Shown here: one piece after another, positions 1 to 38,821 of the stretch
How the letters are laid out: the number at the start of each line of letters is the position of its first letter
How positions within the stretch are numbered: the first letter of the stretch is position 1
Assembly: GCA_947643415.1 (NCBI GenBank)
Contig: CANRWA010000036.1
Span: 1 to 38,821, forward strand
Direction of reading: 5' to 3'
Length of the DNA stretch: 38,821 nt
From: an uncultured Clostridia bacterium
GTDB lineage: Bacteria > Bacillota > Clostridia > Lachnospirales > Lachnospiraceae
Notes under the pieces: model-generated
What the model was told of the DNA's origin: nothing
Database searches by the model: none
Seen by the model: the letters and a program-made list of their open reading frames with translations, nothing else
Made by a program: the position numbers and the translations under genes

Positions 1-16
1 AGTTGCCGTATAAAAG

Positions 17-307
17 TTATTTATTTTCGGAAATCCTCTCCAGCAAAAATTTAAGATATCGTTCATCGGTGTCTAGTCCAGTTGCTCTGCGAAAAAGATT
101 TACCGAACGCTCATCCGAAATCTTTTTGATATGAATAAATGGACAATTTTGTATTTTCCTAATTTCTGTCTGAAATCTTGAATTGGAAGTCAACTCGGTA
201 TAAACTGCTTCTGGTATCTGGATTTTTCCAAAGGTTTTTTCTAATAAGTCTAAATGACCAATTTTCATGAGAGTAATCAAAGGCGTAGTATCAGATACAA
301 CAATCAA
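17..307 (-). pseudogene. Truncated PIN-domain toxin, DUF3368-like
   Basis: The 96-residue product begins MIVVSDTTPLI, the start typical of DUF3368 PIN-domain proteins, with the first acidic catalytic residue at D6. PIN toxins of this class are metal-dependent RNases paired with UPF0175 antitoxins. The start is a TTG that overlaps the TGA of the upstream UPF0175 remnant (TTGA), so the pair was translationally coupled. Family members are usually about 150 residues. This one stops soon after the GLDT segment, where a GLD-x-GE-type motif and further acidic residues are expected, so the active site is probably incomplete. The cause could be a frameshift or a recombination junction near the window edge. 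The PIN assignment is fairly secure; loss of function is inferred. Confidence 0.7.
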
Positions 308-420
308 ATTGCATCTCCTTTTAATGAATGAAACGTTTCCAGGTCTTTATCAAGTTCATTCATAGTCAAATCAAAATATGGAAACCCCAAATTGGCATAC
401 AAATCAATTATATCAATTTT
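304..420 (-). pseudogene. UPF0175 antitoxin remnant (C-terminal part, copy A)
   Basis: Read on the minus strand, this gives the C-terminal 37 or so residues of a UPF0175 antitoxin (IDLYANLGFPYFDLTMNEL...HSLKGDAI). It is nearly identical to the end of the intact gene at 1917-2189. The N-terminal part with the DNA-binding region is gone; the homology breaks at about 420, inside the 3' end of the acetyltransferase gene. It is the first of three copies of this tail in the window. Its TGA overlaps the TTG of the PIN gene, the usual antitoxin-toxin order. Confidence 0.75.
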
Positions 421-911
421 ATATTTTTGGATCTAATCATTTTATAATTAAAATTAGTTTCTCCAGATTCCTCAAAACCTAATCTTTTGTATAATGCCCC
501 AGCAGGATTTTGTTTAAAATATTGTATTTCTATATCAGTGTCGTTATACTTTTCTAATATACCTTTTAATAACTTAGTTCCAATACCTTTGCCTTGATAT
601 TCGGGAACAATACATATATTTCCTACTTCGTAATTGCCGTTTTCTAATACTTCTCCATTATAAAAACCTATATCCTTATTATCATATAGTATTATGTAAG
701 CATTTTCTCCTACTTGATTTATAAAACTCTCAAAATATTTTTGTTGGTCATTTTCTACCCAATCTCCCCAACATTCTTCTACATATTTTTTATATGCATT
801 CTTTTTAACTTGGTAAACAAATCTATAATCATTATTAGTATATTTTCTTAATGTTATATGCTCAATCATTGGTTCATAGATGGCTGAATTGTTTGTTACT
901 AATTCCTTCAT
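408..911 (-). CDS. GNAT family N-acetyltransferase
   Basis: This 167-residue protein has the GNAT fold signature. The acetyl-CoA binding motif A reads VPEYQGKGIGTKLL around residues 108-121, and a later NPAGALYKRLGFEESG segment is typical of motif B. It would transfer an acetyl group from acetyl-CoA to an amine; the substrate cannot be read from sequence. The ATG at 911 has a GGAG about eight bases upstream. The last codons run into the UPF0175 remnant, so the natural C-terminus may have been replaced by a few residues at a recombination junction. Base composition is strongly AT-rich, like the rest of the island. It lies between toxin-antitoxin genes, but nothing shows that it is a toxin. Confidence 0.85.
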   Translation of the reverse strand: MKELVTNNSAIYEPMIEHITLRKYTNNDYRFVYQVKKNAYKKYVEECWGDWVENDQQKYFESFINQVGENAYIILYDNKDIGFYNGEVLENGNYEVGNICIVPEYQGKGIGTKLLKGILEKYNDTDIEIQYFKQNPAGALYKRLGFEESGETNFNYKMIRSKNIKLI

Positions 912-1001
912 TGTTTATCTCCACATTGAAATTTTTTGTGCTGTTCTAAAATAATATTTTTTCCGCATTCAGTTAAAAAAGCAATTCGTAATGCGATCAC
1001 T

Positions 1002-1628
1002 TTAATACATATTCAAATCTTTTTGCTGCATATCATCAACTTCGGTTAAGGCTTTAATGTCTTCTAAGTGCCAATCCGTATTCTCGTGATAGAAACACTG
1101 TTCCTTGCGTTTTTTAAATATTCGATGAGGCTTTCCTTCTTCTGTGGTGTATGAGTTATCATATATATGGCATATATCACACAAAGGAAGGATCTTATGG
1201 ATATTGTCCAAAGATTTATCATATCGGCTTATTATTTTATCGACGGGAACGTCGTGTCCACCACTTTCCACACGCAATTTTACTCGTGTGACGTTAATGA
1301 GGGGATCTACAGTAATGATATAGTAACAACGAATAAAATACCCGGTTTTCTTACATTTTTCGATGAAATCTACATTGTAGTGAGAAGACAGGACTGTTTC
1401 AAAACAAAAATTATTACGATTTTTTAACTGCTCATCTTTTTGTTTTAGTGAAATTTCCAAAGCTTCTATATCAGAACAATGTAAAAATTTTTTAATTTCA
1501 TCTTGGTTGATATAAGTTGTAAAGGATGGGCGCAACACATCAGTAATCGTGCTTTTTCCGGAACCATTAGGACCAGCAAAGATAATTAATTCAGGTTTTT
1601 TTTCGTTCGCTATATCTTTTCCGTTCAA
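1002..1628 (-). CDS. Zeta-toxin-like P-loop kinase
   Basis: The 208-residue protein carries a Walker A motif GPNGSGKST at residues 19-27, then an INQDEIKK segment and FCFETVLSS, the substrate-pocket motifs of the zeta-toxin/AAA_33 family. Characterised zeta toxins phosphorylate UDP-N-acetylglucosamine and block wall synthesis; whether this one does is unknown. The likely start is a TTG at 1628 that overlaps the end of the 69-aa gene by 38 bases, pointing to translational coupling and a toxin-antitoxin pair. The partner is not a recognisable epsilon antitoxin. The ORF appears complete and ends at 1002. The downstream acetyltransferase is on the same strand but separated by about 90 bases. Confidence 0.8.
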   Translation of the reverse strand: MNGKDIANEKKPELIIFAGPNGSGKSTITDVLRPSFTTYINQDEIKKFLHCSDIEALEISLKQKDEQLKNRNNFCFETVLSSHYNVDFIEKCKKTGYFIRCYYIITVDPLINVTRVKLRVESGGHDVPVDKIISRYDKSLDNIHKILPLCDICHIYDNSYTTEEGKPHRIFKKRKEQCFYHENTDWHLEDIKALTEVDDMQQKDLNMY

Positions 1629-1800
1629 CTTTTCCCATTACCTCCCTTTTTCCATCGTTGTGAAGGGCATATACTTCGCCAGAGTCTTTGTCATATACAG
1701 CTATTGGTTTATTCATAACCTTTCTTTTTTCAATATCTAATTGGATTGCTTTAGAAATTCTGCGGTTTGTTTCACGGTCTTCCATTTGAGCTTGTGTCAT
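1591..1800 (-). CDS. Small putative antitoxin partner of zeta-like kinase
   Basis: This encodes 69 residues: a charged helix (MTQAQMEDRETNRRISKAI), then PIAVYDKDSGEVYALHNDGKRE and a very basic tail. Its 3' end overlaps the start of the zeta-like kinase. Small proteins of this kind commonly precede zeta-toxin-like ATPases in Firmicutes, so an antitoxin role is inferred from position and size only. The ATG at 1800 has a GAGGTGAT ribosome site about eight bases upstream. That site sits at the edge of a 200-bp repeat also found upstream of the HEPN gene, which suggests this operon was joined to a pre-existing leader. Confidence 0.6.
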   Translation of the reverse strand: MTQAQMEDRETNRRISKAIQLDIEKRKVMNKPIAVYDKDSGEVYALHNDGKREVMGKVERKRYSERKKT

Positions 1801-1812
1801 TGCATATCACCT

Positions 1813-2020
1813 CGCTTGCGTTATACATTGTTGAGCAGGTTTTTATTTTCATTGAGCTAAATCCCTTCAATCTCTCTTCAGATTTTTTGATTCATGATGT
1901 CTCACAATACATATCCTCATATGACAGTTTCGTTTAATGAATGGAAAGTTCCTAGGTCTTTATCGAGTTCATTCATAGTCAAATCAAAATATGGAAATCT
2001 CAAATTGGCATACAAATCAA
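1813..2020. repeat. Dispersed ~205-bp repeat, copy B (UPF0175 tail plus leader)
   Basis: By eye this is about 85% identical to 5456-5659 in the same orientation. It contains, on the minus strand, the last third of UPF0175, a roughly 60-base spacer and a start-like segment encoding MKIKTCSTMYNAS. In this copy that reading frame is abandoned and the small antitoxin gene begins just beyond it. In the other copy the same segment is the N-terminus of the HEPN protein. The repeat looks like a junction at which different cassettes have been joined. Confidence 0.75.
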
Positions 2021-2189
2021 TTAAATCAAGTTTGGATATACCAAGAATTTCAGCAGCGCGCCCATGTGAAATCGTTCTATTTAAAATATAAGGGTATAAA
2101 AGAATCGCATTTTGATGAAGTTTATTATTGTTATTTATATATGGTTTCATATCTTCTGGTATTTCTAATTGAACCGTTACCATATTCAT
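1917..2189 (-). CDS. UPF0175 family antitoxin
   Basis: The 90-residue protein has a central RTISHGRAAEILGISKLDLIDLY segment, the helix-turn-helix-like core of UPF0175, followed by the family ending LRFPYFDLTMNELDKDL. UPF0175 proteins are antitoxins that usually precede a DUF3368 PIN toxin and repress their own promoter. Here the expected toxin gene is missing downstream; the space holds a spacer and the zeta-like pair. It is therefore an orphan antitoxin or has been re-paired. The ATG at 2189 has a GGAGGTG eight bases upstream, and a consensus -10 box lies just beyond. It is the only full-length copy among three tails. Confidence 0.85.
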   Translation of the reverse strand: MNMVTVQLEIPEDMKPYINNNNKLHQNAILLYPYILNRTISHGRAAEILGISKLDLIDLYANLRFPYFDLTMNELDKDLGTFHSLNETVI

Positions 2190-2474
2190 GCTAAGTCACC
2201 TCCAAAATGTTATTTTATCTTTACTATATTATATCCCGAAAGAGGGAAAAAGTCTATCAATCTTTCCTAGTTGTGATATTTCCCTAAAGTTGGTTATTCG
2301 GCAAATAAGGTTCGGACTTCCCTTTGCCCGAACCTTACATTTAGTGTTTTATATGTTTGTGTTTTGCCAGCTTTGCTCTTTGAATTTTTGCTAGAACCTT
2401 TTTTTGCAAGAGTCCTCCCAGCTGCGCCTACCCACCAAGATGTACAGCCATGTGATTATCCTGCTATCTTTTAA
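2190..2474. other. Intergenic region with a 10-bp inverted repeat
   Basis: No credible gene is seen between the UPF0175 start and the zinc-finger promoter. Apart from the UPF0175 promoter, the clearest structure is a perfect hairpin TAAGGTTCGG / CCGAACCTTA (2306-2315 and 2328-2337, 12-base loop). It has no T-run immediately after it on either strand, so it may be a remnant of a mobile-element end or a weak terminator. Confidence 0.4.
2228..2256 (-). promoter_or_regulatory. Predicted sigma-A promoter of UPF0175 operon
   Basis: On the minus strand a perfect TATAAT -10 (2228-2233) lies 17 bases from a weak TAGACT -35 (2251-2256), about 40 bases upstream of the UPF0175 start. The promoter at 4557-4585 has the same pair of hexamers and spacing, and similar flanking bases. 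UPF0175 antitoxins are likely to autoregulate here, but no operator is evident. Confidence 0.55.
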
Positions 2475-2503
2475 TTGAAATTCTTTCTTTATCATTATAT
2501 AAT
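2475..2503 (+). promoter_or_regulatory. Promoter of zinc-finger gene copy 1
   Basis: TTGAAA (2475-2480), a 17-base spacer and TATAAT (2498-2503) make a near-consensus sigma-A promoter. Both hexamers and the spacing are preserved in the second copy at 7040-7068 although the spacer bases differ, which supports a functional element inherited with the duplicated gene. Confidence 0.7.
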
Positions 2504-2568
2504 TACAATCATATATATTACAAACAAAGTAAAAATATTTACTCGAAATATGGAGGGGGGAATGATCA

Positions 2569-3251
2569 GTGTATTGCTATAAAAAGTATTGTCGGGGAAT
2601 TTTAAAAGAAATTTACAACTTTTGTTTCAACCATATGGATGGTGTGAACCATATCCCCAATTTTTAGGACAGCCGAGTGATAAACCATTAGCAATGTTTG
2701 CAGAACTTTATCATGAGACAATAGGTGGAAAAATAAATTTAGATGGGGTAAAAAATTTAGAATTTATAATATTAAGAGAATTAGGTATTGATGTTGGAAT
2801 AAGAATTTTCAGTCTTAAGGGAAAAGGGAATAAATATGAGGATATAGTACTTCCTGATAAGTTTAAAAAATGTCAAGATGGTAATTTTGTCTCTCTCATT
2901 TATATATTGAATGAAACAAGGGAAACAGGAATTTTTGATTATTTGGAATGTGATTTTGAAGAATTTAAATCATCAATTAATCTAAAAAATACAAATGATG
3001 ATATTTTTCAAACAGTTCGCTATTTGGGGAGAATTCTAATATGTGATATAGTTAATGACTATATTACATCAACAAGTTTATCCATTAATGAAAATGGAGA
3101 TTTTGTTATGGAAATAGGGGATAAGTTTCTAATGAATATAATTTTTGATGAGCTGGCAGTTCTTTGTCAGTTTTATGAAACTCGTAAATGCAAATTCAGA
3201 AAATATCAAATACGAGAGGGGCGAAGATCAAAAAGAGAGAGGTCATGTTAG
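2569..3251 (+). pseudogene. CGNR-like zinc-finger protein, copy 1 (zinc finger deleted)
   Basis: Conserved ends with copy 2 (7133-7820) define the gene. The original start would be the GTG at 2569 behind a GGAGGGGGG site, but one A is missing from the A-run near 2585, so only a frame opening at TTG 2589 (220 residues) remains. The C-terminal half (SLSINENGDFVMEIGDKF...CQFYETRKCKFRK) matches copy 2. However, a 78-bp in-frame deletion between short AAAAT repeats has removed 26 residues containing the CHKYF...YCCKDC zinc-binding cluster. The middle (about residues 10-145) is unrelated to copy 2. The layout, a variable N-terminal domain before a cysteine cluster, resembles the CGNR/ABATE and DUF6076-type families; function is unknown. 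Probably non-functional. Confidence 0.6.
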
Positions 3252-3338
3252 AAAATCTCCCCAATCTGTTAGAAGAAAAATCCTCAGATTTCATTTCCCA
3301 GCCACAAGATGTTGAAGAAACCTGATATACAAAAAAAT

Positions 3339-3377
3339 AAAACCGTTGGTGGCAATTTTGCTAAAACCAACGGTTTT
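3339..3377. terminator. Intrinsic terminator, copy 1
   Basis: Stem AAAACCGTTGGT / ACCAACGGTTTT with a GGC...GCTAAA loop, directly after zinc-finger copy 1. An A-rich stretch precedes it on the plus strand, giving a T-run on the minus strand, so it can act in both directions. It is duplicated at 7741-7779, where it lies between the zinc-finger gene and tRNA-Arg. Confidence 0.7.
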
Positions 3378-3380
3378 CAA

Positions 3381-3422
3381 TACTCCCGGCGGGAATCAAA
3401 CCCACAACTGCCCCTTAGGAGG
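3381..3422 (-). pseudogene. tRNA-Arg(CCT) 3'-half remnant, likely att site
   Basis: These 42 bases match 7783-7824 at all but about four positions and cover the 3' acceptor strand, the T-arm and the anticodon loop of the tRNA-Arg(CCT) gene. The T-loop is mutated (TTTGATT instead of TTCGATT). Homology stops right at the anticodon loop (CTTAGGAGG on the plus strand), and the next bases cannot complete the anticodon stem. A partial tRNA 3' end as a direct repeat is the standard trace of site-specific integration, so this is read as the distal att site of an island spanning about 3423-7824. Confidence 0.7.
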
Positions 3423-3575
3423 ACAGCGGTAGAAATTTTCTGTAGTGCTGACGGTTGTTGTAAAATGTCTGTAAATAGCCGGATTTCCGTGGGTTGTGGA
3501 CGATACTTGTAGAGTCGGGTCTTATGCAGGTGGATCAATATATGCTGTCTTTCTCGGGGTTTTGTTAGAAAGGTG

Positions 3576-3785
3576 TTAGAAGCCGAACATTTTGCGGATT
3601 TCTTCATCGGAAGGCTCCGGTTCATCTTTTTCATATTTTTCTGCAGTGTAATCACCATTTCCTCCATGATCAAATTGTTCAAGAAAGCGTAACATACCGG
3701 TTACACCAAGAGATTCCTTTAAAGCATTTAAACCATTTTTTTGTATTTCTGCATTTGTTGTAGCATCACGTTTTGTAGTAATCAT
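3576..3785 (-). CDS. Small conserved hypothetical protein, last gene of three-gene operon
   Basis: Sixty-nine residues with the pattern NGLNALKESLGVTGMLRFLEQF, then GNGDYTAEKY and an acidic tail ending EEIRKMFGF. The arrangement (short helical repeat, MLRFLEQF, G-GDYT, acidic tail) recalls a widespread small-protein family often found in toxin-antitoxin-like pairs in cyanobacteria and Firmicutes; I cannot give it a name with certainty. The ATG at 3785 has AAGGA about twelve bases upstream, a loose spacing. It follows the 60-aa and GNAT-like genes on the same strand, with only about 30 bases to the gene before it, so the three are probably co-transcribed. Confidence 0.6.
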   Translation of the reverse strand: MITTKRDATTNAEIQKNGLNALKESLGVTGMLRFLEQFDHGGNGDYTAEKYEKDEPEPSDEEIRKMFGF

Positions 3786-3817
3786 TGATCAGTCGCATCC
3801 TTGAATAATTTGATTTT

Positions 3818-3997
3818 CTATTTTTTTACAAAAGAAGCCTTTTCATCTTCTGTTAAATCGATTACTTTAACACCCTTTTTTTTCGCGTATTTAATAAGAC
3901 CACGTAAATCTAATTTAATATCCGGGCATTGACTGAGTAAGATAGGACCTTGCATAGAGCTTAAACTATCTTTATATTTTTTCATCTGTCCATTCAT
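3818..3997 (-). CDS. Small hypothetical protein overlapping GNAT-like gene
   Basis: From the ATG at 3997 it encodes 59 residues: MNGQMKKYKDSL, a proline- and glycine-containing middle, then LDLRGLIKYAKKKGVKVIDL and a charged end. The start is preferred over the ATG at 4003 because the GGAGG at about 4009 is then nine bases upstream. The gene begins inside the last codons of the GNAT-like gene, the overlap usual for translationally coupled toxin-antitoxin pairs. No domain is recognised. The second half (helix, KKGVKVIDL strand, acidic helix) resembles short antitoxin folds only in a general way. Confidence 0.55.
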   Translation of the reverse strand: MNGQMKKYKDSLSSMQGPILLSQCPDIKLDLRGLIKYAKKKGVKVIDLTEDEKASFVKK

Positions 3998-4517
3998 AAT
4001 CATACACCTCCATAATTTCTAATGCATTTGTTTCGTCTATGGCAAATTGATAAGGATGAAGTATGCCAATAGATTCAGCGTTAAACACAGTTATATAATG
4101 TTTTAATAATTCCTGATTTGCTGCAAATCCATATAAATAGCCATCAAAACCATTGTCAACAGACTTTTTTGCTGCAATTGCAAAAAGATGTCCCCCTACA
4201 CCCAAATATTTTATATTATCATTAAGTAATTTATTATTATCGGGACTGGTACACATCCAGGTAATATATAATGCTTTCATATCATAGTTAGGCGCAACAG
4301 CTACTAATCCCTGAATATCAACTGATCCTTCCACAACGAGTGCAAATATTTCATTTTCATTTGCAAGTTCAGCCCAATTTGTATACCAGCCATTTCGGGC
4401 ATTATATTTTTTCAAAAATGATTTTCTTTTAATTTGTATCACTTCGGTTTGAACTAATTCACCAGTTCGGGAATCCTTTAAACATGGTGTAAATTCGTCA
4501 ATCATAACATTAATCAT
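3972..4517 (-). CDS. GNAT-fold protein, possible toxin of a small operon
   Basis: The 181-residue protein starts at ATG 4517 (MINVMIDEFTPCLKD), six bases after a GAGGT. An upstream extension in the same frame overlaps the promoter and is unlikely. It contains LVAVAPNYDMKALYITWM, then KYLGVGGHLFAIAAKKSVDNG, which looks like a GNAT acetyl-CoA loop, and DGYLYGFAANQELLKHYITVF near the end. Proteins of this type are conserved in Firmicutes and are usually annotated as hypothetical or N-acetyltransferase. Its 3' end overlaps a 59-aa gene and a 69-aa gene follows, an arrangement seen for GNAT toxins with small antitoxins. Toxin activity is an inference from layout. Confidence 0.7.
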   Translation of the reverse strand: MINVMIDEFTPCLKDSRTGELVQTEVIQIKRKSFLKKYNARNGWYTNWAELANENEIFALVVEGSVDIQGLVAVAPNYDMKALYITWMCTSPDNNKLLNDNIKYLGVGGHLFAIAAKKSVDNGFDGYLYGFAANQELLKHYITVFNAESIGILHPYQFAIDETNALEIMEVYDYEWTDEKI

Positions 4518-4556
4518 ATCAATACCTCGTTTATATTGCTTAAATTCTTTTATTTT

Positions 4557-4585
4557 ATTATACAATTATTAAAAGGAAAAGTCTA
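4557..4585 (-). promoter_or_regulatory. Predicted promoter of the GNAT-like operon
   Basis: A minus-strand TATAAT (4557-4562) is separated by 17 bases from TAGACT (4580-4585), about 40 bases upstream of the MINV start. It uses the same hexamers as the UPF0175 promoter at 2228-2256 and shares a similar run of bases beyond the -35, suggesting common ancestry of the two upstream regions. Confidence 0.55.
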
Positions 4586-4597
4586 AGTCTTTCTTTC

Positions 4598-5494
4598 CTA
4601 TGTATTTGGAAACAAATGTTGAAGTCCATCCACTTTTAATTTTAATTGTTGAATTAGGACACTTTTTATCTTATTAGTGTCTTTAAAATCCATAATAAAT
4701 TTTCTTAGTAAGTTACGAAGAAAATGAAGCTTATTGTCGGAGTCCTGAATTGATTTACCTTCATGAACATAATTACTACGTTCAAAATAACATAATTTTA
4801 TTTTTTGATATATATGAAATATCTCTTCATCGGAATCACCGAAATATACAGCACTTCGTTTAGCTAACTTTTCTTTTTTGCACTTTTCTTTTTTCAGAAA
4901 GATCATTTCAAATGCAGTAATCAATATTATAAGAGCTTTTTCATCATCCAATATAAATGATGAGTCAAAAAAATCATATACCCGATATACCCAGTTATTG
5001 ATAAAGGGATAGGGGGTGGTGAAATAATTTTGGATTAATTCAAGTTGGTTGTTATTTATAGAAAAAGGTACATTTATTTTTTTAATTGCACGGTCTATAT
5101 GTGGAATGGTTCCCACGGTTCTTCTATTTTCAAGAGATGTTAATATGTATCTGAATTCTGAAAAATGGAGAGTGCAGTCGCATACTAGGCGAATTAAGCG
5201 AATCTGGCGGTCTAGTTGTGTGAGTAATTCAAATATAAATTGCTGTTCACAACCTAACTCTGAAATTTCCTGTTCAGATATGTTGAATTGAGATTCTATA
5301 GTTATTATGGTTAAATCTTCATCTAAACAAGCTTCTTGATATTTTCTTCGTAATCCCATAGGAGTTTCGTCAAAAAACGTAAGCAGAGTTTGTTCCCCTA
5401 AAAATCGCTTATTAAACTTATAATTATCCTGCAGATTTATTTTAAGCAGGTCTACGCTTGCATTATACATTATTGAGCAGGTTTTTACTTCCAT
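4598..5494 (-). CDS. HEPN-domain protein, ApeA-like (candidate abortive-infection RNase)
   Basis: From ATG 5494 the product has 298 residues; AAAGGA lies eight bases upstream, so the TTG extension at 5512 is rejected. The C-terminal third (about 185-265) has the form of an Apea-like HEPN domain: KALIILITAFEMIFL, a basic helix, FGDSDEEIFHIYQKIKLCY and RSNYVHEGKS. The last contains the HEPN ribonuclease motif R-x4-H at R239 and H244. The N-terminal 180 residues match nothing I recognise and could be a sensor domain. ApeA-type proteins are known anti-phage factors acting by abortive infection, with HEPN-dependent RNA cleavage. The first 13 residues and the leader lie in a repeat also found at 1813-2020, so the gene was probably joined to a borrowed 5' end. 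It sits among toxin-antitoxin cassettes. Confidence 0.72.
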   Translation of the reverse strand: MEVKTCSIMYNASVDLLKINLQDNYKFNKRFLGEQTLLTFFDETPMGLRRKYQEACLDEDLTIITIESQFNISEQEISELGCEQQFIFELLTQLDRQIRLIRLVCDCTLHFSEFRYILTSLENRRTVGTIPHIDRAIKKINVPFSINNNQLELIQNYFTTPYPFINNWVYRVYDFFDSSFILDDEKALIILITAFEMIFLKKEKCKKEKLAKRSAVYFGDSDEEIFHIYQKIKLCYFERSNYVHEGKSIQDSDNKLHFLRNLLRKFIMDFKDTNKIKSVLIQQLKLKVDGLQHLFPNT

Positions 5495-5659
5495 TGTGCT
5501 AAATCCTTTCAATCTCTTTTTAGATTATTTGGTTCATGATGTCTCAAAAGCATACCCTCATATGGCAGTTCCTTTTAATGAATGGAAAGTCTCTAGGTCT
5601 TTATCAAGTTCATTCATAGTCAGATCAAAATACTGAAACCCCAAACTGGCATACAAATA
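5456..5659. repeat. Dispersed ~205-bp repeat, copy C
   Basis: Same orientation as 1813-2020 and about 85% alike by eye. It contains the start of the HEPN gene (13 codons), its leader and a truncated UPF0175 tail. Homology to copy B ends at 5456 inside the HEPN reading frame, so the N-terminus of that protein is derived from the repeat. Confidence 0.75.
5558..5658 (-). pseudogene. UPF0175 antitoxin remnant (copy C)
   Basis: The minus strand reads LYASLGFQYFDLTMNEL...FHSLKGTAI and a TGA stop, the C-terminal third of UPF0175. Everything upstream of about 5658 is unrelated AT-rich sequence, so promoter and DNA-binding part are lost. No PIN toxin follows; the HEPN gene does. Confidence 0.75.
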
Positions 5660-5886
5660 TAAAAAGTTTGTAATTTTTCAGTAGCGATACAATACTGGTC
5701 ATCTTATATTCGTCAAATTTGCTTAAAAGGATGGTATGTTTCCTACCGTAATGCTATCATAACATTTAGCACTTTTTTCATACGTAGTTTCATTATTTTC
5801 ATTGTATCAGAACAACATACATTTTACAATTGCTTTCTCTTATTATTTCACCGTTCCTTTAGGCTTGGCTGCACGATTCGTGAAAG
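5660..5886. other. Gene-free AT-rich stretch
   Basis: Between the UPF0175 remnant and the 13-bp hairpin I see no reading frame with a ribosome site and no recognisable RNA. It may be decayed sequence left by a cassette exchange; it could also hold the promoter for the HEPN gene, but no convincing -35/-10 pair was found. Confidence 0.3.
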
Positions 5887-5925
5887 TAACTACACAATAC
5901 ACCGAATTTGTATATTGTGTAGTTA
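5887..5925 (-). terminator. 13-bp perfect inverted repeat downstream of recT-linked gene
   Basis: TAACTACACAATA (5887-5899) pairs perfectly with 5913-5925 around a 13-base loop. It lies just past the stop of the 103-aa gene on the minus strand, where a terminator is expected. The tail is only moderately T-rich (TTACTTTCACG on the minus strand), so it may instead be an operator or a mobile-element end. Confidence 0.45.
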
Positions 5926-5930
5926 TTTGC

Positions 5931-6242
5931 TTATATTTGTATCCAGACCTCAAGCAACTCTTCCAGTTCTTTCCAGGTGAGAAATCCTAAATTCTCATAT
6001 GTGAGGTAAATTTTCCACATCTTAGAGATAATCTTTTCCTTATGTATGAGAAAATCGCAGACACATTCAGGTATCTGGCCATTTTCAGAAAAGAAAATCA
6101 TGGCGCAATCATAAAAATGGATTTTGTCACACATATTTAATATGGTCCGTTTGTCACAGAGAAGTGTTTGGTTTGTAAAATCTTCCCATTCTTTAAGGAT
6201 TTTCTGTTTGAGTCTATCATTTTTACTGTCAGGTTGTTTCAA
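5931..6242 (-). CDS. Hypothetical protein linked to recT
   Basis: This encodes 103 residues with a mostly helical pattern: LKQKILKEWEDFTNQTLLCDKRTILNMCDKIHFYD, an acidic middle, then MWKIYLTYENLGFLTWKELEELLE. Small proteins of this pattern (helical, with an IHFY segment and a C-terminal W-x-Y...TW repeat) are found on Firmicute mobile elements and somewhat resemble DUF3848; no activity is known to me. The likely start is a TTG at 6242 that overlaps the stop region of recT, implying translation coupled to recT in one operon. The reading frame is intact, unlike recT. Confidence 0.55.
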   Translation of the reverse strand: MKQPDSKNDRLKQKILKEWEDFTNQTLLCDKRTILNMCDKIHFYDCAMIFFSENGQIPECVCDFLIHKEKIISKMWKIYLTYENLGFLTWKELEELLEVWIQI

Positions 6243-7025
6243 TTACTTCACCTTCCTCCATATCTATGATATCCTCTGACTCCATCTCTGACATATCTGG
6301 TGCGAATTCTGTTTTGATGGTACAATCATTACTCAAGGCTCTCTGAAAATCTGATTTTAATGGTGCATATTTCAACACTTTTTTGATTACGGTTTTCTTT
6401 GCCATTTCTTCATAGTTGGTATTCCATGGTGAATAGGCAGAGGATATCCCTTTACTGTACTTTAATGCAAAACTGTCGATATCTGGCCCTGCTCATTACT
6501 TCAAATCCATATCCTCCATTATCCAGCCTGAACAGGGCATAAAAAGCAACTGCCTCCCCGCGGTCGGACAGTGCCGGAACATGTACCAGATCACTGTTTA
6601 GTCCAAGGGAGTAATGGAACTTATCGTTTTCATAGACAGCCTGTGCCTGTACGGTCTGTACCATTCCATTCCGGTATACAAGGTCCAGAAGTCCTTTATA
6701 ACCGATCTGGAACTGGCACTCCAGAACCCCCTTGTTTTTGTAAGGGATCAGGTATGCCTGACCCAGTGTGTATTTGGTTCCAACCCTAACTGGGCAGCAC
6801 TCATTAAAGCTCCCAGAAACGACATCTGGGTGCACTCTGCCAGTTTGGGAGTGTTGTTGAGTGCATTTAGTGCCATTCTGGTGAACCGTTCAGGCGTGAT
6901 GACACTTGGCAAAGCCCTGGCAATTTCTGGTTCCAGGGCTTTGATCATGTCTGCAATCGACATACTTTTACGTAGTTTTATTTGTTCTGTGTTTCCGGCT
7001 TTTTTAGCCAACTCGTTTTTTACAT
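6229..7025 (-). pseudogene. recT: RecT-type single-strand annealing protein, frameshifted
   Basis: Three frames together give a full RecT protein: an N-terminal KKAGNTEQIKLRKSMSIADMIKAL and LGALMSAAQLGLEPN; then LGQAYLIPYKNKGVLECQFQIGYKGLLDLVYR; then KYSKGISSAYSPWNTNYEEMAKKTVIKKVLKYAPLK and an acidic tail. These are hallmark motifs of the RecT/Bet family, which anneals single-stranded DNA and is carried by phages and ICEs. One base is missing near 6790 (after LEPNT), one extra A lies near 6490 (within MSRADIDSF), and one base is missing just after the presumed ATG at 7025. Either the gene is dead or the read has errors; the protein sequence itself is well preserved, which favours recent or artefactual shifts. 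Confidence 0.8.
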
Positions 7026-7039
7026 TTCCTTTCTTTTAA

Positions 7040-7068
7040 TTGAAATTTTTTCCTGATCAGGATATAAT
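7040..7068 (+). promoter_or_regulatory. Promoter of zinc-finger gene copy 2
   Basis: TTGAAA (7040-7045), 17-base spacer, TATAAT (7063-7068), followed by the same GGAGGGGG ribosome site as copy 1. The spacer includes the palindrome TCCTGATCAGGA, which copy 1 lacks, so it could be a repressor site specific to this copy. Confidence 0.7.
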
Positions 7069-7132
7069 TATAATCATACATATTTCGGACAAAGTAAAAA
7101 TGTTTACTTGAAATATGGAGGGGGAATGATCA

Positions 7133-7820
7133 GTGTATCGCTATAAAAAAGTATTGTCGGGAAATTTTAAAAGAAAAGAAGTAAGAACAATTTCATATAT
7201 TGTTGAGGAAAAGAAGGATATAAGTCCGCGTCAGATAGAGTTTTCGGATAGTCAAAAAAGCAAATTGATTGAAGAATTTATTTCTAAGGATTTTATAAAT
7301 ATTGATGAGATTCTTGAGTTTACAAAAAAATATGGACCAATTTTTAGTATGCGATTAGAAGCATTTAAGGCAAGTGTTGAGGCAAAAGGGGATAATTATC
7401 TTTTAGAAGTAGATGAGGACTATCAACTAAAGGAAATATTTGCGTCTTCGGAATATGAATTTAGAATATGTGATATAGTTAATGACTATTACATCAACAA
7501 GTTTATCCATTAATGAAAATGGAGATTTTGTTATGGAAATAGGGGATAAGTTTCTAATGAATATAATTTTTGATGAGCTGGCAGTTCTTTGTCAGTTTTA
7601 TGAAACTCGTAAATGCAAATTCAGAAAATGTCATAAGTATTTTATAGCAAAAAAAGGGAAGGAAAAAAATTATTGTTGCAAGGATTGTGCAGACAAAGAG
7701 ATAAAATATCAAATACAAGAGGGGAGAAGATCAAAAAAAGAAACCGTTGGTGGCTATTTGCCAAAAACCAACGGTTTTTCAATACTCCCGGCGGGAATCG
7801 AACCCACAATTCACCCTTAG
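7133..7820 (+). pseudogene. CGNR-like zinc-finger protein, copy 2 (frameshifted, no own stop)
   Basis: It starts at GTG 7133 (MYRYKKVLSGNFKRK), eleven bases after a strong GGAGG site. The first ORF ends at 7513 because two bases are missing near 7486, compared with copy 1 (GACTATATTAC there, GACTATTAC here). The rest continues in another frame from about 7482: SLSINENGDFVMEIGDKF, CQFYETRKCKFRKCHKYF and YCCKDCADKEI, a likely zinc-binding cysteine cluster. The native stop has been lost by a deletion, so the second frame runs through the terminator hairpin and into the antisense of tRNA-Arg, stopping at 7820. The middle domain differs entirely from copy 1. The role is unknown; position next to an integration site hints at an island-encoded regulator. 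Confidence 0.6.
7741..7779. terminator. Bidirectional terminator between zinc-finger gene and tRNA-Arg
   Basis: AAACCGTTGGT (7741-7751) pairs with ACCAACGGTTT (7767-7777). A T-run follows on the plus strand, and the minus strand has CTTTTTTT after the stem. It would end both the plus-strand zinc-finger transcript and the minus-strand tRNA transcript, whose mature 3' end is only four bases away. Confidence 0.8.
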
Positions 7821-7854
7821 GAGGGGCGTGTTATATCCATTTAACTACGAGAGC
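7783..7854 (-). tRNA. tRNA-Arg (anticodon CCT)
   Basis: The minus strand folds into a full 72-base cloverleaf. It has a seven-base acceptor stem (GCTCTCG with CGGGAGT, two G-T wobbles), a D-stem GTTA/TAAC with a GG-containing loop, an anticodon stem CGCCC/GGGTG with loop CTCCTAA, a four-base variable loop, and a T-arm GTGGG-TTCGATT-CCCGC. The discriminator base is A. CCA is not encoded. The anticodon CCT reads AGG codons. A sigma-A promoter lies 38 bases upstream and a terminator follows at once. The 3' half is duplicated at 3381-3422, so this gene has served as an integration target. Confidence 0.93.
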
Positions 7855-7891
7855 AGAACATATGCCCAATCTGGAAAATGCGAGCATATGT

Positions 7892-7920
7892 ATTATAACC
7901 TATTACAGATATTTTTTCAA
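7892..7920 (-). promoter_or_regulatory. Promoter of tRNA-Arg
   Basis: On the minus strand TTGAAA (7915-7920) and TATAAT (7892-7897) are spaced by 17 bases. The -35 lies inside the last codons of metK, so the tRNA has its own promoter embedded in the end of the preceding gene. An inverted repeat ACATATGC/GCATATGT (7858-7865, 7884-7891) occupies the leader. Confidence 0.75.
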
Positions 7921-9081
7921 TACCTCAATTTTATCAAGTTTTTCCCATGGAAGATCCAAATCATTTCGGCCAAAATGTCCATAGGCGGCTGTCTGTTTAT
8001 AAATTGGCTGGCGCAGGTTCAGCATCTGGATGATTCCTGCCGGGCGCAAGTCAAAGTTTTCAGTGATGATGTCCACCAGTTTTTCCTCTGGAAGTCTGCC
8101 TGTTCCAAATGTGTCAATGCGGATGGAAGTCGGTGAGGCCACACCGATGGCATAAGATAACTGGACTTCTGCCCTGTCACAGAGACCTGCTGCCACGATA
8201 TTTTTGGCAACGTAGCGGGCTGCATAGGCAGCAGAACGGTCTACTTTTGTCGGGTCTTTTCCAGAAAAAGCGCCACCACCGTGGCGTGCCCAGCCGCCGT
8301 ATGTATCTACAATGATCTTACGGCCAGTGACACCACTGTCGCCATTTGGACCACCGATCACGAAACGGCCAGTTGGGTTGATGTATATTTTAGTATCCTC
8401 GTCAATGAGTTCTGCAGGAAGAACAATATCAATAACATATTTGCGGATGTCATTCTGGATCTGTTCCCAGGAAACATCTTCGCTGTGCTGGGAAGAAATA
8501 ACAACAGCATCCAGGCGTTTTGGCTTATTAGCTGCATCATATTCAACAGTGACCTGGGATTTTCCATCCGGACGAAGGTAAGGGAGCGTCCCGTCTTTGC
8601 GGACAGCAGAGAGCTGCTTTGAAAGTTTGTGTGCCAGGTAGATCGGGTAAGGCATATAGTCGTCGGTCTCATTTGTAGCGTAGCCGAACATCATTCCCTG
8701 GTCGCCGGCACCAATGGCATCAATCTCACTGTCTGTCAGTTTGGATTCCAGCGCTTTATCTACACCCATGGCAATATCCGAGGATTGTTTGTCTAGGGCA
8801 ACCATAACTCCACACAGATTACCATCAAATCCTTTTTCTGTTGTATCATATCCGATCTCACAGATTGTTTCTCTGGCAAGTTTCTGAATATCAATCTGTG
8901 CCTTGGATGAAACTTCACCCATAATCAGGACAAGTCCGGTGGTGATGGCTGTCTCGCAGGCAACACGGCTCATTGGATCCTGTTCAAGAAGGGCATCTAA
9001 AATTGTATCAGAAATCTGGTCACAGATTTTATCCGGATGTCCTTCGGTTACAGATTCTGATGTAAAAAGTATCTTTCCCAT
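7903..9081 (-). CDS. metK: S-adenosylmethionine synthetase
   Basis: The 392-residue enzyme makes S-adenosylmethionine from ATP and methionine in the cytosol. The N-terminus [18 protein letters not shown] holds the family signature with H15 and D17. The phosphate-binding loop [19 protein letters not shown] and [22 protein letters not shown] are also intact, and the length matches bacterial MetK (about 385-400). The ATG at 9081 is preceded by GAGGAGG. It is transcribed away from the histidine kinase gene from its own promoter. I looked for a SAM-sensing riboswitch in the short leader and saw none. Base composition is like the other backbone genes and unlike the island to its left. Confidence 0.97.
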
Positions 9082-9132
9082 TATATATCCTCCTCAGTTA
9101 TTTTTAAATAAGTTAATTTTCCTATTCTTAAT

Positions 9133-9161
9133 ATTCTACTATAAGAAGAAATTGACGTCAA
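9133..9161 (-). promoter_or_regulatory. Promoter of metK
   Basis: Minus strand TTGACG (9156-9161) and TAGAAT (9133-9138), 17 bases apart, about 50 bases upstream of the metK ATG. The leader is too short for a structured riboswitch. Confidence 0.65.
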
Positions 9162-9234
9162 GGAGATAAAAATCATTTATAAAAGCGTTTTTGACTCTGG
9201 CAAGAAGTGGGGAGTAAAAAATTTCCAGAGAAAT

Positions 9235-9264
9235 TTGTCACTTTTTGTAAAAAAAGGGTAGAAT
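9235..9264 (+). promoter_or_regulatory. Possible promoter of two-component operon
   Basis: TTGTCA (9235-9240) and TAGAAT (9259-9264) with an 18-base spacer lie about 80 bases upstream of the kinase gene. A second -10-like TATAAT at 9281-9286 lacks a good -35. The assignment is tentative. Confidence 0.4.
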
Positions 9265-9341
9265 TTATTTGAAATAATGTTATAATAAGCAAAAGATAAA
9301 GAAAATATAAAAATTCAATAGGATAAAAGACGGAGAAATTT

Positions 9342-10292
9342 ATGCAGAAGAGATTAAAGCAGTGCCTGGAATGGATGGTCATTTTAGAGGCTGTGGCAGG
9401 TGTTCTTGTGATAACTGCCTTTATCACACTGTATATAATTCAGGATAAAGAAGTATATTTCCTGAAATGGATCCTTGGTTTCTCGATTATAACAAATATT
9501 GCTGCCATGATTCTTTTTCTGGTGGTCATGGGCAAATGGCTGAACCGTTATATCGCAATAGTACTTAATGAGATGGATCTGGTTCAAAATCAGTCGGATC
9601 AGTTGAACCCGGAGATTATCAGTAATATTACACATGACCTTAAAACACCTCTTACAGCGATCAAAGGATATGCGCAGGGGATATTGGATGGTATTGCCAG
9701 TACACCGGACCGGATGAATAAATATGTAATGACGATACGGAATAAAGCAGATGATATGGCGGGATTGGTGGATGAACTGTCATTTTTTGCACATATTTCC
9801 CAGAGTGATCTTGAGTATAACTGGCAGAGTATAAATGCAAGAGATTACTTTAGTGAGTGTATCAGCCAGTTGGCACTGGACCTGGAGTTGAGAAATATAA
9901 ACCTGATCTATCGTTTTGATATCAGTTCATCCCTGATGATACAGATAGATGAAGAGAAACTTAGAAGAGTTATCAATAATATAATAGGAAATGCCGCCAA
10001 ATACATCCAAAAAGATAATGGGATTGTATTTGTTTATATAGAAGAAACAGAAGAGGAACTGGTCGTTCATGTAACAGATAATGGCATCGGAATTGCAGAA
10101 GAAGAACTGGTTCGAATTTTCGAACGCTTTTACCGGACAGATAATTCCAGAAATTCTAAGACTGGCGGAACGGGTCTTGGTCTGGCGATCGCAAAGAAGA
10201 TTATGGAGGACCATAATGGGAAGATCTGGGCGGAAAGTGAGATCGGCAAAGGAACAAGAATATCTTTTTCCCTGCCGAAGAATGACAAGTAG
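9342..10292 (+). CDS. Sensor histidine kinase
   Basis: This 316-residue membrane kinase has two transmembrane helices (about 12-34 and 43-64) with almost no extracellular loop, so it probably senses the membrane or a partner. The H-box NITHDLKTPLTAIKG has the phospho-acceptor H98. The ATPase part shows the N-box NNIIGNAAKYI (about 212), DNGIGI (about 247), FERFYR and GGTGLGLAI (about 275). On ATP binding it autophosphorylates and passes the phosphate to the regulator encoded 31 bases downstream. The ATG follows a GGAG at normal spacing. No HAMP domain is evident. The small-loop architecture is like that of intramembrane-sensing kinases of Firmicutes, but the signal is not readable. Confidence 0.93.
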   Translation: MQKRLKQCLEWMVILEAVAGVLVITAFITLYIIQDKEVYFLKWILGFSIITNIAAMILFLVVMGKWLNRYIAIVLNEMDLVQNQSDQLNPEIISNITHDLKTPLTAIKGYAQGILDGIASTPDRMNKYVMTIRNKADDMAGLVDELSFFAHISQSDLEYNWQSINARDYFSECISQLALDLELRNINLIYRFDISSSLMIQIDEEKLRRVINNIIGNAAKYIQKDNGIVFVYIEETEEELVVHVTDNGIGIAEEELVRIFERFYRTDNSRNSKTGGTGLGLAIAKKIMEDHNGKIWAESEIGKGTRISFSLPKNDK

Positions 10293-10323
10293 AGGAAGAA
10301 TTTAGAGTATTGGAGTGATTTTT

Positions 10324-11028
10324 ATGAAAAAAATATTGATAATTGAAGATGAGCTGCAGATTGCTGAACTGGAAAAAGATTATCTGGAACTAAGTGATTT
10401 TGATGTGACCATTGAGACGGATGGTGTGGAAGGTGAAAAAGAAGCAATGAGTGGTAAATATGATCTTCTAATACTTGACCTGATGCTGCCGGATAGGGAT
10501 GGATTTGAGATTTGCCGCAGGTTCCGCGATCATTTTCAGCAGCCTGTTATCATGTTATCTGCGAAAAAAGAGGATATTGACAAGATCCGTGGACTGGGGA
10601 TTGGGGCCAATGATTATATGACAAAACCATTTAGTCCCAGTGAACTTGTGGCAAGGGTAAAGGCACATTTGAGCCACTATGATGCTTTGGTAAATCAAAC
10701 TGTGGAAAAGAATATTGAGAATGAGATAATCGAGACAGGAGAACTCCGGATTGATAAGACAGCACGGAGGGTATTTATCCGAAATCAAGAAAAGAGTTTT
10801 ACGACAAAAGAGTTCGATCTTTTATATTTTCTCGCGAAAAACCCGGATCATGTTTTTCCCAAAGAAGAATTATTTCAGAAAATATGGGGATTTACATCTG
10901 TCGGGGATATTGCCACTGTGACGGTGCATATTAAGAAGATTCGAGAAAAAGTGGAAAAAGATACTTCTAACCCAGAGTATATTGAGACTATCTGGGGAGT
11001 GGGATATCGTTTTAAGGCGCAGAATTAA
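10324..11028 (+). CDS. OmpR/PhoB-family response regulator
   Basis: From ATG 10324 (eight bases after GGAG; the upstream GTG at 10315 lies in that site and is rejected) the product has 234 residues. The receiver domain shows the acidic pair E8-D9, phospho-acceptor D52 in LILDLMLPDRDG, S79 and K101 in MTKPF. The C-terminal half is a winged-helix DNA-binding domain (FTTKEFDLLYFLAKNPDHVF, VTVHIKKIREKVE, TIWGVGYRFK). It is the partner of the preceding kinase and should activate or repress transcription when phosphorylated. Targets may include the permease gene downstream, but no binding repeats stand out. Confidence 0.95.
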   Translation: MKKILIIEDELQIAELEKDYLELSDFDVTIETDGVEGEKEAMSGKYDLLILDLMLPDRDGFEICRRFRDHFQQPVIMLSAKKEDIDKIRGLGIGANDYMTKPFSPSELVARVKAHLSHYDALVNQTVEKNIENEIIETGELRIDKTARRVFIRNQEKSFTTKEFDLLYFLAKNPDHVFPKEELFQKIWGFTSVGDIATVTVHIKKIREKVEKDTSNPEYIETIWGVGYRFKAQN

Positions 11029-11149
11029 TTATTTTTTATCAAATAGAGACTCACGGCCAGACATAATTTAGTGAAAGAGGGAGATAATAGAATGGCGGAT
11101 TGTTTTGGAAAAAGCAGTTCGTCATTTTTGATGCAAAGGAGAACGGGTC

Positions 11150-12160
11150 ATGAATACACGGTACTGGATTCTTGGAGGGACAGTCCTTCTTCTCTTTCTT
11201 GTGTTTCGTTTTTTGCTGCCACTTATTCTTCCTTTTGTCCTGGCTTATTTTTGTGCAAAGATGGTATCTCCAGCGATCCATTTTTTTACTGAAAAGTTAA
11301 AATGGAAGAAAAAGGTTACCGTAATTCTTATTGTGATAGTGACAGTAGGAGCGATCATCGGTTTTATTGGATATATTGGAAGTCTTGCCATAGGCCAGTT
11401 AATCCTGTTGCTCCAGAAAATCCCAGTCTATGAGCAGATGGCTGACCAGACATTGGAAGAGTTCTGCTGCCGATGTGATCAGGTACTGGATCTGGCAGTA
11501 GGGACCAGCTATCAGTATCTGGAGGCACAGACAACACAGATGTATGAAAGCATTGGTAATGATATTCTTCCCAAACTTTCTTCCTGCGCAACTGATATAC
11601 TGAAGTGGGCAGCAGGTGCCGGGAGCGGTATTTTTATATTTTTTGTATCAACACTGCTGATCCTGTTAGATGATTCGTTTCCCAGAGTACCAAAGAGATT
11701 CCGCCCTTTTGTGAAACGGCTGAAAAGTGCTGGACTTGCTTATATTAAGGCACAGGGGATCATTATCTTTCTGATCGCAGTTGCGATGACATTGGGGTTA
11801 TTGTTGATGAAAAACAGTTATGCCATTCTTTTAGGAGTTGGCATTGCTGTTTTTGACGCAGTTCCCGTTCTGGGGAGTGGTATCATCCTTGTCCCCTGGG
11901 CGCTGATACAGATTGCCAGAGGAGACTTTTTCGGTGCTTCTGTTCTGATCACGTTATTTGTTATCGCTACATTTCTGCGGGAGATTTTGGAGCCAAGGCT
12001 GCTGGGGAAAGAACTGGGTATGAAACCGCTCTTCGTACTGATCGCTGTCTATGTGGGTGCAAAGCTTTTTGGGATTGGAGGAATTCTGCTTGGACCTGTA
12101 GCTTTGACTGTATTAAAGGCAACCGATGATGTAATAAAAGAGAATCGGATTACTCCCTGA
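11150..12160 (+). CDS. AI-2E/YtvI family membrane protein
   Basis: The 336-residue polytopic protein has an N-terminal double helix (FLVFRFLLPLILPFVLAYFCAK), a soluble middle segment (about 85-155) and five or so C-terminal helices including ILLGVGIAVFDAVPVLGSGIILVPWAL and EILEPRLLGKELGMKPL. This is the layout of PF01594, formerly AI-2 exporters, and of the sporulation protein YtvI. The presence of germination genes nearby and the moderate length favour the YtvI-like branch, but transport specificity is unknown. The ATG at 11150 has AAGGAGA at good spacing. It runs convergent to the FMN lipoprotein gene and their ends overlap by 11 bases. Confidence 0.85.
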   Translation: MNTRYWILGGTVLLLFLVFRFLLPLILPFVLAYFCAKMVSPAIHFFTEKLKWKKKVTVILIVIVTVGAIIGFIGYIGSLAIGQLILLLQKIPVYEQMADQTLEEFCCRCDQVLDLAVGTSYQYLEAQTTQMYESIGNDILPKLSSCATDILKWAAGAGSGIFIFFVSTLLILLDDSFPRVPKRFRPFVKRLKSAGLAYIKAQGIIIFLIAVAMTLGLLLMKNSYAILLGVGIAVFDAVPVLGSGIILVPWALIQIARGDFFGASVLITLFVIATFLREILEPRLLGKELGMKPLFVLIAVYVGAKLFGIGGILLGPVALTVLKATDDVIKENRITP

Positions 12161-12596
12161 CATCAATGACTGCTATGGTGGTATCCCCCTTCTTTGCCTG
12201 TTCAAAAACGGCTGCTGCCAGCTTTTCAAATTTACCGGCAGAAGAGCTGGCACCACTCAGGGCATCGACTTTTGCTGCATTTTGGTTTTCAAAGAACTGT
12301 CTGGCATAATTTCGTGTATATTCATTTGGATAGGTTCCTTTTGCCTTATCCATATTTCTCATATATGCCATATCCCAGGATTTGATAAATCCACTGGAAT
12401 TTTTTGCATTGTATTCAACGGATACAATATTTCCTTTCATAACGCAGACAGATACAAATTCCTTCCAGCCATGGTCATATTCGGAAGTTTCCGCTTTATA
12501 ATACCCATCTTTTAATCTGTCTGAACCATTGCAGGAAATAAGTAGTATACAGGAAACAAGAACGATCAAAATGCCACATGTTTTAATTTTTTTCAT
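12150..12596 (-). CDS. FMN-binding-domain lipoprotein
   Basis: The 148-residue precursor has a lipoprotein signal peptide ending LISC (C22), so the protein is anchored outside the membrane. The mature part starts LKDGYYKAETSEYDHGWKEF and contains VCVMKGNIVSVEYNAKN, the pattern of FMN-binding domains in NqrC/RnfG and PplA-like proteins. A DALSGAS segment (111-117) fits the ApbE flavinylation motif Dxx(S/T)GA(S/T), with serine at the acceptor position. It may carry covalent FMN for extracellular electron transfer. The gene starts 14 bases inside the end of the chemoreceptor gene, so the two form an operon and may sense or respond to redox partners together. Flavinylation is inferred, not proven. 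Confidence 0.75.
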   Translation of the reverse strand: MKKIKTCGILIVLVSCILLISCNGSDRLKDGYYKAETSEYDHGWKEFVSVCVMKGNIVSVEYNAKNSSGFIKSWDMAYMRNMDKAKGTYPNEYTRNYARQFFENQNAAKVDALSGASSSAGKFEKLAAAVFEQAKKGDTTIAVIDVRE

Positions 12597-14553
12597 ATCT
12601 TTCGTCCTCCCGTAATTTAAAGTTATCGGATATCTGGCGCAGATTCTGTGCCTGGGTATTCAGTTTCTGGCTTGCTGTCGTACTTTCATAACTTGCATCA
12701 AGATTCTGTTGTGCGAAATCCCGGATCTGGTTTATCTGACCTGATATATTGGAGAGTGATTGTTTCTGGACCGCAACACTCTCAGCCAACTGCCCGGTGA
12801 TCACAGAGATCCGGCTGGATACTTCCTCGATATCATGGAAAGAAGAAGCGGCCTTCTTTGCGTATGTGGTTCCCTGTTCCACCGCCTGCAGGGAGTTTGA
12901 AATCATATCTGCAGTACGTTTGGAAGAGTCTGCACTTTGTTCAGCCAATTTCCTCACTTCATCCGCGACGACAGCGAATCCGGTTCCGGCAGTGCCGGCC
13001 TGTGCCGCTTCAATGGATGCGTTCAGGGCCAGGAGATTGGTACGGTTTGAAATGGCTTCCAAAAGCTCATTTATCTTTGTGATCTCTATTGAATTCCGGT
13101 TGATCTCGTCCATGGCATGCAGAAGATTTGCCATATTTTCATTGCCCGCCCCGATACTCTTCTTCGCTGTTTCCACAAGGGAGCTGACCTGGTCAGTATT
13201 CTCATTTACCTCCTGGATATTCTGCTCGATGGCAGAGGTCTCATCCGACAATACATTTAGTGAGTTGGATTGTTCTGTGGAACCATTGTGTACCTGTCCG
13301 GCACTATCTGAGACCGTTCCGGCTGTCTGTAGTACTTCATCGGAAGATTTTTTGATCGCTTTGAATATATTGTTCAGGGAATCAATGATCTTGTTCAGGG
13401 ATTCCTTCATTATAATAAAGTCACCGTCAAAATCATCACTTACCTCCAGTTTAAAGTTGCCGCCGCACATATCTTCCAGAATATCTGACAGTTCAGAAAT
13501 ATAACCATTAATATTGCTTATTGTATTATTCAGGGCCACGGATAAGACCTCTGTCTCATCTTCTGTGTGGATGATCTCTGTTGGAGTTTTCAGATCTCCC
13601 TTTGCCAACAGCCCGATCCGTCCGGTGACACTTTTGAGTGATGTCTGTATCCGGGCAGAGAACCGCAGGGTGATCATTATGGCGAGGGCAATGAGTATCC
13701 CGGTAATAAGAATACTGATGAGAATACTGATATTGGCAGGACCCATAAAGTCCCCACGGGGGACGATGATGGTGAGATACCATCTTGTTCCGTTAATGGG
13801 AGCATAACCGACATAATTTGATTTCATGGCAGTGACACCGATTTCTCCTGAAGAAACCTTTTCAACAATACCATTTATGCCTGTAATCTCTGCAAGGCCT
13901 GCGTGCTCTTTGACAAGTTCTGTGTCACGGGTTCCCATAATGTTGCCACTGGCATCTGTAATATAGGCAGTACCGTTGGCACTGAGGTTAATATTGCTGA
14001 GGACATCGTTTAGAACATCATACTTATAACTGCCAACGAGATAGTATAATAGTTCCTCACCTGATAAGATGGGCATGCCAATGGCAAATTCAAGATCCCC
14101 ATCAGAGGAAGTAACATCATCGATCACAAGGTTCTGTGTCTCCTTTAAAAGGGGAAACATAGTTTTGTCCTCAATGGAAGCAGGGCAGTTGTCATTGCCG
14201 ACAGAAAGTTTACCGCTGGCATCATAAATTCCAAGCCAGACAAACTCAATGCCTGTCTGTGCCTTATTCAGAACAATTTCCTTATCCATAAGGGAACTGG
14301 ATCTTCGTGTGATGACTTCATTATCGCCAATCATAAAGATCCGGTCAGCCAGCATATGTATATTTCCCTCTATGCTTTGTGAAGTAGTTTTAATGGTAGA
14401 AGGCAGTATATCTTCCATTATATTATCAGTAAGGGTTTTCATGGAAACTGCCATGACTGATACGAGTATCAAAGCCAGCACGATTACAATGGTAATGGTG
14501 TTTTTAATGATTTTTTTACTAATATTCTTTTTCAAAATGGTTTCCTCTTTCAT
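12583..14553 (-). CDS. Methyl-accepting chemotaxis protein
   Basis: The 656-residue receptor has an N-terminal transmembrane helix (about 17-37), an extracellular dCache-type sensor (about 40-275, with FVWLGIYDASGKLSVG and GTAYITDASGNIMGT), a second helix (about 280-302), HAMP (about 303-355) and a long coiled-coil signalling domain. The hairpin tip RTNLLALNASIEAAQAG...GFAVVADEVRKLAEQS (about 503-540) binds CheW and CheA. No C-terminal CheR/CheB pentapeptide is present. No clear ribosome site precedes the ATG at 14553; the TTG seven codons in, with GAGG nine bases upstream, is an alternative. It is the first gene of an operon with the FMN lipoprotein, so the ligand may relate to redox or flavin chemistry. 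Confidence 0.93.
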   Translation of the reverse strand: MKEETILKKNISKKIIKNTITIVIVLALILVSVMAVSMKTLTDNIMEDILPSTIKTTSQSIEGNIHMLADRIFMIGDNEVITRRSSSLMDKEIVLNKAQTGIEFVWLGIYDASGKLSVGNDNCPASIEDKTMFPLLKETQNLVIDDVTSSDGDLEFAIGMPILSGEELLYYLVGSYKYDVLNDVLSNINLSANGTAYITDASGNIMGTRDTELVKEHAGLAEITGINGIVEKVSSGEIGVTAMKSNYVGYAPINGTRWYLTIIVPRGDFMGPANISILISILITGILIALAIMITLRFSARIQTSLKSVTGRIGLLAKGDLKTPTEIIHTEDETEVLSVALNNTISNINGYISELSDILEDMCGGNFKLEVSDDFDGDFIIMKESLNKIIDSLNNIFKAIKKSSDEVLQTAGTVSDSAGQVHNGSTEQSNSLNVLSDETSAIEQNIQEVNENTDQVSSLVETAKKSIGAGNENMANLLHAMDEINRNSIEITKINELLEAISNRTNLLALNASIEAAQAGTAGTGFAVVADEVRKLAEQSADSSKRTADMISNSLQAVEQGTTYAKKAASSFHDIEEVSSRISVITGQLAESVAVQKQSLSNISGQINQIRDFAQQNLDASYESTTASQKLNTQAQNLRQISDNFKLREDERYEKN

Positions 14554-14614
14554 TTATGTTTGCTCATCGGGTTCAGATTGGCGTCGCTGAACTGGAATCA
14601 CCGGAAATAGTGGA

Positions 14615-15040
14615 TTAATTTTTTAACCAGAGACTCATTCCTGAACCATGGTTTCCAAAAGGGCGTTTATTGAAGCCGAGTTTTTCATAGAAAGGTTCTT
14701 TATTCATGGCAGACATAAGGTTTACCATAATGGTCTCACCATCATTGACCTGATCTTTCAGCCAGGAAAGGACTGACTCAATGATACGTCTGCCAAGCCC
14801 ATTGGACTGGTATTCAGGGCGCACGATAACATCACAGATAAAATATACATACCCTCCGTCTCCTACGACTCTTGCCATGCCGATGGGTTTTGTTCCATCC
14901 ATGGCAATCAGTGTGTAGAGTGAGTTGTTCAGTGCGGTTGCCGCCCGGTTAGGGCGTATCGTGATGAAATCCACACTTGCGCGAAGCTTGTTGTATTCTT
15001 CAATTGTGATGGTGTGGGTAAAGGTGATGCCGTCTATCAT
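14615..15040 (-). CDS. GNAT family N-acetyltransferase
   Basis: From ATG 15040, six bases after a GGAG, the product has 141 residues; the ATG at 15052 overlaps that site and is less likely. The acetyl-CoA motif reads VIVRPEYQSNGLGRRIIESVL, preceded by MARVVGDGGYVYFICDV and followed by NLMSAMNKEPFYEKLGF, all typical of small GNAT enzymes. The substrate is unknown. It lies between the chemoreceptor and the DUF4250 gene on the same strand, but spacing does not demand co-transcription. Confidence 0.9.
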   Translation of the reverse strand: MIDGITFTHTITIEEYNKLRASVDFITIRPNRAATALNNSLYTLIAMDGTKPIGMARVVGDGGYVYFICDVIVRPEYQSNGLGRRIIESVLSWLKDQVNDGETIMVNLMSAMNKEPFYEKLGFNKRPFGNHGSGMSLWLKN

Positions 15041-15098
15041 GTTAAACTCCATATTGTAGTAAAGTTTGTTTCAAAGCCTGCATTTTAAAGCCGGGCTT

Positions 15099-15275
15099 TT
15101 ATACAAATTGATTGGTGATCTCATCATATTGGTAGTCTATGGAAGAAAGGGTTTCCCTGAGGTTCTCTTCATTTACATCATAAGTTTCACAAAATTCTTC
15201 CAGAGTCGCAAAATGATCACGCAGTTTTGTGTTCACATAACTCAATAATATTATCGGGTCCTGTGGTATGTCCAA
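15099..15275 (-). CDS. DUF4250 domain protein
   Basis: A 58-residue protein of the DUF4250 family, recognised by IPQDPIILLSYVNTKLRDHF, LEEFCETYDV and the ending IDYQYDEITNQFV. The start is taken as TTG 15275, which sits eight bases after GGAGG and gives the usual MDIPQDP N-terminus; the ATG at 15290 lies within that ribosome site. The family is common in Clostridia and has no assigned function. Confidence 0.8.
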   Translation of the reverse strand: MDIPQDPIILLSYVNTKLRDHFATLEEFCETYDVNEENLRETLSSIDYQYDEITNQFV

Positions 15276-15424
15276 TTCTGACACCTCCATAATTATGTAG
15301 TAAAAATCTCATAAATTTGTTTTTATTGTACATAGAAAAGGGATTTGTTGTCAACCCTAACCTTATACATTTTGAGGAGGGAAAAGTAACGTAACATTAA
15401 TTATTAGAAATGAGGGGTGCTGTA

Positions 15425-16843
15425 ATGCAAAAATCAGAATTTTCAAAGGATTTTGATAAAAATAAACAGAGGATCGATACTCTTCTGAATATTGAGAAGA
15501 GTTTTGACCTGATGTACCGGGTGGTGACGATAGGTGGTAAGAAGGCTTGTTTTTACATTATTGATGGTTTCTGTAAAGACGAAGTTATGGAGAAGATATT
15601 AGAATTTCTCTATAAGATTACACCAGAAGAGATGCCTGGGACGGCACATGATTTTCTGAAAGAGAAACTCCCTTACGGGGAGATTGATCTGGTCAGGACA
15701 GAAAATAACCTGATCCAGAGGCTTTTATCCGGAGTGCCTATTCTTTTGGTGGAAGGATATACGGAGCTTTTGGCGATGGATTTCCGTACTTATCCGGCGA
15801 GAAGTGTGGATCAGCCGGAGAAGGATAAAGTGATGCGGGGGTCCAGGGATGGTTTTGTGGAGACAATCGTATACAATACAGCGCTGATCCGGCGCCGTAT
15901 CCGTTCTACGGATCTTGTGATGGAGATGCACACGGTGGGAAAGAGTTCCCGGACTGATGTGGTGATGGCCTATATGGGGAACCGGGCAGAGCCGGAGATG
16001 CTGGAAAATATCCGGCAGCGCATCGATGCCATCGATATTGATGCCCTGACCATGAACCAGCAGAGTCTTGCAGAGTGCCTTTATCAGCACAAGTGGTATA
16101 ATCCCTTTCCGAAATTTAAGTTTTCTGAGCGGCCAGATACGACAGCGGCAAGTATCCTGGAGGGAAGCATTGCCATATTGGTAGATAATTCCCCTTCGGC
16201 AATGATCCTGCCAACTTCTGTGTTTGACATTGTGGAAGATGCAGATGATTATTATTTTCCTCCGGTGACAGGAACTTATCTGCGTCTGTCCCGCATGATT
16301 ATCAATTTCGCCGCTGTGGTGCTGACTCCATTTTTCCTGCTTCTCCTTATGCATCCGGAATGGATACCAGAGTGGCTGGAATTTATCAAGATCAATGATC
16401 CCATCAATGTACCAATCTTCCTGCAGATGCTGATTCTGGAATTTGCCATTGATGGCCTGAAGCTTGCCTCCCTGAATACACCAAATATGCTCAGTACCCC
16501 ATTGAGTGTGGTGGCCGGTATCGTTCTGGGAGATTATACGGTAAGTTCCGGGTGGTTCAATGCGGAGATCATGCTGTACATGGCATTTGTCGCTGTGGCA
16601 AATTATACACAGGTTAGTTTCGAACTGGGATACGCGCTGAAGTTTATGCGGCTGATCCTAATCTGTGCCACGGCGGCATTCGGTCTGTGGGGATTTGTGG
16701 GTGGACTGCTCTTTGTGGTGATCTGTGTTGTGTCAAATAAGACCATCAGCGGAAAAAGTTATATCTATCCCATTCTGCCATTTAACAGGAAGCAATTTCT
16801 TCGGAGATTCTGCCGGGTCAGCCTGCCACGCAGTGAGGAATAA
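15425..16843 (+). CDS. GerA/SpoVAF-family spore germination protein
   Basis: The 472-residue protein has a large N-terminal cytosolic domain (to about residue 285) with the family landmarks LVEGYTELLAMDFRTYPARSVDQPE, RGSRDGFVETIVYNTALIRRRIR and ILEGSIAILVDNSPSAMILP. A C-terminal membrane domain follows with FPPVTGTYLRLSRMIINFAAVVLTPF and several more helices. GerA-type A subunits and SpoVAF act in the inner spore membrane during germination. It stands alone, without GerB or GerC partners, which fits SpoVAF better than a nutrient receptor. The ATG at 15425 follows GAGGGG by seven bases and is preferred over the ATG at 15410. Its end is six bases from the converging nfo gene. Confidence 0.9.
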   Translation: MQKSEFSKDFDKNKQRIDTLLNIEKSFDLMYRVVTIGGKKACFYIIDGFCKDEVMEKILEFLYKITPEEMPGTAHDFLKEKLPYGEIDLVRTENNLIQRLLSGVPILLVEGYTELLAMDFRTYPARSVDQPEKDKVMRGSRDGFVETIVYNTALIRRRIRSTDLVMEMHTVGKSSRTDVVMAYMGNRAEPEMLENIRQRIDAIDIDALTMNQQSLAECLYQHKWYNPFPKFKFSERPDTTAASILEGSIAILVDNSPSAMILPTSVFDIVEDADDYYFPPVTGTYLRLSRMIINFAAVVLTPFFLLLLMHPEWIPEWLEFIKINDPINVPIFLQMLILEFAIDGLKLASLNTPNMLSTPLSVVAGIVLGDYTVSSGWFNAEIMLYMAFVAVANYTQVSFELGYALKFMRLILICATAAFGLWGFVGGLLFVVICVVSNKTISGKSYIYPILPFNRKQFLRRFCRVSLPRSEE

Positions 16844-16861
16844 GGCACTTACAAAAGTGCC
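16844..16861. terminator. Small hairpin between convergent genes
   Basis: GGCACTT / AAGTGCC with a four-base loop begins right after the germination gene's stop and includes the last codons of nfo. No T-run follows on either strand, so its use as a bidirectional terminator is uncertain. Confidence 0.35.
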
Positions 16862-17712
16862 CGTATCTCTTCGATCTCTTCTTTGTACGGAGGGTAAGAT
16901 TTCTTCTTATCCTCCGGATCTTTATAGTAAGGTGTCTCAAGGATCTTTGGAATATTTTCAAAACGTGGGTCGCGGATCACCTGCATCAGGGCATCGGCGC
17001 CGATAAAGCCTTTGCCGAAATTCTCATGGCGATCCTTGTGGGCGCCTTTTTCATTTTTGCTGTCATTGATGTGGAAGGCAGCGATCTGATCCAGGCCAAG
17101 GATCTTGTCAAATTGTTCCATAACTCCATTATAATCTCCAATGATATCATACCCTGCATCACTGACATGGCAGGTGTCAAAGCATACCCGGAGCTTATCG
17201 GGATAGAGGCAGCCATTATAGATCGCTTTCAATTCCTCAAAGGTACGACCGATTTCACTGCCTTTTCCTGCCATAGTTTCCAGCGCCACATAGACAGGGG
17301 TTTCTGCGGTCAGTACTTCATTCAGGCCTTTGACGATCTGGGCAGTACCTGCTTCTGCCCCGGCACCTACATGGGCGCCTGGATGAAGGACAAGGACCTC
17401 TGCTCCCATGGCAGCAGTGCGCTGGATCTCTTTTTCCAGGAATTCTACTGCCAGGGTAAATGTCTCTGGCTTGACAGTATTGGCAAGGTTAATGATATAA
17501 GGGGCATGGACAATGAAATTATGCATGCCGTTTTCTTCCATCAGTGCCCTGGCGGCTGGGATATTCAGTTCTTCAATATCTTTGCGGCGGGTATTCTGGG
17601 GCGCTCCTGTGTAGACCATAAAGGTGTTTGCGCCATAGGAAAGTGCCTCTTTTACGGAATTCAGCAACATATCTTTTCCATTCATGCCAACATGTGACCC
17701 AATTAATAACAT
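16849..17712 (-). CDS. nfo: Endonuclease IV (AP endonuclease)
   Basis: The 287-residue TIM-barrel nuclease cleaves DNA 5' to abasic sites in base-excision repair, using three metal ions. The family landmarks are present in order: [86 protein letters not shown] and ILETPY. These carry the metal-binding His, Glu and Asp residues. Length is normal and nothing is missing. The ATG at 17712 has AGAGGT at seven bases. The gene is divergent from the beta-galactosidase gene. Confidence 0.96.
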
Positions 17713-17801
17713 AATGATACCTCTTTCTATTTTCTATTGCTTTTCGATTTGAAATGCAATAAAATTATAACATAAATCTGGATATGGAGGTACAGAAAAT
17801 T

Positions 17802-19853
17802 ATGAATTTGATCAGTAAAGACAAAGTTTCTCTTGGCGTGTGCTACTATCCGGAACACTGGCAGGAGACAGAATGGGAAAATGATCTGCAGCGTATGCTG
17901 GCAAATGGGATCAAGACAGTCCGTATTGCGGAGTTTGCCTGGAATCTGATTGAGCCGAAAGAGGGGGTATTTGATTATTCCTTCTTCGACCGGTTTCTTG
18001 ATGTGGCAGAGAAGACAGGAATGCAGGTGATCTTCTGTACACCGACAGCGACACCGCCGGCATGGCTTACGAAAAAATATCCTGAGGTATTGAATGCAAC
18101 GATGGAAGGTGTCGTATATCAGCATGGATTCCGCCGTCATTATAATTATAATTCACCTAAATACCAGGAATTGTCACGGCGCATCGTGGGAAGGACTGCG
18201 GCACATTATGCCAGCCGCTCCTGTATCGTGGGCTGGCAGATTGATAATGAGTTCAACTGTGAGGTGGCAGAATTTTATTCAGAGAGTGATGCTGCTGCCT
18301 TCCGGGAATTTTTAAAGAAGAGATATGGAACATTGGATGCCCTGAATGAAGCATGGGGAACTGTGTTCTGGAACCAGACCTATACAGCATGGGACGAGGT
18401 GGATGTGCCCCGGGCTACCCCGACAAACCGTATAAATCCACACAGAAAGCTGGATTTTTATCGGTTTATCTCAGACAGTGCGTGCCGGTTTGCAAAGATG
18501 CAGAGTGATATCCTGCGCAGATATGTGAAAAAGGAAGACTTCATTACAACAAACGGCATCTTTGGCAATCTGGATTCTCATCGTATGACAGAGGAAAGCC
18601 TGGATCTTATGATGTATGATTCCTATCCGAATTTCTCTTATTGTCTTGGGCTGTATCAGGAAGAGGATCCTACGAAAGACAGGAACTGGAGTAAACATCT
18701 GTCGGAGGTGCGTTCCATCTCTCCGCATTTTGGCGTTATGGAACAGCAGTCCGGTGCCAATGGCAGCATGGAGATGATGGCGCCCGTGCCAAAGCCAGGG
18801 CAGATGACTCTCTGGACGATGCAGAGTATCGCCCATGGAGCCGATTTTGTCAGCTATTTCCGCTGGCGTACAGCCACCATGGGAACAGAAATGTACTGGC
18901 ATGGCATTCTGGATTATTCCGGGAGGGACAACCGCAGGCTCGCAGAAGTAAAGGATATCTCGGGGAAGCTGGAACAGATGGATGGGATCGCAGGCAGCAG
19001 TTATGATGCTTCTGTAGCTGTTCTGCGGGATTATGATAATATATGGAATGGGCAGGCAGATGTGTGGCAGAGAAATTTGGACGAGACAAGCATATGGGGA
19101 CTATACCAGGCATGCCAGCATACCCATACGCCATATGATTATGTGTACATAGATCATTGTAAGAAAGATGGGCTGGATAAATATAAGGTAGTTTTCTATC
19201 CACACGGTGCGATCTTTACAGAAGAAAGGGCTGAGATCCTGCGCCACTATGTAGAGCAGGGCGGTACACTTGTATTTGGCTGCCGTACTGCATATAAAGA
19301 TATCCATGGCATCTGTGTGACGGATACGCTGCCGGGACTGGTCAGTGAGCTTGCGGGTGTAGATATCCCGGAATATACTGCAGTGGCACCAGATATCAGA
19401 TCCGTCACGGCGATGTGGGGAGATACTGCTCTCAGGACAACCCTTTTTAATGACCAGCTTGTGGCCATTGGTGAAGCGAAAACCGTGGCAGAGTATAGTG
19501 AGGGATATTATCAGGGTGCAGGGGCATTGGTCCACAATCATGTAGGCAGGGGTGAGACGTATTATTATGGATCTGTCTTTACGGCTGATGCAGCCCAGGT
19601 ATTTTTGGAAAAACTGGAAGTGGCAGAGCCTTATAATGGAATCATAACAGCGCCAGAAGATATTGAGGTTGCCATGAGAAAGAGTGAAATGGATGGATTG
19701 GATCAGAAATTTATGTTTGTACTGAATTATTCTGCGGAAGAGCAGATGATCATGCTGCATAAGAAACTCCGGAATGTGTATACGGGAGAAATGGAAACAG
19801 GGGAGCAGACGCTTTCTGGATATGGTACAATAGTGTATGAGGTTGTGGGGTAA
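17802..19853 (+). CDS. GH42 beta-galactosidase
   Basis: From ATG 17802 the protein has 683 residues; the upstream ATG at 17784 precedes the GGAGG site and is rejected. It is a cytosolic glycoside hydrolase of family 42, which releases terminal beta-galactose. The acid/base catalyst is E150 in GWQIDNEF and the nucleophile is E314 in FGVMEQQSG. The N-terminal LGVCYYPEHWQETEWENDL and VRIAEFAWNLIEP are typical, as are the trimerisation domain (about 395-600) and the small C-terminal beta domain. No signal peptide is seen. It stands alone with its own terminator and no transporter beside it, so the sugar source (lactose, galacto-oligosaccharide or plant galactan) is open. Confidence 0.95.
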   Translation: MNLISKDKVSLGVCYYPEHWQETEWENDLQRMLANGIKTVRIAEFAWNLIEPKEGVFDYSFFDRFLDVAEKTGMQVIFCTPTATPPAWLTKKYPEVLNATMEGVVYQHGFRRHYNYNSPKYQELSRRIVGRTAAHYASRSCIVGWQIDNEFNCEVAEFYSESDAAAFREFLKKRYGTLDALNEAWGTVFWNQTYTAWDEVDVPRATPTNRINPHRKLDFYRFISDSACRFAKMQSDILRRYVKKEDFITTNGIFGNLDSHRMTEESLDLMMYDSYPNFSYCLGLYQEEDPTKDRNWSKHLSEVRSISPHFGVMEQQSGANGSMEMMAPVPKPGQMTLWTMQSIAHGADFVSYFRWRTATMGTEMYWHGILDYSGRDNRRLAEVKDISGKLEQMDGIAGSSYDASVAVLRDYDNIWNGQADVWQRNLDETSIWGLYQACQHTHTPYDYVYIDHCKKDGLDKYKVVFYPHGAIFTEERAEILRHYVEQGGTLVFGCRTAYKDIHGICVTDTLPGLVSELAGVDIPEYTAVAPDIRSVTAMWGDTALRTTLFNDQLVAIGEAKTVAEYSEGYYQGAGALVHNHVGRGETYYYGSVFTADAAQVFLEKLEVAEPYNGIITAPEDIEVAMRKSEMDGLDQKFMFVLNYSAEEQMIMLHKKLRNVYTGEMETGEQTLSGYGTIVYEVVG

Positions 19854-19880
19854 TTAGAATCTATTCGGTTTTAGGTAGTG

Positions 19881-19920
19881 CCCGTCGGAATTTTTGGTAA
19901 TTCTGACGGGTGTTTTTTGT
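19881..19920 (+). terminator. Intrinsic terminator after beta-galactosidase
   Basis: CCCGTCGGAATT (19881-19892) pairs with AATTCTGACGGG (19899-19910), one mismatch aside, and is followed by TGTTTTTTG. It is a strong rho-independent terminator and marks the end of the backbone block. A weaker inverted repeat (AAAGTCG/CGACTTT, 19944-19975) follows. Confidence 0.9.
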
Positions 19921-20000
19921 TGTATTTATGGTAATTTAGTGTGAAAGTCGCCCGATTATGTCATGAGTCGACTTTATATGCAATATCTATTGAAAAGTAA

Positions 20001-21418
20001 ATGAGATTGCGGTATTTTATATTAAACTATAATGGCAGAAAAAATTTGAAAGTCAGTTTGAAAGATAAAGCTACAGGAATCTACACTTTGCATCTGAAAA
20101 AACTGTTTGCCATCCCAGAACCAGTGGGAATTAGTGGACAGGATAAATATACTCTGACCTGGGACTCAGTGAGAAATGCAGAGGAGTATCCTGTCTATGA
20201 GGATGGAAAGAAGATCCAGGAGATCATTGTGAGGGGAACATCTTGCGAATATATATACCAATGAGACCAGAGGGAAGATCCTTGGTTTCACTGTGACAGC
20301 GAGAGAGAATACTGTCCTCACAGGAGAACCTTCCCGAATGATCTATAATACAGACAATCAGTCAGAGTGGGTGTACACCACACCAATGAAAGCAAAGAGA
20401 AAAAACAGTTCCGTGATCACATGGGATAAAAAGATCAATGTGCTGGGTGGGGAAAATGCCACAGGGACATTAAAAAGCTTTGCTGTGTATGATACCGAGA
20501 AGAAGACATGGGAGCCATTGCCAGATTATCCTGGTACTGATACAGGAATCTGCAAGGCAGCTATGACATCTTTTAATAATGAGATCCTGGTGATCGGAGG
20601 CCAGACGGGCACAAATGCAGGAGCCTGGACAAAGGCTGGGGAAACGAACAGATTAGAGAGCTATTAGTTTAAAACAGATACATGGGAGAGCACCATATTG
20701 CCAGGTACCAGCACCATTATTGATGCAGCCAGCATGGATAACCGGGTATTTGTGCTGAAAGAGGATGGGAGGAAGATGTACTGGCAGGAATATCTCCCAG
20801 AAGAAAGACGCAGGCACCCCATGTCCTTCAGCGGCATCTGACAAATATCAGGCGTCTGCCATTATCAGCGGTAAGATCTACATGGTAAAAGAGGAAGGGA
20901 TAAAAGAAATCCTTGTCTATGACGCATATACGGATGAGTGGAGCCGGATCTCTGATATGAATCTGGTCAAACAAGGATCAGCGCTTGCGGCCTGTGGCAA
21001 TGACTTGTACAGTATTGGTGGAGAGATGGCAGGTTTTGGGGTGCTGGATGTGGTAAAGAAGTATACTGTGAAAGAGCAGACTACAACAAAGGATATGCTG
21101 ATAAAGAAAGGTGAAGCCTATGAATTGCAGATCATAGTAGGAAACTTGAAAAAAGGTCAGGCAAAGACCGTTACAATGAGTGTCGACCCAGAAGAACTGC
21201 AGATCCAGAATGTATCCTCCTTTGAAGCGGACCAGATGCTAAGGGAAGGAGTGGATGGTGTCACTCTCTTAAAATACCAGCCAGACAAAGGTGTGGTGGT
21301 GATGAAGCTGGAGGGGAGTCTGGAAAGGGGGCAGTCCTATGAGACATATCAGTCCATCCCTGTGGAGGTCAAAGCGGATGGGAAGACAAAGGTAGAGATC
21401 ACGTTGATGGAGAAATAG
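20001..21418 (+). pseudogene. Kelch-repeat / FN3 protein, degenerate
   Basis: Three frames together read as one eroded extracellular protein. It begins with a fibronectin-III-like stretch (GISGQDKYTLTWDSVRNAEEYPVYEDGKKI). Kelch motifs follow (INVLGGENATGTLKSFAVYDTEKKTWEPL, ILVIGGQT, IYMVKEEGIKEILVYDAYTDEWSRI, LYSIGGEM), and last a C-terminal beta domain (TKDMLIKKGEAYELQIIVG). Disruptions are a frameshift near 20255, a TAG at 20665-20667 (LESY-stop-FKTDTW) and another frameshift near 20803. The N-terminal signal region is missing, so the 5' end is also lost. Such propeller proteins bind ligands or partners at the cell surface. It precedes the patatin operon and, further on, the RHS gene, and may once have been part of the RHS locus. 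Confidence 0.7.
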
Positions 21419-21450
21419 GGAAAATACATATTTTAGGAGGTTATGATATA

Positions 21451-22335
21451 GTGATGAAAAATGCGGCTTTGGTTTTGGAGGGAGGATCGTTAAGATGCTT
21501 ATATACTGCAGGCGTGCTTGATCTTTTTATTGAGAAAGAAATCGATTTTTCGTGTATTATTGGAGTTTCAGCAGGAGCACTAACTGCAGCAAATTACATA
21601 ACAGGGCAAAAAAGAAGAACTGCCCAAATAAATATTTTGAAATCTAATGATTCTAATTATTATGGAGTCAAGCAACTTATTTTAAAAAGAAGTGCATTTA
21701 ATTTTGATTATTTATTTAATGACCCAATAAATAAATTGTATCCGTATGATATAAAAAAATTCATGAAACTAAAACAAAAATTTTATATTGCTGCAACCGA
21801 TTGCATTACTGGCAAGGTTAAGTATTTTAATGCAAAAAACAATTATACAGAAATGACAGAATTTCTAAAAGCCTCTAGTAGTTTGCCTTTAATTTCACCA
21901 ACAGTAAACATAAAGGGTAAGGAATATTTGGATGGAGGAATTGTAGCACCTATAGGAATAGAAAAAGCATTACAGGAACAATATGATAAAGTTGTAGTTG
22001 TTTTAACCAGAAGTTGTGGATTTATTAAGAAACCAACATCTTTATTAATTAAAATACTTTTTAGAATATTTTATAATAAATATCCGGCCTTACTTCGTTC
22101 ATTAGATGAGATGCCAAAGATATATAATGATATTGTAAAAAAGGTAGATGAGATGGAGAAAATGGGAAAAATTTTTGTGATCCGGCCTAAAATCATGCCT
22201 AAAATAAGGAGTGTTGAAAAAGATGCAAGAAAATTATCCCAATTATATTTCCAGGGCCTGAATGATGCCGAACAAAGTTTAAACAGTATGATAGAATATT
22301 TGAAAGTTAATGAAAATACAAAAAATAATCATTGA
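21451..22335 (+). CDS. Patatin-like phospholipase
   Basis: This 294-residue protein has the patatin fold: oxyanion segment LEGGSLRCLYTAGVLD (E10-D24), nucleophile elbow GVSAGAL with S40, and the dyad aspartate D161 in LDGGI. The oxyanion loop is GGSLR instead of the usual GGGxRG, a variation common in YchK/RssA-like members. Patatins hydrolyse acyl esters of lipids, and several anti-phage systems (for example CapV in CBASS) use one to destroy membranes. No signal peptide is present, so it acts inside the cell. Start is GTG 21451 or ATG 21454 after AGGAGG. The next gene starts nine bases after its stop, so the two form an operon. The block is far more AT-rich than the flanking genes, suggesting transfer. 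Confidence 0.88.
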   Translation: MMKNAALVLEGGSLRCLYTAGVLDLFIEKEIDFSCIIGVSAGALTAANYITGQKRRTAQINILKSNDSNYYGVKQLILKRSAFNFDYLFNDPINKLYPYDIKKFMKLKQKFYIAATDCITGKVKYFNAKNNYTEMTEFLKASSSLPLISPTVNIKGKEYLDGGIVAPIGIEKALQEQYDKVVVVLTRSCGFIKKPTSLLIKILFRIFYNKYPALLRSLDEMPKIYNDIVKKVDEMEKMGKIFVIRPKIMPKIRSVEKDARKLSQLYFQGLNDAEQSLNSMIEYLKVNENTKNNH

Positions 22336-22344
22336 GGGTATAGT

Positions 22345-24555
22345 ATGAAAAAAATAAAACAAGTTATTCGATCACGTTTTTTGGATCAACCAATGAATAT
22401 AGCATTATTATTTACATGTGTAATAATAGTTTTCATACAATTATATTTTATTTTAGATACATGGGTAGAGAACTGTATAGAAAAAATGTATATAATCATT
22501 AATAATAACCAATTATTATTGGCAGTTATTGCAGGGATTATTCCTTTATTGCCTAATATTTGGCTTTTAATAGTAAAAAAAATAGAGGAAAAGAAAGAAC
22601 CGGAAAAGGATGACCAGAATATTTATGTGCCTGATAAAACAGAGGTTTTTCCGGGAGCAATAACGCATGATATGATCAAGAATGAAGAAGTCATTCTTAT
22701 TTCTGACCGAACATTTGAAAATATTAATAAAAAAGTACCTATGATATTAGACCGCCAAAAACAATGTGATGACATAATTAAATATATAGAAAAGCTTAAG
22801 GAAGACGGCAAGAAAAAAAACTTAAATTGTTTGTTTTTGACAGGAACAAGTGGTGCGGGTAAGTCTATTTTATTAAAAGAATTTTTAATGCATAAACTAA
22901 ATGGACCAAACGATGATACGTTAAGTGAAAAAAAAGTAGATAAGGAGTGCCTGTATTTTAATAATTACGATGTAGCCTGTGACTTAATTTATAATGAAAT
23001 TATTTCACAAAAAGCTAATATTATAATTATGGATCAATTTGAGACAAGTATTGATTATATGGAAATTTATAGTTATATAAAAAAATTAGTAAATAATGTG
23101 GATCATACCCTAATTTTCATCTTTTCTTTCCCTCAAGATGTTTTTGATCAAATATCACTTAATATAATGAAATATGTCGTAAATACAGTTGATCCTGATC
23201 AAAGTCTGTTAAGCTTTGACGCAACAACATACACACATTTTCTTGGATATGATGAACATGATATTGCACAATTAAAAATATTAATAAATACATTTTTGAA
23301 GGTTGGCATGGAGTTAGTTGACGAATGCCTAGAGTATTCTCTTGATACATTTTTAAATAATGGAAGCTTTATTCCAGTTTTAAATTTAGGGAGATACCCA
23401 TCGTCATTGGTATTTTTGTGTTCTATTTTAACGAGAATTAAAGCTGGAAAGTCTCCTCTTGTTGAGTTTTCTATTGTTTCATATATTTATGAACTATATA
23501 AAGAGGAAATTGATTATAATATTGATAAATACATAGATGATCTTAATAAAATTTTTGAATTATATCTTGAGCATTGGACAAAAAAATTTCCCAATTCTGA
23601 GACAGGGAAAATTATTTTACAATTGATTTCTGATGGTCGGAAATATACCGAAGATGACTTGAAGTGTGTTACCTTTGAACCTAGTGAATGTTTCATGTTA
23701 CCTCAAAAGGATGATAAAAGTAAACATTCGTCGTTATTTAGCATCCTTGCAGTTTTAAAACAAAATAAGTTTATTCGGGTTAAAGAAAATTATTTTGGGT
23801 TCAAATTTGGTGTTTTTGCCGTTCATGATTTTGTTGCTTTAAAGATGAGTGAATATTGCTTTGAAACGCTAGACAATACATTACGACAAAATGTCGATTA
23901 TTATAAAAGAAAAATGGTGCAGACAAACCATGGATATTCTGTACAGGCAGAAAGTAAAACAAAATCTATTATATTAAGAAGATATGAAAGTTTTTATACA
24001 AAGCAAAATCAGTTGTTTATTAATATACTTGTATATATTTTGATGGTGAGCAGTATCTTAGTTAGTTGCGTTAAAGGAAACCAATATAATGATTATACGG
24101 ATAATATATTTTACATTTTTATAGGAACGGGCTGCTTTTTTTCAACATACTATTTGTATAACGTAGTTATGCAGTTTTTCAGAATGTTAAAAAAACGATA
24201 CTATTATCCTCTAATTATATGTGGAACAATACTTATTATTCTTTGTTATGTGCTGCCCGATTATTGGGGGGTGTTCTCGGGCATTGAAATTGTAATATTA
24301 GGAATGTCTTTGTACAGTGCAAGAAAGGGGACAGTGGGTCTGGCAGTAGATTTCTTTCGTGATAAAGGAATATTTTATGTTGTTTTGGGATTGGTTGTAA
24401 TTGGATTTGGTATAGAGTATGCTTATATTAGTGATTCTTTGATGTTAAAATATACACTTGATATATTCTTTATTATATATGTAGCAGCGAGTAATTTTAC
24501 ACATATTAAATACAGTTACATTATGAATAAAATAGGAATGGGTAATACGGTTTAG
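22345..24555 (+). CDS. Membrane-embedded P-loop (STAND-like) NTPase
   Basis: The 736-residue protein begins with a transmembrane hairpin (about 18-40 and 56-77). A cytosolic NTPase domain has Walker A GTSGAGKS (167-174) and a Walker-B-like NIIIMDQFET (D230, with glutamine following). Then comes a helical winged region (about 330-540, including SIVSYIYELYKEEID and GVFAVHDFVALKMSEYC), and about six further transmembrane helices (560-720). The 'RQKQCDDIIKYIEKL' lead-in before the P-loop recalls STAND NTPases such as NACHT and AVAST proteins, but I cannot match it to a named family. It is tightly coupled to the patatin gene upstream. Inference: a membrane sensor that oligomerises on a trigger and activates the lipase. 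KAP-type NTPases, which carry membrane helices inside the NTPase, are an alternative relative. Confidence 0.75.
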   Translation: MKKIKQVIRSRFLDQPMNIALLFTCVIIVFIQLYFILDTWVENCIEKMYIIINNNQLLLAVIAGIIPLLPNIWLLIVKKIEEKKEPEKDDQNIYVPDKTEVFPGAITHDMIKNEEVILISDRTFENINKKVPMILDRQKQCDDIIKYIEKLKEDGKKKNLNCLFLTGTSGAGKSILLKEFLMHKLNGPNDDTLSEKKVDKECLYFNNYDVACDLIYNEIISQKANIIIMDQFETSIDYMEIYSYIKKLVNNVDHTLIFIFSFPQDVFDQISLNIMKYVVNTVDPDQSLLSFDATTYTHFLGYDEHDIAQLKILINTFLKVGMELVDECLEYSLDTFLNNGSFIPVLNLGRYPSSLVFLCSILTRIKAGKSPLVEFSIVSYIYELYKEEIDYNIDKYIDDLNKIFELYLEHWTKKFPNSETGKIILQLISDGRKYTEDDLKCVTFEPSECFMLPQKDDKSKHSSLFSILAVLKQNKFIRVKENYFGFKFGVFAVHDFVALKMSEYCFETLDNTLRQNVDYYKRKMVQTNHGYSVQAESKTKSIILRRYESFYTKQNQLFINILVYILMVSSILVSCVKGNQYNDYTDNIFYIFIGTGCFFSTYYLYNVVMQFFRMLKKRYYYPLIICGTILIILCYVLPDYWGVFSGIEIVILGMSLYSARKGTVGLAVDFFRDKGIFYVVLGLVVIGFGIEYAYISDSLMLKYTLDIFFIIYVAASNFTHIKYSYIMNKIGMGNTV

Positions 24556-24584
24556 GAGATAATAACTGAGAATTTAATTGTGCA

Positions 24585-24615
24585 GTTTCTTGTTCAGTAA
24601 ATTATCACAAGAAAC
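24585..24615. promoter_or_regulatory. 9-bp inverted repeat upstream of RHS gene
   Basis: GTTTCTTGT (24585-24593) and ACAAGAAAC (24607-24615) form a perfect hairpin with a 13-base loop in the 143-base gap between the NTPase and the RHS gene. No T-run follows, so it could be an operator or a weak terminator of the patatin operon. Confidence 0.4.
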
Positions 24616-24698
24616 ATAAAAAGTTTACCAATATTCTGTCGATGTATCAGTAATACTATGCTGTATCACTGATTGCGAAGAAAAGGGGTTCAGAATCT

Positions 24699-27530
24699 AT
24701 GAAAAAGATAAAACAGATATTATTTGGGGCGGTTATCGCTATTATGATAATTGAAATTACTGTATTTACTGGCAATACTATCTGCCATGCAGCAGATGAT
24801 AACCCCACCGTGGGCGAGAACCTCACCATGGGTGAGGTGTATGATACAGCATTGGAATTCGCCTATGGGGACACCTTCCGCAGTGTGTACGAAAACCGGC
24901 TTGCTGGTTCTCCACTGGAGACAGAGGGAGCAGATGGGGTGGACACAGCTACCGGACATCTGATGCTTTCCCGCACCGATCTCTCCCTGGATGGCACAGG
25001 AGGAATGGATTTTGAACTGAACCGCTATTATGACAGCAATGAGGCGAACCTGGGGCATGCCATGGTGGAGCATGTGGATGAACTGAAAAGGGATACTATA
25101 TGGGTGGAATACACAGCAGAGGATGGGGCGAAACGGAAACTCGTTGTTAATGCTGCCCTGCTGTCGAATCATAAAGATGCCTTGAAAAACCTTATAGGCA
25201 GTTCTTATAAAAAAGGAGAAGTACAGCATAAGGATGTGATACGGCCGGAAGGGGGAACCCAGAGAACCAAGATTGTCAGCAATGAAAGACATAACGTGTA
25301 TGGTGTGGCAAGCGGCTGGCGGTATGATTTCCCATGGATCGAGACAGTGATACTGACAGAAGATGAGGGTTGGGGGAAGATTCCTGCCTATCTCCATTTC
25401 GGCAGTGCCGGGGTGGCAAGTATAAGTTATAAAGCAGATAATGACTCAAAAACTTACCAGATTACCGGGTTGGAGGATTATGATTACCAGGATATTCGGT
25501 TAGAGGATTTTGAACAAACCGTAAATGGTGTTGCCTGCCGATACCTTCTTCGGGACAAGACAGGGCTTCGCACTTATTTTAATGAAGATGGTGTTATTGT
25601 CTTACAGAAAGATGCCCATAATAACACTATTTCTTATACCTATACAGATGGAATCTATTTCAGCAAGATCACGGATTCTGTAGGAAGAGAGATTTTGTTT
25701 CATTATGATGATGAGGAAGGGGAAAAGGTTTTGGCCTCTGTCACTGTGCAGGGAATGGAAACAGAAGGCGGTGTGGCAAAGCAGACAGTCACATATGAAA
25801 CAGACAGAAAATCCTATACACCACTGCATGGTGACCGGCTTCATGGGTTCATCCTTACTTCAGCAGTTGTGGATGGGCGAAAAGAAAAATATGGCTATAA
25901 AACGGTGGAGCGCCTGGTGAGCACAGCAGGGGAGGGAGCAGCATCCCAGCGTGTGTCAACGAACCAGAGTTATCTGCTCACAAAGATCACGGCAGATGGG
26001 TGTGAGCAGTATTATGAATACCGTGGCTGTTCTTTGCGTGGGACAAAGCAGTATGGGACCGGACAGAAAAGAGATGTGGTGACTGGTCAGTTCTATGTGA
26101 CAAGGGAATATCAGAAAGACCTGAAAACCGGAAAAAAGTCCGAAGGGATCAAGTACGATTATTTCCAGAGACAGGATGATACACTTATTTCCTTTGCAGA
26201 TTTTGAGGAAGGAAAAAATGAAGTATGGCAGTATGGGAAGAGCGGACTGAAAACGGCTGCCCTTGTAAGTACCTTTAACCCAAACAAGTACAAGACAAAT
26301 AAAAAGTATTATGATTATAAATATAAAAAATCTAAGATTAACGCAGGTACGCTGCGGCTGAAAAAAGACACAAAGAAAAATGCCAGCCTGTACATCTATA
26401 ATGAGAATAAACAACTGGCAGAACAGGTTGAATATGGTCAGGAAAAACAGGAGACCCTTTATCGTTATGACAAAGACGGAAAAGGCTCCCTTGTGGTGCA
26501 GGAGACCAGTAAATCCTATGGGAAAAAAGGTAGTGGCGCTATGGTCTCAAATCAGGGCTATACCTATGATGTATACCGTAATCTCCTGACCAGTAAAAGC
26601 CCCAGGGCATACCTTAAGAAAAACAAAGGAAAAGAGCACTTGTTTACAACAACATATAACTACCATGCCACTGACAAAGGATATCCGGCGGGGGATGCCG
26701 CTGCAGCCCTGTCCACCCTTGAATCACAAGAAAATTATTCCTCTGCTGGTACAAAAGTGAGGATGACAGGAGTTATTGCATCAAACGGCATGGATATTAT
26801 CAGCATATCTGGGCAGAAAAGTGTGGGTGGCGGGGCATATCAAACCATTTCTAAAACTGATTTTTCATATGATGCACATGGAAATGAGATACAGGGAAAA
26901 GTATATCCTGCCTATAGCAAAGATGGGGAAGCGGAGATGATTCAGAACGATTATACTTATAATGAGCTGGGACAGCAGACAAAAAGGACTGTAGCCATTT
27001 CCTCTGCAAAGCGTCCTGCAGACAGCCGCACTTACACGGAAGAAGAGATAACGTATGATTCTTTTGGCAATGAACTGACCTATACAGATGCTAATGGGTT
27101 AGTGTCAAAAACAACCTATGATCCGAAGACAGGTGAGGAGACAGAGACCATTAATGCTGTGGGTACAGAGTACGAATCTGCTGATAAGGAATATCAGTCT
27201 TCGGATGGGCTGAAAACTATGACAGTCGATAACTATGGACGTGTCACCATTACCATACAGGACGCCTTTGGGAATACTCTTATCAGTAAAGATGAGGCAG
27301 CCGGTACTTGGACGGAAAGTGTCTATGAGTATGGCAGCACAGAGGGTGACGGAGATACAGAAGATGATGAGGAAAAAGAGGAAGTAACCCGGTTGGTCGA
27401 AGAAAGGACCTATGTATTTGAGCCGGATGAAAAGCGTTTTATCATCAATGAAGATGGGGAGACTGTGCCGAACTATTACATCACAGGAAAGGGAAAAGAA
27501 ATCCTCAGGCGGCAGCAGATATTTTTATGA
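24699..27530 (+). CDS. RHS/YD-repeat polymorphic toxin, N-terminal part
   Basis: This 943-residue ORF starts with a signal peptide (MKKIKQILFGAVIAIMIIEI...CHA) and a DUF6531-like entry domain (VDTATGHLMLSRTDLSLDGTG, FELNRYYDSN). A long series of YD/RHS repeats follows (ISYTYTDGIYFSKITDSVGREILFHYDDEEG and many more). RHS repeats form a hollow beta shell that encloses a C-terminal toxin. Near 27505 the frame shifts: this ORF ends 8-10 codons later at 27530, while the same protein continues in the frame of the next entry (SSGGSRYFYDALGNQTG). The whole would be about 2,090 residues. The lesion lies in an A/G-rich run (GGGAAAAGAAA), so a sequencing error is possible. The ATG has AAGGGG at eleven bases. 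Confidence 0.85.
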   Translation: MKKIKQILFGAVIAIMIIEITVFTGNTICHAADDNPTVGENLTMGEVYDTALEFAYGDTFRSVYENRLAGSPLETEGADGVDTATGHLMLSRTDLSLDGTGGMDFELNRYYDSNEANLGHAMVEHVDELKRDTIWVEYTAEDGAKRKLVVNAALLSNHKDALKNLIGSSYKKGEVQHKDVIRPEGGTQRTKIVSNERHNVYGVASGWRYDFPWIETVILTEDEGWGKIPAYLHFGSAGVASISYKADNDSKTYQITGLEDYDYQDIRLEDFEQTVNGVACRYLLRDKTGLRTYFNEDGVIVLQKDAHNNTISYTYTDGIYFSKITDSVGREILFHYDDEEGEKVLASVTVQGMETEGGVAKQTVTYETDRKSYTPLHGDRLHGFILTSAVVDGRKEKYGYKTVERLVSTAGEGAASQRVSTNQSYLLTKITADGCEQYYEYRGCSLRGTKQYGTGQKRDVVTGQFYVTREYQKDLKTGKKSEGIKYDYFQRQDDTLISFADFEEGKNEVWQYGKSGLKTAALVSTFNPNKYKTNKKYYDYKYKKSKINAGTLRLKKDTKKNASLYIYNENKQLAEQVEYGQEKQETLYRYDKDGKGSLVVQETSKSYGKKGSGAMVSNQGYTYDVYRNLLTSKSPRAYLKKNKGKEHLFTTTYNYHATDKGYPAGDAAAALSTLESQENYSSAGTKVRMTGVIASNGMDIISISGQKSVGGGAYQTISKTDFSYDAHGNEIQGKVYPAYSKDGEAEMIQNDYTYNELGQQTKRTVAISSAKRPADSRTYTEEEITYDSFGNELTYTDANGLVSKTTYDPKTGEETETINAVGTEYESADKEYQSSDGLKTMTVDNYGRVTITIQDAFGNTLISKDEAAGTWTESVYEYGSTEGDGDTEDDEEKEEVTRLVEERTYVFEPDEKRFIINEDGETVPNYYITGKGKEILRRQQIFL

Positions 27531-30500
27531 TGCCCTGGGCAATCAGACCGGTAGTGCTTCCTTCTGCAATGGGGAGCTGGATGCTGCCCACTGCAGTGGC
27601 TGGAGTTTTTCAAAAAGTGAATCAGAAGTGACGGGAGAAGGTGATGAAACACGAACTATATCCACCAGTTACCAGAAGGAACTGAATCCCTCTGCATACC
27701 AGCCAGACGCAGATCCTGAAAACTACTATGACCAGTTTAATGATGCCGCATTAAGTGAAAGTATCTCTGAAACAGTGATGGATGCAGAGGGGAATACCCT
27801 CTCTGCTACCAGTATTATCATCCGCGGTGGGAACAGACAGGAGACGGTTACCACATATGAGACGGATGATTTTGGGAGAACTGTGAATGAAGACACAGTA
27901 ACAAGAAAATACCAGGATGGGAAGTGGCTTCCTTTTTATGAGACACAGACCTTCTTCACTTATGATGATAATGGCAACGTGAGCCAGAGTGAGACAAGAA
28001 GCCGGAAGGAGGGCGAGACAGAATGGCAGTCCAAGACGGTAAAGACAGATTATGATGAGCAGGGGCAGGTAACGAAAGAATATACGCCAAGAGGAATGAA
28101 AGAAAATGTTGCTGCAAAGTATGAATATGATATTATGGGCAGGATGGTCCAGTCTGAGATACCACAGGAAAAGAAGGATGGCAGTATTAAATACCAGAAG
28201 AATATGATGGTATATGACAATACAGGAAATGTAACAGAAAAAAGTGGGCAGATTGATGGTGACAGAACAGCAAAAACCGAGTATACTTATGATAAGCATG
28301 GTAACCTTGTCATGGTGAAGAGCTGTCTGGAAGACGGCAAAGGACCTAACGGTTCTTCGGCACAATATGTCCAGTATGTCTATGATACTGAGGGGAACAA
28401 GGTACGCCAGTTTACTGGAATGACAGCACCATTGACACTGGAGGTATCTGAATTGTCTGCTGGTGCTGGGAAAGAGGGAGATACCTTTTCCTACGCTGGA
28501 AAGAAATATCAGATCCACATCAGTGGGAAAAAGAAGGGTGACACCATCCATGAGACAAAGTATGAGTACAATGGGAAAAATCAGCTAACCGCTTATTTTG
28601 ATCCAGAGGGTAGAAAAGAGACCTACACTTATGATGTGAATGGGAATCTGACCAAAACAATAGATAAAAACGGCAACACCATGAAAAATACCTATGACTA
28701 TCAGAACCGACTGACAGAGACGGTGGCAGCCCATGCACAGAAAGGGAAGGAGACGAAGCATACCTATACATATAATGTATATGGGGAAGTGGCAACACAG
28801 GACGGTACTGCCTTTAGTCATGCAGACGTGTCAGGACAGGTAACCAAAGAGATTACAAAGCTGACAAAGAATAAGGCCATAGAGAAGAGCTATACATATG
28901 ACAGTGCAGACAATAAATCTGCCTTTGGGGTAAAAGTGGGCGGTGATACAAAACTGTCCCTGAGGTATACGTATGATGGGGAGTCCAGGCTCACCTCTGT
29001 TACTGATGAGAAAGGGAACGAGGTTGTGGGATACTCCTATGATACGGATGGGAACCTTTCCGGGAGAACTGTGCCAGGGAATGGATTGGCCACCACATAT
29101 AACTATGATTACCAGAACCATCTGACGGGGATGAAAAATCAGACAGGCAGTGTTGGGGTAATTTCAGAGTACACGTCAAAATATCTTATCAATGGACAGA
29201 AGTCAGAAGAAAGTTCTGGCATTGTTGATAAAAAGGGGAAAAAATCTACAAAGACGGTCGCTTACACCTACGACCTAATGGGGCGGATTACAAAGGAAAC
29301 GAAAACAGGTAGCCAGGATATTTCCTATACTTATGACAGTAATAACAACCGTAAGGAAATGGCTGTGGGAAATCAGGTAACTGCTTATAAATACAACAAA
29401 AATGACGAACTGCTCCGCACCGATACCCTGGATAAGGGGACGGAAGAGGATTCTGTTGTGATATACAAAAATGATAAGAATGGAAACCAGCTTGCCACAG
29501 TCAACCGTTATGAAATTCCAGAGGAAAAAAAAGACAAGGTATATATTGATATTGATGTGACGTTGGGAGATAACCGTCTGAATGATAATGTGGTGAATCA
29601 TTTCAATGCCCTGGACCAGCTTACAAGTACATTGACGAAAAACTATAAAGTAAGCTTCACTTATGACGCAGAGGGTCTGCGTACCAGCAAGACAGTAAAC
29701 GGGGAAAAGACAGTCTTTGTCTGGGATGGCGACCAGGTGGTGATGGAATTGTCTGGGGGCGGAAAAGTACAGAAGAGATATGTCAGGGGAAATGATCTTG
29801 TGTTTGTGGATAAAGGGGAGGGGTCAGAGAAACAGTACTATGTGGCAGATCCACATGGAAACGTGGTACAGCTCACAGATGAAAATGGGAAAGTTATAAA
29901 AAACTATGAATATGATTCCTTTGGGAATGAAGTGAAGCCGGATAAAAAGGATGATAATCCATTCCGCTACTGTGGGGAATACTATGATAAGGAGACAGGT
30001 GAAGTGTATCTCCGGGCAAGATATTACCAGCCGGGGACAGGACGATTTCTGACAAGAGATACCTATACCGGGGAGAGTGATGATCCGGAGAGCCTGCACC
30101 TGTATACATATTGCGGGAATGATGGGGTGAATGTGTGGGATCCAAGTGGGCATTGGGGGAAGTTCAGCCCTACAGAAAATTCAGATGTATCAAATTACCA
30201 ATTTGTACACCAGCAGCTTACAGTAGAAGCACTAATGCAGTTGAGTTTCTCTAATAGTAATTTGGCCTTTACAAGTTTAGATTTCTGTAGGGGAATGGGG
30301 TTATCAAAAAAAGAACTGGGATATATTCTGGATGGATCAATCCTGCCGGATTATCTTAAAAAGAAACCGAATAAAAATAATGAGTGGAACACAAGGGGAA
30401 AAATAATTGAAAATATAAGAACAAAAAAGAAGATCCTGGGTATGAATTTGAAGGATGATAATACATTTCATGGAAAGAACAAGAAAAAACTGGAAAATTT

Positions 30501-30963
30501 GATGGAGAATGCGGATGAAACGTTTAAAAAGAAAGGATCAAAAAGGAAGAAGTTAATCCTGCTTGGCTGTGTACTTCATTCCATACAGGATTATCAGGCA
30601 CATAGCTTTAAGGGGGATTTGGAGAGCGTTAAGAAAAATTTTAAGAAGGGTAATTATGTTTACCTGCCGGAGGTGCTGATATATAACAAAGACTGGTTAA
30701 AGTATTATCTCTCAATACAAGGAGAAAGACAAGAAAAAAAGATAGATGTGAAGGGTTCTGAAGATCTTGAAGATGATAGAGAGAGGGAACATCATAATTA
30801 CAAAGATAATCCATACATGGATTTTGTTAAATGCAAAAATACGGAATTGTGGATGTGGGATAAGGTCAGTTCCCCATCCAGTAATGGGAGATATATCCAG
30901 GCAAGAAAAGATTCTGTTGGTTATTTAAACAAGGCGCTAAAACAGATTAGCCGTTGGGGGTAG
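27412..30963 (+). CDS. RHS toxin, C-terminal part with variable toxin domain
   Basis: The frame is open from 27412, but real homology starts near 27505. It carries the rest of the YD shell and the RHS core end (GEYYDKETGEVYLRARYYQPGTGRFLTRD ... YTYCGNDGVNVWDPSGH), the normal boundary before a toxin. The last 270 or so residues (30154-30960) are the variable tip: mostly helical and lysine-rich, with LLGCVLHSIQDYQAHSFKG at about 30565-30620. The HSIQDxxAHS pattern resembles the metal-binding motif of zinc-dependent phospholipase C and HET-C-like proteins, so a lipid-directed hydrolase is my best guess. It is followed five bases later by a lipoprotein gene, the expected place for an immunity protein. 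The exact toxin family was not identified. Confidence 0.8.
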   Translation: MYLSRMKSVLSSMKMGRLCRTITSQEREKKSSGGSRYFYDALGNQTGSASFCNGELDAAHCSGWSFSKSESEVTGEGDETRTISTSYQKELNPSAYQPDADPENYYDQFNDAALSESISETVMDAEGNTLSATSIIIRGGNRQETVTTYETDDFGRTVNEDTVTRKYQDGKWLPFYETQTFFTYDDNGNVSQSETRSRKEGETEWQSKTVKTDYDEQGQVTKEYTPRGMKENVAAKYEYDIMGRMVQSEIPQEKKDGSIKYQKNMMVYDNTGNVTEKSGQIDGDRTAKTEYTYDKHGNLVMVKSCLEDGKGPNGSSAQYVQYVYDTEGNKVRQFTGMTAPLTLEVSELSAGAGKEGDTFSYAGKKYQIHISGKKKGDTIHETKYEYNGKNQLTAYFDPEGRKETYTYDVNGNLTKTIDKNGNTMKNTYDYQNRLTETVAAHAQKGKETKHTYTYNVYGEVATQDGTAFSHADVSGQVTKEITKLTKNKAIEKSYTYDSADNKSAFGVKVGGDTKLSLRYTYDGESRLTSVTDEKGNEVVGYSYDTDGNLSGRTVPGNGLATTYNYDYQNHLTGMKNQTGSVGVISEYTSKYLINGQKSEESSGIVDKKGKKSTKTVAYTYDLMGRITKETKTGSQDISYTYDSNNNRKEMAVGNQVTAYKYNKNDELLRTDTLDKGTEEDSVVIYKNDKNGNQLATVNRYEIPEEKKDKVYIDIDVTLGDNRLNDNVVNHFNALDQLTSTLTKNYKVSFTYDAEGLRTSKTVNGEKTVFVWDGDQVVMELSGGGKVQKRYVRGNDLVFVDKGEGSEKQYYVADPHGNVVQLTDENGKVIKNYEYDSFGNEVKPDKKDDNPFRYCGEYYDKETGEVYLRARYYQPGTGRFLTRDTYTGESDDPESLHLYTYCGNDGVNVWDPSGHWGKFSPTENSDVSNYQFVHQQLTVEALMQLSFSNSNLAFTSLDFCRGMGLSKKELGYILDGSILPDYLKKKPNKNNEWNTRGKIIENIRTKKKILGMNLKDDNTFHGKNKKKLENLMENADETFKKKGSKRKKLILLGCVLHSIQDYQAHSFKGDLESVKKNFKKGNYVYLPEVLIYNKDWLKYYLSIQGERQEKKIDVKGSEDLEDDREREHHNYKDNPYMDFVKCKNTELWMWDKVSSPSSNGRYIQARKDSVGYLNKALKQISRWG

Positions 30964-31854
30964 GATCATGAAAAAAATAGTATATGTATTTTTGGTAGGT
31001 TTCTGCATTTTATTAGTCTCCTGTACTTCGGGGGAACAGCAAAGGAAGACGGCAGAAAACCAGGAAACCGGACAGAAGGAGACAGAAGACAAATGCAGGA
31101 AAGAGGAAAAGAATGAAGAAAAATATGTGGAAGTGGTAGGTGGAACAGGGGTGAGCCGCCAACTGAAGCTGGGAGTAGTGGATGGGAAGGATGTAGGATG
31201 TAATTTTGAAGGTCTTGTTTTTGCTTCGGATTATTCACAGGTTGTGGACGGGCATTATTATTACATGCGTACAGACGGTATGGGTAACTATACCGTTTAC
31301 CGGGATAAAGGGGAAGAAGCAGTCCGTTTTATTATAAGTGATGAACATTATATAAAATATTTTGTTAAATATGGGGATGTATTCTATGCTTTTGTGAGGG
31401 AAGATGACTTTAGTTCTGGCTCTGGTGACTTGGATAATACCCTGGTAAGCATTAATGATAAAACAGGATATGTAACAAAGATAAAGGATATGACAGTGGA
31501 AGTTGCCAGTAAAGAAATCTGGCGGATGGGAAGAGCAGTGTTTTATAAGGATTCTTTCTATTTTGAAGATTATTCCGATTACTACTCTGAAGATTATTCC
31601 TATGACTATTCCCCTCCCCACTACGGTGTGCTTGAAGTTGGACAGGGAAGGCTGGCATGTCTCCATCTGGATGGAAACATGGAAAAGGAACGTTTTCCCC
31701 TGGCTTCCAGAATGGAAAGCATGAAAGAGAAACCTATGCTGACATTTATAGATGGGAAGATATATTATGGGGAGCAGCAGGACAGTGACACTGTTCTCTT
31801 ATGATCTGGGGAGCGGCGTGGAAAAAGAAGTGCTCTGTTATGAGCGGCCAGATT
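30890..31854. repeat. 965-bp direct repeat, unit 1
   Basis: This appears identical to 32434-33398 at an offset of 1544 bases. It covers the last 24 codons of the RHS toxin tip and the first two thirds of the immunity lipoprotein, including its frameshift. The complete identity, even at silent sites, implies a recent duplication or active gene conversion. Confidence 0.9.
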
Positions 31855-32288
31855 CTAAAAAAAGAGGCGTTGGTTACATAAAAATAGACCAGGATTATAT
31901 ATACTGCCAGGATTATATGATACCACGGAAAGGTGGGAAAATGCAGCAGATGCCCCAAAACATAAATGCCCGGACGATTTCGCCAGATGGGAAATACCTG
32001 TTTCACCTGGATGAAAAATCCCGGCTTCACCGGATTAGCAGGAAGACCCATAAGGATGTTGTGATCTGCGATGATATACAGATAGCCGGGATAGACTATA
32101 CAGAGGATGGCATCTATATAATGGAAGTTAGTAGGGCTCGGCTTGAAAGGGAGGATGAGGAATCCTGGGATCACTGGGCAGACCCCCGTTCCAATAATCT
32201 GTATTACATGGATTTTGATGGGAAAAACCGTAAGAGGATCTGCAAAGAGGTTAAGGAGTTAAGTGATGAGTTTTATGAGAATTATTGA
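30968..32288 (+). pseudogene. Putative RHS immunity lipoprotein, copy 1 (frameshifted)
   Basis: The first frame (30968-31804, 278 residues) has a lipoprotein signal (LLVSC, C19), a charged linker (30-50) and beta-propeller-like blades (VVDGHYYYMRTDGMGNYTVYRDKG, YVKYGDVFYAF, YKDSFYFEDYSD). A frameshift between about 31740 and 31800 ends it. The homologous remainder continues in a second frame to 32288 (VTLFSYDLGSGVEKEVL, ISPDGKYLFHLDEKSRL, NLYYMDFDGKNRKRI). The whole would be 440 residues, similar to DUF5050-type propeller lipoproteins. Its place five bases after the toxin gene suggests a membrane-anchored immunity protein. The same lesion in the second copy shows it is old or that the short form is tolerated. 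Confidence 0.7.
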
Positions 32289-32327
32289 TATTGATGTGAC
32301 GTTAGGAGATAATTTTTGGTATGAATT

Positions 32328-32507
32328 ATGGAGCACCGTGAATTTAAAGATAACCCCTTTATGGATTTTGTGAAATACCCCAATATAAATATATGGAAGT
32401 GGGATGAGGTTAACTCACCGTCTGATAATGGAAGATATATCCAGGCAAGAAAAGATTCTGTTGGTTATTTAAACAAGGCGCTAAAACAGATTAGCCGTTG
32501 GGGGTAG
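32328..32507 (+). pseudogene. Orphan RHS toxin tip (59 codons)
   Basis: An ATG-started frame reads MEHREFKDNPFMDFVKYPNINIWKWDEVNSPSDNG, then the identical end of the main toxin (RYIQARKDSVGYL...ISRWG). It corresponds to the last 59 residues of the RHS protein, with a diverged front half and an identical back half. Just upstream, 32287-32312 repeats 26 bases of the RHS core (DIDVTLGDN, compare 29548-29573) with one mismatch. It is a remnant of a displaced C-terminal cassette, the usual form of orphan tips behind rhs genes. It lacks the HSIQDYQAHS motif. Confidence 0.75.
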
Positions 32508-33398
32508 GATCATGAAAAAAATAGTATATGTATTTTTGGTAGGTTTCTGCATTTTATTAGTCTCCTGTACTTCGGGGGAACAGCAAAGGAAGACGGCAGA
32601 AAACCAGGAAACCGGACAGAAGGAGACAGAAGACAAATGCAGGAAAGAGGAAAAGAATGAAGAAAAATATGTGGAAGTGGTAGGTGGAACAGGGGTGAGC
32701 CGCCAACTGAAGCTGGGAGTAGTGGATGGGAAGGATGTAGGATGTAATTTTGAAGGTCTTGTTTTTGCTTCGGATTATTCACAGGTTGTGGACGGGCATT
32801 ATTATTACATGCGTACAGACGGTATGGGTAACTATACCGTTTACCGGGATAAAGGGGAAGAAGCAGTCCGTTTTATTATAAGTGATGAACATTATATAAA
32901 ATATTTTGTTAAATATGGGGATGTATTCTATGCTTTTGTGAGGGAAGATGACTTTAGTTCTGGCTCTGGTGACTTGGATAATACCCTGGTAAGCATTAAT
33001 GATAAAACAGGATATGTAACAAAGATAAAGGATATGACAGTGGAAGTTGCCAGTAAAGAAATCTGGCGGATGGGAAGAGCAGTGTTTTATAAGGATTCTT
33101 TCTATTTTGAAGATTATTCCGATTACTACTCTGAAGATTATTCCTATGACTATTCCCCTCCCCACTACGGTGTGCTTGAAGTTGGACAGGGAAGGCTGGC
33201 ATGTCTCCATCTGGATGGAAACATGGAAAAGGAACGTTTTCCCCTGGCTTCCAGAATGGAAAGCATGAAAGAGAAACCTATGCTGACATTTATAGATGGG
33301 AAGATATATTATGGGGAGCAGCAGGACAGTGACACTGTTCTCTTATGATCTGGGGAGCGGCGTGGAAAAAGAAGTGCTCTGTTATGAGCGGCCAGATT
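32434..33398. repeat. 965-bp direct repeat, unit 2
   Basis: Second unit of the repeat at 30890-31854. The right end of the identity coincides with the left end of the IS200-type element at 33399, so the element inserted into, and cut off, this copy. Confidence 0.9.
32512..33398 (+). pseudogene. Putative immunity lipoprotein, copy 2 (truncated)
   Basis: The 278-residue first frame (32512-33348) is identical to copy 1, including the LLVSC lipobox, the propeller-like blades and the same premature end. The second-frame part continues only to SYDLGSGVEKEVLCYERPD and is then broken at 33398 by the IS200-type left end. A truncated, membrane-anchored 278-residue protein may still be made. It follows the orphan tip by five bases, repeating the toxin-immunity order of the main locus. 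Confidence 0.75.
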
Positions 33399-33474
33399 AT
33401 AATTGAAAAACCTAAACTCCTAGCTATGCTGGGGAGAACAGAGTAAGCAGTAGCATAGAAGATATCAATAAAAA

Positions 33475-33530
33475 GCCTCCTATGATACAATGCGAAAGGT
33501 GTTGCGAATCAATCTCAAAGAATAGGAGGC
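33475..33530 (+). promoter_or_regulatory. IS200 hairpin hiding the tnpA ribosome site
   Basis: GCCTCCTAT (33475-33483) pairs perfectly with ATAGGAGGC (33522-33530), and the right arm contains the AGGAGG ribosome site of tnpA eight bases before its ATG. In IS200 this kind of leader pairing is known to repress transposase translation; the structure is intact here even though the gene is not. Confidence 0.75.
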
Positions 33531-33537
33531 GGTCCGA

Positions 33538-33669
33538 ATGGACAGTAAAAGTTTATCACATACTAAATGGAAATGCCAGTATCATATTGTTTTTATTCCA
33601 AAATACAGGAAAAAGCAATTATATGACCGGTTAAGAGAAGACGTAAGAGAAGTCATCTCAAAATTCTAA
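33538..33669 (+). pseudogene. tnpA: IS200-family transposase TnpA, N-terminal fragment
   Basis: Forty-three codons remain: MDSKSLSHTKWKCQYHIVF, IPKYRKKQLYDRLREDVRE, then a stop in unrelated sequence. This is the start of the Y1 HUH transposase of IS200 (normally about 150 residues). The HUH histidines and the catalytic tyrosine lie further on and are lost, so it is inactive. Confidence 0.85.
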
Positions 33670-33685
33670 AAAATTATAAATTATT

Positions 33686-34090
33686 CTAATTATGTGAATT
33701 ATTTTTGCCAATATGCTTCAGGATTCCATCTATAAAATTAATAAGCATTGCGGGAATAGGTAAACCAAGTATTACCGAGTTTTCTAAGATAATGATGCAT
33801 TCATAGGCTATATAGAACCATAATGTAAGCTCCCGAATTCCCCCAACATTTTTAATTAAGAAGGAATCAATCGTATGCACAGTGCCTATTAATAAAAATA
33901 GCATACATTTGTTTGAAATCCAGCGTATAGTAGACTCTAATGAAAACATGCGGAAAAAAAACGATGATAAAATTGAAGATATACACTCAACAATTACAAA
34001 AATTATCAGAGATAGTAATAAACCATCAAGACCACCTAAAAACCAAATAAGAATATCAGGGAAATTACTTTGTTTAATAATATAAAGCAT
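33686..34090 (-). CDS. Phage-type holin (holin family 4)
   Basis: The 134-residue membrane protein has three or four hydrophobic helices and the conserved end of the toxin-secretion/phage-lysis holin family: RELTLWFYIAYECIIILENSVILGLPIPAMLINFIDGIL. In phages such holins form membrane lesions that release endolysin; related proteins also serve toxin export or cell-death modules. No endolysin, portal or tail gene is nearby. It is divergent from the NLR-like gene with a gap of about 115 bases, so the two may share regulation. The ATG at 34090 follows AAGGAG. A role as a membrane-pore effector is possible but unproven. Confidence 0.8.
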   Translation of the reverse strand: MLYIIKQSNFPDILIWFLGGLDGLLLSLIIFVIVECISSILSSFFFRMFSLESTIRWISNKCMLFLLIGTVHTIDSFLIKNVGGIRELTLWFYIAYECIIILENSVILGLPIPAMLINFIDGILKHIGKNNSHN

Positions 34091-34205
34091 ATGTATTCGC
34101 TCCTTCCATAAGTGAGTTTTGTCTGGTACAATTTGATTATATTTTATGGTTGTCTTAATGTCGTTCTTTTATAGTTGCAAAAAGTTGCAAGAAAGGAGGG
34201 CTTAT

Positions 34206-36908
34206 ATGCTGACATTTGCGAAGTTTGCAAGTGAGTTACTTTATGCCACTAAACTAAATAATGAAGATTTAGTTAACATTCTTTTAGGTTGTGTTTATGA
34301 ACCACTAGACTTAAAAGATAAGAATGGAAATCCGTATTATGCTGGAAAAGGTGAATGCAGTTATCTGTTAAAAGGGAAAAGAGATGTAAAACTTGAAATT
34401 CAGCGAGGTACTACTAGAAAAAAAGTGATTGATAATGCAGGAGCTTATTTTAAGGAACGGCTTGTTTCGAGAATTATTCCTTCGCTTCTTGAGGACTTTT
34501 TGGAGAATATGAGAAAGACAATTGCATACGATTTTTCTATTTCTGAAGCCAAAAAGAATGAATTGTTATCAAAGGCAAGTAAACAAGAATTGGCAACTTT
34601 TATAGAAAATGTGTGTTTTTATGTAATTGGAAGACCTAATACAGTTCAAGATGAGATTATGTGTATGAATAACCTTCCAGAACAGAACAGGTACTTTTGT
34701 GGACGAGTAGAAGTATTGCAAGATATTGATTCACTCTTAGAGAAAAAAAAGAAGGATACGGTTAGCATTTGTCAAACTATTTCGGGTCTTGGTGGAATTG
34801 GGAAAACGCAACTTTCAATAGAGTATGCATATAAATATCATTATAGATATAAAACTTGTATTTGGTTTATAGATGCAGAAAGCGGATCTTCTGTTTATAA
34901 TTGCTTTTGTGATTTTGCACAACATTTTAATCTCTTTTTGCCATTAAATTACAATTCTAAAGATTTACAATGTGCAATCAAGACATGGCTATCGGAAAAC
35001 CGTAGTTGGTTACTAATATTTGATAATCTTGAGATTATGGACACAATAATTCCTTACTTACCTGACAGGATAAAAGGACGAATCCTTATAACTACAAGAA
35101 ACACTCGTATTGATTATGGAATATCGCTTTTTCTTGATGTATTTAGTTTAGAGGAAGCAAATTTTTTTATGAAAAAAAGATTATCAAAAAATAATGAAGC
35201 AAAAATGGAATACTATAAGTATGAGGACTTTACTGAAAAATCGTCTGTATTGATAAAACGTTTAGGGTATTTACCTCTTGCATTGGAACAAGCAGCGGCA
35301 TATATAAAAGAAGTCCAGTGTTCTATTTCTGATTATATAGAGTTATTGAGACAATCAAGTGTTGATGTATTTTCGGACAAATATGCCTCACCGGAATATT
35401 ATGAAAGTATTGTTACGTCAACGTGGAGCATTTCTTTTGCGGCACTTGAAGAAAGTTCCCGGCAATTATTGAATCTTTGTGCTTATATGGGAGCTGATAA
35501 TATTCCTATAAAATTTTTTGTGGATATGAGAAAAGAACTTCCAGCTCCGTTGACAAATGATTTGGCGAAGAAGTTAACATTAAATCGAGTTGTTACAGGT
35601 CTTCGGACCTACTCTTTGACTAGAGGAACTGCCGAATATATCCACATTCACAGACTTGTACAAGAGGTAATAAGGAAGAATCATGAGATTGAAGGAAAAA
35701 CTGATTATGATAAAAATGGATGGCTTAAATTAAACTTTAGCATGTTGGAGAGATATCTTCCGGTTTCATGTGAGGAACCGGATAGTACATCACGATTTGT
35801 ACAAATAGCTATTCATGCGGAATCTATTGCAGAAAAATATTCTATATTTGATGGACAAGAAAGTATAAAATTGGCAAATTTGTACGATAAAATAGGTCAA
35901 TGTTATGATGATTGTGGGATTTTCGATAGTGCATTTAGGAATTATTATAATTCGCTCCAAATTAAAGAAAAATGTTTGGGAAAAACACACCCTGATACTG
36001 CAATACAATATGATAATATTGGCTTGTCGTATACCAAAACTGGTAAATATACGAAAGCAATACTATTGCATAATAAGGCTATTAATATTTTAGAACTTAG
36101 CCTTGGTAAAAAAAATCTTGATACAGCAACTGCTTATAATAACCTGGGGTTGGCGTTGGTGAGAAATGGAAATTATGATTTGGGCATTGAATGGTATCAA
36201 AAATGTCTTGATGTTGAGTTGGAAATACTTGGAGATGAAGATATTGAAATTGCAGCAGATTATAATAATATAGGTGAGGCGTATTTTCAGAAGGGAGAGG
36301 AGGATAAGGCTTTAGAATATTTAATAAAGGCTCTTAAGATTAAAGAAAAGAGGATTGGCTGCATGAATTCAAATACAGCTATTACATACAATAATCTTGG
36401 GAGTGTATATTGGAAAATTAAGCAATATGATGAAGCTATAAAATATACTGAAAAATCTCTTAATATTTACAAAAAAACATATGGTGAAAAACATCCAAAT
36501 GTTGCTTTGGAATTAGGAAATTTAGCAAGTATATTGGCTGATAATGGCGATAAAGATAAAGCAAGAGAGTATTACTTTGAAGCAATTGAAATTGGGAAAA
36601 ATAGCTTAGGTTTATCACATCCACAAACAGCTAAAACGATTGATGGACTGGGGACAACATATCTTGATGAAGAAGAATTTGAACAAGCTTTACCATATTT
36701 TCTTTTAGCATATAAGCTGTTTAAGGGCACTCTTGACCAGAAGCATAATGATGTAGTACGAGTTTATAAGCATTTGCAGACTGTATATAAAAAAGAGAGT
36801 GTTTTTGAGTCGTTTGATGATTGGCTGGGGCTACAATTGGAAAAGTCAATTGATGGACTAGAAGTAAAAATACAAAAAAATAAATTTTATACAGATACTA
36901 TGCTATGA
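34206..36908 (+). CDS. NLR-like NB-ARC/TPR protein
   Basis: From ATG 34206 (AGGAGG seven to ten bases upstream) the product has 900 residues. Residues 1-145 are a helical domain (MLTFAKFASELLYATKLNNEDL, YYAGKGECSYLLKGKRDV) that recurs in front of other modules in Clostridia; its function is unknown to me. The NB-ARC NTPase shows Walker A GLGGIGKT (194-201), Walker B LLIFDN (D273), ILITTRN (sensor, about 293) and LGYLPLALEQAA (353). An HIHRLVQ motif near 480 stands in place of MHD. Residues about 555-880 are seven or so 42-residue tetratricopeptide repeats (for example TAIQYDNIGLSYTKTGKYTKAI, TATAYNNLGLALVRNGNYDLGI). This is the STAND layout of bacterial immune sensors, with TPRs as ligand binders. 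AT-rich, likely acquired. Confidence 0.88.
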   Translation: MLTFAKFASELLYATKLNNEDLVNILLGCVYEPLDLKDKNGNPYYAGKGECSYLLKGKRDVKLEIQRGTTRKKVIDNAGAYFKERLVSRIIPSLLEDFLENMRKTIAYDFSISEAKKNELLSKASKQELATFIENVCFYVIGRPNTVQDEIMCMNNLPEQNRYFCGRVEVLQDIDSLLEKKKKDTVSICQTISGLGGIGKTQLSIEYAYKYHYRYKTCIWFIDAESGSSVYNCFCDFAQHFNLFLPLNYNSKDLQCAIKTWLSENRSWLLIFDNLEIMDTIIPYLPDRIKGRILITTRNTRIDYGISLFLDVFSLEEANFFMKKRLSKNNEAKMEYYKYEDFTEKSSVLIKRLGYLPLALEQAAAYIKEVQCSISDYIELLRQSSVDVFSDKYASPEYYESIVTSTWSISFAALEESSRQLLNLCAYMGADNIPIKFFVDMRKELPAPLTNDLAKKLTLNRVVTGLRTYSLTRGTAEYIHIHRLVQEVIRKNHEIEGKTDYDKNGWLKLNFSMLERYLPVSCEEPDSTSRFVQIAIHAESIAEKYSIFDGQESIKLANLYDKIGQCYDDCGIFDSAFRNYYNSLQIKEKCLGKTHPDTAIQYDNIGLSYTKTGKYTKAILLHNKAINILELSLGKKNLDTATAYNNLGLALVRNGNYDLGIEWYQKCLDVELEILGDEDIEIAADYNNIGEAYFQKGEEDKALEYLIKALKIKEKRIGCMNSNTAITYNNLGSVYWKIKQYDEAIKYTEKSLNIYKKTYGEKHPNVALELGNLASILADNGDKDKAREYYFEAIEIGKNSLGLSHPQTAKTIDGLGTTYLDEEEFEQALPYFLLAYKLFKGTLDQKHNDVVRVYKHLQTVYKKESVFESFDDWLGLQLEKSIDGLEVKIQKNKFYTDTML

Positions 36909-37089
36909 AATTTAAAGGATAATAGCAATTTTATATATCTTATTAAACATTAGTAGTTTCGATAAATAGTTATGAAGAAAAGATAAAGAAATCTATAAAA
37001 GTATGAAAATTTGTTAGTCCTTACTTGACAGCACCATATGTCAGGAAAATAGAGGCCATATATATACTCTTTATTGTGACTGAGGAGAT

Positions 37090-37469
37090 AAGGTGGGGAG
37101 TTTTAAGTTTAATAAAGGGGATAGTTTTGCTGGTTGTGCAGTATATGATGGTCAGTTTTATGTACTGGTACATAATAAAAAACGGATTCAGGACAGTGGT
37201 TTTATGCACTTGCTGTGGTAGATTTTACTAATAGAGAATTTAGAAAACTTGATGTTATCCCTGATTGGAATATGTATTTTTATCAAAAACATATTTATCA
37301 ATATCTGTATAATGATAAAAATAATGCGATTAAATTAAAAATCATGAATATAAAAGGAAACAAAAAGAAAATACTCTCAATTTCAGATAATGAGCTCATT
37401 ACAATAAGTGGCACTATTATAAGAAAAAATGTGGGTTATCTCAAAAAAGCCTTGTTTTACGGGCATTAA
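37090..37469 (+). pseudogene. Degenerate propeller-lipoprotein-like fragment
   Basis: Across a frameshift near 37205 the translation reads GDSFAGCAVYDGQFYVLVHNKKRIQDSG, then FYALAVVDFTNREFRKLDVIPDWNMYFYQKHIYQYLYND and ends at 37469 (KNVGYLKKALFYGH). The blade-like pattern (YDGQFYVLV, HIYQYLYN, NELITISG) resembles the putative immunity lipoproteins upstream, but no signal peptide is present and similarity is only in style. It may be the remnant of a further toxin-immunity cassette. The stretch 36909-37089 before it shows nothing else recognisable. Confidence 0.4.
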
Positions 37470-37584
37470 CACAGGATTTCAAACTTATATTACTACTAAT
37501 TTACTACTTTTGAAAGAAAGAGCCTTGATATGTTCCCGAAATCCTGCAAGCCCTAAAAATCAACATTGATACTATAGCATAACC

Positions 37585-38661
37585 GACAGATTTCTCGGAC
37601 GCTTGCATCTGTTCGGTTTTGAAGCGTATAAGAGTGTGTGGATTCAAAAAGGGATTATTGTTATAGTCCTGTTTGTCTATTTTGTGCTCGGACTTTCCTA
37701 TACTGTGCCTGTTCCCGTCAGCAATGCCGCCGAGGAGGCGGCACGGCAATATACCGCAGAGCTTGCAGGCGAAATTACAGAGGAAACATTAAACCGCATA
37801 GAAGGCATACAAGCAAAATTAGAGAAAACGATTGCAAACTATAAGGTAGCAGAAACCGCCTATGAAAACGGAGAAATGGAATATCCGCAGTTTGATGTTT
37901 ACGCCCGCGGAGCGTCTGTTGCACAAACATAAAGTGAAGGCTTGGATAGGGTACGTGAACGTGTAGGACAGCTTCAGGAGCAGGCGCATAAGAAAGGTTT
38001 TGAGCCGTATTTGATCACAGAAACTCCACTTGAGAGCGTATATGGGAAATCGGCGGAAAGTAATCGTCAAACGGTGGCAATGCTTGCTTTTTTGATTCTT
38101 GGACTCCTGCTTGCCGGATGTATGGTCTACGAAAAACAGTCCGGTATAACGGGACTTGCGGCTTCCGCGGTAAAAGGCAGAGGAGTATTGCTTTCCCGTA
38201 AAGTTTTGTTAGCAGCGGTTTGTGCCACTCTTGTATGGGTGGTCGTGTATGGCTTGGAGCTTCGCGCGTTTCTTATGGTTTGTGATACAAAGATGTTGTC
38301 TGTTTTGGCAGAAAATCTTGCTTTGCTCCAAAATCTGCCGATTTCCTGTAAGATCAGTACGGCATTGATTTTCCTGTACGGTTTTCGTTTGTTGGCCCTT
38401 TTCTAGGCCACAATGCTCTCACTGCTTGTTTCTTCCTGTATGAAACGGATGGATGCGTCATATATATTAGTTTCCGCTGTTATGCTTTTACCGTCGCTGC
38501 AGTATTCGTATATAGGATTTGCACCGATGAAATATCTGTTGTTGTCCGTTCTGATTTCAGCAATACCGCTTTTGCAAAGTGAAAATGCAATAGTCAATGT
38601 TTGTACCATTACAGTTTGTTTATTTATACTTATTGGTATGTCTGTATTTGTGCTTTGCTAA
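37585..38661 (+). pseudogene. Membrane permease with two in-frame stops
   Basis: One reading frame runs from about 37585 to 38661 and is interrupted by TAA at 37930-37932 (GASVAQT-stop-SEGLDRV) and TAG at 38404-38406 (RLLALF-stop-ATMLSLL). It encodes an N-terminal helix (IIVIVLFVYFVLGLSYTVPV), a long charged helical extracellular-type segment (AEEAARQYTAELAGEITEETLNRIEGIQAKLEKT), and then five or so membrane helices (VAMLAFLILGLLLAGCMVY, VLLAAVCATLVWVVVYGL and others). This is the pattern of ABC-2-type export permeases. No ATPase gene is present. GC content is higher than in the preceding NLR gene. Two nonsense changes in one unshifted frame point to a decayed gene. Confidence 0.6.
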
Positions 38662-38696
38662 AAGCTGCGAATAAAGAGATGAATTTCATAAAAAAT

Positions 38697-38821
38697 GGGG
38701 CTGTCGGGAAATAGATAGCTCCAAACAGGGGTCGGGGTGTTTTGGGGGGAATAAACCCCCCCCCCCCAAAAAATTTATAAAAAAAAAAAACAAAAAAATT
38801 TGAAAAAAAAAAAAAAATTTA
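38697..38821. other. Possible IS end and contig-end artefact
   Basis: GGGGCTGTCGGGAAATAG at about 38697 resembles the terminal sequence of common transposons. From about 38740 the sequence turns into long runs of G, C and A, which look like failed base calls at a contig edge. I see no genes here and would not trust these bases. Confidence 0.55.

Follow-up and report, generated by a model that had tools for sequence, protein, structure and literature searches.

The window analyzed here, a stretch of 38,821 nucleotides from an uncultured gut member of the Clostridia, carries on its forward strand a patatin gene (21451..22335) followed by an NTPase gene (22345..24555), and both open reading frames (ORFs) were confirmed at these coordinates. 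The stop codon of the patatin gene occupies 22333-22335, and after a gap of nine bases the NTPase gene begins with an ATG at 22345. The sequence AGGAGG at 21435..21440 (forward strand) is read as the likely ribosome-binding site of the patatin gene. The two genes lie in a low-GC islet (21427..24676), delimited by the ends of blastn matches, junction alignments and GC content, for which no homology was detected in six related loci. The GC content is 0.296 in the patatin gene and 0.283 in the NTPase gene, compared with a mean of 0.435 (sd 0.048) in 186 sampled ORFs of the genome, only one of which is lower than each gene of the pair. To the left are the remnants of a Kelch-repeat gene, three ORFs on the forward strand (20001..21418), and to the right, outside the system, an RHS polymorphic-toxin-type gene in two overlapping forward ORFs (24699..30963); both flanks were assigned from ORFs, Pfam and the related loci. 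In the six related loci, of which one belongs to this genome and two (L123 and L124) are identical in sequence, a Kelch gene, an unrelated gene of 223-251 aa and an RHS gene stand in a row, and in the window the pair occupies the slot of the 223-251-aa gene. The Kelch frame measures 1,008-1,061 aa in seven of eight related loci and 853 aa in the eighth (L126), where the contig ends; in the window it is broken into three ORFs. No convincing repeats were found flanking the islet, and its sole terminator-like site, within the NTPase gene, was rejected as no more than chance. The two genes form a genuine unit that is foreign to the place it occupies. An earlier note had described it as AT-rich, placed between a Kelch pseudogene and a polymorphic-toxin gene, and apparently transferred as a unit, and the composition, the flanks and the replaced slot bear this out.

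The patatin gene encodes a patatin-like phospholipase of 294 aa, the predicted effector. It matches the patatin profile PF01734 (E 4.2e-20; 73.2 bits, cut-off 27.7) and, in the C-terminal part, DUF6363 (PF19890; E 1.5e-15). Numbered from the GTG at 21451, S40 is the serine of the GXSXG motif and D161 the aspartate of the DGG motif; an alternative ATG at 21454, in the same frame, agrees better than this GTG with where the relative in genome G255 starts. The oxyanion GG is also present, and the catalytic Ser and Asp are invariant in all three patatins that are paired with an NTPase. The earlier description of an S40/D161 patatin, a nine-base gap and a 736-aa NTPase is thus correct for both frames, the residues and the gap. 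In a tree of 23 patatins the three paired ones form one side of a branch with a support of 93/93. The other 20 are 36-45% identical to the window patatin, and in the roughly 1.5 kb on each side of them the NTPase profile matches no ORF; patatin relatives at this level of identity are ordinary stand-alone genes in the bacterial family, and a first look gave 1-11 patatin candidates per genome listed. A search of the sequences of solved structures with the patatin yielded one sequence, PlpD (E 5.5e-8). The CBASS lipase model NF041079 scored 24.7 bits on the window patatin, below its cut-off of 200.

The NTPase gene encodes a membrane STAND-type P-loop NTPase of 736 aa, predicted to be the sensor or switch and assigned from its ORF, motif alignment and profile match. 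In STAND proteins, Walker A, Walker B and the winged-helix H-D/E motif have recognized roles. All three, Walker B being of the DQFE type, were present in the alignment of seven members, one of which is without the P-loop half. G172-K173 of the P-loop and the DQFE Walker B are kept in all six members with a complete P-loop region. Of the six members with this region complete, four have an arginine after the Walker B strand, which is absent from the window NTPase and G255. The window NTPase itself reaches none of the Pfam cut-offs, and its assignment to STAND (the earlier note called it STAND-like) comes through its relatives, of which L079 and L080 reach the cut-off of nSTAND1 and L003 that of nSTAND3, together with the motifs. 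No repeat sensor was detected in it, a search of solved-structure sequences yielded nothing, and SspF was the only PADLOC match (E 0.013). By hydropathy, an N-terminal transmembrane hairpin spans residues 19-77 (22399..22575, forward; windows 19-37 and 59-77), and a C-terminal membrane module extends from about residue 558 to the end (24016..24552, forward). The C-terminal module contains an S-x-Y/F-Y-I/L-Y-N stretch and an HI motif common to the four closest members. The hairpin agrees with the earlier note; of the six or so C-terminal helices claimed there, hydropathy finds three, and about six are suggested by a low-confidence AlphaFold2 model built from three sequences (mean pLDDT 40.0, pTM 0.28). 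The same hydropathy measure gives four C-terminal helices in G255, five in G106, MT837689, G230 and G087, and six in G021.

The pair recurs on two unrelated backbones, in G255, which belongs to another genus of the family, and in the faecal contig MT837689. The gene order in G255 is that of the window; in MT837689 it is reversed and the frames overlap. At both loci the patatin and NTPase profiles single out just the paired genes. The pairing is beyond chance because of this recurrence, which amounts to three pairs in all; in one of them the NTPase is truncated where the contig stops, and the two outside the window lie on short contigs (L007, 6.5 kb; L055, 6.4 kb). Between the window and G255 the NTPases are 27% identical and the patatins 59%; in this sequence comparison the NTPase diverges faster than its partner. 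An ORF downstream of the G255 pair was considered as an ADP-ribosyltransferase and dropped, having no match in Pfam, PADLOC or NCBIfam.

The NTPase family is rare, sporadic and fast-diverging, being present in 6 of 397 genomes of the bacterial family and in one of eight genomes of the genus of G106. Among seven members, a patatin adjoins three and a TIR-Sel1 gene two, and neither is beside the remaining two (L008 and L080, within 19-20 kb around). The TIR-linked NTPases (G021 and G230) are homologous to the window type over their full length, and the profiles of the two groups align with a probability of 99.6 over 593 columns. That distant full-length relatives adjoin TIR genes instead of a patatin goes beyond the earlier note. 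Downstream in the TIR loci is an RyR-like gene, below the Pfam cut-off. In G230 it is immediately adjacent; in G021 the distance is about 5 kb. This exchange of effectors is the strongest evidence on the function of the NTPase, and suggests a switch with interchangeable outputs. The G106 copy, which has no patatin, is part of a likely conjugative element; a helicase that matches Mokosh MkoA at 1.6e-50 is found about 1.1 kb from this copy. The earlier note had proposed, as a test, to look for tight pairs in unrelated backbones near other defence genes. For tight pairs the outcome was positive, with two further ones; defence-type genes are clear only near two copies lacking a patatin, namely G106 and the TIR-linked G021, the contigs of the two further pairs measuring only 6.4-6.5 kb. 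It had also held that homologues regularly lacking the patatin in housekeeping loci would count against the proposal. In this small sample of seven, one of the two NTPases with neither effector (G087) is among ordinary chromosomal genes.

Scans with PADLOC, Pfam, NCBIfam and PHROGs and the literature searched gave no named system matching the pair, in agreement with the earlier view that the layout is unfamiliar. Plasmid searches with three NTPase queries returned no NTPase of the window kind. No relative of the NTPase was found in IMG/VR viral contigs, and none in the patatin scan (three scans). The phage collection gave no relative for the window NTPase and L079 queries. One record matched by the L004 query is labelled Bacteriophage, but by our own reading carries phosphoglucomutase and mannose isomerase-like ORFs, and was discarded. 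No ORF matching the NTPase profile was found in the two records examined of six further phage-collection patatin records, nor at the two examined of 55 plasmid patatins; these two lie beside metabolic genes. A first scan of genome contigs gave no relative, and a second gave only the two loci already known, as a check of the sequences showed. Several matches were set aside as weak or confined to the P-loop: G042 and G163 (among 5 of 299 genomes matching), 22 non-window genomes of the 23 matching among 392 (best E 3.0e-6), and 6 of 291 genomes. Also set aside were five non-window genomes of the six matching among 168 (E 3.0e-8 to 6.7e-7, 49-108 profile positions at the P-loop) and eight of 14 matching genomes (E 6.3e-5 to 0.0099); among these eight, the loci in G267 and G284 were read. 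These matches were judged mostly by length and E-value rather than locus by locus, and some may be other STAND proteins.

The pair is best explained as a compact, horizontally moved immune module, in which a STAND alarm anchored in the membrane has a lipase as its output and defends by membrane self-damage; we consider this moderately likely. Judged from sequence, the cassette probably acts as a cell-suicide or anti-phage alarm of an undescribed kind, and it is put forward as a candidate. The NTPase would be anchored in the cytoplasmic membrane by the N-terminal hairpin and the C-terminal helices, with the STAND domain in the cytosol. The trigger would act at or near the membrane, e.g. phage entry, a phage membrane protein or the loss of membrane integrity. 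The triggered NTPase would bind or exchange nucleotide and then oligomerise, and would recruit or relieve the soluble patatin, which would hydrolyse membrane phospholipids and stop the infected cell. A switch of this type seems, in the distant relatives, to act with a TIR protein in place of the lipase.

A module for membrane stress or lipid turnover that has nothing to do with phage, with an NTPase sensing the state of the membrane and a patatin remodelling phospholipids for the benefit of the cell, would suit an NTPase embedded in the membrane and the chromosomal setting of G087, as well as the stand-alone patatin relatives and the two plasmid relatives with metabolic neighbours. It is nevertheless unlikely, since a homeostatic module is expected to be more uniformly kept, whereas this NTPase is rare, sporadic and fast-diverging, has foreign composition in a replaceable slot, and has TIR genes in place of the patatin in relatives. 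Somewhat less likely again is a toxin-antitoxin-like or element-maintenance pair, in which the NTPase holds the lipase off until it is freed when the islet is lost or another element comes in. The close spacing or overlap of the two genes, their apparent mobility and their interchangeable order are in keeping with such a pair, as is the patatin-less NTPase of the likely conjugative element. However, a membrane NTPase of 736 aa would be an unusual antitoxin, and the existence of NTPases without patatin, while no patatin of the paired clade stands alone among the 23 compared, fits a regulator able to serve other effectors. An accessory of the RHS locus, e.g. for release or immunity, is very improbable; the pair does replace the usual gene between Kelch and RHS of the six related loci, but no RHS match was found on the 6.5-kb and 6.4-kb contigs of the two other pairs or at the four other NTPase loci, and the islet is sharply unlike both flanks in composition. 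That the two are unrelated chance neighbours is scarcely credible; it would suit the commonness of patatins and the two of seven NTPases with neither effector adjacent, but three pairs on different backbones, in both gene orders and with patatins of one clade, already disfavour it.

For the immune module a wider reading is offered tentatively, as an appreciable possibility. Most of the bacterial NLR-like proteins known are soluble and recognize phage proteins via repeats. The NTPases may instead belong to an undescribed class of membrane-embedded STAND receptors that keep watch over the cytoplasmic membrane and not over a soluble phage protein. Their outputs would be separately encoded and exchangeable, with a patatin branch and a TIR branch whose RyR-like membrane protein perhaps reads a cADPR-type signal. 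If so, a STAND switch in the membrane with a swappable patatin or TIR neighbour would represent a second mode of positioning this kind of alarm, and it would become testable whether phage attack is detected by bacteria at the membrane itself. Bacterial patatins would also gain a route of activation without cyclic nucleotide, as in the fungal PLP-1, of whose alarm the receptor would be a bacterial counterpart in logic.

With relatives that exceed the nSTAND1 or nSTAND3 cut-off, the window NTPase shares the P-loop and the DQFE Walker B; it differs in its score, in the lack of a detected repeat sensor and in the membrane helices at both ends. In CBASS, CapV is a patatin-like phospholipase effector, and the window patatin is likewise proposed to damage membranes. 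Unlike CBASS, the pair has no adjacent cyclase, its flanks being Kelch and RHS, and the lipase model is far under its cut-off; the absence of a cyclase, claimed earlier, was confirmed among 11 window ORFs scanned with Pfam. KAP NTPases reportedly have transmembrane segments inserted in the P-loop domain. The comparison with them proposed in the earlier note fails, since the window helices lie at residues 19-77 and from 558 with none between by hydropathy, and no KAP profile is listed for the protein in Pfam. The distant NTPase relatives resemble Thoeris and other TIR systems in lying beside TIR and RyR-like genes; the window pair differs in having a patatin and no TIR, and to our knowledge a membrane STAND NTPase like that of the TIR-linked relatives is not part of Thoeris. 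Phage RyR-domain proteins are reported to cleave or sequester cADPR signals (PMC13232231). Avs5 (PMC12931631) and bNACHT25 (PMC12169576) are reported to use a STAND-type and a NACHT-type switch, respectively, against phage. The window system shares this kind of switch and differs from AVAST and bNACHT in its separately encoded effector, its membrane module and the lack of a detected repeat sensor; the PADLOC matches include neither an Avs nor a NACHT model. In the fungal PLP-1, which joins patatin, NB-ARC and TPR, cell death needs the patatin activity and the ATP-binding motif, and its partner SEC-9 is a t-SNARE that functions in vesicle transport (PMC12881547). PLP-1 and the window pair are alike in a patatin output governed by a STAND-type switch; PLP-1 is one fused polypeptide with NB-ARC and TPR, and the window system is split over two genes, has a different type of STAND domain and adds a membrane module.

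The window comprises the entire contig C36, one of the 230 contigs in a genome of 4.6 Mb. The patatin gene (21451-22335, + strand; 294 aa) contains PF01734 and DUF6363 according to Pfam and is followed nine bases later by the NTPase gene (22345-24555, + strand; 736 aa); the ORF coordinates confirm both genes, and the gap, where the earlier note had placed them. Pfam returned only weak P-loop matches for the NTPase, the best being TniB (E 0.00035, under the TniB cut-off). With PADLOC the patatin gave generic phospholipase-effector matches (E 1.1e-5 and 5.4e-5) and the NTPase a match to SspF (E 0.013), and PHROGs gave no match below E 0.014.

The pair forms a low-GC islet between Kelch remains and an RHS gene. 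GC content is 0.296 in the patatin gene and 0.283 in the NTPase gene, 0.449 in the Kelch remains and 0.445 in the first RHS ORF. As genome background, ORFs of 200 aa or longer were taken from the opening 15 kb of each of contigs C1-C20 of the same genome (20 stretches, 300 kb in total); their mean is 0.435 (sd 0.048, n = 186), and one of the 186 ORFs lies below each gene of the pair. DNA matching the 9.9-kb region is present in 20 of 39 genus genomes, counting that of the window; the window itself is the only match listed that covers the pair in this DNA-level search, which scored at most seven candidates per genome. Ten matching places were compared (L123-L132). A Kelch gene, a gene for 223-251 aa and an RHS gene stand in a row in six of them (L123-L128), which amount to five distinct loci because L123 and L124 are identical in sequence; L126 belongs to the genome of the window. 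L129 and L132 have Kelch and a similar gene (221 and 212 aa) on DNA that stops before any RHS, and in L130 and L131 the DNA stops within or just past the RHS gene. Homology of the window to L126 stops at 21411 and restarts at 24677, and that to L123 stops at 21426 and restarts at 24840; therefore, 21427-24676 (at most 3,250 bases) occupies the place of the middle gene elsewhere. No clear repeats were found at the ends of the islet.

The Kelch protein (> 1,000 aa where uncut), the 223-251-aa protein and the RHS protein constitute a repeated three-gene cassette in several genus genomes (20001-30963 in the window; L123-L128 by region comparison), which occurs more than once in genome G1020. The middle protein had no Pfam match in the one example tested. 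Near its end, the RHS ORF at 27412-30963 weakly resembles zinc-dependent phospholipase C (PF00882, E 1.4e-5, under cut-off). It is followed by two ORFs of 278 aa each (30968-31804 and 32512-33348), neither with a Pfam match, which are perhaps duplicated immunity genes. An NLR-like STAND protein of 920 aa with NB-ARC and TPR is encoded approximately 10 kb from the pair (34146-36908, + strand); in NCBIfam it scores as an FxSxx-COOH system TPR protein (304.7 bits, cut-off 300).

Recurrence of the pair on other backbones, proposed as a check in the earlier note, was observed twice. The NTPase search of 299 family genomes yielded five at E ≤ 0.001, of which three were accepted (the window, G255 and G106) and two set aside as weak local matches. 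G255 encodes a patatin 59% identical to that of the window, followed after 173 bases by an NTPase of 27-30% identity, so that the gene order is unchanged. In the faecal record MT837689 the order is reversed: an NTPase of this kind, represented by its C-terminal 367 residues, comes first, and its frame overlaps that of a patatin with 48% identity to the one in the window. MT837689 is named Bacteriophage sp.; its other ORFs resemble, by eye, phosphoglucomutase and mannose-6-phosphate isomerase, and it is therefore probably part of the chromosome of some gut bacterium. In G255, the pair is followed downstream by overlapping ORFs of 169 and 81 aa (L007, 1531-2278, - strand) that have a toxin-antitoxin-like layout, with nothing in Pfam or PADLOC. 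The contigs with these two pairs measure 6.4-6.5 kb, and the counts are small (three pairs; seven NTPases, one incomplete) and refer to a sample of genomes, many of them fragmented.

A tree was built from 23 patatins, namely the three from pairs and the 20 further family matches at E ≤ 1e-60. A single branch (support 93/93; present in 92% of the 200 bootstrap trees) separates the paired patatins from the rest. The other 20 share 36-45% identity with the patatin of the window, and many adjoin, by eye, genes for UvrD-like helicases, transporters and the like; among ORFs of 60 aa or more within approximately 1.5 kb on each side of them, none matched the NTPase profile.

At E ≤ 0.01, a profile of the C-terminal half of the NTPase had matches in 14 genomes among the 397 of the family searched; six of the 14 were accepted. 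The window's genome, G106 and G255 were built into the profile, which accounts for their E < 1e-130; G021 (8.7e-18), G230 (1.3e-7) and G087 (4.5e-7) were newly found. The remaining eight (E 6.3e-5 to 0.0099) were not accepted. The three new NTPases have the same layout: the P-loop domain follows an N-terminal hairpin and precedes the C-terminal helices, which number five or six. Profile-profile comparison with the first group (window, G255 and G106) aligned 593 columns (probability 99.6%), with three sequences per profile and a second group found using the profile of the first, hence not blind; it supports common descent of the two groups over the whole length. The seven-member profile matched six of 168 genomes of the order at E ≤ 1e-6, with only 49-108 positions, at the P-loop, in those other than the window.

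The gene beside the NTPase is exchanged within this family: patatin in three of seven, TIR in two and neither in two. A TIR-Sel1 gene lies immediately upstream in G021 and G230 (TIR_2, E 3.1e-10 and 1.7e-12), 18 bases away in the former and overlapping in the latter. The next gene downstream in G230 has an RyR-like domain (E 6.8e-6; 26.7 bits, cut-off 27.4), and G021 encodes a similar protein approximately 5 kb downstream (E 0.00024, under cut-off), in the vicinity of a CARF nuclease-like protein (PADLOC, 1.6e-30). TIR-Sel1, membrane STAND NTPase and RyR-like protein are clustered in two genomes (L079, 7309-12274; L078, 1534-11797), possibly as a Thoeris-like system. Neither the patatin profile nor the TIR-Sel1 sequence found a match within 19-20 kb around the NTPases of G087 and G106. 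The G106 NTPase likely lies on a conjugative element, which has genes for a resolvase and a TraG-type ATPase; a helicase that matches Mokosh MkoA (1.6e-50) is approximately 1.1 kb away. The NTPase of G087 is surrounded by what we read as ordinary chromosomal genes.

In the proposed mechanism the NTPase would act as the switch, with patatin or TIR as its output. The analysis establishes the motifs, the layout read from hydropathy, the pairing, the exchange of effectors and the islet, whereas the topology, the trigger, the activation step and a role in cell death and defence are inferred. Between the window and G255 the NTPases are 27% and the patatins 59% identical. Such much faster divergence of the NTPase is as expected for a sensor pressed by a changing target, although drift also occurs in membrane proteins. 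Of the six members with an intact sequence in that region, four have an arginine following the Walker B strand; the window and G255 lack it.

The window NTPase itself stays under the STAND cut-off; judging by its relatives, it likely belongs to STAND. The earlier note had mentioned CBASS and KAP proteins; tested for membership, the pair did not classify as CBASS, nor the NTPase as KAP. The NTPase and its relatives matched no named system in PADLOC 2023 (best E 0.00028) and stayed under NCBIfam cut-offs. Among the titles, counts and abstract openings listed, from a search lying outside most subscription journals, no description of a bacterial patatin adjoining a membrane STAND NTPase was recognized, and a term search found no "patatin" in the body text of PMC7159879 or PMC8195603. 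According to excerpts of PMC12881547, fungal PLP-1 combines a patatin with NB-ARC and TPR, recognizes the vesicle-transport protein SEC-9, and causes cell death that needs patatin activity and the ATP-binding motif. The pair would resemble PLP-1 in its working, not in membership.
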